Source: Candidatus Altimarinota bacterium
GTDB taxonomy: Bacteria; Patescibacteriota; Gracilibacteria; UBA1369; LOWO2-01-FULL-3
Length of the DNA stretch: 54,592 bases
Direction of reading: 5' to 3'
NCBI GenBank assembly: GCA_016763975.1
Contig: JAESSS010000086.1
Coordinates: forward strand, 1-54,592
Each line of letters opens with the position of its first letter. The stretch's first letter is position 1. This document shows positions 1-54,592 of this stretch, piece after piece. Both the position numbers and the translations under genes were made by a program. The notes below the pieces were generated by a model that worked only from the letters and a program-made list of their open reading frames with translations, was not told where the DNA came from and did no database searches.

Positions 1-413
1 TGCAAGTCTTCGCAAGATTTATAGACTGGTTTTAAAGCAGTCTGTATATCAGTATAAGTATATTCCTGCTCCCTATCAAACACAAAATATACAATTAGTT
101 TTCCGTAATCCATTTTCAAATTTGTTTGTAGGCAAACTTCAGGTTTTTGGTAATGGCCGCGGTTTTTTATATTTTCAATTAACTTGAGAATAGCATCGGC
201 AAACCTTTGCCCCATTCTTTTACTAAAACCTCCTAAAAACTCTACTGCCACATATAGGACAAGTCCCACTGGAAACCAGTGATACCCTCCTTTGGCTCCC
301 ATGTCTGATCTTTTCTCTTTAATTGAATATCCCACTTTTTCTAATTCTTCTTTGAGAGCAGTATGGTCTTTTTTACTAACGCTTCCTTCATCTGTTATTA
401 AGTTGATTCTCAT
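1..413 (-). CDS. hypothetical protein, 3' end outside window
   Basis: An open frame of 137 codons starts at ATG (411-413 on the plus strand) and runs off the left edge of the window, so the C-terminus is missing. The visible protein begins MRINLITDEG and contains a short hydrophobic stretch (FPVGLVLYVAVEFLGGF, about residues 47-63), then a charged helix-rich part. I do not recognise the family. It is the outermost visible gene of the repeat-containing accessory region and shares the minus orientation of most genes there. Function unknown. Confidence 0.6.
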   Translation of the reverse strand, partial: MRINLITDEGSVSKKDHTALKEELEKVGYSIKEKRSDMGAKGGYHWFPVGLVLYVAVEFLGGFSKRMGQRFADAILKLIENIKNRGHYQKPEVCLQTNLKMDYGKLIVYFVFDREQEYTYTDIQTALKPVYKSCEDL

Positions 414-524
414 TATTTAATAGTTATATGAATAATATTAAAGCCATATTACGTTTGTTGCATTCCATCAAGGGCCTGATGAGAAAACATTTTAGATATA
501 CGCTGTCATGTGCTGTTTATTTAC

Positions 525-1007
525 CTAATCTAAGTATCCTTCTTCGTCAAAGTGCTTGAAAAGTTTGCAAATTTCTAGGCATTCTTTCGAATTTTTTTCC
601 AATTCATTAGCTGTGATTTTACTTTTATAGTACTCATGTTGTAGATCATTTCTAAATTTATGGAGACTTCGTACCTTGGTTATTAGGCTGGGAGTTACGT
701 CTATGCATGGTGAGATAGAGGTGTTGAGAATTCCGTCTAAAATTCCTAGAAATTTGTACTTCCAAGAGTCATCGGATTTTAAGCTTTTGGCAATTTCTTT
801 TTTTAATTTTTTCCAATTTTTAGGTGGAATTCCTGTATGAGCCTCTAGTTCATCTAATTGATCTTGAGGTATGTCATCTATAGGTATGTATTCCGTTAGT
901 TTGCTGGAAAAAAAATCAATAAATTGAACTCCAATGCTGATCAATTCAAAGTATCTTTTTTGAGAGAATAATTTTTCAAGTTTTTCTATTTCGGAAGTGT
1001 ATTTCAT
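525..1007 (-). CDS. hypothetical protein with HEPN-like RNDLQH motif
   Basis: A 160-residue, helix-rich, charged protein. Residues 119-124 read RNDLQH, which fits the R-(N)-x3-H active-site pattern of HEPN ribonuclease domains common in toxin and abortive-infection proteins; helices on both sides are compatible with that fold. HEPN toxins often pair with a nucleotidyltransferase antitoxin (MNT), but no such gene is adjacent. It lies just left of repeat copy A. The HEPN assignment rests on one short motif and is tentative; otherwise unknown. Confidence 0.6.
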   Translation of the reverse strand: MKYTSEIEKLEKLFSQKRYFELISIGVQFIDFFSSKLTEYIPIDDIPQDQLDELEAHTGIPPKNWKKLKKEIAKSLKSDDSWKYKFLGILDGILNTSISPCIDVTPSLITKVRSLHKFRNDLQHEYYKSKITANELEKNSKECLEICKLFKHFDEEGYLD

Positions 1008-1064
1008 TAATTTTAATTGAATGGCATATTTACTTAACTATAGTTCATGTGAATTTTACCATAT

Positions 1065-1193
1065 GCTACACTCCTTTCAGTCACACAGAATGTACCCCAC
1101 TAGCACTTCTACATTACTAATGGTGCGACTCTACTGAAACGGCTAGGCTAAGCTGAAAACATCCTTTCAAACACAGGCAGAATGCATGGTAAG
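1065..1193. repeat. attC-like structured repeat, copy A
   Basis: Full-length copy of the element that punctuates the first 7 kb. Left arm GTCACACAGAATGTA, variable middle, TACATT, right arm GGTGCGACTCTAC, then a GGCTAGGCTAAGCT block and ACATCCTTTCAAACACA..CAGAATGCATGGTAAG. AGTCACAC can pair with GGTGCGACT (one A-C mismatch) and AATGTA with TACATT, giving two stems separated by unpaired spacers. Similarity to copies C and E continues about 18 bp further right, almost to the stop of the gene at 1221; similarity to copy E extends left to about 1030. Confidence 0.85.
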
Positions 1194-1220
1194 TAGGGTG
1201 TCCTGGGGAGGGCTCTAGTT

Positions 1221-2453
1221 TTATTTCTCGCTACTTTCAAGTCTCTCGAAAAGTGCATCTAACTTCTGTTGTTCATCTGTTCGGATGTATTCTATTCGTA
1301 GAAGGGTTTGAATTCTATTTGCTGCGATACCAGTTTTTTCAGAGACTTCTCTTGCTGTTAGATTAAATCGGGTTTTGAAAGAGTTTATGAGTGTTTGAAA
1401 TGCTGTTTTATCTAATGTTTCTTTTTCCAAGGTTGCGTTACCACTTTCAAGACTTTTCCAAAATTTGCTTAAGCTTTCTTGTTCTTCTGCCTTGATATAT
1501 TTGTAGCGTGTAAGTAAAGCAGATAGCCTACTTGCTTTGATGCCAGTGTGTTCTGATATATCATTTTGTGTTGCGCCAAATCGGGTTTTGAAAGAGTTAA
1601 TATATTCTCGGAATGCTACTCTATCTAATTTGATTTTTCCTCTTGGTCCGATTGGCCTTTTTTTTCTTAGAGTGATTCTTCCACTTTCAAGCTCTTGCCA
1701 GAAGGAGTCAATTCTCTGCTGCTCGTGTACTTTGATGGTTTTATTTTTATTGTGTTTAAGTAGGTCTATTAGACCGTTTCTTTTGATGCCAGTGTGCTCA
1801 ACTATGTCGTCCCATGTTGCACCAAATTGTGTTTTAAATGAGGCAATGTATTTTCTGAAAGCGGCTTTGTCTAATTTGATTTTTGCATTTGGATTTGTTG
1901 TTGTTTGTACTTCAGCTAGAGTTTCACTGAGAATGGTGCTTATATCATTTGCTGTTAATCTTATGTGTTCATTACGAAGGCTTCCTCCCTCGAATAATTT
2001 AAGCCAACTAGCGTTGTTTGATAGGAGTTTTTCTATTTTGTGGAAGGGGCCGTACGAATATGTGGGATTCATACCTGCTTGATCTTTCCAATTCGCATAG
2101 TCTCTTTCTGTGCAAAACTGGTCTCCCATTAATCTTAGTAGCTTTTTGTAATGAGGGTTGCTTTTGCTTGTTGCACAAACTCTTTCAACTTCTGTGCTAG
2201 CTTTTTCTCTTAAATTTAGAACTGATGCGATGATTGTAGCGTCTTCTGGAGAAAATGTTGATTGATATGTTGTTTTTAGAGTTTGATCCTGGTTTACAGT
2301 TTCGATAATTTCGGAGACTGCTTGGGCGATTGCTTGTGAAGCTTTAGATTGAATTTTCCCTACTTCGGCAGGTGTGTGCAGTACATTCTTGATAGCTTTT
2401 ATGGCTGCTTTTAAAGGGGTAACTTCATTTGCTTTGTGTTGAGCTAAGATCAT
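1221..2453 (-). CDS. protein with three tandem HTH-like repeats
   Basis: 410 residues. The C-terminal half has three homologous units of about 65 residues (about 192-258, 274-338, 346-408). Each reads LDk.AF..yI.SFKT.Fg.t..di.EhTGIk...l..LL.....i...Eq....fw..LESg, with the helix-turn-helix look of XRE-type domains. The N-terminal 190 residues are helical and not recognised; they contain two Cys (93, 114). Three DNA-binding-like domains in one chain could contact a repeated target. The stop lies within about 10 bp of the extended repeat copy A. Regulatory or phage-defence roles are possible; nothing proves either. Confidence 0.75.
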   Translation of the reverse strand: MILAQHKANEVTPLKAAIKAIKNVLHTPAEVGKIQSKASQAIAQAVSEIIETVNQDQTLKTTYQSTFSPEDATIIASVLNLREKASTEVERVCATSKSNPHYKKLLRLMGDQFCTERDYANWKDQAGMNPTYSYGPFHKIEKLLSNNASWLKLFEGGSLRNEHIRLTANDISTILSETLAEVQTTTNPNAKIKLDKAAFRKYIASFKTQFGATWDDIVEHTGIKRNGLIDLLKHNKNKTIKVHEQQRIDSFWQELESGRITLRKKRPIGPRGKIKLDRVAFREYINSFKTRFGATQNDISEHTGIKASRLSALLTRYKYIKAEEQESLSKFWKSLESGNATLEKETLDKTAFQTLINSFKTRFNLTAREVSEKTGIAANRIQTLLRIEYIRTDEQQKLDALFERLESSEK

Positions 2454-2528
2454 TGGGTTGTTGATTATATCAAGGTACGAATTATGACTAATGTGAGCTG
2501 TTTTGTCAACTGGGCTGTGTTTGCATAT

Positions 2529-2657
2529 GTTACACTCCTTTCAGTCACACAGAATGTACCCCTCTAGCACTTCTTGATTACTCATGGTGCGACTCTACAA
2601 TTAGGGCTAAGGCAAGCTAAAAACATCCTTCCAAAGAGAGGCGAAATGAATGGTAAG
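2529..2657. repeat. attC-like structured repeat, copy B
   Basis: Same element as copy A with more divergence: left arm GTTACACTCCTTTCAGTCAC intact, middle TTGATTACTC instead of TACATTACTA, right arm ATGGTGCGACTCTAC, then AATTAGGGCTAAGGCAAGCT, ACATCCTTCC and GAATGGTAAG. It separates the triple-HTH gene (start 2453, minus) from the plus-strand gene at 2729. Confidence 0.8.
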
Positions 2658-2675
2658 TATCCGGTCCTCGAACCA

Positions 2676-2704
2676 TTGACGACCTCGGACTATTGATGTA
2701 TAGT
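2676..2704 (+). promoter_or_regulatory. sigma70-type promoter for the 2729 gene
   Basis: TTGACG (2676-2681), a 17-nt spacer and TATAGT (2699-2704). The predicted transcript starts near 2711, giving a leader of about 18 nt before ATG 2729. The promoter lies immediately right of repeat copy B, so this gene carries its own promoter. Confidence 0.6.
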
Positions 2705-2728
2705 TGACTCTATTTAATGTAGATAATT

Positions 2729-3088
2729 ATGTCTTTCAAAGGTCCAGAACAAACTTCATCAAGTACGAAAATTCGATTAGATAATATATTGGTAGATGGA
2801 CTTTTTGATGGACACGTTGTAGAGCTAAGATATATTAAAGCTCTTAATATATGCCCCATCATACATGGAGCTATTAGATTGGTGGAGGAGGGGGGTGAGT
2901 ATCAAATAAGCGTAATTGACCTAACTAAGACCGGTATCCCTGACTTTGGCGGAAGTTTTGGCATTACTATAGAGCTTGATAGTGAGGGGAATGTCAAAAA
3001 TGCTTCACACAACAGACCCTACAGACTTCTTGAAAACCCCGAGGGAGTTCTTGAAGAAATATTGATGGTGTTGGAAGAACAAATATAA
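2729..3088 (+). CDS. hypothetical small protein
   Basis: 119 residues, no membrane segment or signal peptide, not recognised. The middle has a beta-strand look (GAIRLVEEGGEYQISVIDLT) and the end is a short acidic helix. The start follows GATAATTATG, the A/T-rich context used across the window. It is the only plus-strand gene in the repeat array; its TAA stop is followed after TA by the GTCACAC arm of repeat copy C, so gene and repeat abut exactly. Confidence 0.6.
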   Translation: MSFKGPEQTSSSTKIRLDNILVDGLFDGHVVELRYIKALNICPIIHGAIRLVEEGGEYQISVIDLTKTGIPDFGGSFGITIELDSEGNVKNASHNRPYRLLENPEGVLEEILMVLEEQI

Positions 3089-3089
3089 T

Positions 3090-3204
3090 AGTCACACAGA
3101 ATGTATCTCTCTAGCACTTCTACATTATAAATGGTGCGACTCTACTGAAACGGCTAGGCTAAGCTAAAAACATCCTTTCAAACACAGTCAGAATGCATGG
3201 TAAG
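3090..3204. repeat. attC-like structured repeat, copy C
   Basis: Copy lacking the left flank (CTACACTCCTTTCA) seen in A and B: the element begins at AGTCACACAG directly after the stop of the 2729 gene. AATGTA and TACATT arms are present, followed by ATGGTGCGACTCTAC, GGCTAGGCTAAGCT, ACATCCTTTCAAACACA and GCATGGTAAG. Similarity to copy A continues through GGTGTCC.GGGG to about 3222, right up to the stop of the fic gene at 3224. Confidence 0.85.
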
Positions 3205-3223
3205 TCTGGTGTCCGGGGGGGGG

Positions 3224-4354
3224 TTAACTTATGAATATGTTTAGGTAGTCTTTATAAATGTATGTTCGATCGTAGGATTCTACCTCATTTTTGACTTCTA
3301 GAATTGATAGTTTTATAAAGCGGTCAATCAGTTTCTGTGCGCCAGCACGTGTGAAGCCTGTCCATTTCATAATAGTTTTACTTGAAATGATAGGTTCACC
3401 ATAAAGTTTTTCTAAAACTGAGACACCGCTTGTTGCTTCTCGTTTTGCTAGAGCTTGCATTTTGGCCATGTCCTTTTTCCAAAGAGTAGTTATTTTCCTG
3501 CAAATTTCGATTGAGTCTTTTGCTGTTTCAATTATGCCATCTAAGAAAAATTCGACCCAGGCTGTGATATCTCCTTCATGATAGTTTTGTAGTTTTTGAT
3601 AGTATATTTTCTGATGTTTTTTGAAATAAGAGGAAAGAAATAAAACAGGTTTTTCTAGTATTTCTCTTTGTGTCCATAGCATGGTGATCAGTAGTCGACC
3701 CATGCGTCCATTTCCATCTAAAAAGGGGTGAATGCTTTCGAATTGAGCGTGTATGAGGGCGCTATGAATGAGTGGTAGATAAGTTTTTTCTTCGTAAATG
3801 AATTTTTCCAAATCACCAAGTGTACGTTTAATTTCATGTGCTGGAGGTGGTACGTAGGATGCGTTTGATGGAAGAGTTCCTCCAATCCAGTTTTGTGTTT
3901 TTCGAAAATTCCCTGGATCAGCATAATGAGATGCGCGAGCACCATCCATGAGCTTTGAATGTAGCTCTTTAATAAGTCTTAATGAAATAGGAAATGTTTT
4001 TATTCTTTGCATCCCATAATGTAGTGCCTTGATGTAATAAAGGATGTCGTCAGCATCAGTGTCTTTGGTAGCTACTCCAGCTTTTTTTTCTAGGGCATCT
4101 ATCATTGTAGCTTTTGTGCCTTCAATTTGTGCAGATGAAGTTGCGTCTTTTAACTCAAACATTTTCAAAAAGAAATCTACATTGGGTAAGGTGTGGGTGA
4201 TTCCGTCTAGTTTTCCAACATAACGTTCTGCTTTTGCTGCTTTAACCCCTAAAGATCTTATTGTTGCTTCTAATCCTTTTGGTGGAAATGGATGGGGGAT
4301 AAAGGCTGAAAAGCCTTCTTTTTGTTGAATGTTTTTGCCAATTTCTATTTGCAT
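3224..4354 (-). CDS. fic: Fic family protein (AMP-transferase-like, class II)
   Basis: 376 residues. The Fic core motif HPFLDGNGRMGR is intact at 209-220, with catalytic H209. An N-terminal inhibitory-helix motif of the S-x-x-x-E-G type is at 74-79 (SAQIEG), marking a class II Fic protein whose activity is normally restrained in cis. An N-terminal Fic_N-like part precedes the core, and residues about 322-370 look like a winged helix, common in DNA-binding Fic proteins. Family members transfer AMP or related groups to target proteins; some act as toxins. It sits alone between repeat copies C and D, with a palindrome upstream. Confidence 0.9.
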   Translation of the reverse strand: MQIEIGKNIQQKEGFSAFIPHPFPPKGLEATIRSLGVKAAKAERYVGKLDGITHTLPNVDFFLKMFELKDATSSAQIEGTKATMIDALEKKAGVATKDTDADDILYYIKALHYGMQRIKTFPISLRLIKELHSKLMDGARASHYADPGNFRKTQNWIGGTLPSNASYVPPPAHEIKRTLGDLEKFIYEEKTYLPLIHSALIHAQFESIHPFLDGNGRMGRLLITMLWTQREILEKPVLFLSSYFKKHQKIYYQKLQNYHEGDITAWVEFFLDGIIETAKDSIEICRKITTLWKKDMAKMQALAKREATSGVSVLEKLYGEPIISSKTIMKWTGFTRAGAQKLIDRFIKLSILEVKNEVESYDRTYIYKDYLNIFIS

Positions 4355-4418
4355 ATTTAGTATCTATTAGGGTTCGCTATGTATACTAACTTAGCATTTA
4401 GTTTACTTTGGTGCAATG

Positions 4419-4435
4419 GATAGTTACTAACTATC
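4419..4435. promoter_or_regulatory. 17-bp perfect palindrome upstream of fic
   Basis: GATAGTTA-C-TAACTATC is a perfect inverted repeat with 8-bp arms, 65-81 bp upstream of the fic start. The Fic C-terminus looks like a winged helix, so autoregulation is conceivable, but no promoter could be placed with confidence. The related sequence AACTATAGTT occurs left of repeat copies A and E. Confidence 0.4.
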
Positions 4436-4476
4436 AGTTTGTTAAAAATTTGTTTAGATTAAATTTAACTTTTGTT

Positions 4477-4605
4477 GCTACACTCCAAATAGTCACACAG
4501 AATGTACCCCTCCGACCCTTCTTGATTACTCACGGTGCGACTCTACTGAAACGGCTAGGCTAAGCTAAAAACATCCTTTCAAACACAGGCAGAATGCATG
4601 GTAAG
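4477..4605. repeat. attC-like structured repeat, copy D
   Basis: Full-length copy: GCTACACTCCAAATA, then GTCACACAGAATGTACCCC, TTGATTACTCACGGTGCGACTC and the GGCTAGGCTAAGCT block through GCATGGTAAG. It lies between fic and the 108-residue gene. The remainder of 4355-4743 contains the fic upstream region and the out-of-frame tail of the next gene. Confidence 0.85.
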
Positions 4606-4688
4606 GATGTAGCTCTGGAGCTTTACCCCTTCCTTTTATACCAAACGTAGCCGCCTATTCCTGTTAGGAGGGTGGGGGTTGCCAATTT

Positions 4689-4790
4689 TTATTTTCGTCC
4701 CAGTAAACCTTTAATCTTTGCAGTGATTTGGGCTGTTAGTTTATCAATTGCCGTGATTTCTACAACAGATACGGTGTCTCTGTCTCGTGC
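4689..4790 (-). other. out-of-frame C-terminal continuation of the 5070 gene
   Basis: Near the end of the gene at 4744-5070, a frame shifted by one base continues ARDRDTVSVVEITAIDKL then TAQITAKIKGLLGRK to a TAA at 4689-4691. This reads like a natural amphipathic helical C-terminus, unlike the annotated ending (HSTRQRHRICCRNHGN). A one-base insertion in the ACACACA run near 4793-4800 would explain it. It could be a real frameshift or a sequence error. Confidence 0.5.
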
Positions 4791-5070
4791 TGTGTGTTAG
4801 TTTGCCGTTAAGTGCTTGTATGAGAAGCAGTTCTTCTTTTTGTGCGCCAAATTGTACTTCTTTTCGTCTATCAGTTTGTGGCCCAATAACACAGGCTCCA
4901 GTTTTTCGGCTATAAATGATTTCATCTCCTACTGGAAGGTCCAGACCTAGATTATTTGCAATTAATAGGCGAACTGCAAACATTGGTAAACCAGCGGGAA
5001 GGTCGGGGCATATTATAGCCCTAGGTGTTTCCTGATCATTGTCTGGGTTTTCTGCGCTTGTTTCAGTCAT
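4744..5070 (-). CDS. hypothetical protein, probably frameshifted at its end
   Basis: 108 residues as read; not recognised. Residues 18-70 look folded (PDLPAGLPMFAVRLLIANN, then LPVGDEIIYSRKTGACVIGP). The last 16 residues are Arg/His/Cys-rich and do not resemble a natural C-terminus; a better one lies one frame away (see 4689-4790). The gene sits 13 bp downstream of the 5084-5611 membrane protein gene, in the same orientation, so they may be co-transcribed. Confidence 0.5.
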   Translation of the reverse strand: MTETSAENPDNDQETPRAIICPDLPAGLPMFAVRLLIANNLGLDLPVGDEIIYSRKTGACVIGPQTDRRKEVQFGAQKEELLLIQALNGKLTHSTRQRHRICCRNHGN

Positions 5071-5083
5071 TTTGTATACGTTG

Positions 5084-5611
5084 TTAGGTGATGTGTTTTT
5101 GTTTTTTCCCCATCTTTGTTAGACCTTTGTGTATTCCCAAAATTGTAACCATGCTAAGTGCTGTGAAATAGATAACGTAGTGAGTAAAGAACTTTATTAT
5201 AACATTTCTATGAAAAAAATTCCAAAAACTGCAATTCCATTGCAATCCCTTTAAACCTGTACACGTAAAATTTAGATCTGTTGTTGGCCCAACGGTTTCT
5301 GATAGGGCCATGCTGTAAACAATGTAAGAGCTTAGCAATAAAAGTAAGATGACTATGTACAATACGAATGTTTTGATTTTTAAGTTTTGGGGATTTTTCA
5401 TTTTTAGTTTTCTTCGATCCCACAAAGTTTTAGCCAGCCCTATTAAGATGAGTGCTATTGAAGGCCAAAAGGTGACCATGGATAGAACACCGAATATAAC
5501 TGGATTAGAGTTAACATTGCCAAATATTAATGTTAGCAAAAGTGGACCAGTACCAATTACTAGAATGGCTATACCAACTTTTATGATCATACTAAGTTTA
5601 GATTTATCCAT
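5084..5611 (-). CDS. hypothetical membrane protein, four TM segments
   Basis: 175 residues with four strong hydrophobic segments (about 9-30, 38-60, 82-104 and 140-160). A short loop between segments three and four contains two Cys (FTCTGLKGLQWNCSF). No family recognised. It is the middle of three closely spaced minus-strand genes between repeat copies D and E; the neighbour at 5642 also encodes a membrane protein, so the pair may form a small membrane complex. Confidence 0.6.
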   Translation of the reverse strand: MDKSKLSMIIKVGIAILVIGTGPLLLTLIFGNVNSNPVIFGVLSMVTFWPSIALILIGLAKTLWDRRKLKMKNPQNLKIKTFVLYIVILLLLLSSYIVYSMALSETVGPTTDLNFTCTGLKGLQWNCSFWNFFHRNVIIKFFTHYVIYFTALSMVTILGIHKGLTKMGKKQKHIT

Positions 5612-5641
5612 ATTTTCTGATTAGAAACAAAAATATTTCAG

Positions 5642-5917
5642 CTATACGTTGTTAAGTGATGTAAATTTTTTTATCATATATCCCAGGAATATTCCGACAA
5701 ATACTAGTATTGGCAAACTTAGGATTATTGTAGTAGGCAAAAATAATCCATGCTGGGCAACTAAGAAATCTGGCCAACCTGTAATTTTAGTTCCAATTGC
5801 TAGGTTAAATTTTTGTGAAAGCCATAGTAAAAAGAATAAAATGGGGGTGACTATGACAATACTGATGTAGATAATCAATACATTGAGTATTTCTCTAAAC
5901 TTATTTTTGCTGTTCAT
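5642..5917 (-). CDS. hypothetical small membrane protein, two TM segments
   Basis: 91 residues with hydrophobic segments at about 10-34 and 60-82, separated by a short polar loop (KFNLAIGTKITGWPDFLVAQHG). Not recognised. It is the first gene of a probable three-gene set (5642, 5084, 4744) and starts just inside repeat copy E. Confidence 0.55.
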   Translation of the reverse strand: MNSKNKFREILNVLIIYISIVIVTPILFFLLWLSQKFNLAIGTKITGWPDFLVAQHGLFLPTTIILSLPILVFVGIFLGYMIKKFTSLNNV

Positions 5918-5939
5918 AACTTATCTGTAAAAATTTTAT

Positions 5940-6012
5940 TTCACTTAACTATAGTTTATGTGAACTATACCATATTCTAGGTTCTGTTTAGTTGTACAGA
6001 ATGAATGGTAAG
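5940..6012. repeat. attC-like repeat, copy E (internally deleted)
   Basis: The left flank TTCACTTAACTATAGTTTAT matches the left flank of copy A, and the right end ACAGAATGAATGGTAAG plus GGTGTC matches the right ends of A, B and C, but the middle of the element (both arms) is missing. Its right end codes for the last residues of the gene at 5988. Confidence 0.65.
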
Positions 6013-6305
6013 TTTGGTGTCGTGGAGATTTTTAGTGCAAAGTTCTTTCTGGGGTCGCCAGTCATTATTCCATCAACCACTTGTGCAAGTGTCGGACCCT
6101 CTACCTGAATTTGGCCATGCTTAAATGCTAAATGTTGGGATACTTCGAATGCTCCATTTTCACCAAGTGTCACGCTTGCTATTACTTCATTATCTACGTC
6201 GAGCACACAAAGGCCTTGAGGGTTTGTGGTATGCCGCATGTCCGTTGGCATATCCTGAGAAGTTCCATCTGGAGCTTGATACCCGACTTTAAAGATTGAT
6301 GTCAT
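5988..6305 (-). CDS. hypothetical protein
   Basis: 105 residues with no membrane segment or signal peptide. Alternating hydrophobic pattern (CVLDVDNEVIASVTLGENGAFEV) suggests a small beta-rich domain. Not recognised. The C-terminal residues NLPFILYN are encoded by the right end of the truncated repeat copy E, so the present reading-frame end was probably created when the repeat arrived or decayed. Confidence 0.5.
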   Translation of the reverse strand: MTSIFKVGYQAPDGTSQDMPTDMRHTTNPQGLCVLDVDNEVIASVTLGENGAFEVSQHLAFKHGQIQVEGPTLAQVVDGIMTGDPRKNFALKISTTPNLPFILYN

Positions 6306-6361
6306 TTTCCATAAATTAATTAGCTGCTATTCTCGCACATATTGGTATGTTACCTTCAATC

Positions 6362-6402
6362 GTCACACAGAATGTACCCCTCTAGCACTTCTATATTACT
6401 CA
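6362..6402. repeat. attC-like repeat, copy F, left half
   Basis: GTCACACAGAATGTACCCC through CTATATTACTCACC matches the left half of copies A-D and then stops abruptly. The missing right half resumes at 6679. The sequence left of GTCACACAG is unrelated to the left flanks of A, B and D, as in copy C, which marks a sharp element boundary at GTCACAC. Confidence 0.75.
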
Positions 6403-6584
6403 CCAACTGCCTCGTAGCCACTTCTGCTACCTGTGATCCTGCTTGCTGTAACAAGACTTGCGTGATAAGCAAATCTTTGTTTATGCAAATCTTGAAAGAT
6501 TGCTGCATCACCTTTAGCCTCATTTATCATACGAGCTAATATAAGTTGATCTTTCTGGGCATACTGGTCAGCCTCTACGTACAT
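6396..6584 (-). CDS. hypothetical small protein inserted inside repeat copy F
   Basis: 62 residues from the second ATG, which has AGGAAAG five bases upstream, one of the few good Shine-Dalgarno sites in the window; an ATG at 6599 would add five residues. The protein (MYVEADQYAQKDQLILARMI...) is a charged amphipathic helix with no recognised domain. The TAA stop lies inside the left half of repeat copy F, and the right half follows upstream of the gene, so this gene occupies the middle of a split repeat. Confidence 0.5.
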   Translation of the reverse strand: MYVEADQYAQKDQLILARMINEAKGDAAIFQDLHKQRFAYHASLVTASRITGSRSGYEAVGE

Positions 6585-6678
6585 TGTTTCTTTCCTCATT
6601 TTTGATATTCTGTTAAGTTCTCTAAAGTGCTGACTATACTTGATTCGTAGTGCTTTGTCAATAATGATTAGATTCTTG

Positions 6679-6699
6679 GAAAATGGTGCGACTCTACAA
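6679..6699. repeat. attC-like repeat, copy F, right fragment
   Basis: AAAATGGTGCGACTCTACAAG matches the right arm of copies A-D. It is separated from the left half of copy F by about 276 bp carrying the small gene 6396-6584. The distal block (GGCTAGG... GGTAAG) is absent. Confidence 0.6.
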
Positions 6700-6711
6700 G
6701 AATAGTAGAGG

Positions 6712-7350
6712 TTATTTCTTCCTCAGCCGTTTGCCCATTAGTAATGATGCTTCGTTATTGTCGCCAGTGGGTCCTCTTAACAGCATAAGTGAGAATCTGA
6801 ATTTTTGGAAAATGTGTTTGGAAGCGCTTTTTATACGTGTATCAGCAAATATTGCTGTTGCTCCTGATTGTCGTGCTATTTCAATTCTTCTTCGTGTTAT
6901 TTCTGTGGCAATGCCCATGTTTTGAAATTTCTTGTCTACTGCGACGGCAGAGAAGTAGAAATCTTCGGGATGGACCTCAGTGGTTTCACGTAGAAATTTA
7001 TTATTGTAGTGTCTTGTGACGGCTTTGCCTCCTTGTTTTTTTGCTTTTTGTTCATAAAATGTTTTAAATTTTGCTTTTTTCTCTGTTGTGCCTTTTGCCC
7101 ACATTAAACTTCTTCTCATGGCTGTTAATTCGGAAACTCCGGGATATCCGATTCCGCTAGCTAGATCAGTACTTACACCAAAACCAAGTACACGTCCGGC
7201 TTGTTCGGCCACAACTACTTGGTAAGTTTGTATTTCTCTTTTTACTTTTTCAGGGTCATATACCTCTCCATAAAGAATTTTGAAATTTTCCTTATATAAT
7301 GCCAAGATTTGCTCTTCGTGTCTTTCGGACAAATTGCAGTATTCGATCAT
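6712..7350 (-). CDS. GNAT family N-acetyltransferase
   Basis: 212 residues. The acetyl-CoA-binding motif is at about 136-151 (VAVDKKFQNMGIATEI), with Q-x-x-G-x-A of GNAT motif A, followed by the helix EITRRRIEIARQSGA and a strand AIFADTR. An N-terminal half of about 60 residues has the first GNAT strands (VVVAEQAGRVLGFGVS). Substrate unknown; small GNATs in accessory DNA modify antibiotics, proteins or tRNAs (including TA toxins). The gene starts 10 bp after the stop of the upstream 7361 gene, so the two probably form an operon, which invites a toxin-antitoxin reading, but the partner shows no DNA-binding motif. Confidence 0.85.
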   Translation of the reverse strand: MIEYCNLSERHEEQILALYKENFKILYGEVYDPEKVKREIQTYQVVVAEQAGRVLGFGVSTDLASGIGYPGVSELTAMRRSLMWAKGTTEKKAKFKTFYEQKAKKQGGKAVTRHYNNKFLRETTEVHPEDFYFSAVAVDKKFQNMGIATEITRRRIEIARQSGATAIFADTRIKSASKHIFQKFRFSLMLLRGPTGDNNEASLLMGKRLRKK

Positions 7351-7360
7351 GGTTTGAGTT

Positions 7361-7714
7361 CTATTTATTAGCTAATGCCCCTAACCAATTGGATAATTTC
7401 TCTCTAATTGGCACTCTAGGTTTAAAACTACGGTGTATTTCTTCAATATTATCTAACATCGTTCTTTGCCTAGCAGCATACTCCCTTCTTACCATATCTT
7501 CTCTTCCACCCTGCTTAGCTGCCTGAGCATCAACTTCACATTTCATACGAATAGCCTCTTTTATAAGATTTGCAGTATTTTCAATCTCGTCATCTTTTCG
7601 AATTGTACAATATCCTCTATTCCTCATACCGTTGGCCACAAGCTCTGCACCAATAAAAATTCTCTCTGCTCTTTCCGTTGTTAATGGAGCGTTTAAACGT
7701 GGTTGGATATCCAT
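7361..7714 (-). CDS. hypothetical protein, operon partner of GNAT
   Basis: 117 residues from ATG at 7714, chosen because it follows ATTAATT, the usual A/T-rich start context; an upstream TTG would add 15 residues. The protein is basic and helical (ERAERIFIGAELVANGMRNRG, then a long helix with Cys), without recognised domains. It lies directly upstream of the GNAT gene with a 10-bp gap. Possible antitoxin or accessory protein, but this is inference from position only. Confidence 0.55.
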   Translation of the reverse strand: MDIQPRLNAPLTTERAERIFIGAELVANGMRNRGYCTIRKDDEIENTANLIKEAIRMKCEVDAQAAKQGGREDMVRREYAARQRTMLDNIEEIHRSFKPRVPIREKLSNWLGALANK

Positions 7715-7873
7715 AATTAATGTCAGTTGAAATTTAAGAGGCGATGATACTATCAACAATCTATTAAATCAAATTATCTTAAAATTGTGTGACATTCCAA
7801 ATAGCGCCTCATTGACATGATTGTTGACTGTGCTCTCTCATACTGTATTCTTTGATCTAATTAACTTTTAAAA

Positions 7874-9097
7874 ATGGTAGAAAGAAATGGTCAGGGCTTG
7901 GAAATAGAGGTGGTTTTGGGTGAGGTGATCAAACTTAAAGATCCTCGGGATGTAGTGGGGCTCAAGGAAGCCTTGTTGACTGTTTCTGCGGTAAAGCCCT
8001 ATGTAGAGGGGGATCCGGGCATCTCTATGGCGGCTAGAGTTGAGTATTTGAAGGAAGTGGGTTTTGATTTTGCGGCGGCATATATAGAGAATCCTATATT
8101 GGAGGATGAGCTGACGTTAAAAGATCATGTTGCGATTTATAGGGCTGCGAGTGATGACAGAGCGGAGTTGCCAATTGTTTTGAGTGATGGAAGGAGTGTT
8201 GGAGATAGGGCTGAGGCAAAGGAGTTTTCAAAGAGAACACTGCAAGTTTTATTTGCACATTTTAGTACTGATGGAGAGCCGGTGGGGCCTGTTTTGCCAG
8301 AAGAAATTTATATTATGGAGGATATTTATCGGCAGGATCTTGCAAGAGGTGAGGGCATTGTTCCTATTCAAACTTATGAAGAATTTCATGGAAATCGTGA
8401 TAGATCTTATAATCCACGAGAAGCTACATATTTGTTTGCTGGACTGCATCTTGTGATGCCTGCGCCTGAGGGTTTTGAGGTAAATGATCCGCATCCTTTT
8501 ATTGTTTTGCATCAAATTGATCAATTGGATGAATCTGAGGAGTTGAGTTCTTATGCAAAGGATATTGTAGAAAAAACTCTGGCCTTTGATAATCATAATT
8601 ATGCAGTTTATAACGATATGGCTGTGGTAAATAGATTTGTTGATGAAGAATTGGGAAGAAAATTAGCGCAGGAATTGAAGTACGACCTTAAGGGGTATCG
8701 GCCTTTTACTTCTAGAAATATGGCAAAACATTCTGATGATTGTGTGCAAACGCCTGTCCATGAAATGCATGGGCAAATTATAAAGGATGACATTCTTTAT
8801 GTTGGAAATCTTTTTGCTAGTGGTCTTCTTCGTGACTTGGAAAACTGGGTATTTACTGCTTGTAGGAGAATTGCGAATCGTGATACTTGTGAAAGATTAG
8901 GTCGTAATCGTTTTGATTCTATGTGGAATTCTATTAGGAGCTGCTATAGCGATGAGCAGGCGTTTGAGGAAACAATAAACAGAACGGTGGCGCGAATTGA
9001 GGCTGGGAAGCCTGGTTCTGCAATTGCTTATCAAGGTTCTAAAAATATGGAAGATCTTGGCAGGGCTTATATTAAAACTAAGTATGGAATTGAGTAA
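7874..9097 (+). CDS. hypothetical protein, 407 residues
   Basis: A soluble, acidic protein with no signal peptide or membrane segment and no recognised domain. Mixed alpha/beta composition; conserved-looking pieces include FIVLHQIDQLDESEEL and the C-terminal half around CRRIANRDTCERLGRNRFDSMW. The gene is monocistronic on the plus strand and starts the region right of the repeat array. Its last 20 bp overlap convergently with the 3' end of the 9078 gene. Confidence 0.65.
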   Translation: MVERNGQGLEIEVVLGEVIKLKDPRDVVGLKEALLTVSAVKPYVEGDPGISMAARVEYLKEVGFDFAAAYIENPILEDELTLKDHVAIYRAASDDRAELPIVLSDGRSVGDRAEAKEFSKRTLQVLFAHFSTDGEPVGPVLPEEIYIMEDIYRQDLARGEGIVPIQTYEEFHGNRDRSYNPREATYLFAGLHLVMPAPEGFEVNDPHPFIVLHQIDQLDESEELSSYAKDIVEKTLAFDNHNYAVYNDMAVVNRFVDEELGRKLAQELKYDLKGYRPFTSRNMAKHSDDCVQTPVHEMHGQIIKDDILYVGNLFASGLLRDLENWVFTACRRIANRDTCERLGRNRFDSMWNSIRSCYSDEQAFEETINRTVARIEAGKPGSAIAYQGSKNMEDLGRAYIKTKYGIE

Positions 9098-9512
9098 GTA
9101 GCTTGTGCTCACATTTTTTCTTTCTTACTTTTAGCCACAATAAAGCTTCTTTTTTGTTCTGAAAAAAGGTGATTTTTTTTGTTATTTTTAGCATTTCAAA
9201 TAGCAGTTCTATTTGTTGTTTGTGAACTTCTTCTATGCCAAGTAGGGCGATGCTTGAAATTTGTTTGTTACTTGCGATTTTTGTGTATATTTCTTTTGTT
9301 TCTGCTGCCATTTCTTCTAAGACATTTTTTTCGTATTCCACTAGCAGTTGGAAGTGTACTTCTTTGTTTTCGTCTAAGAGGGCAAAAATTTCTTTCATGA
9401 TGTTTTTGCTCATCGCAACGTTTTCTAGCTTTGAATTGTCTACTTTGAAATAGTGGAGGTGAATGTAGCCATCCTCACTTAGTTCAACTGTGTATGGAGT
9501 TTGCGAATTCAT
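9078..9512 (-). CDS. hypothetical protein, STAS/SpoIIAA-like pattern
   Basis: 144 residues. An N-terminal strand pair (YTVELSEDGYIHLHYFKVD), alternating helices, a central strand (QISSIALLGIEEVH) and an ending ITFFQNKKEALLWLK resemble the alpha/beta order of STAS/SpoIIAA-like domains, whose last helix often carries EAL.WL. The similarity is by pattern only. It may be the last gene of the minus-strand run 12016-9078, although a 56-bp gap separates it from the 9569 gene. Confidence 0.6.
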   Translation of the reverse strand: MNSQTPYTVELSEDGYIHLHYFKVDNSKLENVAMSKNIMKEIFALLDENKEVHFQLLVEYEKNVLEEMAAETKEIYTKIASNKQISSIALLGIEEVHKQQIELLFEMLKITKKITFFQNKKEALLWLKVRKKKCEHKLLTQFHT

Positions 9513-9568
9513 AGTGAAATCCTTTAGAATGTATGGTGATTATTGGCTAATCTGGAATGGTTCTTTAG

Positions 9569-9856
9569 CTATTTTTGTGTTCGAGGGACTATTATTCCGT
9601 AGGTGGGTGAGGTCATTTGTGCTCTGATTTCATTTCTTCTTTTTGCAATTTCTTCCATGCGAGAGTCGATGCTTACGGTGTCTAGGGGTGGGCTTGTTAA
9701 TATGGCTTGTAGGTTTTCTGGAGAACTTAAGTTTGATGGGTTTGGTAGGCTTTCTATTTCTTCCAGTTGTGTCAATAGTTGAGCCCTTTCTTCACTAAGT
9801 TGTGTGTACTCATCTTCTAGTTCTGGGCTAAGACCTGAGGTATTGGATTTGGTCAT
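9569..9856 (-). CDS. hypothetical small coiled-coil protein
   Basis: 95 residues. Residues about 10-38 form a probable coiled coil (ELEDEYTQLSEERAQLLTQL), followed by a Pro/Ser-rich linker and a second charged helix (SRMEEIAKRRNEIRAQM). No membrane segment. It is the last of four tightly linked minus-strand genes (12016 to 9569) and could be the cytoplasmic partner of the three membrane-anchored neighbours. Function unknown. Confidence 0.55.
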   Translation of the reverse strand: MTKSNTSGLSPELEDEYTQLSEERAQLLTQLEEIESLPNPSNLSSPENLQAILTSPPLDTVSIDSRMEEIAKRRNEIRAQMTSPTYGIIVPRTQK

Positions 9857-9864
9857 AATAAATG

Positions 9865-10143
9865 TTATTTATCTTTTTTGCCACACAATGCTTTTTTAAC
9901 ATCGAAGGCTACATGCTCTTGGCATAGTTTGGCCTTTTGATCGTCTGTCAAAGTATCAGCGATTCTTTGTGCAGATTCTTTGTCTTTTTTATCGTTCTTA
10001 TTAAAGAAGTGGAGGGCTACTGCAAATAGAGGAACTGCCAGCGCAATTGGTGCTATTCCTTCCGTAAGAAATTCTCTACGATTTTTTTTTGCTTGTTCTG
10101 GTGTAATTTCTTCCTGATCAATGCCGCCTGGTGTATTTTCCAT
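9865..10143 (-). CDS. hypothetical single-pass membrane protein
   Basis: 92 residues with one hydrophobic segment (about 32-48, IAPIALAVPLFAVALHFF) preceded by KKNRREFL. The C-terminal tail is charged and has two Cys (LCQEHVAFDVKKALCGKK). The RREFL before a hydrophobic stretch resembles a twin-arginine motif, but there is no cleavage site, and a simple membrane anchor is likelier. Eight bp separate it from the 9569 gene and 17 bp from the 10161 gene. Confidence 0.55.
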   Translation of the reverse strand: MENTPGGIDQEEITPEQAKKNRREFLTEGIAPIALAVPLFAVALHFFNKNDKKDKESAQRIADTLTDDQKAKLCQEHVAFDVKKALCGKKDK

Positions 10144-10160
10144 ATCTTCATCTTACACAA

Positions 10161-11156
10161 TTACTTCTTTTTTTTCTTTCTTTTGTCTTTTTTCTTGGCT
10201 TTTTGGTAGTTTGTGAATTCTTGGGAAGCGATGATTTTTTGGATTTCATTGATTGTTATTCTGCGCAATATTGTTATTGCATTCTTTGCGGATTCTATTT
10301 GTTGAGGGCATGGTTTTTTGTTTGCTTTAAGCTCTGGGTAGCCTTTTTTGAATCCAGATGCTCTTATGGCCATTAGTGTTCTGGCAATTGATTGATGGGA
10401 AAGGCCTTCTGATCGTAGGCGTTTTATGGCATTGGTGATGGTTTTTTCAGTTTCGTTAGTGGGCTTGTCTCTTTTCTCTCCCAGTTCAGTTTTTGCTTCG
10501 CTTGTTTGTCGTGCTTTGAGAGTTGTTATGTATGCAGGGTCTTCTTTGAGTTTTAGTTGGGTGGACAAAACTATCAGTCGAAGCGCTCCTAAAAGGCCTA
10601 ACAAAGTTGCAGTAATATAAGACGGTATGCCGGCATCTTCGCTCAGTGCTAATGCTGTTCCGCCTCCTATCAGTGCTGCATTAAAGAGGGCATTTATAAT
10701 AATTCTTGTCTTTTTAATACTGCTTTGTGCGTCTTTTTGTTCTAGGTGGAGAAGTTCTTGGAATAGGTTTATGAAATTTTCTGGTAATCCTTGATGAGCC
10801 ATATGTTCCAGCATTTCTTCTGCGTTTAGTGTGGCTTTTTCAGTTTCCAAAACAACTTTTCCGCTAATTGTGGTGACTCCTTTGTCGCTATGTTTAAGTG
10901 GTCTGTTGCCTGTGGCAATAATTTCGCTTTTATCGTTGATGCAACTTTTTAGCCAAGGGATCATGGTGTTTAAGCTGAGGATTCCACTTAATTCTTTGGC
11001 AAAAAGCTCTTCTTTTTCGGCCCTCCCAATAATTTGGGCGAGTAATTCTACTATTTGTTCTTGAGGATTTTCTTTGGGAGATTGCTTTTCTAAAAACCTG
11101 CAAACTTTTTTAATTTCTGCTGTGTTGCTGTGGGGAGTTGTTCTTTGGTTTTCCAT
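10161..11156 (-). CDS. hypothetical membrane protein, 331 residues
   Basis: An N-terminal helical domain of about 155 residues, two hydrophobic segments (about 160-178 and 185-207) with a short hairpin, then a long basic C-terminus ending in poly-Lys (KKKDKRKKKKK). The C-terminal part (AIKRLRSEGLSHQSIARTLMAIRASGFKKG) has a helix-turn-helix look. Not recognised. It is the second gene of the four-gene operon; only two bp separate it from the gene at 11159, implying coupled translation. Confidence 0.6.
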   Translation of the reverse strand: MENQRTTPHSNTAEIKKVCRFLEKQSPKENPQEQIVELLAQIIGRAEKEELFAKELSGILSLNTMIPWLKSCINDKSEIIATGNRPLKHSDKGVTTISGKVVLETEKATLNAEEMLEHMAHQGLPENFINLFQELLHLEQKDAQSSIKKTRIIINALFNAALIGGGTALALSEDAGIPSYITATLLGLLGALRLIVLSTQLKLKEDPAYITTLKARQTSEAKTELGEKRDKPTNETEKTITNAIKRLRSEGLSHQSIARTLMAIRASGFKKGYPELKANKKPCPQQIESAKNAITILRRITINEIQKIIASQEFTNYQKAKKKDKRKKKKK

Positions 11157-11158
11157 TC

Positions 11159-12016
11159 TTATTTTTTAGATCTGACTAATTGTTTTTTTAAATCTTTGTG
11201 AGTGGCGAGTAGACGATCCCATTCCCAATCGCCTAGAGTAAAGGCAGTTTCAGGGTCATATTTTTTTACTACTAACTTTCTTTCTTCGACTAGTGCTTCC
11301 GTGGACTTGGTTATTTCTGGTTTGAGCTGTTTTTTTGACAGACAAAAAATTGCCAAATATCCTGGTAAATGAAATGCATAATAAAAAGAAACTGCGACTG
11401 CTGCAACAATTGCAGCGGCAAATTTTTCAAGTAATTGTTTTTTTGATAATTTATGAATTAATGTAAGGGGGTAGATAATAGGGATGGCTAATTCTAGACT
11501 AAATTTTCTCCATTGAAATTTATGAGATTTTTTTGCTTGCTCCCATAATTCTTTTTTTAGATTGTCGTCAATGAAGCTTTGCCATTCATTTATATCGTTT
11601 AATTTGCCATCACTTTCTTCAATACGCTTTTGTAGGGCAGCGATATTTAGGCCAACTGTGACTGCAAAATCGTCAGCGCCTTTAGTTGCGTGTGAATATT
11701 TAGGTAAAACTGATTTACATCTTCTCCATAATTCATTTTGGGGGGGCAATCTTTCTGCGCTACCAATAGCTGTGCCGTCGCCACCAATTCCTTTGATGTC
11801 GATTTGTTCTTCTCCCTTTTGGTTAATTGCACTTACTTTCAAAACAGATATTCTAGTGCGGTCGCAAATTCTGCCGATTGTTTCTACATCAACCATGAGA
11901 TTTTCGGCACCAATATATTGAGGTATAGCATTAGCTAAACCAGAAAAATCCAGTTCAATTCCGTGTTCTTTATCATTGATTACGCACTGGTCTAAAGGGC
12001 GGTATTCCTCAGCCAT
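11159..12016 (-). CDS. hypothetical membrane protein, 285 residues
   Basis: The first about 175 residues are soluble and mixed alpha/beta. Residues about 195-230 contain hydrophobic segments (KFAAAIVAAVAVSFYYAFHLPGYLAIFCL preceded by LELAIPIIYPLTLI), and a charged tail follows. No family recognised. It is the first gene of the minus-strand operon 12016-9569. The neighbour at 10161 also has a central membrane hairpin, suggesting a shared membrane complex. Confidence 0.6.
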   Translation of the reverse strand: MAEEYRPLDQCVINDKEHGIELDFSGLANAIPQYIGAENLMVDVETIGRICDRTRISVLKVSAINQKGEEQIDIKGIGGDGTAIGSAERLPPQNELWRRCKSVLPKYSHATKGADDFAVTVGLNIAALQKRIEESDGKLNDINEWQSFIDDNLKKELWEQAKKSHKFQWRKFSLELAIPIIYPLTLIHKLSKKQLLEKFAAAIVAAVAVSFYYAFHLPGYLAIFCLSKKQLKPEITKSTEALVEERKLVVKKYDPETAFTLGDWEWDRLLATHKDLKKQLVRSKK

Positions 12017-12061
12017 AAGCTAAATTAAAGGAGATGAGGATACAATGGGGGCGGTGGAGAG

Positions 12062-12268
12062 TCAAATGCTCTTCACATATAGCCTTTCTACTTTTGTTCT
12101 AGCCCAGGGGGTTTTGCGCAAAAACTTCAGAGATGATTTGACGCTGGGGTTCATTTGGAAGCAGTTGATGTCGATGAGGTAGCCGAGTTCTTCCCAGCCG
12201 TAGGTTTCGACGAGGTGGGTGACGATTACTTCTAGCGATTTTCCGTGGAGAGGGTCTGTGTTGGTCAT
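12062..12268 (-). CDS. VF530 family DNA-binding protein
   Basis: 68 residues matching the small VF530 family (PF09905): [22 protein letters not shown], then [24 protein letters not shown] near the end. The NCF..(D/N)[20 protein letters not shown] signature is essentially complete and the length is typical. The family is described as double-stranded-DNA-binding, but its role is not established. It stands alone on the minus strand, 18 bp downstream of the 12287 gene. Confidence 0.85.
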
Positions 12269-12286
12269 GGTGCTATCTTAGCTTAT

Positions 12287-12625
12287 TTATTTTAGTGCTG
12301 CTACTTTGCGGGTTAGGCGTGCAACTTTTTTGTTTGCTGCTTCTAGGTATAGACCGTTTGCACCTTCTTTAATATGGTATGCTAGTAAGTCTTGAGCGGC
12401 AGTTAGCGCAAGTTCCCATTCTTCTTGGTATTTGTGAATTTTTATTGCATTAAGATATGCAAACCTAGTGTTTTGATGAATAACGAGAATGTTGTCACCG
12501 GGATTTTTTAGCAAATCTTGATAATAGGTGATGCCTTGTGTCATATCTTTAGATTCTATGAACTCTGCAGCAGTTATGCCTTTAAATCTTCTTTGGTTTT
12601 CTTCTGCGTGTTGTGGTGTTCCCAT
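12287..12625 (-). CDS. hypothetical TPR-like helical protein
   Basis: 112 residues, all helical. The spacing GITYYQDLLKNP...NTRFAYLNAIKIHKYQEEWELALTAAQDLLAYHIKEG resembles two tetratricopeptide-like hairpins, but consensus residues are weak. The start is ATG at 12625; an AT-rich leader precedes it. It is probably co-transcribed with the VF530 gene, 18 bp downstream. Function unknown. Confidence 0.55.
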   Translation of the reverse strand: MGTPQHAEENQRRFKGITAAEFIESKDMTQGITYYQDLLKNPGDNILVIHQNTRFAYLNAIKIHKYQEEWELALTAAQDLLAYHIKEGANGLYLEAANKKVARLTRKVAALK

Positions 12626-12718
12626 TGGTATATTTTAAGAGCCGCTACTATGACAGTTTGTATGAATATTGTCAATGGCGGTTTGAGGCTGTGTGAGATG
12701 TGATGTATAGTTCTGATT

Positions 12719-13909
12719 ATGAAATATAGAAGGTTAATTTTATTGATTTTGGTGCTGGGACTTTCGATGGGATTTTTGTGGGGGCAGGATCGGGGTTTTG
12801 TTGATCAATTTAGGATGGCTTTTGGTTCTTCTGAGGAAGAGTTGCCTTGTCGAAATATTACACATGATGCGATGGGGGAATTGCCGAGGGATGAGGAGGA
12901 AGTGCGGTATTTCTATGAGGTTTTGATGCCGGGCAAGTTGGGTTCGCCGGCGCCAGTGGATAATGTGAGGGGGATTAGTAGGTGGGAAAATGAGGATTGT
13001 GTGATTCCTGTGTTTTTTGAGCAGGGGTGGGGTAGTGAGGGGGGTGATTTTGTGAAGGAACAGATTGTGGAAGCGATGCCGGAGTTGACGGGAGGTTTGT
13101 ATGAGGCGGTTTTTTTGAATGAAAATGAGGAATTAATGGAAAAATATGGGGATAGTCATATTGCGATTGATTTTGAAGGAGGGCCGAATGGAGGGGTGGA
13201 TTATCAGTTTGATGTTGTGGGTCAGTGGAAGGATTTGGAGGTTTATGCCGGGCACAAGATTGATATTGGCATGATACATTTGCCGGAGGTTTGGTTGAGG
13301 GATGCGAGTTTAATTCATGAGCGAACGCTTTGGCAGGAGCTTGGGCATAGTTTGGGTTATGGGCATTCGTGGCAGATGGATTCCTGGATGAGTCAGGAGG
13401 AAATTGGGAGGTGGCACAAAGGGCCGCAGCGTTGGGAAAAGAGGTTGTTGAATATTTTTTATCGAATTCCAATTGGGACTTTGCCGGACGAAATTTGGCA
13501 GATGGGGGAGGCGGATGTTTTGGATTCGCCAGCGGAAATTTTGGAAGTGAGAGAGAGTTCTGCCGATAGTGAACTTTGGGCGAGTGATGTGGAGCGTACA
13601 GTTTTTCGTCCCGGTGAAGTGATGCATTTGATTGGACGGCGTTTTACTTCTGCTCGGGATTGTAATTATGGTTTTGAGTGGGATCCATTAAAGGGCGAAC
13701 ACAGTCCGACGGTTTTTATTGGTGATGAAGCGCTGCGTATTGATTTGCCGATGATGATGCCTTTTGAAGGTGGTGAAGTGCCGCGTCCAGCAATGTGTAT
13801 TAGTTTGCCGGTCAAAATTCCTGAAAATATTTCACTTGGTTCTAAACAAGTGAGGGTTTTTGTACGGGACAAAATGAGTAAAGGAGTGATGGTGGAAATT
13901 GTAAAATAG
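12719..13909 (+). CDS. exported metzincin-like protein with altered zinc motif
   Basis: 396 residues with an N-terminal signal peptide or anchor (MKYRRLILLILVLGLSMGFLWG). Residues 206-216 read QELGHSLGYGH, which matches the metzincin zinc signature HExxHxxGxxH except that the first His is Gln. The catalytic Glu (E207) and the other two ligands (H210, H216) are kept, and M220 (SWQMDSW) could be a Met-turn-like residue. The C-terminal 120 residues look beta-rich, perhaps a binding domain. It is either a pseudoprotease or a variant metal site. The start follows TGATTATG. Confidence 0.65.
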   Translation: MKYRRLILLILVLGLSMGFLWGQDRGFVDQFRMAFGSSEEELPCRNITHDAMGELPRDEEEVRYFYEVLMPGKLGSPAPVDNVRGISRWENEDCVIPVFFEQGWGSEGGDFVKEQIVEAMPELTGGLYEAVFLNENEELMEKYGDSHIAIDFEGGPNGGVDYQFDVVGQWKDLEVYAGHKIDIGMIHLPEVWLRDASLIHERTLWQELGHSLGYGHSWQMDSWMSQEEIGRWHKGPQRWEKRLLNIFYRIPIGTLPDEIWQMGEADVLDSPAEILEVRESSADSELWASDVERTVFRPGEVMHLIGRRFTSARDCNYGFEWDPLKGEHSPTVFIGDEALRIDLPMMMPFEGGEVPRPAMCISLPVKIPENISLGSKQVRVFVRDKMSKGVMVEIVK

Positions 13910-13949
13910 GTTATGATGGATCTTGAATTTATATTTAATATTTTAAAAT

Positions 13950-14291
13950 ATGCCTCATCTTAATGTTGGAAATCACCATCTTCACAAACGAATACGAATT
14001 CATGAGGAACATGAAAAATATCCACATCCGGATAAATGGAAACGTTTGTTGGATAAGATTATGTATCCGGCTGCTTTGGTTGGTCCGTTTATGATGATTC
14101 CGCAGATTCTGAAAATTTATTCGGAGCAAGATGCTTCGAGTATTGCTTTGTCATCTTGGATGCTTTTCGTGGTTTCTTCGGTGATGTGGATGATTTATGG
14201 TTTTGTGCACGGGCAAAAAGTGATCATCATGAGTAATACTGCATGGTTAATCGGTTATGTTTCTGTGATTATCGGGGCTTTGAAGTACTAA
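13950..14291 (+). CDS. SemiSWEET-type sugar transporter (PQ-loop)
   Basis: 113 residues. After a charged 38-residue N-terminus come three membrane segments, the first with the PQ motif (PAALVGPFMMIPQILKIY) and S-S-x-x-x-x-SSWM before the second, as in SemiSWEET/MtN3 proteins. SemiSWEETs dimerise to form a channel-like sugar uniporter of the inner membrane. The family core is about 85-95 residues, so the N-terminal extension (His-rich: MPHLNVGNHHLHKRIRIHEEHEKYPH) is additional. Convergent with msrA, 6 bp apart. Confidence 0.8.
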   Translation: MPHLNVGNHHLHKRIRIHEEHEKYPHPDKWKRLLDKIMYPAALVGPFMMIPQILKIYSEQDASSIALSSWMLFVVSSVMWMIYGFVHGQKVIIMSNTAWLIGYVSVIIGALKY

Positions 14292-14297
14292 GAAAAT

Positions 14298-14894
14298 TTA
14301 CTTTCGGCCTGATCCTTTTTTGTACAATTGGTAGCGGGTTGCGCTGTGTTTGTAGAAATCTTGGTGAATGTCTTCAGCGGGGTAAAAGCTTGAAAGGGGT
14401 AGTATTTTGGTAACTACCTCTTGGCTAAGTTTTTCTGAAAGTGCAGTTTTGGATTTTTCTGCTGCGAGTTTTTGTTCTTCGTTGTGATAAAAAATAGCGG
14501 TGCTGTAATTGAATCCGCGATCAGTATATTGGCCATCAGGGTCGAGGGGGTCGATGGCATTCCAAAAAGCATCGAGGATTTGTTCGTATGTTATTTCCTC
14601 AGCGTAGTAGTAGGCGCGTAATGCTTCGCGGTGGCCGGTTTTGTGGGCGACAACCTCTTCGTATGTCGGATTTTCTTCTTCGCCTCCTGCATAGCCCGAA
14701 AGCGCTTCTTCCACACCGTCGAGTTCTTGGAGTGAAGCTTCCGTACACCAGAAACATCCTCCAGCAAATGTCGCTTGGGTGAGTTCTTTGTCAGATTCGA
14801 GGTTTTCAAAAAGTTCTTTGGTGACGTTTTCTGGTTGGTCGGTGTTGCAGCCAAACATAGTGAGCATGGTTATGAGGATGAGTAGTTTTTTCAT
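14298..14894 (-). CDS. msrA: peptide methionine sulfoxide reductase MsrA, lipoprotein form
   Basis: 198 residues. The GCFWC motif at 46-50 (catalytic C47) follows ATFAG, and downstream GVEEALSGYAGG, NPTYEEVVAHKTGHREA and the FW..IDPLDPDGQYTDRGFNYSTAIF block are all typical of MsrA. The N-terminus MKKLLILITMLTMFGC suggests export with a lipobox-like Cys16, so the enzyme would repair oxidised methionine in surface proteins. No resolving Cys beyond C50 is visible in the tail; recycling may differ from the three-Cys type. No msrB domain is fused. Confidence 0.9.
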   Translation of the reverse strand: MKKLLILITMLTMFGCNTDQPENVTKELFENLESDKELTQATFAGGCFWCTEASLQELDGVEEALSGYAGGEEENPTYEEVVAHKTGHREALRAYYYAEEITYEQILDAFWNAIDPLDPDGQYTDRGFNYSTAIFYHNEEQKLAAEKSKTALSEKLSQEVVTKILPLSSFYPAEDIHQDFYKHSATRYQLYKKGSGRK

Positions 14895-15195
14895 GGGGAG
14901 AGTTTAGCATATGATTTCGCGCTTTTGTCACGGAAAGTACGGTGGGGTGGTTTTGCGATTGACGGTGTTTTTGTGTTGTAGCTAGCAGTCTGTGATTAGC
15001 TGTGGCTTGTGGGTTTTGTTTTGCGAAAAAATTGTCGTTTGATCAGAAATGCGGAGATGTATCGTGTGGTAGTTGTCTCTGCTTATGCGTGAGAATTTAG
15101 TTAATCTTTTTGATGAGAAAACCATGTTCTTTTCGCTTATTACAGCTATTTTTCGTCGACGGGAGTGATATAATAAGTATCCTCTAATCAATCTT
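14895..15195. other. intergenic region with extended -10 promoter
   Basis: About 300 bp with no convincing gene. The only clear signal is TGATATAAT (TATAAT at 15169-15174), an extended -10 box facing right, 22 bp before the start of the HNH gene. No -35 match is visible at the expected distance. Confidence 0.5.
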
Positions 15196-15927
15196 ATGAA
15201 ACTCCATGAAGAATTTGTACAATTAGGCAGAGCACGGAGAAAATTGACCAATGCGATGTTGGCGATTTTGCCGGAGATATTTAGGTCGGGAATTTGGCGG
15301 AAGTATGCGGATTCGATTGTTGAATACGCTGGGAAGTTTGGGGGATTGGCGCCGAGTGCAGTGCGGAAAAGACTCGGTTTAGACTTGAGCACTAAGCCAC
15401 TTTTGGCAGAAGCGATTCGAGAAATAGGTGTGCACAAAGCAGCAATTATCAATTCAGTTACTACGGTGGAAAATCAGGAAGAAATGGTGAGGGTGGCGAA
15501 ATCTTTGAATAAATCTTCTTTAATGACTTTTGTAAAAGATATAAAGGGTGAGGTGCGAGTAGATTTGAGCGTAGATATGGACGAAGAGACTGAATTTATG
15601 TTCAGAAAACTACAGGAAAAATTTGAGGGTCATTCAAATAAGTTGGCTTTGAAAAATATGATGCGTCAATTATTCGCAGAACATTTCCCACAACAAAAGA
15701 CTCGAAAAGTCCAGAAAAGTACGGTGACGCGACATATTCCAGCTTCAAAGAAGAGAGAGATTGGGGATAAGTGCGCACTCTGTCACAAACCAGCTAAAGA
15801 ATTCCATCATGTTGTGCCGTGGAAAGACTCACATTCTCACGATTCACTGATCCCTTTATGCAAGGAGCATCATCAAATTCAACATATCGATGATCTTTTG
15901 TATCAAAAATATCGGCTTAAGCGCTGA
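15196..15927 (+). CDS. HNH endonuclease-like protein
   Basis: 243 residues. The C-terminal zinc-ribbon/HNH region has C193-x2-C196, then FHHVVPW (H204-H205) and LCKEHHQIQH (C222, H225, H226, H230), the arrangement of HNH nucleases with a structural zinc. The N-terminal 180 residues are helical and begin with a small DNA-binding-like part (SAVRKRLGLDLSTKPLLAEAIREIG). This architecture is common in free-standing HNH proteins of unknown substrate. It is monocistronic with an extended -10 promoter; a terminator hairpin lies about 60 bp downstream. Confidence 0.75.
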   Translation: MKLHEEFVQLGRARRKLTNAMLAILPEIFRSGIWRKYADSIVEYAGKFGGLAPSAVRKRLGLDLSTKPLLAEAIREIGVHKAAIINSVTTVENQEEMVRVAKSLNKSSLMTFVKDIKGEVRVDLSVDMDEETEFMFRKLQEKFEGHSNKLALKNMMRQLFAEHFPQQKTRKVQKSTVTRHIPASKKREIGDKCALCHKPAKEFHHVVPWKDSHSHDSLIPLCKEHHQIQHIDDLLYQKYRLKR

Positions 15928-15983
15928 GATATTCTTTCAATAAATTCAGGGTGTTTTGAAATTAAGGAGGGCAAACTATCACA

Positions 15984-16016
15984 AAAAAGTCCCGCCAATT
16001 GATGACGGGACTTTCC
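15984..16016 (-). terminator. rho-independent terminator between convergent genes
   Basis: AAAGTCCCG (15986-15994) and CGGGACTTT (16006-16014) form a 9-bp perfect stem with an 11-nt loop. Read on the minus strand it is followed by a T-run (TTTTTT), so it ends the sigma operon; read on the plus strand it can also slow transcription from the HNH gene. Confidence 0.8.
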
Positions 16017-16025
16017 CCCTTGTTC

Positions 16026-16547
16026 CTAGTTTTGTGGAGCGAAATTTCTTTGAAAATTCCTTCTTTGGCCTTTTCTGGCCTTTTGACGATCATCGTCGTC
16101 ATCGTCTTCTTCTCTTTCAATGTGGTCTTCACCGTGGTGTTTTTTTAAACCGAGTTCTTCGAAAATTTCTTTGGCAGCTTCACGGTCGCCAGATTCAGCG
16201 AGTTGGTGAGCTTCGAGCAATTTGTCGAAATTTGTTTGTGAAGCATCGAATGGTGCGTCTTCAGGAATCAATACTGACCATGCTGCGAAGTCTTCATTTT
16301 CTAGAGCTTCACGGGCTTCTTTGTGTGTTTGTTTTTTCTCGCCGCGTTCTGCCATCTGAGTTAGGTCGATTTGATTGGCAAGAGTTTGTGCTTCTGAGAA
16401 GTCGCCATCTTGGACTAGTTGAATTATTTGCATAATCTGTGCTGGGTCCGGGCGGTTTTTTTCTCCTTCTGAACTATCAGCAAAAGCTGAGGTTGCGCTT
16501 AATGCTACAAGAGCCATGGCGACAAGTGCGGTTGTAAATTTTTTCAT
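16026..16547 (-). CDS. exported helical acidic/basic-tailed protein of the sigma operon
   Basis: 173 residues with a clear Sec signal peptide (MKKFTTALVAMALVALSATSAFA, cleavage after AFA). The mature part is helical (AREALENEDFAAWSVLIPED and LLEAHQLAESGDREAAKEIFEELG) and ends in a charged stretch with six Asp in a row followed by an Arg/Lys/Asn tail. It follows the anti-sigma gene by 61 bp on the same strand and is ended by a terminator. Being exported and next to an ECF sigma factor, it may be the regulon's sensor or stress target, like Spy/CpxP-type proteins; there is no direct homology evidence. Confidence 0.65.
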   Translation of the reverse strand: MKKFTTALVAMALVALSATSAFADSSEGEKNRPDPAQIMQIIQLVQDGDFSEAQTLANQIDLTQMAERGEKKQTHKEAREALENEDFAAWSVLIPEDAPFDASQTNFDKLLEAHQLAESGDREAAKEIFEELGLKKHHGEDHIEREEDDDDDDRQKARKGQRRNFQRNFAPQN

Positions 16548-16608
16548 CTTATTTGTTGTTAAGTAATGTAGATGATGAGGTCTTTGACGACCTCGTTGTA
16601 GGCCTACA

Positions 16609-17346
16609 TCACTTAGTACGCGGAGGTTTTTGATTTTCTTTCACGAAATTTACATGTTTGATTTTTCGCTTTAGTGGGCCAATTCTTTCAGCTCGGAATG
16701 TTTTGTCATCGATTTTTTCTCCAACCATTTTCACAAACATTCCTTCTCTTAATGGCGGATGTTGTTTTGGTAGGATGATGTTCCATTCTTGATCGTTGAA
16801 GTCTTCGAGTTCTACTTCGTCTTTGGAAAGTTCGCTGATATATCCGGCGAGTACACCTTTGTCAGGATTGTTTAATCTTTGGACTTGGGGGTTGTGATGT
16901 AATTCTTCATAAAATGGTAAATGTTCGAGGAAGCGGTCGTCGATTTCTTTTCCAAAATCAAAACTGTGTAAAGTTACTCCCGCGAGCAAAGTGATACTGA
17001 GACCACCGAGAATTATGTGTGAATATTTGTAGCGATAACCTTTGTCGGTTTTGCGGAAGTCGTAATATGCGAGGGCGATGAATCCAGCGAGTAATGCGAA
17101 CCAAAAGTATGGCAAAGTCACTAGAGTATAGCTGAGTAGACTGTGTTCGAGGCGTTCGTAGATTTCCCAGTCGTTTGTTTCTAATAGGAAGAGGATCACT
17201 GAGGTGCTGAAGGCGCCGATTAATATGATAATGCCGAGGATGGTCCAGAGTGCGGATTTTTTCAGCAAGAACTCCCATTTTGGTGTGGGTTTTATTTTCT
17301 CCTTTTTGATTTTGGAGAGAATCTGATTGCTGAGTTTCTTAGGCAT
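16609..17346 (-). CDS. putative membrane anti-sigma factor
   Basis: 245 residues. A short cytoplasmic N-terminus (about 33 residues), three hydrophobic segments (about 34-54, 77-94, 109-128), then a soluble 115-residue C-terminus with a small beta-domain (GVLAGYISELSKDEVELEDF, then EGMFVKMVGEKID). The start overlaps the end of the ECF sigma gene by 8 bp, the usual place of a cognate anti-sigma factor. No zinc-binding HxxxCxxC motif is present, so the assignment rests on position and topology. Confidence 0.6.
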   Translation of the reverse strand: MPKKLSNQILSKIKKEKIKPTPKWEFLLKKSALWTILGIIILIGAFSTSVILFLLETNDWEIYERLEHSLLSYTLVTLPYFWFALLAGFIALAYYDFRKTDKGYRYKYSHIILGGLSITLLAGVTLHSFDFGKEIDDRFLEHLPFYEELHHNPQVQRLNNPDKGVLAGYISELSKDEVELEDFNDQEWNIILPKQHPPLREGMFVKMVGEKIDDKTFRAERIGPLKRKIKHVNFVKENQKPPRTK

Positions 17347-17890
17347 TTTTTTGGATTAACTTTTTTAATTGTTTTTTGGCGCGATTTATTTGGGTGGCCA
17401 CGGTGCCCATTGGTATCTTAAGGATATCAGATATTTCGGTGTAATCTTTGTCTTCGAGGAATTTTAGTACGAGTACGTCGCGATATTTTGGGGAAAGTGT
17501 GTCGAGAATTTTGCCGATACGTTCTTTTTCCATTTTTTGCTCTGTTTCTGTTGGAAGGTCGAGGTCGGATTTTAGTTTTTTGTAGAGAACTTCATTGTCG
17601 TCGAGGGAAATTGATGGATTTTTGTTTTTTCTATAATGAGAAATTGCTTTGTTGTGTGTGATTCGATAGATCCATGAAGAAAATTTCAGTTGTGGATCGT
17701 AATTATTGAGGTTTTGATAGGTGCTGATAAAGGTTTCTTGCAAAATATCTTCAGCATCGTGCTCAGAAACTCTGCATAAACGGTGAATATAACGCAACAA
17801 GGGAGCCTCGTAGCGGTTCATTAGCTCGAGGAAGTTATCGGAGTCTTCGAGGCTGAGCTTAACTATTTCTTGATCGGATTTTGATGTCAT
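17339..17890 (-). CDS. ECF-type RNA polymerase sigma factor
   Basis: 183 residues from ATG at 17890 (a TTG one codon upstream is less likely). Region 2 spans about 20-90 (AEDILQETFISTYQNL, FSSWIYRITHNKAISHYRK) and region 4 about 125-178 (LDTLSPKYRDVLVLKFLED, YTEISDILKIPMGTVATQINRAKKQL). Regions 1 and 3 are absent, as in the ECF group. It heads a three-gene minus-strand operon with the anti-sigma and the exported protein. The target promoter was not identified. Confidence 0.93.
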   Translation of the reverse strand: MTSKSDQEIVKLSLEDSDNFLELMNRYEAPLLRYIHRLCRVSEHDAEDILQETFISTYQNLNNYDPQLKFSSWIYRITHNKAISHYRKNKNPSISLDDNEVLYKKLKSDLDLPTETEQKMEKERIGKILDTLSPKYRDVLVLKFLEDKDYTEISDILKIPMGTVATQINRAKKQLKKLIQKNA

Positions 17891-17925
17891 CAAAGCTATT
17901 GTACGCTAGTTGCGACAATTTTCTT

Positions 17926-18108
17926 TCACTGTTTTGATGGACACTTCACACTTCCATATGAACAAAAAACACAGCAATCATTGTTGATTGGCTGTATTCG
18001 TTCGTCACATTTGCTGCAGTTGTAAAAATAGAGACATGAGTCTGTACGCATAGTCTCTTCTTTTTGAAAACCGCACTTTGGACAGGTGATTGTGGATTTG
18101 TTTTGCAT
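17926..18108 (-). CDS. GDCCVxC-type small zinc-ribbon protein
   Basis: 60 residues with CPKCG at 9-13, C-x2-C (CSKC), and NDCCVFCSYG near the end, matching the small family named after its GDCCVxC motif (here the first Gly is Asn). The eight or so Cys imply metal or redox chemistry. The corresponding position in some relatives is selenocysteine, but here all codons are ordinary Cys. It lies 33 bp upstream of the sigma operon on the same strand and might share its transcript. Confidence 0.75.
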   Translation of the reverse strand: MQNKSTITCPKCGFQKEETMRTDSCLYFYNCSKCDERIQPINNDCCVFCSYGSVKCPSKQ

Positions 18109-18272
18109 GCAAAAAGTATAGCATTTTCGGTGTTTTTTAGCTCTTTTTTTGTGCTCTTGAGGCTGGGAAAATTCAGGTGCTTTTGAGGCTAATTCGTCAT
18201 ATCTAGGCAGAAGATGCTTGACGTATTTTCTTAAATAGTGTAGGGTATAGCCAATTCTTAACCAAAGACGTT

Positions 18273-18455
18273 ATGCAACATTCATTTTACGATGTTAAAG
18301 AACGAAAAAAGGTATCAACTGATGTTACTGAAAAAGTAGTTTACGGTGAATCTGGAAAAGAACGTTATGCGTTCAAAGGTAAAACTTCTGACGGTCGTAA
18401 TCTTACGGCTTTCGTAGGTAAAGCTACTTGGGATGAATGTGAGCTTGATGCTTAA
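18273..18455 (+). CDS. small conserved-looking protein, 60 residues
   Basis: MQHSFYDVKERKKVSTDVTE continues into a beta-rich sequence (KVVYGESGKERYAFKGKTSDGRNLTAFVG). Compact, soluble, Lys-rich, no motif recognised. A possible promoter TTGACG (18218-18223) with a weak -10 lies upstream, and a strong terminator follows the stop by about 12 bp, so this is a separate transcription unit, which argues for a real, perhaps abundant product next to a ribosomal-protein-like gene. Confidence 0.65.
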   Translation: MQHSFYDVKERKKVSTDVTEKVVYGESGKERYAFKGKTSDGRNLTAFVGKATWDECELDA

Positions 18456-18465
18456 ATAGTTTAAG

Positions 18466-18500
18466 AAGGAGCTTCTCACTTTATGTGGGGAGCTCTTTTT
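18466..18500 (+). terminator. rho-independent terminator after 18273 gene
   Basis: GAGCTTCTCAC pairs with GTGGGGAGCTC (one mismatch) around a TTTAT loop, followed by TTTTT. Directly downstream comes a strong promoter for the next gene. Confidence 0.8.
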
Positions 18501-18501
18501 G

Positions 18502-18529
18502 TTGACAATGCTGCGATTTTCTATAGAAT
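18502..18529 (+). promoter_or_regulatory. strong sigma70-type promoter
   Basis: TTGACA (18502-18507, perfect -35), 16-nt spacer, TAGAAT (18524-18529). It begins two bases after the T-run of the preceding terminator and drives the bL33-like gene. Confidence 0.7.
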
Positions 18530-18556
18530 TTGGCAGCAATTATTAAATTTGTTGAA

Positions 18557-18742
18557 ATGTCACACGGAAAAAGCCAATTTGCTACCTGGAGATGTCCAGA
18601 CTGTAGTAAACCTAATAATACTTCTGCATATCCAAAGAATAGAAACGACGAAATCGTTAAGGAACTGAGTATGTACTGTAACGGTAAAAAATGTCGTGCA
18701 CATACTATGCATAAGAGTAAAGATACCAAAAAGGGTAATTAA
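18557..18742 (+). CDS. rpmG: ribosomal protein bL33-like zinc-ribbon protein
   Basis: 61 residues from ATG 18557; a TTG at 18530 would add nine residues but lies at the expected transcription start. C-x2-C (RCPDCSKPNN) is followed by KNRNDEIVKELSMYCNGKKCRAHTMHKSK, which parallels bL33 (C..C...Y...KN.RN....L...KYC..CRKHT.HKE). The spacing of the second pair (C-x4-C) differs slightly from standard bL33. It would be a 50S subunit component. Strong promoter, 12 bp before the next gene. Confidence 0.65.
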   Translation: MSHGKSQFATWRCPDCSKPNNTSAYPKNRNDEIVKELSMYCNGKKCRAHTMHKSKDTKKGN

Positions 18743-18754
18743 AAACTTATTCAA

Positions 18755-20275
18755 ATGGGAAACTTTCGTAATCTAGCTTTGCTTTTGCTGAGCATTTTTG
18801 CGTTTTCTGCTTGTGGAGGTGGAGGGGCGGATTTGGAGAGAGTGGTGCCGGAAAGTGCTGATCTTGTTTTTTATTTTAATGGGGAAGAGTTGAGTGAAGT
18901 GGGGGAGTTTTTTGAAGATCTGCCGGTGGAGGGGGATTTGAATGATTGGATTGGTAGTTTGGTGAAAATGGGGCTGGGACATGCATTTACGGAAGAGATT
19001 TTTTCTAAAGAATTTTCATTTGTAGTGGGAATGGTGGGGGAGGAATTTTTTGTTGGGGGCAAGTTTGAAAAGGCCAATAAGATGGAGCGGTTTTTGGAAG
19101 ATAGATTTGAATGGAGTTTTCGCGGGGATGTGGGTGTGAAATATTATGATGGTGAAGATGTTTTTGCCGGGAGATATGAAGATGTTTTTTTTATGTATAG
19201 TACCGAGGTTTTGAGGAAGGGGGCGGTTGATGCTTTTGAAAACGGTGGGGGGTATGGAGAGTTGGAGGATGGGAATTTGTTTTATTGGTCAGAGAGGGAT
19301 GTTAGTGAGGGACGGGTTTTTGTGGATAGTGCGGGATTGAGGTTTGAGAGTGAGACGAGGGGGGAGTTTGAGGATTATGATTTGGCTTTGATCGATTTTG
19401 TGCCGAAGCATGGAGTGATTTTTTATAATGAAATTTTGGGTGGTTTGGATCGCACGGCAAAGATTTTCTTTGGTGGAGATGAAGGTTTAAGTACTTTGAT
19501 AAGTGATGTTGTGACGAATAAAACTTTGGGTGAGGGTAAGTTTTTGGAATTTATTAAACCTTTTGCTGCGAGAGGAGATGTCAGTATTGAGGAAGTGGCT
19601 AAATTTTTGGAGGAGGCGGCATTTGCTTTTGGGATTTTTGATGTGGACAAGGTTTATCCAGGTGTGAGTTTGTATGCTGATGCCAGAGATGACAGTGCTT
19701 TAGCCAAAAAGGTGATGAATGGGGTGGATGCTTATTTTGATCAAGTTATTGTCGGTTTGGATGAGCAGGCGGGGAGTGTTGGTGCGTCTAAGGGCGTGAT
19801 TCAGCGGGAGGCGGTGAATTTTAAAGGAGCGCCATTTCATAAGCTGATTTTTGATGTTAGTGCGGTGCCACAGTTGTGGGGTGAGATTCCTGCTTTGAAT
19901 ATATTTTTGAAGGATTTGAATTTGGAAATTTATTATGGAGTGACTGCGGATGATGTGTTTGCCATAGTTTTGTATCCGGATTTTGATCAGGTTTATGGTG
20001 GTGAATCTTTGAGGGAGAACGAGCAGTTGATTAGTGATTCAATTTTGTTGGGAGATGTTTATGGTGAAGAAGTGACGTATTTTGATGGGGCGCCTTTGAT
20101 GAATTTGTTGGATAAATATTTACAAATTGCGAAGTTGCTGGGATTTGTGGAGGAGGTGGATTTGAAGGATTATAAAAAATTCAGCGAGTTCTTCGCTGGA
20201 GTGAGATATGTGGGATCTTCAGCTTTGGAAGACGGGATTAAGAAGAGAGAAGGGTATTTGATTTTGGAAGATTAG
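18755..20275 (+). CDS. DUF3352-like lipoprotein
   Basis: 506 residues. A lipoprotein signal (MGNFRNLALLLLSIFAFSAC, Cys20, then GGGG) implies surface anchoring. The mature protein opens with VVPESADLVFYFNGEELSEV, the typical opening of DUF3352-type proteins (P..ad....v......), and a second similar half (LIDFVPKHGVIFYNEI) follows. Acidic, beta-rich, function unknown. Very G-rich coding strand compared with the neighbours. Convergent with the TetR gene, 8 bp apart. Confidence 0.7.
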   Translation: MGNFRNLALLLLSIFAFSACGGGGADLERVVPESADLVFYFNGEELSEVGEFFEDLPVEGDLNDWIGSLVKMGLGHAFTEEIFSKEFSFVVGMVGEEFFVGGKFEKANKMERFLEDRFEWSFRGDVGVKYYDGEDVFAGRYEDVFFMYSTEVLRKGAVDAFENGGGYGELEDGNLFYWSERDVSEGRVFVDSAGLRFESETRGEFEDYDLALIDFVPKHGVIFYNEILGGLDRTAKIFFGGDEGLSTLISDVVTNKTLGEGKFLEFIKPFAARGDVSIEEVAKFLEEAAFAFGIFDVDKVYPGVSLYADARDDSALAKKVMNGVDAYFDQVIVGLDEQAGSVGASKGVIQREAVNFKGAPFHKLIFDVSAVPQLWGEIPALNIFLKDLNLEIYYGVTADDVFAIVLYPDFDQVYGGESLRENEQLISDSILLGDVYGEEVTYFDGAPLMNLLDKYLQIAKLLGFVEEVDLKDYKKFSEFFAGVRYVGSSALEDGIKKREGYLILED

Positions 20276-20283
20276 CAGGGCTG

Positions 20284-20886
20284 TTATTGCCTAGGCAAGA
20301 ATCCATGGAGGAGCAAATCAAGATTTGCTTTGCACCACCTCTTTTTATATTCAAGATCGTTTAATAGGTCGTCACCTGTGACCTTTTTTATCCAGGGAGC
20401 GTACTGAACTTGATTTAGGATACGATCAATCATTAGGCCAGTAATCATTTCTGAGTCGAGTTTTTTTCGAATGAACCCTTTTTTCTTAGAGCGCTCCATA
20501 AAGCTCACAAAAAGCTCGGTGTAGTCTAACATCGCTTGAGAACTGGATTGCTCTTTTATTACAACGAGCAGAGTTGCTCTTTCTTTTATGTAAGTCTCGA
20601 GAGTTGCTTCAAAAATCATTTCGATTCTTGATTGAAAATCTTCTTTTGAACGAGGTGTTTTTTCCAATAATTTGTTTGGCACGGAGAAAACATTTTCGTT
20701 AAATTGATCGACGATAAAACTAAGAAGACCTTCTTTGCTGCCAAAGAAATGGTGGATCATATTCATGCTTGTATTGGCATGTTTGCAGATTTCTCTAACA
20801 GAAACCCCCGCGTATCCTTTTTCACCAAAGAGGACCGTTGCTGAATGAATCAGTCTTTCTTTGGTGGGAGTTTTATTAGTTGTCAT
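20284..20886 (-). CDS. TetR/AcrR family transcriptional regulator
   Basis: 200 residues. The N-terminal HTH domain (about 8-55) reads TKERLIHSATVLFGEKGYAGVSVREICKHA then NTSMNMIHHFFGSKEGL, a textbook TetR_N. The C-terminal ligand domain is helical and not assigned to a subfamily. It follows the SRPBCC gene by one base pair on the same strand, so both share the promoter with the 24-bp palindrome at 21411; autoregulation is the natural reading. Confidence 0.93.
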   Translation of the reverse strand: MTTNKTPTKERLIHSATVLFGEKGYAGVSVREICKHANTSMNMIHHFFGSKEGLLSFIVDQFNENVFSVPNKLLEKTPRSKEDFQSRIEMIFEATLETYIKERATLLVVIKEQSSSQAMLDYTELFVSFMERSKKKGFIRKKLDSEMITGLMIDRILNQVQYAPWIKKVTGDDLLNDLEYKKRWCKANLDLLLHGFLPRQ

Positions 20887-20887
20887 T

Positions 20888-21373
20888 CTACTGTTTTTTT
20901 ATTGCGGCTAATTTTGATGGAGATGGTGTTCCATTTTCGATGTAATATTTTAAGTCTTCTAGCCCTCCACTGACTGCTCCACCTAGTTGTAGCCTGATCA
21001 ATGGATACATCAGCATTCCTAAGAATGTTAATTCAATGTGAGGGGTTGCTGTAACTTCTGAGGTGTTTTCGTCGATGGCAGTTACTTTATTTGAACTAAT
21101 AAGACTGCTAAATAGTTTTGAAGTAATAACACCTTTGAAACTAAAACTCATATCTTTGTCATCGTAAGCAGTGAATTCTTCAGATATTTTTCCAATACTT
21201 GTATTGCATAAACGACCTCCTACAGGAGAGTCATTAACTACTGCAGCTTCTGTATTAACCTCGGAATTTGCTACTAAGGTTGCCCATTTGCTGACATTTG
21301 CAAAATCTTGTCCGAGAACTTCCCATACTTTTTTGGCTGGGGCATTGATTGTGATTTGTTTTGAAAATTTCAT
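20888..21373 (-). CDS. SRPBCC family (START-like) protein
   Basis: 161 residues. It starts MKFSKQITINAPAKKVWEVL, the hallmark opening of polyketide-cyclase/SRPBCC ligand-binding proteins, and continues with the expected beta-sheet (GGRLCNTSIGKISEEFTAYDD, FSFKGVITS) and a long C-terminal helix. Such proteins bind lipids or small hydrophobic molecules in a deep cavity. It is the first gene of a two-gene operon with the TetR regulator, suggesting that the regulator senses a compound this protein binds or processes. Confidence 0.85.
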   Translation of the reverse strand: MKFSKQITINAPAKKVWEVLGQDFANVSKWATLVANSEVNTEAAVVNDSPVGGRLCNTSIGKISEEFTAYDDKDMSFSFKGVITSKLFSSLISSNKVTAIDENTSEVTATPHIELTFLGMLMYPLIRLQLGGAVSGGLEDLKYYIENGTPSPSKLAAIKKQ

Positions 21374-21410
21374 AATTAAATATGTTATTGATATGTAACT
21401 GTCGATACAT

Positions 21411-21434
21411 TTAATGTAACAGGTGTTACATTAA
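21411..21434. promoter_or_regulatory. TetR operator: 24-bp perfect palindrome
   Basis: TTAATGTAACA-GG-TGTTACATTAA is a perfect inverted repeat with 11-bp arms, 38 bp upstream of the SRPBCC start. On the minus strand it overlaps a candidate promoter TTGCAC-17-TACATT (the -35 is the complement of 21436-21441), so bound repressor would block polymerase. A degenerate second copy (ATGTA...TACAT) lies at 21392-21409. Confidence 0.75.
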
Positions 21435-21507
21435 AGTGCAATAGCATTAATCTGAATAGATTATTACTACTAAGCGCGGAGTTATGTATTGGAAGATTGG
21501 TTTTAAT

Positions 21508-21583
21508 TGGCAGGCCCACCAGGATTCGAACTCGGACTTTTGGTTTTGGAGACCAACGTGCTAACCATTAACACTATGGGCCT
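21508..21583 (-). tRNA. trnW: tRNA-Trp (CCA anticodon)
   Basis: 76 nt including encoded 3' CCA. Acceptor stem AGGCCCA/TGGGCCT is perfect with discriminator G; the anticodon stem TTGGT/ACCAA encloses the loop CTCCAAA, so the anticodon is CCA (Trp, UGG). The T-loop is TTCGAAT; the T-stem has one A-C mismatch (CCGAG/CCTGG). The CCA anticodon fits TGA being a stop in this genome. Confidence 0.93.
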
Positions 21584-21614
21584 AAGTTTGTGCGTGCTAT
21601 TTTTTTAGCAGATT

Positions 21615-22514
21615 ATGAGTGAGAGATCAATCATTTGGAGAAGCTGGGGGCTTGCTTTAATCCTGTTGTCAGGGTACTATTCTCCTCCTATGTCAATAAA
21701 TCCAACAACTGGTGTGAGACTTGAGCTAGGCCGAGAGGCTCAGGATTTGTCTAATCAGTCTCGGGATATTTGTCGTGAGGTCATGAATGGTGATCGTGAA
21801 CTGGATGATCAGTCTCGGGAGTTTTTGCGTGAAGCTGTTGAAAGGATAGGTCATCAGTCGGCTAGATTTCAGTTTATGGTTGAGAGTGTTTTGAATGGGG
21901 AGGTTGATGATGAGTATGTTCGGAGTATAAGAGTTTTTTGGAAGGAATTATTCGCTGGTGTTGATTCTTATGTTGAGGCTATTTTTGATGAAAAATTTAA
22001 GGCTTTGTCGAGTAGAAGAAATGTTAGTTTTGATACGATTGATGATGATTATGTGCAGAGGCTGAGAGATGATGCTGCTGATTTGCAGAATATGAGAGTT
22101 TTGTGGGAGGGATTATTGGCTGGTCGGTATCCAGATGTGGATTCTCATCATGGTTTTGCTGTTAGTAGAGATGATGATTCGGCTAGGTTTGAATTTAATG
22201 TTGGGGCTTTGCCGAGAATGATCGTTGATTTTGGAAGTGAGGAAGGTGATAAAAATGATGGGGAGCTTAGGGGGATTAGGATTATGGGTCCTGATGAAAA
22301 AGGTTTTAATTTTGAATTGAAAGCTGAATATGGGGGATATAATATTATTATAGATTCTTTAGGGGGAATTGTTTTGGATAATTATAGTGACAAAACGATT
22401 GAGAGGATTGAAGATAATGAGTCTAGGGATCAGTTATCATTAGGTTTATTGGCTGAGTTGCGTGAAGCACTTGATAAACATAAGTCTGGGATTAGTTTTT
22501 CATATCATCTTTAA
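21615..22514 (+). CDS. hypothetical, possibly exported protein
   Basis: 299 residues. The N-terminus SIIWRSWGLALILLSGYYS is a short hydrophobic stretch that could be a signal or anchor. The rest is acidic and helical (RESVLNG, DDDYVQRLRDDAADLQNMRVLWEGLLAG), with a possible internal repeat: VRSIRVFWKELFAG and NMRVLWEGLLAG. The last third is beta-rich. Not recognised. It follows the tRNA-Trp region on the opposite strand and precedes the ilvC leader. Confidence 0.55.
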   Translation: MSERSIIWRSWGLALILLSGYYSPPMSINPTTGVRLELGREAQDLSNQSRDICREVMNGDRELDDQSREFLREAVERIGHQSARFQFMVESVLNGEVDDEYVRSIRVFWKELFAGVDSYVEAIFDEKFKALSSRRNVSFDTIDDDYVQRLRDDAADLQNMRVLWEGLLAGRYPDVDSHHGFAVSRDDDSARFEFNVGALPRMIVDFGSEEGDKNDGELRGIRIMGPDEKGFNFELKAEYGGYNIIIDSLGGIVLDNYSDKTIERIEDNESRDQLSLGLLAELREALDKHKSGISFSYHL

Positions 22515-22581
22515 TAGTTCACGCTCTTCGAGTACGCTTTTCTTGACTAGTCGAGGCTTAATGGCTTATGCTCGTTTTTGC

Positions 22582-22653
22582 ATGAGAAATTCAAACACAC
22601 ATTTCGTCACAACGATTATGCTAACTCTGATTATTAATCAGCGGGAGTCGTGA
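22582..22653 (+). CDS. candidate ilv leader peptide
   Basis: A 23-codon reading frame, MRNSNTHFVTTIM then LTLIINQRES, with Val, Ile, Leu, Leu, Ile, Ile codons inside a ten-codon block (22606-22635) just before a structured region. In-frame ATGs also exist at 22561 (30 codons, preceded by GAGG) and 22618 (11 codons). A promoter TTGACT-18-TATGCT (22543-22572) would start the RNA close to ATG 22582. Enrichment in branched-chain codons upstream of ilvC matches known ilv/leu leader peptides of other bacteria; this one is inferred, not shown. Confidence 0.5.
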   Translation: MRNSNTHFVTTIMLTLIINQRES

Positions 22654-22710
22654 TGTTTGTGTAAACTTTAATTCACTTGTCACTCCCGCTCAGAAGAAGC
22701 GGGATTTTTT
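22627..22710 (+). promoter_or_regulatory. candidate transcription attenuator upstream of ilvC
   Basis: Three competing hairpins. Segment 1:2 CTGATT-att-AATCAG (22627-22641); segment 2:3 AGCGGGAGT (22640-22648) with ACTCCCGCT (22682-22690), 9 bp perfect; segment 3:4 TCCCGCT (22684-22690) with AGCGGGA (22698-22704) followed by T6 (22705-22710), a strong terminator. Segment 3 can pair with 2 or 4 but not both, and segment 2 overlaps the end of the leader frame. Full translation would mask segment 2 and allow termination; stalling at Ile/Leu codons would free it. The 3:4 hairpin could alternatively just terminate the 21615 gene. Confidence 0.6.
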
Positions 22711-22728
22711 ATTTATATAACATTTTGA

Positions 22729-23037
22729 ATGATGAATATCAGGAATCAAAGTTGTCCCAGTGAAAAATGCACATATTTTGAACAGATTTGTGCAGGCAAC
22801 GTGGTGATTCATTCTCGTAAGGAGTCACGGTTTCGTTGTAATTGTTGTGGCAAAACTTGGGTGGGTCATCGGGAGAGCATGCATTATGGTTTGAGATCGG
22901 GGGAACGCAAAATTATGGTGACCGGTTATATGTTGGGTGAAGGATTTAGTATTCGGCATATTGCCAAGATGCTCAGTATCAGTCCAAGTACGGTTCAGCG
23001 TTTTAAAAAGCGTATCGCAAATTTTGTTGGGGCATAG
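22729..23037 (+). CDS. zinc-ribbon plus HTH protein (transposase N-terminus-like)
   Basis: 102 residues. The first half has paired Cys (CPSEKCTYFEQIC, then FRCNCCGKTW) like the zinc ribbon at the start of IS1/IS1595-type transposases, and the second half is a helix-turn-helix (FSIRHIAKMLSISPSTVQRFKKRI). No catalytic domain follows, so it is either a domesticated DNA-binding protein or a transposase remnant. It sits between the attenuator and ilvC, 38 bp upstream of ilvC on the same strand, and could be the local regulator. Confidence 0.65.
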   Translation: MMNIRNQSCPSEKCTYFEQICAGNVVIHSRKESRFRCNCCGKTWVGHRESMHYGLRSGERKIMVTGYMLGEGFSIRHIAKMLSISPSTVQRFKKRIANFVGA

Positions 23038-23075
23038 CTTGTGCTATATTTTCCCTGTTATTTAACGTTTATTAT

Positions 23076-24065
23076 ATGTCTGATGTGAAAATTTATCATG
23101 ATGCTGATGTGGATGAGGGAGTTTTGGAGGGCAAGAAAGTGGCGGTGATTGGTTATGGGGCTCAGGGTCGGGCGCAGGCTCGCATGATGCATGAATCTGG
23201 TGTGGAGATTGTGGTTGGTGCTAGGGAAAATGGCGCTTCTTGGAGCAAGGTTCAGGAGGATGGTTTGAAGGTGATGACAATTGCTGAGGCTGCGAAATGG
23301 GCTGATATTGTGCATATTTTGATTCCGGATGAATGTCAGAAGAAATGTTTTAATGAAGAAATTGTTGCTGGGTTGGTTGATGGAAATATTTTGTGTTTTT
23401 CACATGGTTTTGCGATTTGTTATGATCAAATTGTGCCGCCGGCAGGAGTTTCTGTGATTATGGTGGCGCCTAAATCTCCAGGTACCGAAGAATATAAATG
23501 TTTTAAAGAAGATAAAGGTGTGCCGGCTTTGATTTCAGCGAGAGTTGATAAAGGTGGTGCTAAGGAAATTGCTTTGGCGATGGCCAAAAAGATGAAATTT
23601 ACGAAGGCGGGAGTGATGGAATGTACTTTTGAGCAGGAGGCTTATGAAGATTTGTTTGGTGAACAGGCTGTGTTGTGTGGAGGTGTTGTGGAGCTAATCA
23701 AAACTGGATTTGAAGTGCTAACCGAGGGTGGATATCCGCCTGAGTTGGCTTATTTTGAATGTTTGCACGAGATGAAATTGATTGTGGATCTTTTGCAGGA
23801 GGGTGGCATAGAGAGGATGTATGAAGTGGTTTCTAATACTGCGGAATTTGGTGGACTGACTCGAGGAAAAAGGATTATTACTCCAGCGGTTAAGGAGGAA
23901 ATGAAGAAAATGTTGAAGGAGGTTGAGGATGGTACTTTTGCTAAGGAGTGGATTGAGGAGTCGGAAAATAATGGAATGAAGAGGCTGCTTGAATTGAGAA
24001 AAGAACAAGGAGAACACCCTATTGAAGTGGTTGGTAAAAAGATTAGAGGGATGTTTGGGCGTTAG
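23076..24065 (+). CDS. ilvC: ketol-acid reductoisomerase (IlvC)
   Basis: 329 residues, class I length. The NAD(P)-binding GYGAQG is at 26-31, followed by VVGARENGASW, whose Arg/Ser pattern suits NADPH. FSHGF (H110) and APK (K133) are present, D192 and E196 (YEDLFGEQ) supply Mg ligands, and VSNTAEFGG (S253) ends the knotted domain. It converts acetohydroxy acids into dihydroxy acids for Val, Leu and Ile. APKSPGTEEY deviates from the usual APKGPGH.VR. No ilvB, ilvD or ilvE is in the window, so the pathway partners are elsewhere or absent. It overlaps the convergent DUF59 gene by 4 bp. Confidence 0.95.
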   Translation: MSDVKIYHDADVDEGVLEGKKVAVIGYGAQGRAQARMMHESGVEIVVGARENGASWSKVQEDGLKVMTIAEAAKWADIVHILIPDECQKKCFNEEIVAGLVDGNILCFSHGFAICYDQIVPPAGVSVIMVAPKSPGTEEYKCFKEDKGVPALISARVDKGGAKEIALAMAKKMKFTKAGVMECTFEQEAYEDLFGEQAVLCGGVVELIKTGFEVLTEGGYPPELAYFECLHEMKLIVDLLQEGGIERMYEVVSNTAEFGGLTRGKRIITPAVKEEMKKMLKEVEDGTFAKEWIEESENNGMKRLLELRKEQGEHPIEVVGKKIRGMFGR

Positions 24066-24406
24066 ATTCCCCACATTAGTTCGCGAATTTCTGGATCTAT
24101 TCTGTCTTGGGTCCAGATGGGATTCCAAACGATCTCTGTCATTACACCAGTGACGCCTGGGTAGGTTCGCATGCTGTCTTCGACCATCATGATGATTTGT
24201 GGACCAAAAGGGCAACTCGGGCTTGTGAGCGTCATGTATACGGTGCAGAATCCTTCGTCGTTGATGTGGATTTGGTATACGAGGCCGAGGTCGACGATTC
24301 CGATATCAAGGTCGGGGTCGAGAATTTGGTTGAGCACTGCCCAGTATTTTTCTTTACGGTCTAGTATTGCTACTGGTTGGACTGTTTTGGTGGTGGATTT
24401 AGCCAT
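24062..24406 (-). CDS. DUF59/MIP18 family Fe-S assembly factor (SufT/PaaD-like)
   Basis: 114 residues. LNQILDPDLDIGIVDLGLVYQIHI and LTSPSCPFGPQIIMMVEDS reproduce the DUF59 signature (DPE..i.ivdLGLvy, T.p.CP....i), including its conserved Cys. These proteins help deliver or mature Fe-S clusters. It is the last gene of the suf operon and overlaps sufU by 8 bp. The N-terminus has a short extra segment (MAKSTTKTVQPVA). SufT is the closest named relative, but the exact subfamily is not certain. Confidence 0.88.
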   Translation of the reverse strand: MAKSTTKTVQPVAILDRKEKYWAVLNQILDPDLDIGIVDLGLVYQIHINDEGFCTVYMTLTSPSCPFGPQIIMMVEDSMRTYPGVTGVMTEIVWNPIWTQDRIDPEIRELMWGI

Positions 24407-24773
24407 TTTGTTGGTGTTGAAGGATAGCGTGTTTGATGGCCGCTAGGCCGAGGAGGGCGCATTTGATGCGACCGGCTGAGATTTCTACGTGTAGAAGCTC
24501 AAAAATGTAATCTTTGTCTAATTTTAGTATTTCTTCTAGTGATTTACCAATGATTTCATCAGAAACTAGTGACATTGAGGCGATAGAAATTGCACAGCCT
24601 TCCGATTCGTGGGCGATTTGGGTTACTTTGTTGTCGGTGATTTTGAGATCGAGATGAATTTTGTCTCCACAAGTGGGATTGTGTTCGACTACTTGCACAG
24701 TTGGATTGGTGAGAGTTCCGCTGTTTTGCGGGTCTTTGTAGTGGTCGAGAATGATTTCTGTGTAGAGGTCCAT
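24399..24773 (-). CDS. sufU: SufU-type Fe-S scaffold/sulfur acceptor
   Basis: 124 residues. The three Cys of the family are in place: C35 in NPTCGD (with D37), C60 in EGCAIS, and C105 in RIKCALLGL. It is shorter than Bacillus SufU (about 147 residues), but the 18-21-residue insert between the last motifs that distinguishes SufU from IscU is hard to judge by eye; placement directly behind sufS supports SufU. It accepts sulfur from SufS. Start and stop overlap sufS by one base. Confidence 0.9.
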   Translation of the reverse strand: MDLYTEIILDHYKDPQNSGTLTNPTVQVVEHNPTCGDKIHLDLKITDNKVTQIAHESEGCAISIASMSLVSDEIIGKSLEEILKLDKDYIFELLHVEISAGRIKCALLGLAAIKHAILQHQQNG

Positions 24774-25915
24774 TATGAGAAAAGTTTAATCACTTTTTCT
24801 AGAGCTTTCTCCGCCTGATCGATGTCTGCTGTTGTGTTGTAGATGTGGAATGACATGCGGGCGGTGGCTGGGACTCCGAGAGTGTTCATTAGTGGTTCGG
24901 CGCAGTGTTGGCCGGAACGGATGGCGACTTTGAATTCGTTGAATACTGAGGCGATGTCGTGTGGGTGGCTGCCTTTTACATTAAAGGAAAGTACGGCGGC
25001 TTGGTTTGGAGGAGTGTAGAGTGTCACTTCTGGGTGAGCGGAGAATTTTTCGATGGCGTAGTTGAGTAGTTCTGTGTCGTGGGTGGCGATTTTGTCGAAG
25101 CCGATTTTTGTGAGGGTTTCGAGGGCTGCTTTAAAGGCGATGACGTCGGCGATATTTGGTGTGCCGGCTTCCATTTTTGTGGGCATTGGGGCAAAGGTAC
25201 TTTCGTATTGGGAAACTGTCAGGATCATGTCGCCGCCAAATTGCATTGGTTTTAGATCGTGGGCTGTGTAGAGGATTCCGACTCCGGTTGGGCCGAGCAT
25301 TTTGTGGCTGGAGAGTGCAAGAAAGTCTGGTTTTAGTTTTTGCATGTCGATGGCGAAATGCGAGGCGTATTGGGCGGCGTCGACTAATACTTTTGTATCG
25401 TTGGCGTGGGCGAGGTCGATGATTTCTTGTAGTGGGGTGATGGTGCCGAGGACGTTGGACATGGCGGTGATTGCGACTAGTTTTGTGTTTGGGCTGAGGA
25501 GTTTTTTGTAGGCTTCGAGGTCGAGTGAGAGATCTTCTTTTAGTGGAATTACTCTTAGTTTGGCTTTTGTTTGTTGCCAAGGGACTAGGTTGGAGTGGTG
25601 CTCGAGAGCGGAGACGATGATTTCGTCTTCTGCTGTAAAATCGTGGCTGTGGGCGACGATGTTGATGGATTCGGTTGTGCCTTTGGTGAAGATGATTTGT
25701 TCAGGTTTGGCGTTGATGAAATCAGCGACAGCTTGGCGAGTTGCTTCGTATTGATCGGTGGCTTGTTCGGAAAGAGAATGGATGCCGCGGTGTACGTTGG
25801 CGGTGCCGTTTTCGTAATGTTCTGTGATAGCGTTAATAACGCTTGCCGGTTTCTGGGTGGTAGCGGCGTTGTCGAGGTAGTGGATGCCGGTTTTTAAAAA
25901 AGGAAAATCGATCAT
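24773..25915 (-). CDS. sufS: cysteine desulfurase SufS
   Basis: 380 residues. The PLP lysine is K205 (LSSHKMLGPTGVG) and the persulfide Cys is C338 in RSGQHCAEPLM, the short-loop group II arrangement. HRGIHSLSE, TKGTTESIN and LEHHSNLVPWQ are typical. It supplies sulfur for Fe-S clusters. N-terminus about 20 residues shorter than the E. coli protein, as in many minimal forms. Overlaps sufD by 4 bp (ATGA-type coupling). Confidence 0.95.
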   Translation of the reverse strand: MIDFPFLKTGIHYLDNAATTQKPASVINAITEHYENGTANVHRGIHSLSEQATDQYEATRQAVADFINAKPEQIIFTKGTTESINIVAHSHDFTAEDEIIVSALEHHSNLVPWQQTKAKLRVIPLKEDLSLDLEAYKKLLSPNTKLVAITAMSNVLGTITPLQEIIDLAHANDTKVLVDAAQYASHFAIDMQKLKPDFLALSSHKMLGPTGVGILYTAHDLKPMQFGGDMILTVSQYESTFAPMPTKMEAGTPNIADVIAFKAALETLTKIGFDKIATHDTELLNYAIEKFSAHPEVTLYTPPNQAAVLSFNVKGSHPHDIASVFNEFKVAIRSGQHCAEPLMNTLGVPATARMSFHIYNTTADIDQAEKALEKVIKLFS

Positions 25916-26526
25916 ACTAGTGCTTCAATTTTTTCAGATACTTTTTGGCGAATTTCTTCATCGTTGATCTTGTTGAGGTCTCCTTGGAGGAAGCCGCGGA
26001 TGAGCATTTCTTGAGCTTGGGATTTTCCAATGCCGCGGGATTGAAGATAGAAAAGTAGTTCTTCATCGACTCGTCCTACGGTAGCGGCGTGGCCGGCGGT
26101 GACGTCGTCTGCTTCGATTTCTAGGCAGGGGATTGTGATAGTTTTGGCATCTGGTGATAACATCAAAGTGTCGTGTGAAAGATAACAGTCGGTCATTTGA
26201 CCTTCTTTGGGGATTACGAGATTGCCACGGTAGTCTACCCTGGATTTATCGAAAAGAACGGAACGTGTGTAGTAGAAACCTTTTGTGTTTGTTGTTGGGT
26301 GGTGGGAAATTGTTTCCAAAGGGAATGAATTTTCTCCTTTTCCCAAAATAATTGCGTTGAAGTAAACTTCAGAATTTTCAGATTCCAAATAAAAATTTAG
26401 ATAAGCTTTTTCTTCCCAACCTTCAGTTAGTAGGGCGACTATTGTGAGATTTGCTCCTTCGGCCACGTGATAGTCAGTGGACTCTAGAGTCTCGAGAAAC
26501 AATGTTGTGTCTTTTGTAATATTCAT
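25912..26526 (-). CDS. sufD: SufD, short form
   Basis: 204 residues, about half the length of typical SufD (about 420). It retains the C-terminal beta-helix core: IPCLEIEADDVTAGHAATVGRVDEELLFYLQSRGIGKSQAQ matches the SufB/SufD family end. The large N-terminal helical domain is missing, but the start has a normal context and lies 4 bp after sufB, so this is a genuinely compact protein and not a truncated pseudogene. It pairs with SufB and SufC in the SufBCD assembly complex. Confidence 0.88.
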   Translation of the reverse strand: MNITKDTTLFLETLESTDYHVAEGANLTIVALLTEGWEEKAYLNFYLESENSEVYFNAIILGKGENSFPLETISHHPTTNTKGFYYTRSVLFDKSRVDYRGNLVIPKEGQMTDCYLSHDTLMLSPDAKTITIPCLEIEADDVTAGHAATVGRVDEELLFYLQSRGIGKSQAQEMLIRGFLQGDLNKINDEEIRQKVSEKIEALV

Positions 26527-26530
26527 ATAT

Positions 26531-27952
26531 CTAGCCTACAGAACCGGTCATTTCCAGTTCGAGTAATCGGGTTAATTCTAGGGCGTATTCCATTGGGAAT
26601 TCTTTGATAATTGGTTTGGCGAATCCGTTTACGATCATTGAAGCGGCTTCTTGTTCATCTAGTCCACGAGTTTGGAGGTAGAAGAGTTGTTCTTCGCCAA
26701 TTTTTGTCACTGTTGCTTCGTGGGCGATAGCCACGTCGTCTTCTTCGATTTTCATTGTTGGGTAAGTGTCACTGCGGGAGTCTCCGTCTAGGAGAAGGGC
26801 GTCACAGGCGATGTGACTCTTCACTCCGGTGGCTCCTTTGTTTACTTGAATTAGTCCGCGGTAAGTTCCACGTCCTCCGTCTTTGCAAACGGATTTTGAA
26901 ACTATTTTCGAACTAGTGTTTGGTGCTGCGTGAATGATTTTTGCGCCGGTGTCTTGATGTTGTTTTGCTCCTGAAAAAGCTAATGATTGAATTTCGCCAC
27001 GAGCCCCTTCACCGAGGAGGTAAACGGCTGGGTATTTCATTGTTAGTTTTGATCCGATATTACAATCGAGCCAGAACATTTCAGCATTTTTATAAGCAAA
27101 AGCACGTTTTGTTACTAAGTTATAAATGTTGTTGGACCAGTTTTGGATAGTTGTATATTGGCAACGTCCTCCTTCATTTACGATGATTTCTACAACTGCG
27201 GAATGTAGTGATTCTGAGCTGTAAGTTGGTGCGGTACAACCTTCGATGTAGTGAATGGAAGCGCCTTTTTCTACGATAATGAGGGTGCGTTCGAATTGCC
27301 CCATGTTTTCAGCATTGATGCGGAAGTATGCTTGTAGTGGTAATTCAATATGTACGCCTTCTGGTACATAAATAAATGATCCTCCTGACCAAACTGCTGA
27401 GTTGAGAGCAGAAAATTTGTTGTCGTGTGCGGGGATTACTGTGCCGAAATATTTTTTGAAAAGTTCTGGATATTTTTTAAGTGCCTCGTCAGTTGATTCA
27501 AAAATTACTCCTTGGTCTTTGAGACTTTGGTGTAATGAATGATAAACCACTTCTGATTCGAATTGGGCTCCGGTTCCAGCTAAAAATTCTTTTTCAGCTT
27601 GAGGAATGCCAAGTCTTTCAAAAGTTGTTTTGATTTCTGATGGTACTTCGTTCCAATCAGTTTTTTCAGTATCTTGTGGGCGGATGTAATAATAAATATT
27701 GTCGAGGTCGAGAGCTTTTACGTTTCCACCCCATTCCGGCATTGGTTTTTTCTTGAAGATTTCATAAGCCTTCAATCGATATTCCAACATCCATTCCGGT
27801 TCGTCCTTCTGTCGTGAAATTTCACGAATCACTTCTTCACTCAATCCTTTGGGTGCTTTGTAGACCGGTTTGGTTTCGGTCTTAAACCCAAATTTATAAT
27901 TTGAGAGAGTGTCTTTGATTAGATCATGTGTTTGTGTAGGTACTCTAGACAT
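26531..27952 (-). CDS. sufB: SufB, Fe-S cluster assembly scaffold
   Basis: 473 residues, full length. Motifs WMLEYRLKAYEIF, SALNSAVWSGGSFIYVPEGV, GCTAPTYSSESLHSAVVEI, HQDTGAKIIHAAPNTSSKIVSKS followed by CKDGG (C356) and EEDDVAIAHEATVTKIGEEQ are all SufB hallmarks. It builds clusters together with SufC (ATPase) and SufD. Gene order C-B-D is the usual one; it overlaps sufC by 8 bp (ATG inside the end of sufC). Confidence 0.96.
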   Translation of the reverse strand: MSRVPTQTHDLIKDTLSNYKFGFKTETKPVYKAPKGLSEEVIREISRQKDEPEWMLEYRLKAYEIFKKKPMPEWGGNVKALDLDNIYYYIRPQDTEKTDWNEVPSEIKTTFERLGIPQAEKEFLAGTGAQFESEVVYHSLHQSLKDQGVIFESTDEALKKYPELFKKYFGTVIPAHDNKFSALNSAVWSGGSFIYVPEGVHIELPLQAYFRINAENMGQFERTLIIVEKGASIHYIEGCTAPTYSSESLHSAVVEIIVNEGGRCQYTTIQNWSNNIYNLVTKRAFAYKNAEMFWLDCNIGSKLTMKYPAVYLLGEGARGEIQSLAFSGAKQHQDTGAKIIHAAPNTSSKIVSKSVCKDGGRGTYRGLIQVNKGATGVKSHIACDALLLDGDSRSDTYPTMKIEEDDVAIAHEATVTKIGEEQLFYLQTRGLDEQEAASMIVNGFAKPIIKEFPMEYALELTRLLELEMTGSVG

Positions 27953-28739
27953 ATTTTTTGTAACCGTTATCTTCTAATTCTTGAGCTAGTTCTGCACCGC
28001 CAGATTTGATGATGCGTCCATCGTGCATGATGTGCACGTGATGGGGTTTGATGTAATTGAGAATTCTTTGGTAGTGAGTGATTAATAGTATTCCGCAGTT
28101 TGTTTGTTCGAAATTTTTGTTGATTCCTTCTGAAACAATCTCTAGGGCGTCGATGTCGAGGCCTGAATCTATTTCATCTAGAAGTGCTATTTTTGGTTCT
28201 AGTACCGCCATTTGGGCGATTTCTGTGCGTTTCTTTTCTCCTCCTGAAAAACCTTCATTAACTCCACGTCCGATGAAAGATCTGTGCATTCCTAGTTCTT
28301 CAGTTTTTGCTTTCATAGTTTTCATAAAAGCTACTGGTCCGATTTTTTCGCCGGTGATAGCCATTTTTGAGTGACGTAGGAAGTTGCCTAGAGTGACGCC
28401 GGCTATTTCGATAGGGTGTTGAAATCCGAGGAATAATCCTAGTTTTGCGCGTTCTTCAGGTTCCATTTCGAGGATGTTTTCGCCGTTAAACAAAGCTTCA
28501 CCCTTTGTAACTTCGTATTTTGGGTGACCCATCAACACTTTGCAGAGTGTACTTTTGCCTGAACCGTTTGGTCCCATGATGGTGTGAATTTGGCCAGAAG
28601 AAATTGTAAGACTGAGTCCTTTGAGAATTTTTTGTCCATCAACTTCGGCGTGAATGTCGATGATTTCTAGAGTGTTCATAGTGGGGCGTTGATGTGAATT
28701 AATAGAGTTTTCTGTTGTAGGGTTTGTTGCGATTTTCAT
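27945..28739 (-). CDS. sufC: SufC, Fe-S assembly ATPase
   Basis: 264 residues. Walker A GPNGSGKST (56-64), ABC signature FSGGEKKR (164-171), Walker B IALLDEID (184-191) and GILLITHYQRIL are all present. The ATG at 28739 overlaps the TGA of the Rrf2 gene (ATGA), supporting coupling, but the family normally starts at MNTLEIIDIH (ATG 28679), so the first 20 residues may be extra. Provides ATP-driven conformational change in SufBCD. Confidence 0.95.
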   Translation of the reverse strand: MKIATNPTTENSINSHQRPTMNTLEIIDIHAEVDGQKILKGLSLTISSGQIHTIMGPNGSGKSTLCKVLMGHPKYEVTKGEALFNGENILEMEPEERAKLGLFLGFQHPIEIAGVTLGNFLRHSKMAITGEKIGPVAFMKTMKAKTEELGMHRSFIGRGVNEGFSGGEKKRTEIAQMAVLEPKIALLDEIDSGLDIDALEIVSEGINKNFEQTNCGILLITHYQRILNYIKPHHVHIMHDGRIIKSGGAELAQELEDNGYKKYV

Positions 28740-29167
28740 TCTTGGAGAAAGTTAGCAAGTGATGTTTGGTCGAAATGAGTTTTGATTTGTTCGTTTAGTT
28801 TTTTGAATCCGGGACGAATTGTGCAATAAGCTTCGTAACTACATTCTGATGATTTGAGGCAAGGAACTACTGCGATTGGCCCTTCGAGTGCTTCGATAAT
28901 TTCTTTTAAACTAATTTCTTCAGGTGTTTGGCAGAGTCTGTATCCACCGTTTTTTCCTCTTTCTGCTTTGATAAATCCGGATAATTGTAATTCACGAGCG
29001 ACTTTTTGTAAAAAGGAAAAGCTAAGCCTTTTTTCTTCAGCTATATTTTTGACTGAACGTAGTTCTTTTTTCACTGCTAGACTGGCCAAAAGTATGATGG
29101 CATAGTCCACTTTTTGAGTGAGATGGAGGGCTCCGCTGCGCTTATTTTCTTTGCATTGCATTTTCAT
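28736..29167 (-). CDS. Rrf2 family regulator (IscR/SufR-like)
   Basis: 143 residues. The winged-helix domain (HLTQKVDYAIILLASLAVK, SFLQKVARELQLSGFIKAERGKNGGYRL) is followed by three Cys at 103, 109 and 115 (CLKSSECSYEAYC), the usual Fe-S cluster ligands of IscR-type regulators. It heads the suf operon, so it probably senses cluster status and controls the operon. The palindrome CATACT-N5-AGTATG overlaps its own start. An ATG two codons downstream is a possible alternative start. Confidence 0.92.
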   Translation of the reverse strand: MKMQCKENKRSGALHLTQKVDYAIILLASLAVKKELRSVKNIAEEKRLSFSFLQKVARELQLSGFIKAERGKNGGYRLCQTPEEISLKEIIEALEGPIAVVPCLKSSECSYEAYCTIRPGFKKLNEQIKTHFDQTSLANFLQE

Positions 29168-29181
29168 ACTGTTTTAGTATG
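29165..29181. promoter_or_regulatory. palindrome at the start of the suf operon
   Basis: CATACT-GTTTT-AGTATG: perfect 6-bp arms with a 5-bp spacer. It overlaps the start codon of the Rrf2 gene (29165-29167). Position and symmetry suit an Rrf2-type operator that would block transcription start or early elongation of the operon. Confidence 0.5.
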
Positions 29182-29299
29182 GATTGGAGTATTATTTTAG
29201 CTTTCTGTCTAGTCACTGTCAACGGGAGTTCTGCGTGCAAAGTATAAGTACTTTGAGTTGGTTGGAGAATTGATATTTGTTGTCTTTGAAGCGTCATAA

Positions 29300-29395
29300 C
29301 TACATCATAAATAGATAAATTAGAGCGATTGCCGCGATAATTCCTAGTACTTTTTTCTCTTTTTTGTTTAACATTACACGAGGATTAATTGGCAT
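29300..29395 (-). CDS. candidate 31-residue membrane peptide
   Basis: MPINPRVMLNKKEKK followed by VLGIIAAIALIYLFMM: a charged N-terminus and one hydrophobic segment that ends the protein, the layout of small tail-anchored peptides. The start follows AAGT and no Shine-Dalgarno is seen. It is the only plausible gene in the 286-bp gap between the suf operon and the glycan cluster. Moderate to low confidence because of its length. Confidence 0.35.
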   Translation of the reverse strand: MPINPRVMLNKKEKKVLGIIAAIALIYLFMM

Positions 29396-29453
29396 ACTTA
29401 TAGTATTTTTCCCGTATTTCTGCTAATATCCGGGCCGATTTAAACAAATTATT

Positions 29454-30536
29454 ATGTTGAATGTTGCGATTGTTGGTTTGGGTTATTGGGGACCGAATTT
29501 GTTACGTAATTTTTACGGGATAAAGGACGTCTGCAAGGTGCAATATGCCTGTGATTTAAGTGAAAAAAATATCAATAAATTTAAAGGACAATATCCTGAT
29601 GTTCAGTTTGTGCAGGATTTTGAGGAAATGTTAAAAGACGAGACTTTAGATGCGGTTGTGATTGCTACTCCGGTTGAGACTCATTATAAATTGGGCAAAA
29701 TGGCGTTGGAGGCCGGGAAACATCTACTTTTGGAGAAACCGATGTGTAGTAATTCTGAAGAATGTCAGGAATTGATTAACTTAGCTAAGGAAAAGAATTT
29801 GATTCTGATGGTTGATCATATTTTCTTGTACACTTCTGTGATTCGCAAGATGAAGGAGCTAGTGGATGACGGTACGATGGGAGATTTGTATTATTTTGAT
29901 TCAGAGAGAATTAATGTTTCATTGGTGAGATCTGATGTCAGTGTGATTTGGGATTTGGCACCGCACGATATTTCGATTATGTACTATCTTTTTGAGGGTA
30001 AGAAACCGAAATCAATTTATGTAATTGGCAATCAACGCAAAGGTCAAAAAGTGACAGAGATGGCTTATATTTCTGTGGAATTTGAAGACGGTACGATTGG
30101 TCATATTCATGTTTCTTGGCTTTCTTCTGTGAAAATTAGACAGACACTTCTTGGTGGTTCAAAGAAAATGCTTAAGTTTGATCAGCTGGATATGGTTGAA
30201 CAGCTCAAGATTTATGATCGTGGACATTTGCCAACTCAGGACGAGGTGACTGTTTTTCAGCCGGCATATATGGCAGGTGATATTCATGTGCCACGTTTGA
30301 ATAATGTGGAGGCTTTGAAGGTTGAAGCACTACATTTCTTGGCTTGTATTAGAGGAGAAGAGCAGCCGATGGTGACTGGTGAAGATGGTCGAGATGTGGT
30401 GAGAGTGTTGCAGGCTTGTGATGAAAGTTTGAAGTTGGGACAAAAGATTTATTTAAATACCCTCACGCCTTTTAGCGAGGATAGAAAGGGTGAAATTTCT
30501 AAAACAACTACACATGAGCAGAGTAAAGTTTCTTGA
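29454..30536 (+). CDS. Gfo/Idh/MocA family sugar dehydrogenase
   Basis: 360 residues. The Rossmann motif GLGYWG is at 8-13, VVIATPVETHYKL follows, and LLLEKPMCS places the conserved EKP at 94-96. The second domain begins LMVDHIFLYTSVIRKMKEL, and WDLAPHDISIMYYLF carries the expected catalytic His. Resembles WlbA/WbpB-type enzymes that oxidise nucleotide sugars at C3 before transamination. It is the first gene of a five-gene plus-strand cluster; the end overlaps the following aminotransferase gene by 23 bp. Confidence 0.9.
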   Translation: MLNVAIVGLGYWGPNLLRNFYGIKDVCKVQYACDLSEKNINKFKGQYPDVQFVQDFEEMLKDETLDAVVIATPVETHYKLGKMALEAGKHLLLEKPMCSNSEECQELINLAKEKNLILMVDHIFLYTSVIRKMKELVDDGTMGDLYYFDSERINVSLVRSDVSVIWDLAPHDISIMYYLFEGKKPKSIYVIGNQRKGQKVTEMAYISVEFEDGTIGHIHVSWLSSVKIRQTLLGGSKKMLKFDQLDMVEQLKIYDRGHLPTQDEVTVFQPAYMAGDIHVPRLNNVEALKVEALHFLACIRGEEQPMVTGEDGRDVVRVLQACDESLKLGQKIYLNTLTPFSEDRKGEISKTTTHEQSKVS

Positions 30537-31647
30537 CCTTAAAGCCCAGTATCCATTGATCAAAGATGAAATCATGCGAAAGTTTGATGATATTTTGGAT
30601 CGTACCGGTTTTGTTTCCGGGAAATATGTGACTGAGTTTGAGAAGAAATTTGCTGAGTATGTGGGAGTGAAACACGCGATTGCTTGTACAAGTGGTACGA
30701 CTGCTTTGTATCTTCCGCTTTTGGCCAAAGGAATTGGTCCTGGGGATGAGGTGATCATGCCGGTAAATACTTTTATCGCGACTGCTGAGGCGGTTTCATT
30801 GCTTGGAGCTAAACCAGTTTTTGTGGATATCGATGAGGCTACTTGCAACATGGATGTTGAGAAAATTGAGGCTGCGATTACAGATAAAACTGTGGGAATT
30901 ATTCCGGTTCATCTTTATGGGCAGTGTGTGGATATGGATCGAGTTAGTGAGATTGCTGACAAAGCTGGTTTGTGGGTGATTGAGGATGCGTGTCAGGCTC
31001 ATGGAGCGGCTTATCGTGGTCGCAATGCTGGTTCGATGTCGGATGCTGCGGCTTTTTCTTTTTATCCTGGTAAGAACTTAGGTTCTTGGGGTGAAGGTGG
31101 TGCGGTGGTGACTGACAACGATGAGTTGGCTGAAAAAATGAGATTGTTGGTGGGACATGGCAGTATCAAAAAATATTATCATAAGGTTGTGGGAGGCAAT
31201 TTCCGAATGACTGAGTTTCAGGGAGCGGTTTTGGATACGAAGATTGAATTTTTGGAGCAGTGGAATGAAGGTCGTAGAAAAAATGCACATCTCTATATGC
31301 AGGAGTTGGCGAATGTTGAAGGTTTGAGACTTCCTCATGTTGAGGAGTTCAATAAACCGGTTTGGCATCTTTTTGTGGTGAGAGTGGGGAATCGTGAGGC
31401 ATTTATGGATGCTTTGAAAGAACGTGAAATTGATTGTGGTATTCATTATCCATTCCCATTACATCTTTGTGAGGCTTATGCACATTTGGGTTATAAAGAA
31501 GGAGATTTCCCTGTGGCAGAAAAAGTACAAAAGGAAATTGTTTCTTTGCCGATGTACGCTGAGCTTAGTCGTGACGATATTGTTCGTGTTGGGGAATGTG
31601 TCAGGGAGATTTTGGTAGAGAGTTCGGTCGCAACCGTAAGCCAATAA
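30514..31647 (+). CDS. DegT/DnrJ/EryC1/StrS sugar aminotransferase
   Basis: 377 residues from ATG 30514 (MSRVKFLDLKAQYPLI, the family's usual start); an ATG at 30490 would add eight residues. SGTTALYLPLLA, EDACQAHGA and the PLP-lysine motif FSFYPGKNLGSWGEGGA (K187) are canonical. It transfers an amino group to a keto-sugar nucleotide, presumably the product of the upstream dehydrogenase. Substrate not determinable from sequence alone. Confidence 0.93.
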   Translation: MSRVKFLDLKAQYPLIKDEIMRKFDDILDRTGFVSGKYVTEFEKKFAEYVGVKHAIACTSGTTALYLPLLAKGIGPGDEVIMPVNTFIATAEAVSLLGAKPVFVDIDEATCNMDVEKIEAAITDKTVGIIPVHLYGQCVDMDRVSEIADKAGLWVIEDACQAHGAAYRGRNAGSMSDAAAFSFYPGKNLGSWGEGGAVVTDNDELAEKMRLLVGHGSIKKYYHKVVGGNFRMTEFQGAVLDTKIEFLEQWNEGRRKNAHLYMQELANVEGLRLPHVEEFNKPVWHLFVVRVGNREAFMDALKEREIDCGIHYPFPLHLCEAYAHLGYKEGDFPVAEKVQKEIVSLPMYAELSRDDIVRVGECVREILVESSVATVSQ

Positions 31648-31648
31648 T

Positions 31649-32602
31649 ATGGATTTGAGAATTCAAGAATTTGATTCTAGTTTGGAGAAGGAGTGGGATG
31701 ATTTTGTGGTGAGCGCTTATAATGGCTGTTTTATGCAGACGAGGAAGTTTTTGAATTATCACGAAGAGGGGAGATTTGAGGATCGTTCTTTGATGTTTTA
31801 CAAAGGTGGTGCGTTGGTGGCAGTTTTGCCGGCATGCGTTGTGGATGGGACTTTTTATGCGCATCGAGGTTCGACTTTTGGAGGTTTCGTTTTTTCAAAG
31901 AAATTTTTTAAAGTTGGAATGATTGATGCTGTTATCAAAGCTTTTGATGAATATGCTGGAGATTTTGGTGAAATTATTTTGAAACAGTTGCCGAGTCTTT
32001 TTTCTCAGGGATCTGTGGACAATCTGGAATATCTTTTGGGTGCCAATGATTATGACAAATATGAGGAGCTTAGTTTTGTGATTAATTTGAAGGGTGGTGG
32101 TGATCTATTGGAGAGTTTCCGTCCTAATACTAGATCCAAAGTGAGGCAAGGTGCCAAAGAAGGTCTGACTTGTAAGTTTGTGGATTCAGAGCAGGAAATC
32201 GCTAAATTTCACGATATTTTGATTTCGAATTTGGAGAAACATGATGCTCAGGCGATTCATTCGAAGGATGAGTTAGTGGATTTGGCGAAACGTTTTGATG
32301 GCATTAGATTTGTGCATTGTATGCATGGTGATGATGTGGTGGCGGCTTCGATGATTTGGGATTTTGGCAAAGTTTTACATACTCAGAATATTTCGATTGA
32401 TTATAGGTTTGCGGAACTGAGATCAGCTAATTTTATGGTTCATTTTATGATTGAAGAGGCTGTGAAAGATGGTTTTGAATATTTTTCATTCGGAATTTCT
32501 ACAGAGGATAAGGGCGAGAAGTTGAATTTTGATTTAGCTGAATTCAAAGAAGGGTTTGGGGCTGAAGGTTATTTGAATCGTATTTTTTATAAGAAGAAAT
32601 AA
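31649..32602 (+). CDS. FemAB/GNAT-like acyltransferase
   Basis: 317 residues. VVSAYNGCFMQTRKFLNYH near the start, RPNTRSKVRQGAKEGL in the centre, and VVAASMIWDFGKVLHTQNISIDY then SANFMVHFMIEEAVKDGFEYFSFGIS in the C-terminal half fit the GNAT_acetyltr-6/FemAB-type fold with two GNAT-like domains. Such proteins acylate amino sugars or add amino acids; following an aminotransferase, N-acylation of the new amino group is the likely job. The stop overlaps the next start (TAATG). Confidence 0.8.
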   Translation: MDLRIQEFDSSLEKEWDDFVVSAYNGCFMQTRKFLNYHEEGRFEDRSLMFYKGGALVAVLPACVVDGTFYAHRGSTFGGFVFSKKFFKVGMIDAVIKAFDEYAGDFGEIILKQLPSLFSQGSVDNLEYLLGANDYDKYEELSFVINLKGGGDLLESFRPNTRSKVRQGAKEGLTCKFVDSEQEIAKFHDILISNLEKHDAQAIHSKDELVDLAKRFDGIRFVHCMHGDDVVAASMIWDFGKVLHTQNISIDYRFAELRSANFMVHFMIEEAVKDGFEYFSFGISTEDKGEKLNFDLAEFKEGFGAEGYLNRIFYKKK

Positions 32603-33876
32603 TGCAAAGAGAACGAAACATTTTGATTTTTCCAGTAGGAACCGAAGTTGGTTTGGAAACTTATCGTGCTTTGAAAGATGTGAAGGGTGTGAAGATTTTT
32701 TCAGCTTCTGATGATGCGCCGAATCATTCAAACTACGTGGTACACAACCATTCTGTGATTCCTGGAGTGCGTGATGAGGCTTGGGTTGAGGCTTTGAACG
32801 AGCTAATTCGTGAACATGATATTCATTATATTTTTCCGGGAAATGATATTGTTTTGGACGCTTTGATTTCGCGTCGTGATGATATTGAGGCCAAAGTTAT
32901 GGCTTCTCCAACGGAAACTTGTAAATTGATTCGTTCAAAATCTGCAACTTATGATCGCTTCAAAGATATTCTTCCTGTGCCGCAAACTTTTACTGAGGTG
33001 GAGAGTTTTCCAGTTTTTGTGAAACCGGATGATGGTTATGGATCGCAGGGTGCGGAGAGGGTTGATAATGCTGAGGTCTTGGCGCATTTGTTGGAGAAGA
33101 ATCCGAAACTTATTATTTCTGAACACTTGGAGGGACGTGAATTTACGATCGATTGTTTTACCGATAGGCGCAAAGGGTTGCTGTTTGTTAGTGCTCGTGA
33201 TCGCAGGAGGATTCGCATGGGTACGGCTTTGAGATCAGGGATTCAGGATGATGCGCGTTTCAGGAAATATGCTGAGTTGATTAATGATGAATTGGATTTG
33301 CATGGCACTTGGTATTTTCAGATGAAGGAGGATAGTGAGGGTAATTTGAAATTGTTGGAGATCGCTTCGAGAGTTGCTGGATCGATGGGTTTGCATAGAG
33401 TGATCGGTTTGAATTTTCCACTTTTGAGTATTTATGATGAAGAAGGGGTGAATATTGATATTTTGCTGAATAAATCTGAGGGCATGGAGATTGATCGGGT
33501 TTTGGGATCGAAGTTTTCGATGAATTTTGACTATGATCGTATTTATGTGGACTTGGACGATACGATTATAGTGAATGGTAAATTGAATTTACCGATGATT
33601 TCATTTTTGTATCAGGGCTTAAACAAGGGTTGTAAGATTATTTTGATTTCGAAATGCTTGAGTGATGTTGATGAGGTTTTAAAACAGTGGAGGATCAAAG
33701 AACTTTTTGATGAAGTGATTTGGTTAAAAGAAGAAGATAGCAAAGCTGATTATATTGAGGGCAATGCTATTTTTATTGATGATAGTTTTTCTCAGCGCAA
33801 AGAAGTGGCTGAAAAATGCGGAATTCCAACTTTTGATTCTTCTATGTTAGAGTCGCTTATGGATTATAGAATTTAA
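32602..33876 (+). CDS. ATP-grasp ligase fused to HAD-like domain
   Basis: 424 residues. Residues about 1-290 are an ATP-grasp domain of the carbamoyl-phosphate-synthase-large type: FPGNDIVLDAL, FVKPDDGYGSQGAERV (140-154), HLEGREFTIDCF, and LKLLEIASRVAGSMGL (metal-binding E253). Residues about 311-424 form a HAD-like domain with DLDDT (317-321, nucleophile D317), KIILISKC and IFIDDSFSQR (391-400). ATP-grasp enzymes form amide or thioester bonds; the HAD part could remove a phosphate. The fusion implies two consecutive steps on a sugar or amino-acid substrate. Confidence 0.85.
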   Translation: MQRERNILIFPVGTEVGLETYRALKDVKGVKIFSASDDAPNHSNYVVHNHSVIPGVRDEAWVEALNELIREHDIHYIFPGNDIVLDALISRRDDIEAKVMASPTETCKLIRSKSATYDRFKDILPVPQTFTEVESFPVFVKPDDGYGSQGAERVDNAEVLAHLLEKNPKLIISEHLEGREFTIDCFTDRRKGLLFVSARDRRRIRMGTALRSGIQDDARFRKYAELINDELDLHGTWYFQMKEDSEGNLKLLEIASRVAGSMGLHRVIGLNFPLLSIYDEEGVNIDILLNKSEGMEIDRVLGSKFSMNFDYDRIYVDLDDTIIVNGKLNLPMISFLYQGLNKGCKIILISKCLSDVDEVLKQWRIKELFDEVIWLKEEDSKADYIEGNAIFIDDSFSQRKEVAEKCGIPTFDSSMLESLMDYRI

Positions 33877-33885
33877 ATTTTTGTC

Positions 33886-34800
33886 ATGAGGTTTCAGAAA
33901 AAAGGGCTTATTTATAAAGCTGAAAAGGTCAACGAATGGTGGAATAGTCATACTCAATCTCCGGTGGCGATTGTTTTGGGCGACAAAATTAGAATTTATC
34001 TCGGTTGTTTTGCGGAGGATGGCATTGTGAGAATGGGTTTTGTAGATGTGGATCCTGAAAACGAAATGAAGGTTTTAAAAATTTCTGATAATCCAGTTTT
34101 GGACTTAGGACAGCCTGGAGCTTTTGATGATAATGGCGTTTTCCCAGCTTCGGCGATAGAAAAAGACGGCAAAATTTATCTCTACTACACTGGATTCCAA
34201 AAGGCTGACAAGATTCGTTATACGATGTTTGGAGGATTGGCTGTGAGCGAAGATGGTGGGGATAGTTTTGAAAGAGTGCAGGAATTTCCGGTGACTGATC
34301 GTTCGGAGGAAGGTTTGTTTTTCCGCGGAGGTCCCTCAGTAATCGATCAAGGCGACAAATTCATGGTTTCTTATTCTGCCGGTTCTGAATGGGAGACGGT
34401 TGGTGGCAAGGAACGTCCTTGTTATGACATTTATATTTCTGAATCTAAGGATGGAGTGAATTTTCCATTGAGAGGTCGCAAAGTATTGAGTTATGACCGT
34501 GCCAAAGGTGAACATGGCACTGGTCGACCTTTGATCAAATACATTGGCGGCAAGTATCACATGTACTTCTGTGTGCGCATGATGGATATGAAATATTCGA
34601 TGGGTTATGCGTGGAGTGATGATGGCCAAAATTGGACGAGGGATGACGAGGCGATGGGGTTTTCGCATTCGGAGGAAGGTTGGGATAGCGAGATGGTTTA
34701 TTTCCCCTCTGTTCTAGAATATGGAGAAAAGGTTTACATGTTTTATTGTGGAAATGATTATGGAAGGGATGGGATAGGGTGGGCTGAAGTGCAAAATTAG
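33886..34800 (+). CDS. five-bladed beta-propeller glycosidase-like protein
   Basis: 304 residues, no signal peptide. Repeated blades: VLGDKIRIYLGCFAEDG, EKDGKIYLYYTGFQKAD, QGDKFMVSYSAGSE, IGGKYHMYFCVRMMD and YGEKVYMFYCGND, as in GH43/GH130/COG2152 proteins. GDPA-like acidic residues sit at blade starts (AFDDNGVFPAS, EEGWDSEMVYFPS). Without a signal peptide it probably works in the cytoplasm, perhaps as a phosphorylase-type enzyme. Last gene of the plus-strand cluster; its TAG stop lies in the repeat element that follows. Confidence 0.75.
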   Translation: MRFQKKGLIYKAEKVNEWWNSHTQSPVAIVLGDKIRIYLGCFAEDGIVRMGFVDVDPENEMKVLKISDNPVLDLGQPGAFDDNGVFPASAIEKDGKIYLYYTGFQKADKIRYTMFGGLAVSEDGGDSFERVQEFPVTDRSEEGLFFRGGPSVIDQGDKFMVSYSAGSEWETVGGKERPCYDIYISESKDGVNFPLRGRKVLSYDRAKGEHGTGRPLIKYIGGKYHMYFCVRMMDMKYSMGYAWSDDGQNWTRDDEAMGFSHSEEGWDSEMVYFPSVLEYGEKVYMFYCGNDYGRDGIGWAEVQN

Positions 34801-34954
34801 CGAACTGTCGTCTGTGCCTGCTTCCCAGCAGAGCTGGAAACTCTGCACAGCCGATCTTTCAGACTTGTTCTTCGCAAATTTTTTAATTCACCGTACATTT
34901 GTACGCTTTCATTATAAAAATTTACTGTAGAACTGCGCATTTCATTTAATTTTG
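34792..34954 (+). repeat. 160-bp structured intergenic element, copy 1
   Basis: A closing stem CAAAATTA/TAATTTTG encloses hairpin 1 (CTGTGC 34812-34817 with GCACAG 34845-34850, plus an inner CAGC/GCTG) and hairpin 2 (AAATTTTT with AAAAATTT, inner CGTAC/GTACG). Conserved single-stranded parts such as CTTGTTCTTCGCAAATTTT and GAACTGCGCATTTCAT match copy 2 at 43488-43665. The element starts inside the stop codon region of the upstream gene. Confidence 0.8.
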
Positions 34955-35042
34955 AATTTCAGCGAGCTGAAGTTGAGGGATAGCGGATTTCCTTGATTCT
35001 ATCAGGTACTTTAGTTAGGATTGTTTCTTGTAATAAATAAAT

Positions 35043-35237
35043 ATGGTAGAAAGTATAAAAATCAGGGGAGGATTTAGCTACAGCTATCAGTCTGACCAGC
35101 TAATTGATGAAAATAATGGTTTGAAGTGGGAGTATGATCCTACATTAGGAAGAATCGAAATATTCCCAGAAACACTTGAAGCAAGAGCAAATATAATGGC
35201 TCGTTTAGAGGAATGGGAGCTTAAGGTACTGAATTAA
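35043..35237 (+). CDS. hypothetical small protein
   Basis: 64 residues, beta-rich start (IKIRGGFSYSYQSDQL, LKWEYDPTLGRIEIFP) and a C-terminal helix. No motif recognised. The start has the usual context AATAAATATG. It lies between the structured element and the convergent 35234 gene, overlapping the latter's end by 4 bp. Confidence 0.5.
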   Translation: MVESIKIRGGFSYSYQSDQLIDENNGLKWEYDPTLGRIEIFPETLEARANIMARLEEWELKVLN

Positions 35238-35842
35238 ATTCTTGGTTTATTTTCACCTAAACTTCCTTTTTCCACGAACCTTTCTAGATGTGTGACTAGT
35301 GAGGCTACGTGGTTTTTGCTTATGTTCATTTTTATTCCATCCCAATCTTCAAAATATTTTCTACGATCCCTCGGTTGGTGATAAACTTTAGTAATACCTA
35401 TACGTAATGTGGGTTCTGCGCCTGAAGAATCTAGCTCAATTGACCATACGTGGTAGTTGTAATCATTGAATCGAAGATCTTGTTCTATTTTGCCTGTATC
35501 TATAAAGTGTTTTAGATGTGGTAGAACACTTGAGACGGTCTCTTGAGATAAAAGCATTCGCATTATTTTTTCCTCAATTCTGTACTCTATTTTTTCTAAC
35601 CAAGCTTGGAAGTCACTTTCTGATGAAATTTCTTTTTCACCTTCTTTTGTTGGTCCTTTTATTGCTCCTAACCAGATGTGGTCGTGGTTTAGGGCTGAGC
35701 TGTCTTGTATTGTGCAGATATTTCCATCTTTATCTGTGAAGAATGCAATTTGAAATGGAGAGTTTTCTTCAGTTGGTTCTAGAGTTATTGGTGCCGGGTT
35801 CTCTTCTTCTAATCTGTCGTTTTGAGGTCTATTAATTGACAT
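35234..35842 (-). CDS. hypothetical protein
   Basis: 202 residues, soluble, acidic. Contains FQIAFFTDKDGNICTIQDSS, a charged helix (EEKIMRMLLSQETVSSVLPHLKHFID) and a second domain with WSIELDSSGAEPTLRIGITKVYH. Not recognised. It is the last gene of the minus-strand glycan operon, 23 bp after the extended end of the GT2 gene, so it may be co-transcribed. Confidence 0.6.
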   Translation of the reverse strand: MSINRPQNDRLEEENPAPITLEPTEENSPFQIAFFTDKDGNICTIQDSSALNHDHIWLGAIKGPTKEGEKEISSESDFQAWLEKIEYRIEEKIMRMLLSQETVSSVLPHLKHFIDTGKIEQDLRFNDYNYHVWSIELDSSGAEPTLRIGITKVYHQPRDRRKYFEDWDGIKMNISKNHVASLVTHLERFVEKGSLGENKPRI

Positions 35843-35865
35843 GAGTTTTTTTAGAATGGCTTATA

Positions 35866-36027
35866 TTAGAGCTTTCTTATTACTTTTAGCATAACTCCTT
35901 TCAAAACTCCAATAAAAAAGCTCACAAGGAAGATTGGCAATAGGAAGAAAACTGTGAGGAAGTTTTTTGGGTTTCGGCCTAAGTAGAGGCTGAGGATTGT
36001 GTTGGCGCTGAGGAGGAAGATTAGGAT
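35866..36027 (-). pseudogene. in-frame continuation of the GT2 gene beyond a TAA
   Basis: After the TAA at 36028-36030 the same frame stays open for 53 codons: ILIFLLSANTILSLYLGRN, then PKNFLTVFFLLPIFLVSFFIG and VLKGVMLKVIRKL, ending at TAA 35866-35868. It supplies the membrane-anchor helices typical of the end of such glycosyltransferases and ends 23 bp before the next gene. This argues that the ancestral gene was 319 residues long and that the TAA is a nonsense mutation or a readthrough stop. Confidence 0.65.
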
Positions 36028-36825
36028 TTAGCGCCAGAAATCTTGGGCGAGGAGGGTGATTGCGATTAGGCTGAGGAGGGATATGAGGATGAGGGGGAAG
36101 TATTTTTTGCCTGGTTTGAAGTAAAAGGAGACGAATTTTGGGCCGCGTTGGTAGATGTGACTGAGGTTGTTGAGCAGGCCGTCGCGGTTGCTGTAGTAGA
36201 TGATGGCTTTGTGGCTGCGGAGGATTTTGTGTAGGCCGGCCATTTTCCAGAAGTGGGAGGTGTCGTCGTTGTGGTGTCGGCTTTTGATATTTTGTTCGGC
36301 GGTTTCGAGGTAGAGGCCTTTTTTCACGAAGAAGGTGGTTGCGCCAGTTGGGAAGTCGTAAAAGTTTTCTTGATCCTGCCATTGGTCTTCTTTTGGGAGA
36401 TTGAATTTTTCTCGGTAAAGGCCGCGGCGCACGAGAAAGAATAATTTGGCGTAAATGTTGTTCATTTTAAATCTGAGGGAACAGTTGATGACGGGGTGGT
36501 TGGATTTTTTGATTTCGTTGAGGAGTTCCGGGTCGAATTGTACTTTGCCATTTGTGATTAGGAGGTTTGGGTGTTTTGCTTTTTTGGCAGTTTCGATTGC
36601 ACAGATTGCTGTGCCACGATTTACTTTGTAATCGACGATTCGGATATTGAGTTTGGATGTGGTTTTTATTTTTTCAGCAACTTTCAAAACATTGTCAGGA
36701 GATTTGTCGTTTGCGAAGATTAATTCGATTTTTGATTTGTCATAATTCAAATCTTCGATCGATTTCACATGGAGATGGAGAGTTTTTTCTTGGCCGTAGA
36801 TTGGAGTGATGATTGTGATATTCAT
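36028..36825 (-). CDS. GT2 glycosyltransferase, probably interrupted
   Basis: 265 residues as read. MNITIITPIYGQEKTLHLHV, ELIFANDKSPDNVLKVAEKI, NRGTAICAIETAKKAKHPNLL and the segment around DFPTGATTFFVKKGLY follow the GT-A family 2 pattern, with TNGKV replacing the usual D-x-D metal motif. The C-terminus starts a membrane helix (KYFPLILISLLSLIAITLL) and stops at AQDFWR, halfway through the expected membrane region; an in-frame continuation lies beyond the TAA. It probably adds sugars to a lipid-linked glycan. Overlaps the flippase gene by 4 bp. Confidence 0.8.
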   Translation of the reverse strand: MNITIITPIYGQEKTLHLHVKSIEDLNYDKSKIELIFANDKSPDNVLKVAEKIKTTSKLNIRIVDYKVNRGTAICAIETAKKAKHPNLLITNGKVQFDPELLNEIKKSNHPVINCSLRFKMNNIYAKLFFLVRRGLYREKFNLPKEDQWQDQENFYDFPTGATTFFVKKGLYLETAEQNIKSRHHNDDTSHFWKMAGLHKILRSHKAIIYYSNRDGLLNNLSHIYQRGPKFVSFYFKPGKKYFPLILISLLSLIAITLLAQDFWR

Positions 36826-37736
36826 TTCTTCAAATTTTTGTAAAGCAAGTAGTTTGCGATCGGGCCGATGATGATTAGTATGCTGCTGTTGATCGCTCTG
36901 ATAGTGAGTGCGACCAATACTCCAATTGCTGGGTCGAAACCTAAGACTTGTGATGATATGGCAAAAATCCCTTCAGTTATGCCAAGGGATCCAGGTGTGA
37001 TGTTTATGAATGTTGCGAGTACTCCCATTACTGAGAAGTAAATTACTTGGAATATATTGATTTGAATGTTGAGACTTTCAAAGATGAGATAGGTTGTGGC
37101 GACGCCGACGATGATGCCAAAAATATTATTGAGGATTAATTTTAAAATTGTTTTTGGATGAGTTTTGATTTTTTTCCATCCTTCGATGATGTTGTTTATG
37201 ATTTGAAATCTTTTTGTTTCAAATTTTATATTTAATAATACCAGGATACAAAAACTGAATATTCCGAGGAAAATTAAGGTAATAATTCCGTTAAAAATTC
37301 CTGATTGAAAATACAGAATTCCAAAAATAATTAGTGCGGTGATGGAAGAGAGCAAAAAACTGATAACGTAATTTCCGAAAAGTGATGAGGTGAAATTACT
37401 GTAACTGAGTTCGTATTTCTTTTTCAGATAAATCGCTCGTGCGCCTGCTCCTGCGCGAAAAGGAGCGATGAGGTTTATGAAGGAGCTGCCGGCAGAAAGT
37501 AAGAAGGGTTCTTCTAGTTTAATTTTGAATGGTTCGAGGACGATTTTCAGGAAGATTCCGTTGAGATAAATGTAGGCAATATTGGCGATAAAAACTAATG
37601 CTAAAATTGGTAGAGAGATGTTTTTTATTTTTGCAAAAGTTTGGATGTTTTCTTTTATATAGAAAACTAAAAAGATTATAAAGATTAAAGTGAGCAATAA
37701 TCCTAGATATTTTCTTGCTGTTTTACTGTTTTTCAT
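36822..37736 (-). CDS. LPG-synthase TM/flippase-like membrane protein
   Basis: 304 residues with about eight membrane segments. It begins ARKYLGLLLTLIFIIFLVFYI and shows SAGSSFINLIAPFRAGAGARAIYLKKKYELS, the signature loop of the lysylphosphatidylglycerol synthase TM (UPF0104) family, then FINITPGSLGITEGIFAISS. Members act as flippase-like proteins or membrane partners of glycosyltransferases. It lies between two glycosyltransferase genes, supporting a role in moving lipid-linked glycan intermediates. Confidence 0.85.
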   Translation of the reverse strand: MKNSKTARKYLGLLLTLIFIIFLVFYIKENIQTFAKIKNISLPILALVFIANIAYIYLNGIFLKIVLEPFKIKLEEPFLLSAGSSFINLIAPFRAGAGARAIYLKKKYELSYSNFTSSLFGNYVISFLLSSITALIIFGILYFQSGIFNGIITLIFLGIFSFCILVLLNIKFETKRFQIINNIIEGWKKIKTHPKTILKLILNNIFGIIVGVATTYLIFESLNIQINIFQVIYFSVMGVLATFINITPGSLGITEGIFAISSQVLGFDPAIGVLVALTIRAINSSILIIIGPIANYLLYKNLKK

Positions 37737-37860
37737 AGAGATAAAGTTTTTGGTGTATTAGTTCGAGTGCTGTTGAATAATATGGTGCGTGGTCCCGGTA
37801 ATATAAATCTTTTGATGGGAATAGGTATGGCATTTTATATTTTTTCTCAAAAACTTTTTT
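37723..37860 (-). pseudogene. in-frame continuation of the GT39 gene beyond a TAA
   Basis: After the TAA at 37861-37863 the same frame continues KKVFEKKYKMPYLFPSKD then LYYRDHAPYYSTALELIHQ and KLYLYEKQ before TAA 37723-37725. The piece joins smoothly to DEFK at the end of the 37861 gene and its end overlaps the start of the flippase gene by 14 bp, the tight spacing of the other genes in this operon. An ATG at 37833 could start a 36-residue peptide alternatively. Confidence 0.6.
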
Positions 37861-39327
37861 TTATTTGAATTCATCGCTGTTTTCTAACCTATCCAAAAAT
37901 GTGATCATGTTTTCATTGCCAACTCTGCGATAATGTTTGAAATTGTAGTCTGATATCAGTACATATTGAGAGGGGATGGGAACTGTTGGAGATTTCTCGA
38001 TTTGGCTTAATTTACCGGTATAGTTGGCAAAATTGTTTTCGATTGGATAAGTCACGCGGTCGTCCCAGCGGTGAATGAAGACGATTTCAGCCTCTTTCTT
38101 ACTAAGTTTCAGTTCTTGCTCTTCGTATGCTTGAAATTGCTCTGTGACAAAAGTTTGGCCTCTTAGTTCGAGGAAGTTGTAGAGTATCAGTGAGTTGAAT
38201 GCAAAGAATATTGTTAGCACGGCTATTCCGATTTTTTCCCTTTTTTGCATGATTGCTACTAATGCTACCGCGATCATTATGGCAATGATCGGTGAAATTG
38301 GGAGGATGTAATGTTCGGAGGCCGAACTGGCAAATGAGATGCTAATGAAGTATGGAATTAGGAATGCAAGAATTATTTTGCACTGATTTTGTTTGCGATA
38401 TTTTTTTATGAAGTAATATGTGCTGGCGATGATCGCCAAAGTAAATAATATTCCAGTGCTGTGGATAAAAACATTTGTGAAGTAATAAATTATGTTTGGT
38501 AGTTGATCTTCCGTTGGTAAATTGATTCCTGTTTGGTAGGCGATTTGAGATTTGATACCGGCGAATAGTTCTTTGCTTTTGAATAAAATGCTGGGCATGC
38601 CAATGATTAGTCCGGCGAAGAATGCGGCAGTGTTTTTGAGGAAATTTTTGCCGATGTTTGTGAAACGCTCAGTTTTTGTTCTGAGAAGGAAGTAGCTGGC
38701 GATTACTGGTAGGGTTGCGATTATTCCCGGGAATTTTGTAGATGTGGCTAGTCCACTACAAAGTGCGGCGATGAGGATGTATTTACGCTTTTCTTGGGCT
38801 TTGACACTGTAATAAATAGTTAGCATGACCAAAAAAGTGAGCATTATGTCTGGGCCAACTACTGCTGAGTAGTGGATTTCATAGGTTATTAGTGCGTAAA
38901 TGGCTGAAGCGACTAGTCCTGTTTTGCGGTTTTTGAAAATTAGGTTGGAGAGTAGGTAGATGAGGAAGATTGTTCCGATGGAAAATAATATGGAGATGAA
39001 ACGTCCGAAACGAACGTTGTTGTAATAGACTTGTTGAGGGCTTAGTTCTGGGTTTGTTGAGATGAATATTTCTTTGACGTCGTTTAATAAACCGACGGTT
39101 TGGTAGTAAAAAGTTCCTTTGAGTAAGGCCCAATTTCCTGGATCGAATTGGCCTTGGAGTGGGTGAATGTTAAATGCGGATTCGTAGGAATATGGTTCGT
39201 CTGGCATTTGAGAATAGTGATCTATGTTTGGGTCTATTCCCCAGCTAATGTTTGCGAATCTAATAGCGAAAGCAAGTACGGCAATTACTAGGAATATTTT
39301 GGTGTGTTTGTCTTTTAGAAACTTCAT
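37861..39327 (-). CDS. GT39/ArnT-like membrane glycosyltransferase, probably interrupted
   Basis: 488 residues as read, with about ten to eleven membrane segments and a soluble C-terminus. The first periplasmic loop carries the acidic motif (SQMPDEPYSYES, Asp-Glu) typical of PMT/ArnT-like enzymes that use polyprenyl-phosphate sugars. KTGLVASAIYALITYEIHYSAVVGPDIMLTFLV matches the family. It would transfer a sugar outside the membrane. The stop is followed by 45 in-frame sense codons (see 37723-37860), so the true protein may be 534 residues. Confidence 0.82.
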   Translation of the reverse strand: MKFLKDKHTKIFLVIAVLAFAIRFANISWGIDPNIDHYSQMPDEPYSYESAFNIHPLQGQFDPGNWALLKGTFYYQTVGLLNDVKEIFISTNPELSPQQVYYNNVRFGRFISILFSIGTIFLIYLLSNLIFKNRKTGLVASAIYALITYEIHYSAVVGPDIMLTFLVMLTIYYSVKAQEKRKYILIAALCSGLATSTKFPGIIATLPVIASYFLLRTKTERFTNIGKNFLKNTAAFFAGLIIGMPSILFKSKELFAGIKSQIAYQTGINLPTEDQLPNIIYYFTNVFIHSTGILFTLAIIASTYYFIKKYRKQNQCKIILAFLIPYFISISFASSASEHYILPISPIIAIMIAVALVAIMQKREKIGIAVLTIFFAFNSLILYNFLELRGQTFVTEQFQAYEEQELKLSKKEAEIVFIHRWDDRVTYPIENNFANYTGKLSQIEKSPTVPIPSQYVLISDYNFKHYRRVGNENMITFLDRLENSDEFK

Positions 39328-39365
39328 GAGATTGCTGTGAATTTTAATGGGTCTAACATATGGGT

Positions 39366-40109
39366 TTAGAATATTTTTTTGAAATTACGCATGATGTCAG
39401 AAAACGTTGGTGTGTTATATGTTTTTGCGTGTTTTGATTCTTGTTTTTTTCTTGGGAGTTTTGTTTTTTTAGCCTTTTTGAGGAGTTCCAGTATTGCTTC
39501 TCCAGAAGTTATTAGTACTTTCTTTTTGAGGCTGAAAATATTGTCTTTGCTGCTGACTTTTATTTTTTTATTTATGGCAATGTCCCCGGTGTCTATTCCT
39601 TCGTCGATGTGCATTATGGAGGTTTCTGCGTTTGAATAATCTTTGTTTGCTAGTAGCCAAAAATCTCCGTGTACGTTTCTATAGTTTGGTACTTTTGCTC
39701 CGTGAATGTTTAGTGTGTAGGATTTTGATTTTTTAATAATTTTGTTTTTTAAAATACTTGTTCCGTAAACAAGTAGGATGTCTGGTTTGATTTGATCTAG
39801 TATTTTTGAACTTTGGGAATTGTTGATGCAATCAATTTTGTGGGTTTTGATCGAGGGGTATTGAAGTCCTGAGAAGTTTTTTGTTAAGTATTTTTTGCAT
39901 CTTCGTGAATAAAATATCAATGCAATGATGTCGATTATGATTTTGGGCCAAAGTAAAATGTTTCTTTTTCGGAAAGTGCGTTTTAGTTTTTTGTTTCTCG
40001 CTGCTTTGCCACTTTCAATAAGCAGAGTGAAGTTTATGTGGTTTTTCTGAAGTAAGTTTGCGAAATATTTTCCACCAATGGAATCACGCGTTGCTAGTAC
40101 AATTTTCAT
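39366..40109 (-). CDS. formyltransferase family protein
   Basis: 247 residues. The catalytic triad of methionyl-tRNA-formyltransferase-like enzymes is present: LNIHGAKVPNYRNVHGDFW (N134, H136) and IDEGIDTGDIAI (D173). The N-terminal Rossmann part is short and basic, and there is no C-terminal OB fold, so this is a sugar-type N-formyltransferase and not Fmt. Its place in a glycan cluster suggests N-formylation of an amino sugar. Overlaps the deacetylase gene by 26 bp. Confidence 0.8.
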   Translation of the reverse strand: MKIVLATRDSIGGKYFANLLQKNHINFTLLIESGKAARNKKLKRTFRKRNILLWPKIIIDIIALIFYSRRCKKYLTKNFSGLQYPSIKTHKIDCINNSQSSKILDQIKPDILLVYGTSILKNKIIKKSKSYTLNIHGAKVPNYRNVHGDFWLLANKDYSNAETSIMHIDEGIDTGDIAINKKIKVSSKDNIFSLKKKVLITSGEAILELLKKAKKTKLPRKKQESKHAKTYNTPTFSDIMRNFKKIF

Positions 40110-40950
40110 AAATGTTCATCATGGTTGTTGGTGTGAAGTCTTGTTTTTTGGCTTCAATCACCATTTTTCTAATTATATCGAGTTCTTGAATTCCTGCATA
40201 ATAGGGATGTTCGTAGACGATTGCGATTTTTTTGGAGGAGCTGAGTTGATTGCTGAAATCTTTGATTATTTCATCGTCGTTGAAACCTCTGGATCTTAAG
40301 TTTTCGATGTATGCGATGCGATTGTCTGGAGTTATGTTTACGTTTAGGTTTGGTAGTTTGCATCCTTTAAAAATTTCTTTGAGTCCTTCGGTTTTTGGAC
40401 CTTCGATGTCGTAGGAATCTGATGCATATTTAAATCCAAGTTCGTGGAGGACTTCGTGTAGTGCTGAATTACAGGTGAATCCTGGAGAGCAAAATGATTT
40501 ACATGAATTGATGCCATGTTTTTTTAATTTTTTGAGGGTGTATTTTAGTTCTTCTCTTATTTTTTCTTTTTCCCATTTGTGAGCATTGTTCTGCCATTTT
40601 GCGTGATTTCTTCCGCCATGTAATCCGAATTCATGTCCTTTTTCTATTAGTTCTTTAATTATGTTTATATTGTTGAATCCTGTTTTTGGATTGAGTAGTG
40701 CTGCTATGAGATAGTCTTTTTTTCCGAGTTTTTTGAGGGGAGAAAATTTACTTTCATTTTTTTCTTCTCTTATTTTTTTCTTTTTGGATAGGATTTTTAA
40801 AAATGTTTCTTTGAGAGAAATTGCTTCGCCCATGTTTATGAAAAACGTGAAAGGTACGCCAAGTTCTTCTCCAAGTTGGATTAAATTGGGTACTCCTTCT
40901 TGCATACATTTATGTGTATCTACATCGAATCTGAAGCAGAAATATTTCAT
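40084..40950 (-). CDS. polysaccharide deacetylase (NodB-like)
   Basis: 288 residues from ATG 40950 (context AATATG); an ATG at 40965 would add five residues. FRFDVDTH holds the catalytic/metal Asp pair, HGGRNH the His ligands (His-x4-His, one longer than the usual His-x3-His), and SFCSPGFTCN resembles the R-x-P-x-G segment. Probably N-deacetylates an amino sugar, giving the substrate for the formyltransferase encoded next to it. No signal peptide, so it acts in the cytoplasm. First gene of the minus-strand glycan operon. Confidence 0.82.
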   Translation of the reverse strand: MKYFCFRFDVDTHKCMQEGVPNLIQLGEELGVPFTFFINMGEAISLKETFLKILSKKKKIREEKNESKFSPLKKLGKKDYLIAALLNPKTGFNNINIIKELIEKGHEFGLHGGRNHAKWQNNAHKWEKEKIREELKYTLKKLKKHGINSCKSFCSPGFTCNSALHEVLHELGFKYASDSYDIEGPKTEGLKEIFKGCKLPNLNVNITPDNRIAYIENLRSRGFNDDEIIKDFSNQLSSSKKIAIVYEHPYYAGIQELDIIRKMVIEAKKQDFTPTTMMNIYENCTSNA

Positions 40951-41016
40951 ATTCGAAGTATACATGTATTTTTTGTCTGTCAGATTGTTTTGTAACGTAT
41001 TTATTGATTTTGGCGT

Positions 41017-41022
41017 TATAAT
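41017..41022 (+). promoter_or_regulatory. -10 box for the SLH protein gene
   Basis: TATAAT, perfect match, 24 bp before ATG 41046. No convincing -35 box is visible at 16-18 bp upstream. The start codon context is ATATAATTATG with no Shine-Dalgarno. Confidence 0.5.
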
Positions 41023-41045
41023 GCCTGTAATTAACCAATATAATT

Positions 41046-43484
41046 ATGAAGAAATTATTGATTGCTGTGCTGGCCAGTGCTTTCTTTGCTGCGCCTGTGT
41101 ATGCAGCTTCACCCTTTAATGACGTGACTGATATTCATGCAAATGTTCAGGCTGTGGATTATCTAAAAACTGAAGGTACGGTAGTGGGTTATGGTGATGG
41201 GATTTTTCTTCCGGAACAAAATATTAATCGTGCAGAGTTTTTAAAAATTTTGATGGAGGTTGCTGATATAAAAGTGACTGGAAGTGAATGTTTTCCAGAT
41301 GTGCAGGATCAGTGGTTTGCGCCATATATTTGTACTGCGAAAGATATGGGAATTGTTGTTGGTGATCCGGATGGATATTTTTCTCCTGCTAGAAATATAA
41401 ATTTTGCGGAGGCGAGTAAAATTGTTACTAGTACTTTAAATCTTGATCAAGTATCTCTTGCTACTACAAATTGGTTTGAAGAGTTTGTGCTAATCTTGGA
41501 AAGTCGTGATGCGATTCCAGCGGCGATTGATGCTTTTGATGGGCCGATTTCTCGTGCTGATATGTCGGAAATGGTTTGGAGAATTGAGACTGATACTACT
41601 TACAAGGTTTCAAATACTTTTGAGGCTATTGAGAGGAGAGAGCAGGCGGTGGAGCTTGGTGGTGAGTTGAGAAAATTTGATGGATGTAGTGAATTGAAGA
41701 GTTATTTGAAGAATAATGTGGAGGAGCCGTTTTATTATATTTTGGAATCTGTAGAGTTTGAAGATTCTTCTCCTGATGCCTCTGTGAAGTCTGCGCCTGT
41801 TCCAGAAAGTGCTGCTCCTGGAGGTGCTGGAGCTGATGAGTTTTCTGAAACTAATGTGCAGGTTGAGGGAGTAGATGAGGCTGATATCGTGAAAAATGAT
41901 GGGAAATATGTTTATTTCTTGAGAAAGACTTTGCCTAATTCTGTGAAAATTGTTGAAGCTTATCCGACAACAGTGATGAGTGAGGTTGGTGAAATTTTCT
42001 TTGATGACAAAAATTTTGATGCAGAAGAAATGTATGTAGATGGTGATCGTTTGATTGTGGTTGGAAATGTTTGGTCTGATGTTTGGCGAGGAGATATGAG
42101 AAAAATTGCTTTTTTCCCAGTTTCTTCAAGTACCAAAGTTTATATATTTGATATTAGTGACAAAGCTAATCCTAAGAGTATTCGTGAGGTGACTTATGCA
42201 GGTGCCTATACTTCTTCTAGGAAAATAAACGATACTGTTTATGTAGTTTCTAGTCAGAAAAATTATTTTTACCCAAGTCTTTTGGATGGAATTGATGATT
42301 TACGCGATAGCGATTTATCATTGAATTACAGTGATTCTAATTCTCCAGATCTTGAAAAAATGGCTGCTTGTAGTGATATCTCATTTATTCCAGGTGTGAT
42401 CAGCTCAACAGATTTCATGACTATCACAGCTATTCCTACAGATGATGTTTCAGGTGAAATTGCTAAAGAAGTAATAATGGGATCTGCTGGAAATATTTAT
42501 GCTTCAAAAGACAATCTTTATATAGCTGAGCCAAAATATTCTTGGTCTGAGTGGTCAGAGGGTGAAGAAACTTTTGTTCATAAATTTGCTTTAGATGCTG
42601 AGAATTTTGAATATAAAGGAGTGGGTAGTGTGCCGGGAACTGTTTTGAATCAATATTCAATGGACGAAAAAGGTGAGTATTTCCGAATTGCGACAACTGT
42701 TGGGAATAATTGGTGGAGTGGTAGCGGTTCTTACAACAATGTTTATGTGATGGATGGGAATATGGAGGTGGTTGGTTCAGTAGAAAACTTGGCCGAGGGT
42801 GAAAGGATTTTTTCCACACGTTTTGTGGGAGATCGTTTGTATATGGTCACTTTTGAGCAGGTCGATCCTTTGTTTGTGATTGATTTGGCTTCTCCAACAA
42901 ATCCGACTGTGCTTGGCGAATTAAAGATTCCGGGTGTGAGTGAATATTTACATCCTTTTGGAGATCATCATTTGATTGGAATTGGTCGTGATGCTGATCC
43001 TGAAGGTTTCTTTAAAGGTATGAAGATTTCGATGTTTGATGTTAGTGATGTGACTGCGCCGAGTGAACTTCACACTGAATACATTGGAGATAGAGGCACT
43101 TGGAGTCCGGTGTTTAATGATCCTAAGGCTTTCCTTTTTGATTTAAAGAAAGGTTTGATGGCTTTTCCTCTCAAAGTTGCTCAGTTGAGTGATGTGGAAA
43201 AAAATGATCCTGATTTGAGTTTGTGGAAGGAGGGAGATTTTGTTTTCCAAGGAGCTTATGTTTATGACGTTTCTGTCAGTGATGGTTTTGAATTACAGGG
43301 AGCGGTTTCACATTACGAACCAGGTGAGGTCAAGGAGATGGAATATTATTGGAGTGGTGATAGTGATATTTTGAGGGCGCTTTGGATTGGAGATTATCTC
43401 TACACAATTTCTAATGATTTCGTGAAAGCAAATGAATTAGATGGCTTGGAAGAGGCGGGATCTGTCGCTTTGCCAATGGGGTAG
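41046..43484 (+). CDS. S-layer-homology protein with C-terminal beta-propeller
   Basis: 812 residues. Signal peptide MKKLLIAVLASAFFAAPVYA, then SLH units: FNDVTDIHANVQAVDYLKTE with VVGYGDGIFLPEQNINRAEF, CFPDVQDQWFAPYICTAKDMG with GDPDGYFSPARNINFAEA, and a weaker third unit to about 185. From about residue 265 a Beta_propel domain begins with the hallmark TNVQVEGVDEADIVKNDG and continues through repeated blades to the C-terminus. SLH units anchor proteins to cell-wall polymer, so this is a surface protein. Confidence 0.9.
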   Translation: MKKLLIAVLASAFFAAPVYAASPFNDVTDIHANVQAVDYLKTEGTVVGYGDGIFLPEQNINRAEFLKILMEVADIKVTGSECFPDVQDQWFAPYICTAKDMGIVVGDPDGYFSPARNINFAEASKIVTSTLNLDQVSLATTNWFEEFVLILESRDAIPAAIDAFDGPISRADMSEMVWRIETDTTYKVSNTFEAIERREQAVELGGELRKFDGCSELKSYLKNNVEEPFYYILESVEFEDSSPDASVKSAPVPESAAPGGAGADEFSETNVQVEGVDEADIVKNDGKYVYFLRKTLPNSVKIVEAYPTTVMSEVGEIFFDDKNFDAEEMYVDGDRLIVVGNVWSDVWRGDMRKIAFFPVSSSTKVYIFDISDKANPKSIREVTYAGAYTSSRKINDTVYVVSSQKNYFYPSLLDGIDDLRDSDLSLNYSDSNSPDLEKMAACSDISFIPGVISSTDFMTITAIPTDDVSGEIAKEVIMGSAGNIYASKDNLYIAEPKYSWSEWSEGEETFVHKFALDAENFEYKGVGSVPGTVLNQYSMDEKGEYFRIATTVGNNWWSGSGSYNNVYVMDGNMEVVGSVENLAEGERIFSTRFVGDRLYMVTFEQVDPLFVIDLASPTNPTVLGELKIPGVSEYLHPFGDHHLIGIGRDADPEGFFKGMKISMFDVSDVTAPSELHTEYIGDRGTWSPVFNDPKAFLFDLKKGLMAFPLKVAQLSDVEKNDPDLSLWKEGDFVFQGAYVYDVSVSDGFELQGAVSHYEPGEVKEMEYYWSGDSDILRALWIGDYLYTISNDFVKANELDGLEEAGSVALPMG

Positions 43485-43487
43485 TGC

Positions 43488-43665
43488 TTTAAATGTGTGA
43501 TTAGCGAACTGTCGACTGCACCTGCTTCTCAGCAGAGCCGAGAACTCTGTGCAGTCGACTTTTTGAGCTTGTTCTTCGCAAATTTTGTTACTTACCGTAC
43601 CTTTGTACGCTTTCGTTACAAAATTTACTGTTGAACTGCGCATTTCATCTAATCACACAATTAAA
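43488..43665 (+). repeat. 160-bp structured intergenic element, copy 2
   Basis: Closing stem TGTGTGATTAG (43494-43504) with CTAATCACACA (43649-43659), extendable to 17 bp with one mismatch. Hairpin 1 GTCGACTGCAC (43511-43521) with GTGCAGTCGAC (43549-43559), 11 bp perfect, plus inner TTCTC/GAGAA. Hairpin 2 AAATTTTGT with ACAAAATTT, inner CGTAC/GTACG. Loops and linkers match copy 1 at 34792-34954, while stems differ with compensating changes. Confidence 0.85.
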
Positions 43666-43671
43666 GCGGGC

Positions 43672-43699
43672 TTGACTTGCTTAACAGGAGGGGCATAAT
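43672..43699 (+). promoter_or_regulatory. promoter overlapping a terminator hairpin
   Basis: TTGACT (43672-43677), 16-nt spacer, CATAAT (43694-43699). The -10 box lies in the loop of the terminator at 43682-43717, so the transcript would start within the 3' arm and escape the full hairpin. It would drive the 43721 gene with a leader of about 15 nt. Confidence 0.55.
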
Positions 43700-43717
43700 A
43701 GCCTCTCCTGTTTTTTT
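43682..43717 (+). terminator. rho-independent terminator
   Basis: ACAGGAGGGGC (43684-43694) pairs with GCCTCTCCTGT (43701-43711), one G-T pair, loop ATAATA, followed by seven T. It ends transcription coming from the SLH gene and stops four bases before the ATG of the next gene. Confidence 0.85.
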
Positions 43718-43720
43718 ATT

Positions 43721-44059
43721 ATGATTGGAAAAGTACGAAATATTTGGAAATTGCAGAAAAAAGCTTCTGGCTTAGAAGATGAGTGTGCTGGTGAAATTCC
43801 TGAAAAAGAATTAGCGACTATTAATAAGTGGCGAGCTGAGATTAAAAAAGATGCCATGGCTATTTTGGATGATGTTTTGACTGCTGTTTTGGTGGGTGGA
43901 GCGTTTGTGGGAATGGACTATTTCAAGAATCTTGCTTTTGAGAAGGGGGAGGTTATTGATATTACTATGGGTGTAAATCTTTTTGTGATTGGGGTGTTTC
44001 TTCTTGGCAGGAAGATTGCTCAGCAAAGGGTGATTGACAGCGGGGATGTTGAAGGATAG
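43721..44059 (+). CDS. hypothetical membrane protein, two TM segments
   Basis: 112 residues: a charged N-terminal helix (ELATINKWRAEIKKDAMAIL), then two hydrophobic segments (about 52-68 and 84-98) with a short loop, and an acidic tail. No family recognised. The start codon follows TTTATT, four bases after the terminator T-run. It precedes the frameshifted gene at 44091 by 31 bp and may be co-transcribed with it. Confidence 0.6.
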   Translation: MIGKVRNIWKLQKKASGLEDECAGEIPEKELATINKWRAEIKKDAMAILDDVLTAVLVGGAFVGMDYFKNLAFEKGEVIDITMGVNLFVIGVFLLGRKIAQQRVIDSGDVEG

Positions 44060-44090
44060 TGTTATTTCCTATTTTTAAAGATAAATAATT

Positions 44091-44176
44091 ATGGGTAAAG
44101 GATTTACGAGAGGAAATATGTTTGAGTTTGCGGCGAGTGTTGATGCTGTGGATGAACGTGAAGCTTTTTTTCTACT
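44091..44176 (+). other. 5' part of the 44177 gene in another frame, with T7 slip site
   Basis: ATG 44091 has the typical context (AAATAATTATG) and encodes MGKGFTRGNMFEFAASVDAVD then EREAFF up to a run of seven T (44165-44171). Staying in that frame gives LLWNMLIGREVEV and a stop at 44288. A shift by -1 at the T-run (GCT TTT TTT to TCT ACT ATG) joins directly to STMEHADWQ of the 44177 frame. Either a one-T deletion, a sequencing error, or programmed or transcriptional slippage. Confidence 0.6.
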
Positions 44177-44920
44177 ATGGAACATGCTGATTGGCAGGGA
44201 AGTGGAGGTGAGTCTCAAATTGATGGTGCTGTTTATATGGGTAAGTTTGAGAAGGGAGGAGTTGGGGCGCCACAGACTCAAAAATTGATGGCTCATCGTT
44301 ATAAACAATGGGCGATGGAGACTGGTGTTGAGCAAGGGGGGAAGGATTTGAGAGCTTTGTTTGGCTCTATTGATACGACAAGTTTGGCTTCAGGGATCGA
44401 TGGCATGGATATTTTGTCAGAGGAGGTGAGGGAGTTGGCTTTTGAGCTTGAAGCATTTGTGCAGGGACATGATATTTCGACAATGCATCAAGACCAGGTT
44501 ACAAATAAGGAAATAGGAGACTGGACTAAACTTTTTGTGGAAGAATTTAATGAACGTTTTGAAGGTCGCGCTAATTTGAGATATACTAAGGGGCAAGGTT
44601 ATTTCGCACGATTGGCTAAGGTTCAGATTCCTGGTAGTGAAAAAAAAGGGAACTTTACTTTTGCTATTTTGCCTGCGGGATGTCGTGCGCCAGATCATAC
44701 TCATAATGGATTTGAGGATTTTGCTGGAGAATATACTACGACTGTTTTCGGAGAATTGGTTTATGAGGGTTATGACAATACTCAAGGGAATGCCTCAATG
44801 ATACATGCGAAAGGTGCTCTTATGAGAAAATCAGCTGATCGTTCTGTAGATAAATACTTAGAACAGGGTATTACTTGGGGAGGATTTTTCTTCCAGCCAG
44901 TGAATGGTGAATTGATTTAA
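44177..44920 (+). CDS. hypothetical protein with cupin-like C-terminus, 5' end shifted
   Basis: 247 residues from ATG 44177, but the true product probably starts at 44091 in another frame (about 275 residues). The ATG at 44177 has no leader or A/T-rich context. The C-terminal part (FAILPAGCRAPDHTHNGFED, then FAGEYTTTVFGELVYEGYDN) looks like a cupin barrel edge with possible metal ligands H-x-H and E. The N-terminal part is polar and helical. Not recognised otherwise. Its end overlaps the convergent 44917 gene by 4 bp. Confidence 0.6.
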   Translation: MEHADWQGSGGESQIDGAVYMGKFEKGGVGAPQTQKLMAHRYKQWAMETGVEQGGKDLRALFGSIDTTSLASGIDGMDILSEEVRELAFELEAFVQGHDISTMHQDQVTNKEIGDWTKLFVEEFNERFEGRANLRYTKGQGYFARLAKVQIPGSEKKGNFTFAILPAGCRAPDHTHNGFEDFAGEYTTTVFGELVYEGYDNTQGNASMIHAKGALMRKSADRSVDKYLEQGITWGGFFFQPVNGELI

Positions 44921-45549
44921 GCTGCTTTTTTCTGGTCGGCATTGTTGCTTGCGGCAGCGTCTTTGAGGAGTTTGTTTGCTCTTCTTGTACTTAGTTCGTC
45001 AATTTGGGTAGCTTTTGTATTAAGGGTTTTACTGAATTTGTCCCGGAATCTTTTTATTAATCTTAGGGGGTATCCAAATGCTTGAGTTGTGTAATCTGCC
45101 AAAACTAGGGCAACACGTGGTACAAGACGGGCTACGTCTAAAGCGGCTCGAGGAAGGGCTAGGGTGACTGCGACTGCGGCGCTGGCTGTGTTTGCTATGA
45201 GTTGTCCGGTATTTTTGACTGCTTGTACTACAGGTCTTGTTCCTGCTCCGACAATTGCGAGAGCTGCACCGGCAGTTGCTTTGCCAATAGTATTTATTGC
45301 TCTAAAAGGGGATGTTGCTGCTGTCATTACTAGCTCTTTTCCGCTTTCAACTGCTTTTTTTACTGCTGCGACAGGTTTTATTTCTTCGCTGGCGAGTTTG
45401 GTCATTTGATTGGAATGATCACTTGAGGTTTCAGAGTTGTCGAGTACGTTTTTTGAGCGTTCTTCGGAATCGGAACTGGCTAAACCAGCGACGTTTATGA
45501 AAAGTAAACGTTTCTCCTTGAAGCCTGCTATTTTTGGGTATGTTTTCAT
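44917..45549 (-). CDS. hypothetical Ala-rich helical protein
   Basis: 210 residues. The middle (about 80-165) is Ala/Val-rich and moderately hydrophobic (GKATAGAALAIVGAGTRPVVQAVK, TASAAVAVTLALPRAALDVA), interrupted by Pro-Arg pairs, which suggests amphipathic or membrane-surface helices and not classical transmembrane ones. Polar Ser/Asn-rich N-terminus and a basic C-terminus. Not recognised. Lies 24 bp downstream of the FtsI-like gene on the same strand. Confidence 0.55.
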   Translation of the reverse strand: MKTYPKIAGFKEKRLLFINVAGLASSDSEERSKNVLDNSETSSDHSNQMTKLASEEIKPVAAVKKAVESGKELVMTAATSPFRAINTIGKATAGAALAIVGAGTRPVVQAVKNTGQLIANTASAAVAVTLALPRAALDVARLVPRVALVLADYTTQAFGYPLRLIKRFRDKFSKTLNTKATQIDELSTRRANKLLKDAAASNNADQKKAA

Positions 45550-45573
45550 CCCACTATTATAGCATTTTCGAGG

Positions 45574-47826
45574 CTATTTGTCAGGTGGAATGTTGTAGTA
45601 ATCGAAGAGATATTCGGCGACCTTGGAAAATGTTGGTGCGGCGGTGGAGGATCCCCACTCGCTGCGTTGGGGACGGTCTAGTTTGACGAGGATTACAAAT
45701 TGGGGGTCTTGGACTGGTCCGAAGCCTGCGAAGCTTGTAATGGTTGTTCCGACGCCTGTGAGGGCTTGGCCGCGTTTGTATGTTTGGGAAGTTCCGGTTT
45801 TGCCGCCAACTAGGTGGTTTTCTACTTGGCCACGGTTTGCTACGCCGTTTTCGGTTGAGTTTACGAGCATGGTGACCATTTGGTCTGATGTTTCTTGGGA
45901 AATTACCCGACGAATTTCATGTGTTTCAGTTTTGGTTATAGTTTCGTCGTCGTGGCGAATTTCGTCGACGATGTATGGTTGCATTAAAATTCCTCCGTTG
46001 ATGATTGAACTGTAGGCATTGGCTACTTGCAACATTGTGACGGTGAGACCTTGTCCAAAAGTGTGGGTGGCCAGTTCTGATTCGGTCCAATTTTCGAAGA
46101 ATTTAATTTTGCCTTTGCTTTCACCTTCTAGTTCGATGTCGGTGCGATCGAGGAATCCGAATTTTTTCAAATAACTATAGAAGAGAGAAGCTCCCATTTC
46201 TTTGGAAATAAAAGTCATTCCGGTATTTAGGGATTTGGAGAGTACGGTAGTCATGTTGACGAGGCCATAGTAGCCGTCGGAATTTTTGATTTTGAAATCA
46301 AATTTTCCACTGTAGATATTGAAATCTACTTCGACCGGACCGACATCGTTGTAGGTAGTGTTGGGGGTGATGTCTCCGTCATCGATGGCTGCGGCCATTG
46401 CTACAGTTTTAAATACTGATCCAGGTTCGTAAGGCCAAGAAATTATTTTGTTGTGATAAACTTCAGGGCCGGTGAAGTTTTCGTAGCGGGAGTATTCAGA
46501 TTTTCCGTTTTTGTCTTTTTTCTCAAATATTGTGTAGCGTTCTAGGGTGATTGGATTTTTGTAGAGATAATAAACTCCGTCGTTTTTTGTGGGATAAAGT
46601 TCTTCAATTTCTGTTGGGGACAAATTTACTTCAATTTTTTTGAATACTTCACCGAATTTATTTGGATCAAAAGTTGGGTAATGGGCCATAGCTGTGATGG
46701 CTCCTGTTTGAGGATTCATGATGATGATTTGTCCGCTATCTGCTTGGTGTTCTTTGACTGCTGCTTCAAGAATGCGTTCGGTGCGTAGTTGGATTGAACG
46801 GTCGATTGTTAGTAGGATGTTGTCGCCGTCGACTGCTGGTTTGAGTACACTTTCGCCCACAGTAATTTGGCGTCCGACTGAATCGCGTTTTGATTGAAAA
46901 GTTCCTTCTTCCCCTTGGAGAGAGGTGTTGAATGAGGATTCGATACCGTATTGTCCGATGTTTTTGTGGTTGGTGTAGCCGAGAATGTTTGCGCCGAGTT
47001 TGTTTTCTGGATAGAAACGAAAGTATTCTTCTTGCATACCTATTCCTTTGAAGAGATCGTCTTTCATTAATTCTTCAACTTTTTCGGAAATTGCCGGTTC
47101 TAGTTTGCGTTTCAGTACTACATAACGATTTTCACCTTTTAGTACTTTTTCTAGTCTTTTGCTGGGAATTTCGATGATGTCGGCGATTTGAGCTGCGACT
47201 GTTTTTGGTTTGGAGATTTGTGGAGGGTAGGCGTAGATGTTTTTGTTGATAATTTCGATTCCCGGAGCGTTGATACTGCTAATTTTGGATAAAGTTGCTT
47301 GGTCAAAATTAGTTCCGAGTAGAATTTGTTGACGTCTTTTGCTAGCTATTTTTTCGGATAATTCTTTTTTGAATTTAGCTTCCAGTTCTGAGTCATCGAG
47401 GGCTTTGAGTAGTTTTTCTATTTCTTCTTCGGTCATTTCTGGAGGGAGAACTTTGGCTTGTTCACGGATGCGTTCATCGTCTGCAGCACGTTCGAATTCG
47501 ATGTCAAAAATAAGGGGGGCTATTTGTGATGCGACAAATTCAGGATCTTTGATAAGGGTGGGATCGGCGTAGATTAGGTCCAAAGTTGTGTTTGTGGCCA
47601 GTAGTGATTCATCGCCGGAATGGAAATCTTTGATCAGAATTTCGCCACGTTGGGCGGGAAGTTCGATTGAGCCGAATTGGCTTTTTGTGGCGAGGTCTTG
47701 ATAATAATTATGTTCTAGGACTTGGAGTTGAAACATTCTAGCTATGAGAATAGCTGTTATGAGACCTGCTCCAATGATGAAGAAGGTGATTTTATTGATA
47801 TCGATCTTTGATTTGTATCTGCGCAT
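45574..47826 (-). CDS. class B penicillin-binding protein, FtsI-like
   Basis: 750 residues from ATG 47826 (MRRYKSKIDINKITF); an upstream in-frame start would run into the divergent promoter. A single N-terminal membrane segment (FFIIGAGLITAILIARMFQL) is followed by the PBP-dimer region (LPAQRGEILIKD) and the transpeptidase domain with SVFK (about residue 470), SLN and KTGTSQT. It cross-links peptidoglycan at the septum or side wall. Its presence shows that the organism makes peptidoglycan. Confidence 0.92.
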   Translation of the reverse strand: MRRYKSKIDINKITFFIIGAGLITAILIARMFQLQVLEHNYYQDLATKSQFGSIELPAQRGEILIKDFHSGDESLLATNTTLDLIYADPTLIKDPEFVASQIAPLIFDIEFERAADDERIREQAKVLPPEMTEEEIEKLLKALDDSELEAKFKKELSEKIASKRRQQILLGTNFDQATLSKISSINAPGIEIINKNIYAYPPQISKPKTVAAQIADIIEIPSKRLEKVLKGENRYVVLKRKLEPAISEKVEELMKDDLFKGIGMQEEYFRFYPENKLGANILGYTNHKNIGQYGIESSFNTSLQGEEGTFQSKRDSVGRQITVGESVLKPAVDGDNILLTIDRSIQLRTERILEAAVKEHQADSGQIIIMNPQTGAITAMAHYPTFDPNKFGEVFKKIEVNLSPTEIEELYPTKNDGVYYLYKNPITLERYTIFEKKDKNGKSEYSRYENFTGPEVYHNKIISWPYEPGSVFKTVAMAAAIDDGDITPNTTYNDVGPVEVDFNIYSGKFDFKIKNSDGYYGLVNMTTVLSKSLNTGMTFISKEMGASLFYSYLKKFGFLDRTDIELEGESKGKIKFFENWTESELATHTFGQGLTVTMLQVANAYSSIINGGILMQPYIVDEIRHDDETITKTETHEIRRVISQETSDQMVTMLVNSTENGVANRGQVENHLVGGKTGTSQTYKRGQALTGVGTTITSFAGFGPVQDPQFVILVKLDRPQRSEWGSSTAAPTFSKVAEYLFDYYNIPPDK

Positions 47827-47867
47827 ACTATATATTTTGGGCAATTTATTATAACAAATATAACTCA
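47827..47867. promoter_or_regulatory. 41-bp divergent promoter region
   Basis: The gap between the FtsI-like gene and the M16 peptidase gene is only 41 bp and A/T-rich (TATATATTTTGGGC, TTATTATAACAAATATAACTC). TATAAC facing right could be a -10 box, implying a very short or absent 5' leader for the peptidase; its -35 box would lie inside the FtsI-like gene. Confidence 0.4.
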
Positions 47868-49133
47868 ATGTTTAGGAAAACCACTTTACAAAATGGGCTT
47901 AGGGTTGTCACTGAAAAGCTAGAAGGTACAAAGGCGGTGACTGTTTTGGTTCTTGTCGGAGCCGGGAGTCGTTATGAGCATCAGGCAATTCGAGGTATTT
48001 CACACTTTTTGGAACATATGTTTTTCAAAGGAGCTGAGGTTTATAAAAACACAAAAGAAGTTTCAGAAGCGATTGATGGAGTTGGAGGAACTTTCAACGC
48101 ATTTACCGGTAAAGAATATGCTGGGTATTATGTGAAAGTGGCTAGTGAAAATATAGAAGTGGCTTTTGATGTGCTGTCAGATATGATGGTTCACTCTAAA
48201 TTCAAACAAGAAGAAATCGACAAGGAGCGTGGAGTGATTTTGGAAGAATATAATATGTATCAAGATACTCCGATGTATCAAATTGGTTGGAATTTTGAGA
48301 GTTTGGTATTTGGCAATCAACCTTTGGGTTGGGATCAAATCGGTACAAAAGAGCTGATTAATTCAGTGAATCATGAAGATTTCGTGGAATATGCGGGCAA
48401 ACTTTATACTCCGGACAATACTGTGATTGCGGTGGTTGGAAATATTGATAATGAGGATGCTGTAGCCAAGGTTACGAAGTATTTTGCGATGAAAGATGCT
48501 AAAAAATCTTTTGAATATCAGCCAGTTGATCCAGATATTCATGGTGGCAAGGTTCATTTGACTGACAAAAAGACTGAACAAGCGCATGTGGCTGTGGGAT
48601 TTGAGGGTTATGCCGAAACGCACAAAGATCATTGGGCTGCCAAAATGTTGTCGGTGATTCTGGGTGGCAATATGAGTTCTAGAATGTTTTTGGGAGTGCG
48701 TGAGGCCAAAGGATTGGCTTATTACATTCATACTTCAGTAGATGCTTATCAAGATGCTGGAGCGATTGTCACTAATGCTGGTGTGGATTTAAAGAGAATT
48801 GATGAGGCGATTGAGGGAATTATTGAACAATACAAAATTGTGAGAGATGAAGGTGTTCCTGAGGCTGAATTAAACAAGGCAAAGTCGTTTTTGAAGGGAA
48901 AAATGGTGTTAAATTTGGAGGATTCTGAAGAATTCGCACATTTATTGGCTAAATATGAACTTTTACATGGTCAGGCCAAAAGTCCGGATGAAATCATTAA
49001 AATTACTGAAGGTGTCACTGTTGATGATTTGCAGAGGGTGGCTGATGATCTTTTCACTGAGGACAAGATGAAACTTGCGGTGATTGGTCCATATAGCGAC
49101 TCTAGTCGTTTTGAGGCATTAATGAAGATATAG
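47868..49133 (+). CDS. M16 family zinc peptidase
   Basis: 421 residues from ATG 47868 (MFRKTTLQNGLRVVTEK), the usual family start; a longer frame upstream overlaps the divergent gene. The inverted zinc motif HFLEH (46-50) in ISHFLEHMFFKG is complete, and the downstream acidic ligand region (EEIDKERGVILEEYNMYQD) is present. C-terminal half with VAVGFEGYAETHKDHWAAKMLSVILGGNMSSRMFLGVRE is the second M16 domain. Processing-peptidase-like; substrate unknown. No signal peptide, so cytoplasmic. Confidence 0.93.
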   Translation: MFRKTTLQNGLRVVTEKLEGTKAVTVLVLVGAGSRYEHQAIRGISHFLEHMFFKGAEVYKNTKEVSEAIDGVGGTFNAFTGKEYAGYYVKVASENIEVAFDVLSDMMVHSKFKQEEIDKERGVILEEYNMYQDTPMYQIGWNFESLVFGNQPLGWDQIGTKELINSVNHEDFVEYAGKLYTPDNTVIAVVGNIDNEDAVAKVTKYFAMKDAKKSFEYQPVDPDIHGGKVHLTDKKTEQAHVAVGFEGYAETHKDHWAAKMLSVILGGNMSSRMFLGVREAKGLAYYIHTSVDAYQDAGAIVTNAGVDLKRIDEAIEGIIEQYKIVRDEGVPEAELNKAKSFLKGKMVLNLEDSEEFAHLLAKYELLHGQAKSPDEIIKITEGVTVDDLQRVADDLFTEDKMKLAVIGPYSDSSRFEALMKI

Positions 49134-49153
49134 GCGTTTTGGGGCTTGTGCCA

Positions 49154-49182
49154 TTGAAAAAAGAGCTGTTTTTTGCTATAAT
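49154..49182 (+). promoter_or_regulatory. sigma70-type promoter
   Basis: TTGAAA (49154-49159), 17-nt spacer, TATAAT (49177-49182). Transcription would start near 49189, giving a leader of about 17 nt before ATG 49206. Confidence 0.75.
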
Positions 49183-49205
49183 TAAAGGAAATCTAAGTAA
49201 GAAAT

Positions 49206-50546
49206 ATGGCTCCTAAGAAACCAAATCAGAGTGAAGTACATGTTCCTATGACTAGGGCTGATGGTGTAGTTGTGGATGCTGTTACGGGGCAGCCTTTGGT
49301 GCAGCCACCTACAGCGCTGGAAGCTGAGCATGATAATGACACGGCAGAAGTAGGTGTGGAGGTTAAATCAAAATTAAGTTTAGCAGAGTTGCAGGGCAAA
49401 ATTGAGCGTGGTTTGCCGAATGTGGCTGAAAAAATGGATATTGATTTGGAAAAATTCGATTTTGAATTTCCTAAAGACGTTTCAGTGCCTAAATCTCTTT
49501 TTGAGCTTAAGGAATTGGAGTCAAACTTTCAGAAAATATTAGAAAAGGGTTTTAATGCGAAAAAAGAGGTTTTTAAGGGGAGTAAAGATATGGTGATTAG
49601 TTTTCTTCCGTCGGCTTTTAAGGAACAGGCTGAAAAGTATTTTTTACCTGTAGCTATTCCGGCGGTTGCTAAGAAATTGTCTGAACAGTTGGCCAAGAGA
49701 GTGCTTGATACTTTTTCGGAAATTGGTGAGCCGAGTTTGCCATATCGTTTTATTAAGAAATGGCCTGGATATAATTCAGGAGATCTGACTTATAAAATTG
49801 TGGCTGGCAAAAAAGGATTTGAAATTAAAGTGACGCCGGAAGGGCGTTTTGACAAAACAAAATATGATCAGTTTGTTAAGGTGCAGGTTGAATCTGATGA
49901 GGCCAAAGCTGCGGAAAAGGCGAAACTATTAGAGAAAAATAAGCGGACTTTAAGTTTAGAAGATAAGGTTGGGGAATTAGAGGATTCTCCTTTGGCTTTT
50001 CTAGGAATGATGATGAAGCCGGGTGAGGATTATGACGGTATTATGCAAGAAATTGCTGCGGGCAAAAGTCCAATGGCACTTTTTTGGCAGTTTGTTGCGG
50101 GAATGATGGGTGTTCCAGCTTTTGCTGAAAGTGCAGAAAAAATGATTGCAAAATTGCCTGAAGATGTGCGAAAAAATGTATTGCAGATTAAGGACAAGCT
50201 ACCTAAGTATGAAAAACCTGGTAAAAAAGGGGTTGAGAAAGGGCCGAAAAAAGTGAAGGCTGAGAGGATTAAAGCTATTGCGATTGGCAAGGAGAAGAAG
50301 GTAGGTGTGAAGGATATTGAATTGAGTGATGAATTTAATCCGGTACAGGGTGAATTTACTCGTTTGGAGGTGATAGTGCCAAAGGGCAAGACTTTGAAAT
50401 TTAAAGAAAAGACAGTTGTTGATTCGATTACTGGAGGTGCAGTTGCGGAATTAAAGGGTCGTGATGCCGCTTATATTATTACAGCCAAAATTGGAAAAGG
50501 TACGGTTATTCCAGCAGGGACAAAGCTAGAGTTGAAAAAAGCCTAG
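49206..50546 (+). CDS. hypothetical protein with C-terminal beta domain
   Basis: 446 residues. The N-terminal 45 residues are low-complexity and polar; the middle is helical (KSLFELKELESNFQKILEKGFN, KEQAEKYFLPVAIPAVAKKLSEQLAKRV). A Lys-rich linker (YEKPGKKGVEKGPKKVKAER) leads to a small beta domain (TRLEVIVPKGKTLKFKEK, RDAAYIITAKIGKGTVIPAG). Not recognised. A near-consensus promoter precedes it, so it may be well expressed. Position before ndk is not informative. Confidence 0.65.
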   Translation: MAPKKPNQSEVHVPMTRADGVVVDAVTGQPLVQPPTALEAEHDNDTAEVGVEVKSKLSLAELQGKIERGLPNVAEKMDIDLEKFDFEFPKDVSVPKSLFELKELESNFQKILEKGFNAKKEVFKGSKDMVISFLPSAFKEQAEKYFLPVAIPAVAKKLSEQLAKRVLDTFSEIGEPSLPYRFIKKWPGYNSGDLTYKIVAGKKGFEIKVTPEGRFDKTKYDQFVKVQVESDEAKAAEKAKLLEKNKRTLSLEDKVGELEDSPLAFLGMMMKPGEDYDGIMQEIAAGKSPMALFWQFVAGMMGVPAFAESAEKMIAKLPEDVRKNVLQIKDKLPKYEKPGKKGVEKGPKKVKAERIKAIAIGKEKKVGVKDIELSDEFNPVQGEFTRLEVIVPKGKTLKFKEKTVVDSITGGAVAELKGRDAAYIITAKIGKGTVIPAGTKLELKKA

Positions 50547-50592
50547 TGTTAGCATAGAATGCGCGGGCTAAACATTTTAACTTTTTTTAATT

Positions 50593-51063
50593 ATGGCAGT
50601 TACTGAACGAACTTTAGTTTTGATTAAGCCTGATGGCATTCAACGTGGGCTTGTTGGTGAGATTACTCAAAGATTTGAGAGAAAGGGTTTGAAATTGATT
50701 GGAATGAAAATGATGAGTTTGGACGAAGCGGTTTTGCGTGAACATTACGCACATATTGCTGACAAACCATTTTTTCCTGGTGTTTCTAAATTTATGCAAA
50801 GTTCACCAGTTGTGGCACTTTGTTTAGAAGGACTTGATGTTGTGGATACTGTGCGAAGAATTACTGGAATCACTAAGGCTAGAGAAGCTGAGGCTGGTTC
50901 GATTCGTGGAGATTTCGCGATGAGTGTTAGTTGTAATGTCATTCACGCTTCTGATTCTGTTGAAAATGCGGAAAAAGAAGTGAAGAGATTTTTTAATCCT
51001 GATGATATTTACGATTACGACAAGAGTGAGTACTTGCACGTTTACGGTGATGACGAAAGATGA
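50593..51063 (+). CDS. ndk: nucleoside diphosphate kinase
   Basis: 156 residues, slightly longer than the usual 140-150. ERTLVLIKPDGIQRGLVGEI, RFERKGLKLIGMK, and CNVIHASDSVENAEKEVKRFF with catalytic H118 are canonical; HASDS replaces the common HGSDS. It balances NTP pools by phosphotransfer through phospho-His. The TGA stop overlaps the next start (ATGA), so it is translationally coupled to the transketolase pair. Confidence 0.96.
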   Translation: MAVTERTLVLIKPDGIQRGLVGEITQRFERKGLKLIGMKMMSLDEAVLREHYAHIADKPFFPGVSKFMQSSPVVALCLEGLDVVDTVRRITGITKAREAEAGSIRGDFAMSVSCNVIHASDSVENAEKEVKRFFNPDDIYDYDKSEYLHVYGDDER

Positions 51064-51896
51064 ATAATGATCAATTAGCGAAAAAATCAATACAGGTTCG
51101 CCTGGATGTTTTGACCTCCGCGCATAAGGTCGGTTTTGGTGCTGTGGGTTCGACGATGTCCGTAGTGGAGATTTTGGTAGCTCTTTATTATGCAGAAATT
51201 GGTGGAAGGAAAGTTGTGCAAATTGACGCGGCCAAACCCGGATGTGCTGATCGGGATTATGTGATTTTGTCGAAGGGACAGGCGGCTTTGGCGCAGTATG
51301 CGATTTTGGCTGATTTGGGATTTTTTGATAAAAGCGAATTAGATCATTATGCTCAGGCCAACGCTTTGTTGAGCTCTAGGCCAACCGGCAAGATTCCCGG
51401 AATTGTGGGAGGATGTGTTTCTTATGGATATGGATTGTCGGTGGCATGTGGTTTGGCGATGAGTCTCAAGGCTGATCGTAAGTCGAATCGTGTTTATGTG
51501 GTGGTGGTTGATGAGGAATTACAGAAGGGGCAGATTTGGGAGGCGGCGCAGACGGCGGCGCATTATAATTTGGATAATTTGGTGCTTTTTGTGGATAAGG
51601 ACAAAATGCAGGTGGATGGAGCGGTGAAGGGGGTGATGGATGTGGATTGTGTGCAGGCTAAATTCGAGGCTTTTGGTTGGAAGGTGATGAAGGTTGTGGA
51701 TGGCCATGATTTTGATCAAATTTTACAGGCAGTGGTGAAAAGTTATACGATTTCCAGAAGGCCGATTTGTATTTTGTGTGAAACTGTGGCGGGGAGGGGT
51801 ATTGGTTTTGCTGAGAGAAAAGCTGGATATCACGATGTGGCATTGAGTGCCGGGGAAATGTCTGAAGTAATTCCTAAATTATCGCATTTAATATGA
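51060..51896 (+). CDS. split transketolase, N-terminal subunit, degenerate ThDP site
   Basis: 278 residues, overall fold of transketolase N: SVVEILVALYYAEIGGR, DRDYVILSKGQAALAQYAIL, GYGLSVACGLAMSLKADRKSN, QKGQIWEAAQTAAHYNLDNLVLFVDKDKMQVDG. However, residues that are invariant in active enzymes are changed: SGH gives VGF (F26), SKGH gives SKGQ (Q74), GHP gives SRP (R107), GDGE gives VDEE (150-153), D.N.xQ gives D.DKMQ. The ThDP/Mg and substrate-His sites are therefore not standard. Coupled to ndk and to the C subunit by ATGA overlaps. Confidence 0.85.
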   Translation: MNNDQLAKKSIQVRLDVLTSAHKVGFGAVGSTMSVVEILVALYYAEIGGRKVVQIDAAKPGCADRDYVILSKGQAALAQYAILADLGFFDKSELDHYAQANALLSSRPTGKIPGIVGGCVSYGYGLSVACGLAMSLKADRKSNRVYVVVVDEELQKGQIWEAAQTAAHYNLDNLVLFVDKDKMQVDGAVKGVMDVDCVQAKFEAFGWKVMKVVDGHDFDQILQAVVKSYTISRRPICILCETVAGRGIGFAERKAGYHDVALSAGEMSEVIPKLSHLI

Positions 51897-52729
51897 TCAA
51901 AGCAGTATCAGATTCGTTGGTGGAGTTGGCACGGAATTATAGTGCTTTGACTGTTTTTAATGCTGATTTTTCTAAGGAATGGGGATTAACTCGATTTGCT
52001 GAATATTATGGTGAAAAGTTGTATACGCTTGGTTTGAGTGAAGGAAATATTGCTTCGGTGGTTAGTGGATTTGCTTTGCGGGGCAAGATGCCTTTTGTGT
52101 TTTTGCCAGTGGAAAAATGTTATGAGCAGATTCGTAATTCTATTTGTGTACCGAATTTAAATGTAAAAATTGTGGGTATTGGAGGTTTGGGACTTGGTGA
52201 AGAAGGAGTGGGGCGGCAGTCTTTGGAGGACGTGGCTTTGATGAGGGCTTTGCCAAATATGAAGGTTTATTGTCCTTGTGATTATGATGAAGCGATGGAA
52301 TGTATGAAGTTGGCGGCTGCGGAATATGGTCCTTGTTATATTCGTTTGGCTTTTGTTGAAGGCAAGGTTGGTGGAGGTGTTGGTGTGGAAGTTTTGAAGA
52401 AAGGTAGTGATGTTTGTGTTTTTGTAATGGGTGGAATGGTGGGGGAGGTGTTGAAGGCGGCGGAACTTAGTGAGAAATCGGTGAAAGTGGTGAAAGTTTC
52501 TGTTTTAAAACCGATTGATAGTGCGGCTATTTTGGAATGTGCCGGTGATTTGAAATGTTTTTCAGTCGAAGATCATTCTGTGATTGGGGGATTGGGAGAT
52601 GCGGTTATGGGTTGCGGTTTGATAGTGAAAAAGTTGGGAATGGAGGGTTTTGGTGAGTCTGGCAAGGCGCGGGACTTGAGGAGGAAGTTTGGATTGCACG
52701 CGGAGGGTATAGCTGAGCGTCTTGCGTAA
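51893..52729 (+). CDS. split transketolase, C-terminal subunit
   Basis: 278 residues. Pyrimidine-binding domain with the catalytic Glu retained (LGLSEGNIASVVSGFALRGK, E50) and YEQIRNSICVPNLNVKIVG; the family motif GED G-x-S/T-H-Q appears as GEEGVGRQ (R108 in place of His). The C-terminal domain (VKVVKVSVLKPIDSAAILECAG, FSVEDHSVIGGLGDAV) is standard. It forms the second half of transketolase/DXS-like enzymes in organisms with split genes. Loss of His fits the unusual N subunit. A promoter for the next gene overlaps its stop. Confidence 0.85.
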   Translation: MIKAVSDSLVELARNYSALTVFNADFSKEWGLTRFAEYYGEKLYTLGLSEGNIASVVSGFALRGKMPFVFLPVEKCYEQIRNSICVPNLNVKIVGIGGLGLGEEGVGRQSLEDVALMRALPNMKVYCPCDYDEAMECMKLAAAEYGPCYIRLAFVEGKVGGGVGVEVLKKGSDVCVFVMGGMVGEVLKAAELSEKSVKVVKVSVLKPIDSAAILECAGDLKCFSVEDHSVIGGLGDAVMGCGLIVKKLGMEGFGESGKARDLRRKFGLHAEGIAERLA

Positions 52730-52750
52730 AGTGGCCTTTTGGTCTATAAT
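52722..52750 (+). promoter_or_regulatory. sigma70-type promoter
   Basis: TTGCGT (52722-52727), 17-nt spacer, TATAAT (52745-52750). The -35 box lies in the last codons of the transketolase C gene. It drives the LRV-like gene. Confidence 0.65.
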
Positions 52751-52795
52751 TTAGGTGAAAATAAAAAATGACATACGTTTAAACCGAAGCGTTTA

Positions 52796-53422
52796 GTGTG
52801 GAAGAAGGGGCCTGAATTTGGTGGTGATTTGAAGCGATACGAAGAAATTGGTAAGAAGGAGCTTAATCAAGTTTTAAGTGGTGCAAAGTTCAAGGAGACT
52901 GCTGCTACTCGTGACTATTTTAGGGGTTTGTCGGATGAGAGGAAGCTTTTGATAGCTAAGATGGAGGGAAAGGTTAAGGATTTAAAGAGTCCAGATATTT
53001 TAATTTCGATTGTTGAGAACCGCGATTTGCCTGCTACATTGGTGTTGTTAGCGATAAGAAATCCTAGTATTGGTGCTGATTACTTGTTTCATAGGGTTAA
53101 ACAGGGGAGATATGGTATACGGTATGATTGCCTTTCTAATCCTGCCATGCCTTTAGCAGGCTTAGAGTTTTTGGTAGATAGTTGGGAAAAGGAAGCGGAA
53201 AGTGTTGATCTTGTAGTTATGAGGCTCGTTGCTGGTCATCCTAATGCTTCTGAAGATTTACTTAGAAGGGTTGGTGAGAAACTTATGGAAATTTACCGTG
53301 CGGCTAGTGAGGGTAGGAAACTTTCGTTTTCTGGTGAAAGGGGTATTGCTAAAGAGTTAATTGGCAACAAAAATACACCAAAAGATTTAGTTGTTAAGCT
53401 TCGCAAATTAGCTAATATTTAA
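52796..53422 (+). CDS. LRV-like helical repeat protein
   Basis: 208 residues from GTG 52796. The frame is open back to a TGA at 52769, reading TFKPKRLVWKKGPEFGG, but without an ATG; an out-of-frame ATG at 52768 hints at a start-site change. The body holds repeats like leucine-rich-repeat-variant units: ISIVENRDLPATLVLLAIRN, CLSNPAMPLAGLEFLVDSW, RLVAGHPNASEDLLRRVGEK, LIGNKNTPKDLVVKLRKLA. Such superhelical proteins bind partners; function unknown. Confidence 0.65.
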   Translation: MWKKGPEFGGDLKRYEEIGKKELNQVLSGAKFKETAATRDYFRGLSDERKLLIAKMEGKVKDLKSPDILISIVENRDLPATLVLLAIRNPSIGADYLFHRVKQGRYGIRYDCLSNPAMPLAGLEFLVDSWEKEAESVDLVVMRLVAGHPNASEDLLRRVGEKLMEIYRAASEGRKLSFSGERGIAKELIGNKNTPKDLVVKLRKLANI

Positions 53423-53423
53423 A

Positions 53424-53579
53424 ATGTCTGAAGATAATATTTTACCTGAGGATATGGAGCGAATGGAGCAGGAGATGCTGGCTATGAAAAAGCTGGAGGG
53501 TGTATTGGGTGAGCACAAGAGTAGGGATGGAGAGAAGGAAGATTTGGCTAATTTGGATGTTGCCTTAGAAGATTTGTAA
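53424..53579 (+). CDS. small acidic protein, 51 residues
   Basis: MSEDNILPEDMERMEQEMLA then MKKLEGVLGEHKSRDGEKEDLANLDVALEDL. One base separates it from the preceding stop, and the ATG context (AAAATG) is typical. Strongly acidic, helical, probably coiled-coil; likely co-transcribed with the LRV-like gene and a possible partner of it. Too short for homology by eye. Confidence 0.5.
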   Translation: MSEDNILPEDMERMEQEMLAMKKLEGVLGEHKSRDGEKEDLANLDVALEDL

Positions 53580-53624
53580 AGTTTGTGGATTTTTAGTAAG
53601 CTGAAGTCCGAAACTAAAATTCAT

Positions 53625-54566
53625 ATGGCTAAATCTCCAATTAAAATTTTCTCAGGATCTTCTCATCCGGAATTAGCGAAAGCGATTGCTAAACATATGA
53701 AGGTTCCGCTTTCTGAAATGCTTATTTCAAAATTTGCGTGTGGAGAGATTTATGCGAAACCAAAAGATACAGTGAGAGGAGCAGATGTTTTTGTGATTCA
53801 AACTTCTACAGGTAATGTGAATGAAGATTTGATGGAATTGTTTGTGATGTTGGATTCGTTGAAGAGAAGTTTTGCAGGGAGGATTCATGTGGTTTTGCCT
53901 CATTATCCTTATTCCAGACAAGATAGAGTGGCGACCGCTAGGGAGCCTATTTCTGCTAAATTGGTTGCTGATTTGATTTCGACTGCTGGTGCCGATCATG
54001 TTATTTCACTGAAATTGCATAGTGATCAGGAGCAGGGATTCTTTAATTTCCCAATGGACAATTTGAATACTGAGAGGCTTTTTGCGAAATATTTTAAGAA
54101 AAAGAAGATCAAAGATTTGGTTGTTGTTTCTCCGGATGCAGGTGGTGCCAAAGATGCTAAGAAATTCAGTGATTTGTTAGGTGCGGAATTGGCGATCATT
54201 CATAAAAATAGAACTGGGCATAATCAATCGGAGGTGATGCATGTGGTTGGTAATGTAAAAGGGAAGAATTGTATAATTTATGATGACATGATTGATACGG
54301 CAGGTTCCGTGACAGCTGCGATCAAAGCTTTGAAGAAAATGGGAGCAAACAAAGATATTTATTTAGCTGCAACACATGCAGTTTTTTCCGGTCCGGCTGA
54401 GGATCGTTTGAGTGAGGCTGGTTTCAAAGAGGTAGTAGTGACAGATTCGATTCCGGTGACGGCGAAATTCAAAGGATTAAAAATTCTCTCTGTGGCACCA
54501 TTTTTGGCTGATATCATTCAGTCTGTACATGCGGATAAGTCAGTAACAAACGTAATAAATAAATAA
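53625..54566 (+). CDS. prs: ribose-phosphate pyrophosphokinase
   Basis: 313 residues from ATG 53625 (MAKSPIKIFSGSSHPELAKAI); a TTG at 53583 would add 14 residues and is unlikely. FACGEIYAKPKDTVRGADVFVIQT, HVVLPHYPYSRQDRVATAREPISAKLVADLI, VVSPDAGGAKDAKKF and the PRPP loop IIYDDMIDTAGSVTAAIKAL are canonical, apart from DTAGS for the common DTGGT. Makes PRPP for nucleotide and His/Trp synthesis. Confidence 0.95.
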   Translation: MAKSPIKIFSGSSHPELAKAIAKHMKVPLSEMLISKFACGEIYAKPKDTVRGADVFVIQTSTGNVNEDLMELFVMLDSLKRSFAGRIHVVLPHYPYSRQDRVATAREPISAKLVADLISTAGADHVISLKLHSDQEQGFFNFPMDNLNTERLFAKYFKKKKIKDLVVVSPDAGGAKDAKKFSDLLGAELAIIHKNRTGHNQSEVMHVVGNVKGKNCIIYDDMIDTAGSVTAAIKALKKMGANKDIYLAATHAVFSGPAEDRLSEAGFKEVVVTDSIPVTAKFKGLKILSVAPFLADIIQSVHADKSVTNVINK

Positions 54567-54574
54567 ATAAATTT

Positions 54575-54592
54575 ATGTTCGATAAAGAAAAA
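54575..54592 (+). CDS. start of a further gene, truncated by window edge
   Basis: ATG in the usual A/T-rich context (AAATTTATG), followed by FDKEK, at the right edge, 8 bp after prs. Only six codons are visible, so no identification is possible. Confidence 0.4.

Follow-up and report, generated by a model that had tools for sequence, protein, structure and literature searches.

The window analysed here is a stretch of 54,592 nt, contig C71 of a Patescibacteria genome (1.45 Mb, 92% complete, 103 contigs). It carries a gene for a small protein with a zinc ribbon and a helix-turn-helix (HTH), followed by ilvC and preceded by a promoter, a short leader ORF and three alternative hairpins, laid out as follows:

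22519 to 22555, plus strand: operator-like element TCACGCTCTTCGAGTACGCTTTTCTTGACTAGTCGAG, overlapping the -35; recognized by comparison of 21 promoters
22543 to 22572, plus strand: promoter TTGACT-18-TATGCT, a consensus match; predicted transcript start at about 22579
22582 to 22653, plus strand: leader ORF MRNSNTHFVTTIMLTLIINQRES and stop, 23 codons, with an alternative ATG at 22561; read from the sequence and from equivalent ORFs at other loci
22606 to 22635, plus strand: control codons V T T I M L T L I I, read from the sequence
22608 to 22661, plus strand: pause/protector hairpin 1:2, arms 22608-22622 and 22646-22661, from the minimum-energy fold
22639 to 22691, plus strand: antiterminator 2:3, 22639-22654 with 22672-22691, core 22640-22648/22682-22690
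22684 to 22710, plus strand: intrinsic terminator 3:4, TCCCGCTCAGAAGAAGCGGGA plus T6, a hairpin at 22684-22704 followed by six T
22729 to 23037, plus strand: zinc-ribbon and HTH gene, 102 aa, resembling InsA, the N-terminal part of IS1 transposase
23076 to 24065, plus strand: ilvC, ketol-acid reductoisomerase, above the cut-off for NF004017 and TIGR00465; probably the distal gene of this unit

Upstream, a 299-aa ORF without a Pfam match (21615-22514) separates the leader from a tRNA gene on the minus strand (21511-21583).

A sequence-only reading of this DNA had proposed a leader-peptide attenuator at this place, and the parts that it described were all recovered. The short frame with V, I, L, L, I and I in ten positions is present and also contains three Thr codons; the 1:2, 2:3 and 3:4 hairpins, including the T-tailed terminator, are present as well, and the promoter stands close to the leader start. 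The ATG at 22582 is the likelier start codon, because the ATG at 22561 falls within the promoter and the transcript is predicted to start only at about 22579. The leader stop, TGA at 22651-22653, sits within segment 2. TGA recoding is known in some Gracilibacteria and was ruled out for the window genome, where 7 of 38 long ORFs end at TGA; thus, the leader stop is genuine.

The minimum-energy fold of the region contains hairpin 1:2 together with the terminator at -39 kcal/mol; shuffles averaged -29.1 (z = -2.66), and none of 200 matched this energy. In the competing 2:3 helix, AGCGGGAGT (22640-22648) pairs with ACTCCCGCT (22682-22690); the antiterminator duplex has an energy of -19.1 kcal/mol and exceeded dinucleotide shuffles at p = 0.006. 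Terminator-like sites in the region were no commoner than in shuffles. In a strict test that allowed any amino acid and any frame, the codon run of the window by itself fell within chance (p = 0.43), and the case for an attenuator therefore stands on the relatives. Moreover, the amino acid sensed in the window is uncertain, because the run mixes Thr and Met with Ile, Leu and Val.

Searches of the class (353 genomes), first with the HTH sequence and later with a profile of 19 rows, gave 21 places in 17 genomes, and the leader layout precedes every intact HTH homologue found in the class. A T-tailed terminator lies upstream of the HTH gene at all 21 loci, at a distance of 16-54 nt (102 nt in one), its position having been re-set by eye at two of them. 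A sigma-70-like promoter, scored as a consensus match and not as a mapped start, occupies the equivalent place at 21/21 loci, and the equivalent short ORFs at other loci end in or beside segment 2. At L107, L109, L110, L111, L114, L124, L125 and L126, the leader ATG is only a few bases past the predicted transcript start, as if the transcript were leaderless.

We compared pairing of the terminator 5' arm with its upstream region to 500 dinucleotide shuffles per locus (p <= 0.05). The antiterminator exceeded the shuffles at 20 of the 21 loci (combined p of about 1e-27), and its pairing region always lay 36-64 nt 5' of the terminator, where the leader ends. A control set of 27 other terminators within these loci showed an antiterminator in 2 cases (Fisher 2.7e-10 versus 20/21), and the stronger of these two control hits was recognized as an additional Thr leader, MNNEIHNQFVTTTTTTNLGLR and stop. 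At this locus (L137; G044:C18, minus strand, leader at about 4666), the Thr leader has a perfect TTGACA/TATAAT promoter, an antiterminator and a terminator; the gene behind it has no known function, and no HTH gene is present. Compensatory changes in relatives, for which the sequence-only reading had proposed to look, were also found. When upstream regions were exchanged between loci, segment 3 paired best with its own segment 2 in 16 of 21 cases, where about 1 was expected, and the arms therefore change together. Given how widely the stem sequences differ between the 21 loci, this preference for the own partner is equivalent to compensatory change in each of the three segments. Searches of the window and 18 related loci against Rfam, including T-box and SAM riboswitches, returned nothing at the gathering score except tRNAs, and matches below threshold were at chance level.

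By codon run, with classes assigned by reading the peptides, the 21 leaders divide into eight branched-chain, seven Met-Met-Met, four Thr and two (L108 and L115) with no clear run, and overall the runs exceed dinucleotide-preserving shuffles (p = 1.5e-7). An amino-acid run is present in 19 of 21 leaders, and 8 of 21 are of the branched-chain type. Branched-chain runs read ALVIIKLL (L109), ALIIVAIITL (L110), ALISLNILALL (L111), LLAITLRV (L116), VVVV (L117), LNLSILVI (L121) and LILGLILI (L126); the four Thr-type loci read TTTTTTT, TTTTTT, TITTT and KTTTT, and MMM is found at seven loci. In the Met leaders, the stretch after MMM (SPTDFVVSSS) is conserved, and the same DNA forms segment 2.

Leader type tracks HTH subfamily. 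Met labels required 2 changes on the HTH tree, in which branches other than those of the Met clade are weakly supported, compared to a mean of 6.0 for shuffled labels (0/500 as low), and L114 makes at least one independent Met case on this tree. In genomes with two HTH paralogues (L113/L123 in G044, L109/L125 in G085, L117/L126 in G058, L124/L108 in G006), the paired leaders mostly differ in type, as Met and Thr, branched-chain and Thr, or Met and unclear. The nearest homologue of the window HTH protein (60% identical) is in G006, where the leader reads ..RLIMAFCKRV.. and the branched-chain run is mostly lost. Such changes of specificity between homologous loci provide natural experiments on how a sensor is retuned.

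The genes behind the leaders vary between loci. Gene and leader match most clearly at ilvC in the window, at a homocysteine S-methyltransferase gene preceded by a Met leader (L142) and at thrS within a unit of the Thr type (L135). We also searched blind for stretches of six Thr codons with a terminator behind them, and this led to Thr leaders (L229, L254) immediately upstream of thrS in G063 (MKFFATTTTTTTVTPEQV and stop) and G058 (MHIRLNTTTTTTARRVV and stop). The G058 thrS also has a promoter-like site 3' of the terminator, and a weaker Thr leader precedes thrS in G044. Since these 2 clear and 1 weaker cases were the only ones among 70 thrS upstream regions, we rejected the idea that the Thr leader is ancestral to thrS and regard the device as scattered.

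With a covariance model built for the Met type (R1), two further copies that lack an HTH gene were recovered, in G053 and G087. In G053, the HTH gene has been lost and the leader directly adjoins the gene that elsewhere comes after HTH, which shows that a leader can have the following gene as its output. The G087 copy (L206/L215; G087:C15:2711-2918) is a complete Met-type promoter-leader-terminator with neither an HTH gene nor a same-strand gene directly behind it; it may be an orphan, or a small RNA that stands on its own. At L145, L148 and L216, a protein of about 300 aa that starts MSKLxYPDRxFSLSDCHGGQ... was found only behind Met-type leaders, in three genomes. A role of this protein (L145/L148/G053) as a SAM hydrolase was considered and rejected: there was no sequence match in Pfam, NCBIfam or PDB, and the structural model had a pLDDT of 43.5. 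Behind the Met leader of L144 (G037:C191), the HTH gene is followed by a methyltransferase-like gene, a 2-isopropylmalate/homocitrate-synthase-like (LeuA-like) gene, and apparent aminotransferase and aconitase-type genes. Recognizable ilv or leu genes were absent behind L109, L110, L111, L116, L117, L121 and L126.

In the window, ilvC starts 38 nt after the HTH gene on the same strand, and no strong terminator lies in the gap. The sequence-only reading had taken ilvC, and perhaps the HTH gene, to be regulated by the attenuator, and had described a reduced genome with only ilvC visible. The partnership of attenuator and HTH gene stood (21/21 homologues); that with ilvC did not carry over, as ilvC lies behind the HTH gene only in the window genome. 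Likewise, ilvC orthologues in the same order, 63-70% identical, have no such leader upstream, and we rejected the leader as a general feature of ilvC, since the ilvC genes of L002-L005 and L024 lack one. The claim of a lone ilvC was mistaken. The genome also contains ilvB, ilvN and part of ilvE (contig C10) and ilvD (contig C30), with ilvN and ilvE identified by reading the sequence, and therefore a branched-chain pathway exists for regulation. There is no leader at ilvD, and the upstream end of ilvEBN lies beyond the contig edge. G006 has the same suf genes after the HTH gene as the window genome, but lacks ilvC, and no degraded ilvC was found there.

The strongest competitor to our reading is that the attenuator serves the HTH gene alone, and that ilvC has its own promoter and stands behind the HTH gene by coincidence. 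We judge this possible, although the less probable account. It would explain why the leader accompanies the HTH gene throughout and ilvC only once, and why the ilvC orthologues do without a leader, and a possible extended -10 (TGCTATATT) is located just upstream of ilvC (23076). Against it stand the short same-strand gap without a strong terminator, the arrangement in G053, and the cognate or amino-acid-related genes behind several other leaders; in addition, between G000 and G006 a difference in leader type coincides with the presence or absence of ilvC. Regulation of ilvC by the leader, through presumed co-transcription with the HTH gene, is a plausible interpretation of this arrangement.

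A second competitor, which we consider improbable, is a sensor of stalling or translation rate without amino-acid specificity (an arrest peptide or a general slowdown), or a small RNA or short protein as the actual product. Such a device would be consistent with the absence of clear runs in L108 and L115, with the lack of a downstream partner at G087:C15, and with the conservation of SPTDFVVSSS, though this last is also the DNA of segment 2. In contrast, 19 of the 21 leaders have runs of a single class, three classes are represented, and Thr runs precede thrS, all of which argue for specificity.

The HTH proteins share zinc-ribbon cysteines and the HTH with the N-terminal region of IS1-family transposases (NF033558, NF050000). 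The IS1 model NF033558 was matched, weakly, by all 19 family members scanned; the window protein scored 27.5 bits against a cut-off of 100, and only with the N-terminal part of the model. Unlike IS1 transposase, the HTH proteins are about 100 aa long, lack a catalytic domain, occur in 1-2 diverged copies per genome and score below the family cut-off, and none qualified as a full-length IS1 transposase. A fold search with a model of the HTH protein (pLDDT 82) gave generic HTH matches only, none with E < 0.1. There were no relatives in the viral contigs, plasmids or phages searched, and no second copy of the window DNA in its genome. From these comparisons, the HTH protein looks as if it was domesticated from an IS1-type transposase. 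It is very unlikely that the conserved DNA and RNA are part of an IS1-related mobile element with the hairpins as its ends. The N-terminal resemblance and the patchy distribution (17 of 353 genomes) are what such an element might show, but the few diverged copies, the missing catalytic domain and the lack of matches in mobile DNA or of a second copy in the genome all speak against it, as does a leader and terminator logic that is intact and codon-specific.

The relatives have an operator-like element, YCACnnTAT......TACAACATTATTGACAnnnGTCAAA, which is often present at the 21 promoters and of which TCACGCTCTTCGAGTACGCTTTTCTTGACTAGTCGAG in the window is a diverged form. In its strict form the pattern is found roughly once in each genome and almost nowhere but at leaders of this kind, which suggests that the HTH protein has its own promoter as a target. 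The TTGACTAGTCGAG promoter would then be a candidate target of the HTH protein, and the conserved promoter element suggests autoregulation. A wider regulon was rejected, as the operator-like pattern is essentially confined to leaders; the one further match is an orphan Met-type leader.

Least likely of all, by a small step, is the case that the sequence-only reading had set against itself, in which the hairpins merely terminate the upstream 21615 gene, the palindrome is due to chance and the short ORF is noise: terminator-like sites are common and the codon run by itself does not exceed chance, but the gene ends at 22514 and a conserved promoter stands between this point and the hairpin, a poor fit for a simple gene end, and moreover the arrangement is kept at homologues with different upstream genes, antiterminators are found at 20/21 loci versus 2/27 controls, and leader specificity tracks HTH clades.

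The leader, both alternative helices, the promoter, the conservation at all HTH homologues and the switching of codon specificity came directly out of the computations. We put the probability that the window feature is a classical ribosome-mediated transcription attenuator at about three in four, as judged from sequence comparison. Transcription would start near 22579, and a ribosome would translate the 23-codon leader. When charged Ile/Leu/Val (and Thr) tRNAs are ample, the ribosome would reach the stop in segment 2 and block 2:3, so that terminator 3:4 would form and transcription would end near 22710. If, instead, these tRNAs lack their amino acids, the ribosome would presumably stall on V-T-T-I-M-L-T-L-I-I in segment 1, 2:3 would form, and RNA polymerase would read into the HTH gene and probably ilvC. 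The leader of the window most likely senses the charging of branched-chain tRNAs, and perhaps also of Thr tRNA. Because the layout is conserved, the codon runs vary and the thrS leaders were found blind, we consider it very probable that ribosome-mediated attenuation of the classical type operates in this order (Ca. Peregrinibacteria relatives). A broader proposal, on which we are evenly divided, is that the class carries a modular starvation-response cassette made up of a promoter/operator, an attenuator of exchangeable specificity (branched-chain, Thr or Met) and a domesticated IS1-type HTH gene in first position, with amino-acid genes (ilvC, thrS, methyl-transfer) added. If so, no earlier case of leader-peptide attenuation would be known from this radiation.

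The usual picture of Patescibacteria, an uncultured branch that is not known to use leader-peptide attenuation, is of reduced and dependent cells that regulate little. If our reading is true, some of them sense their own amino-acid shortage and respond by translation-coupled transcription, and leader-peptide control arose in, or spread to, bacteria far outside the Proteobacteria, Actinobacteria and Bacilli. The Met-type leader is directly testable with reporters.

Enteric ilv, leu and thr leaders work by the same ribosome-mediated attenuation logic. The Patescibacteria leaders share with enteric attenuators (ilvGMEDA, leuABCD, thrABC, hisG, trpE) a short ORF with many codons for the sensed amino acids, the 1:2, 2:3 and 3:4 alternatives, a stop in segment 2, a T-tailed terminator and an adjacent promoter. 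They differ in that the first gene encodes an IS1-InsA-like HTH protein and not a biosynthetic enzyme, in that the leader starts a few bases or about 25-35 nt from the transcript start, and in having no Rfam match. Leader-peptide attenuators have been predicted in Actinobacteria at trp, ilvB and leuS (PMC1262725) and in Bacilli at hisS/hisZ (PMC2965389); as of 2010, before the Bacilli his case, no such leader system had been shown beyond Proteobacteria and Actinobacteria (PMC2965389). For Met genes, PMC1262725 states that S-box riboswitches control them in other species, and it found no RNA element at Met operons of Actinobacteria. The open papers that we searched, which make a weak negative, contained no leader-peptide attenuation in Patescibacteria, CPR or Peregrinibacteria and no Met-codon leaders, and we have not seen a methionine-type leader described before. 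The leaders of Actinobacteria and Bacilli (PMC1262725, PMC2965389) thus show the same logic outside Proteobacteria, including at aminoacyl-tRNA synthetase genes, whereas those described here belong to another phylum and include Met and Thr types.
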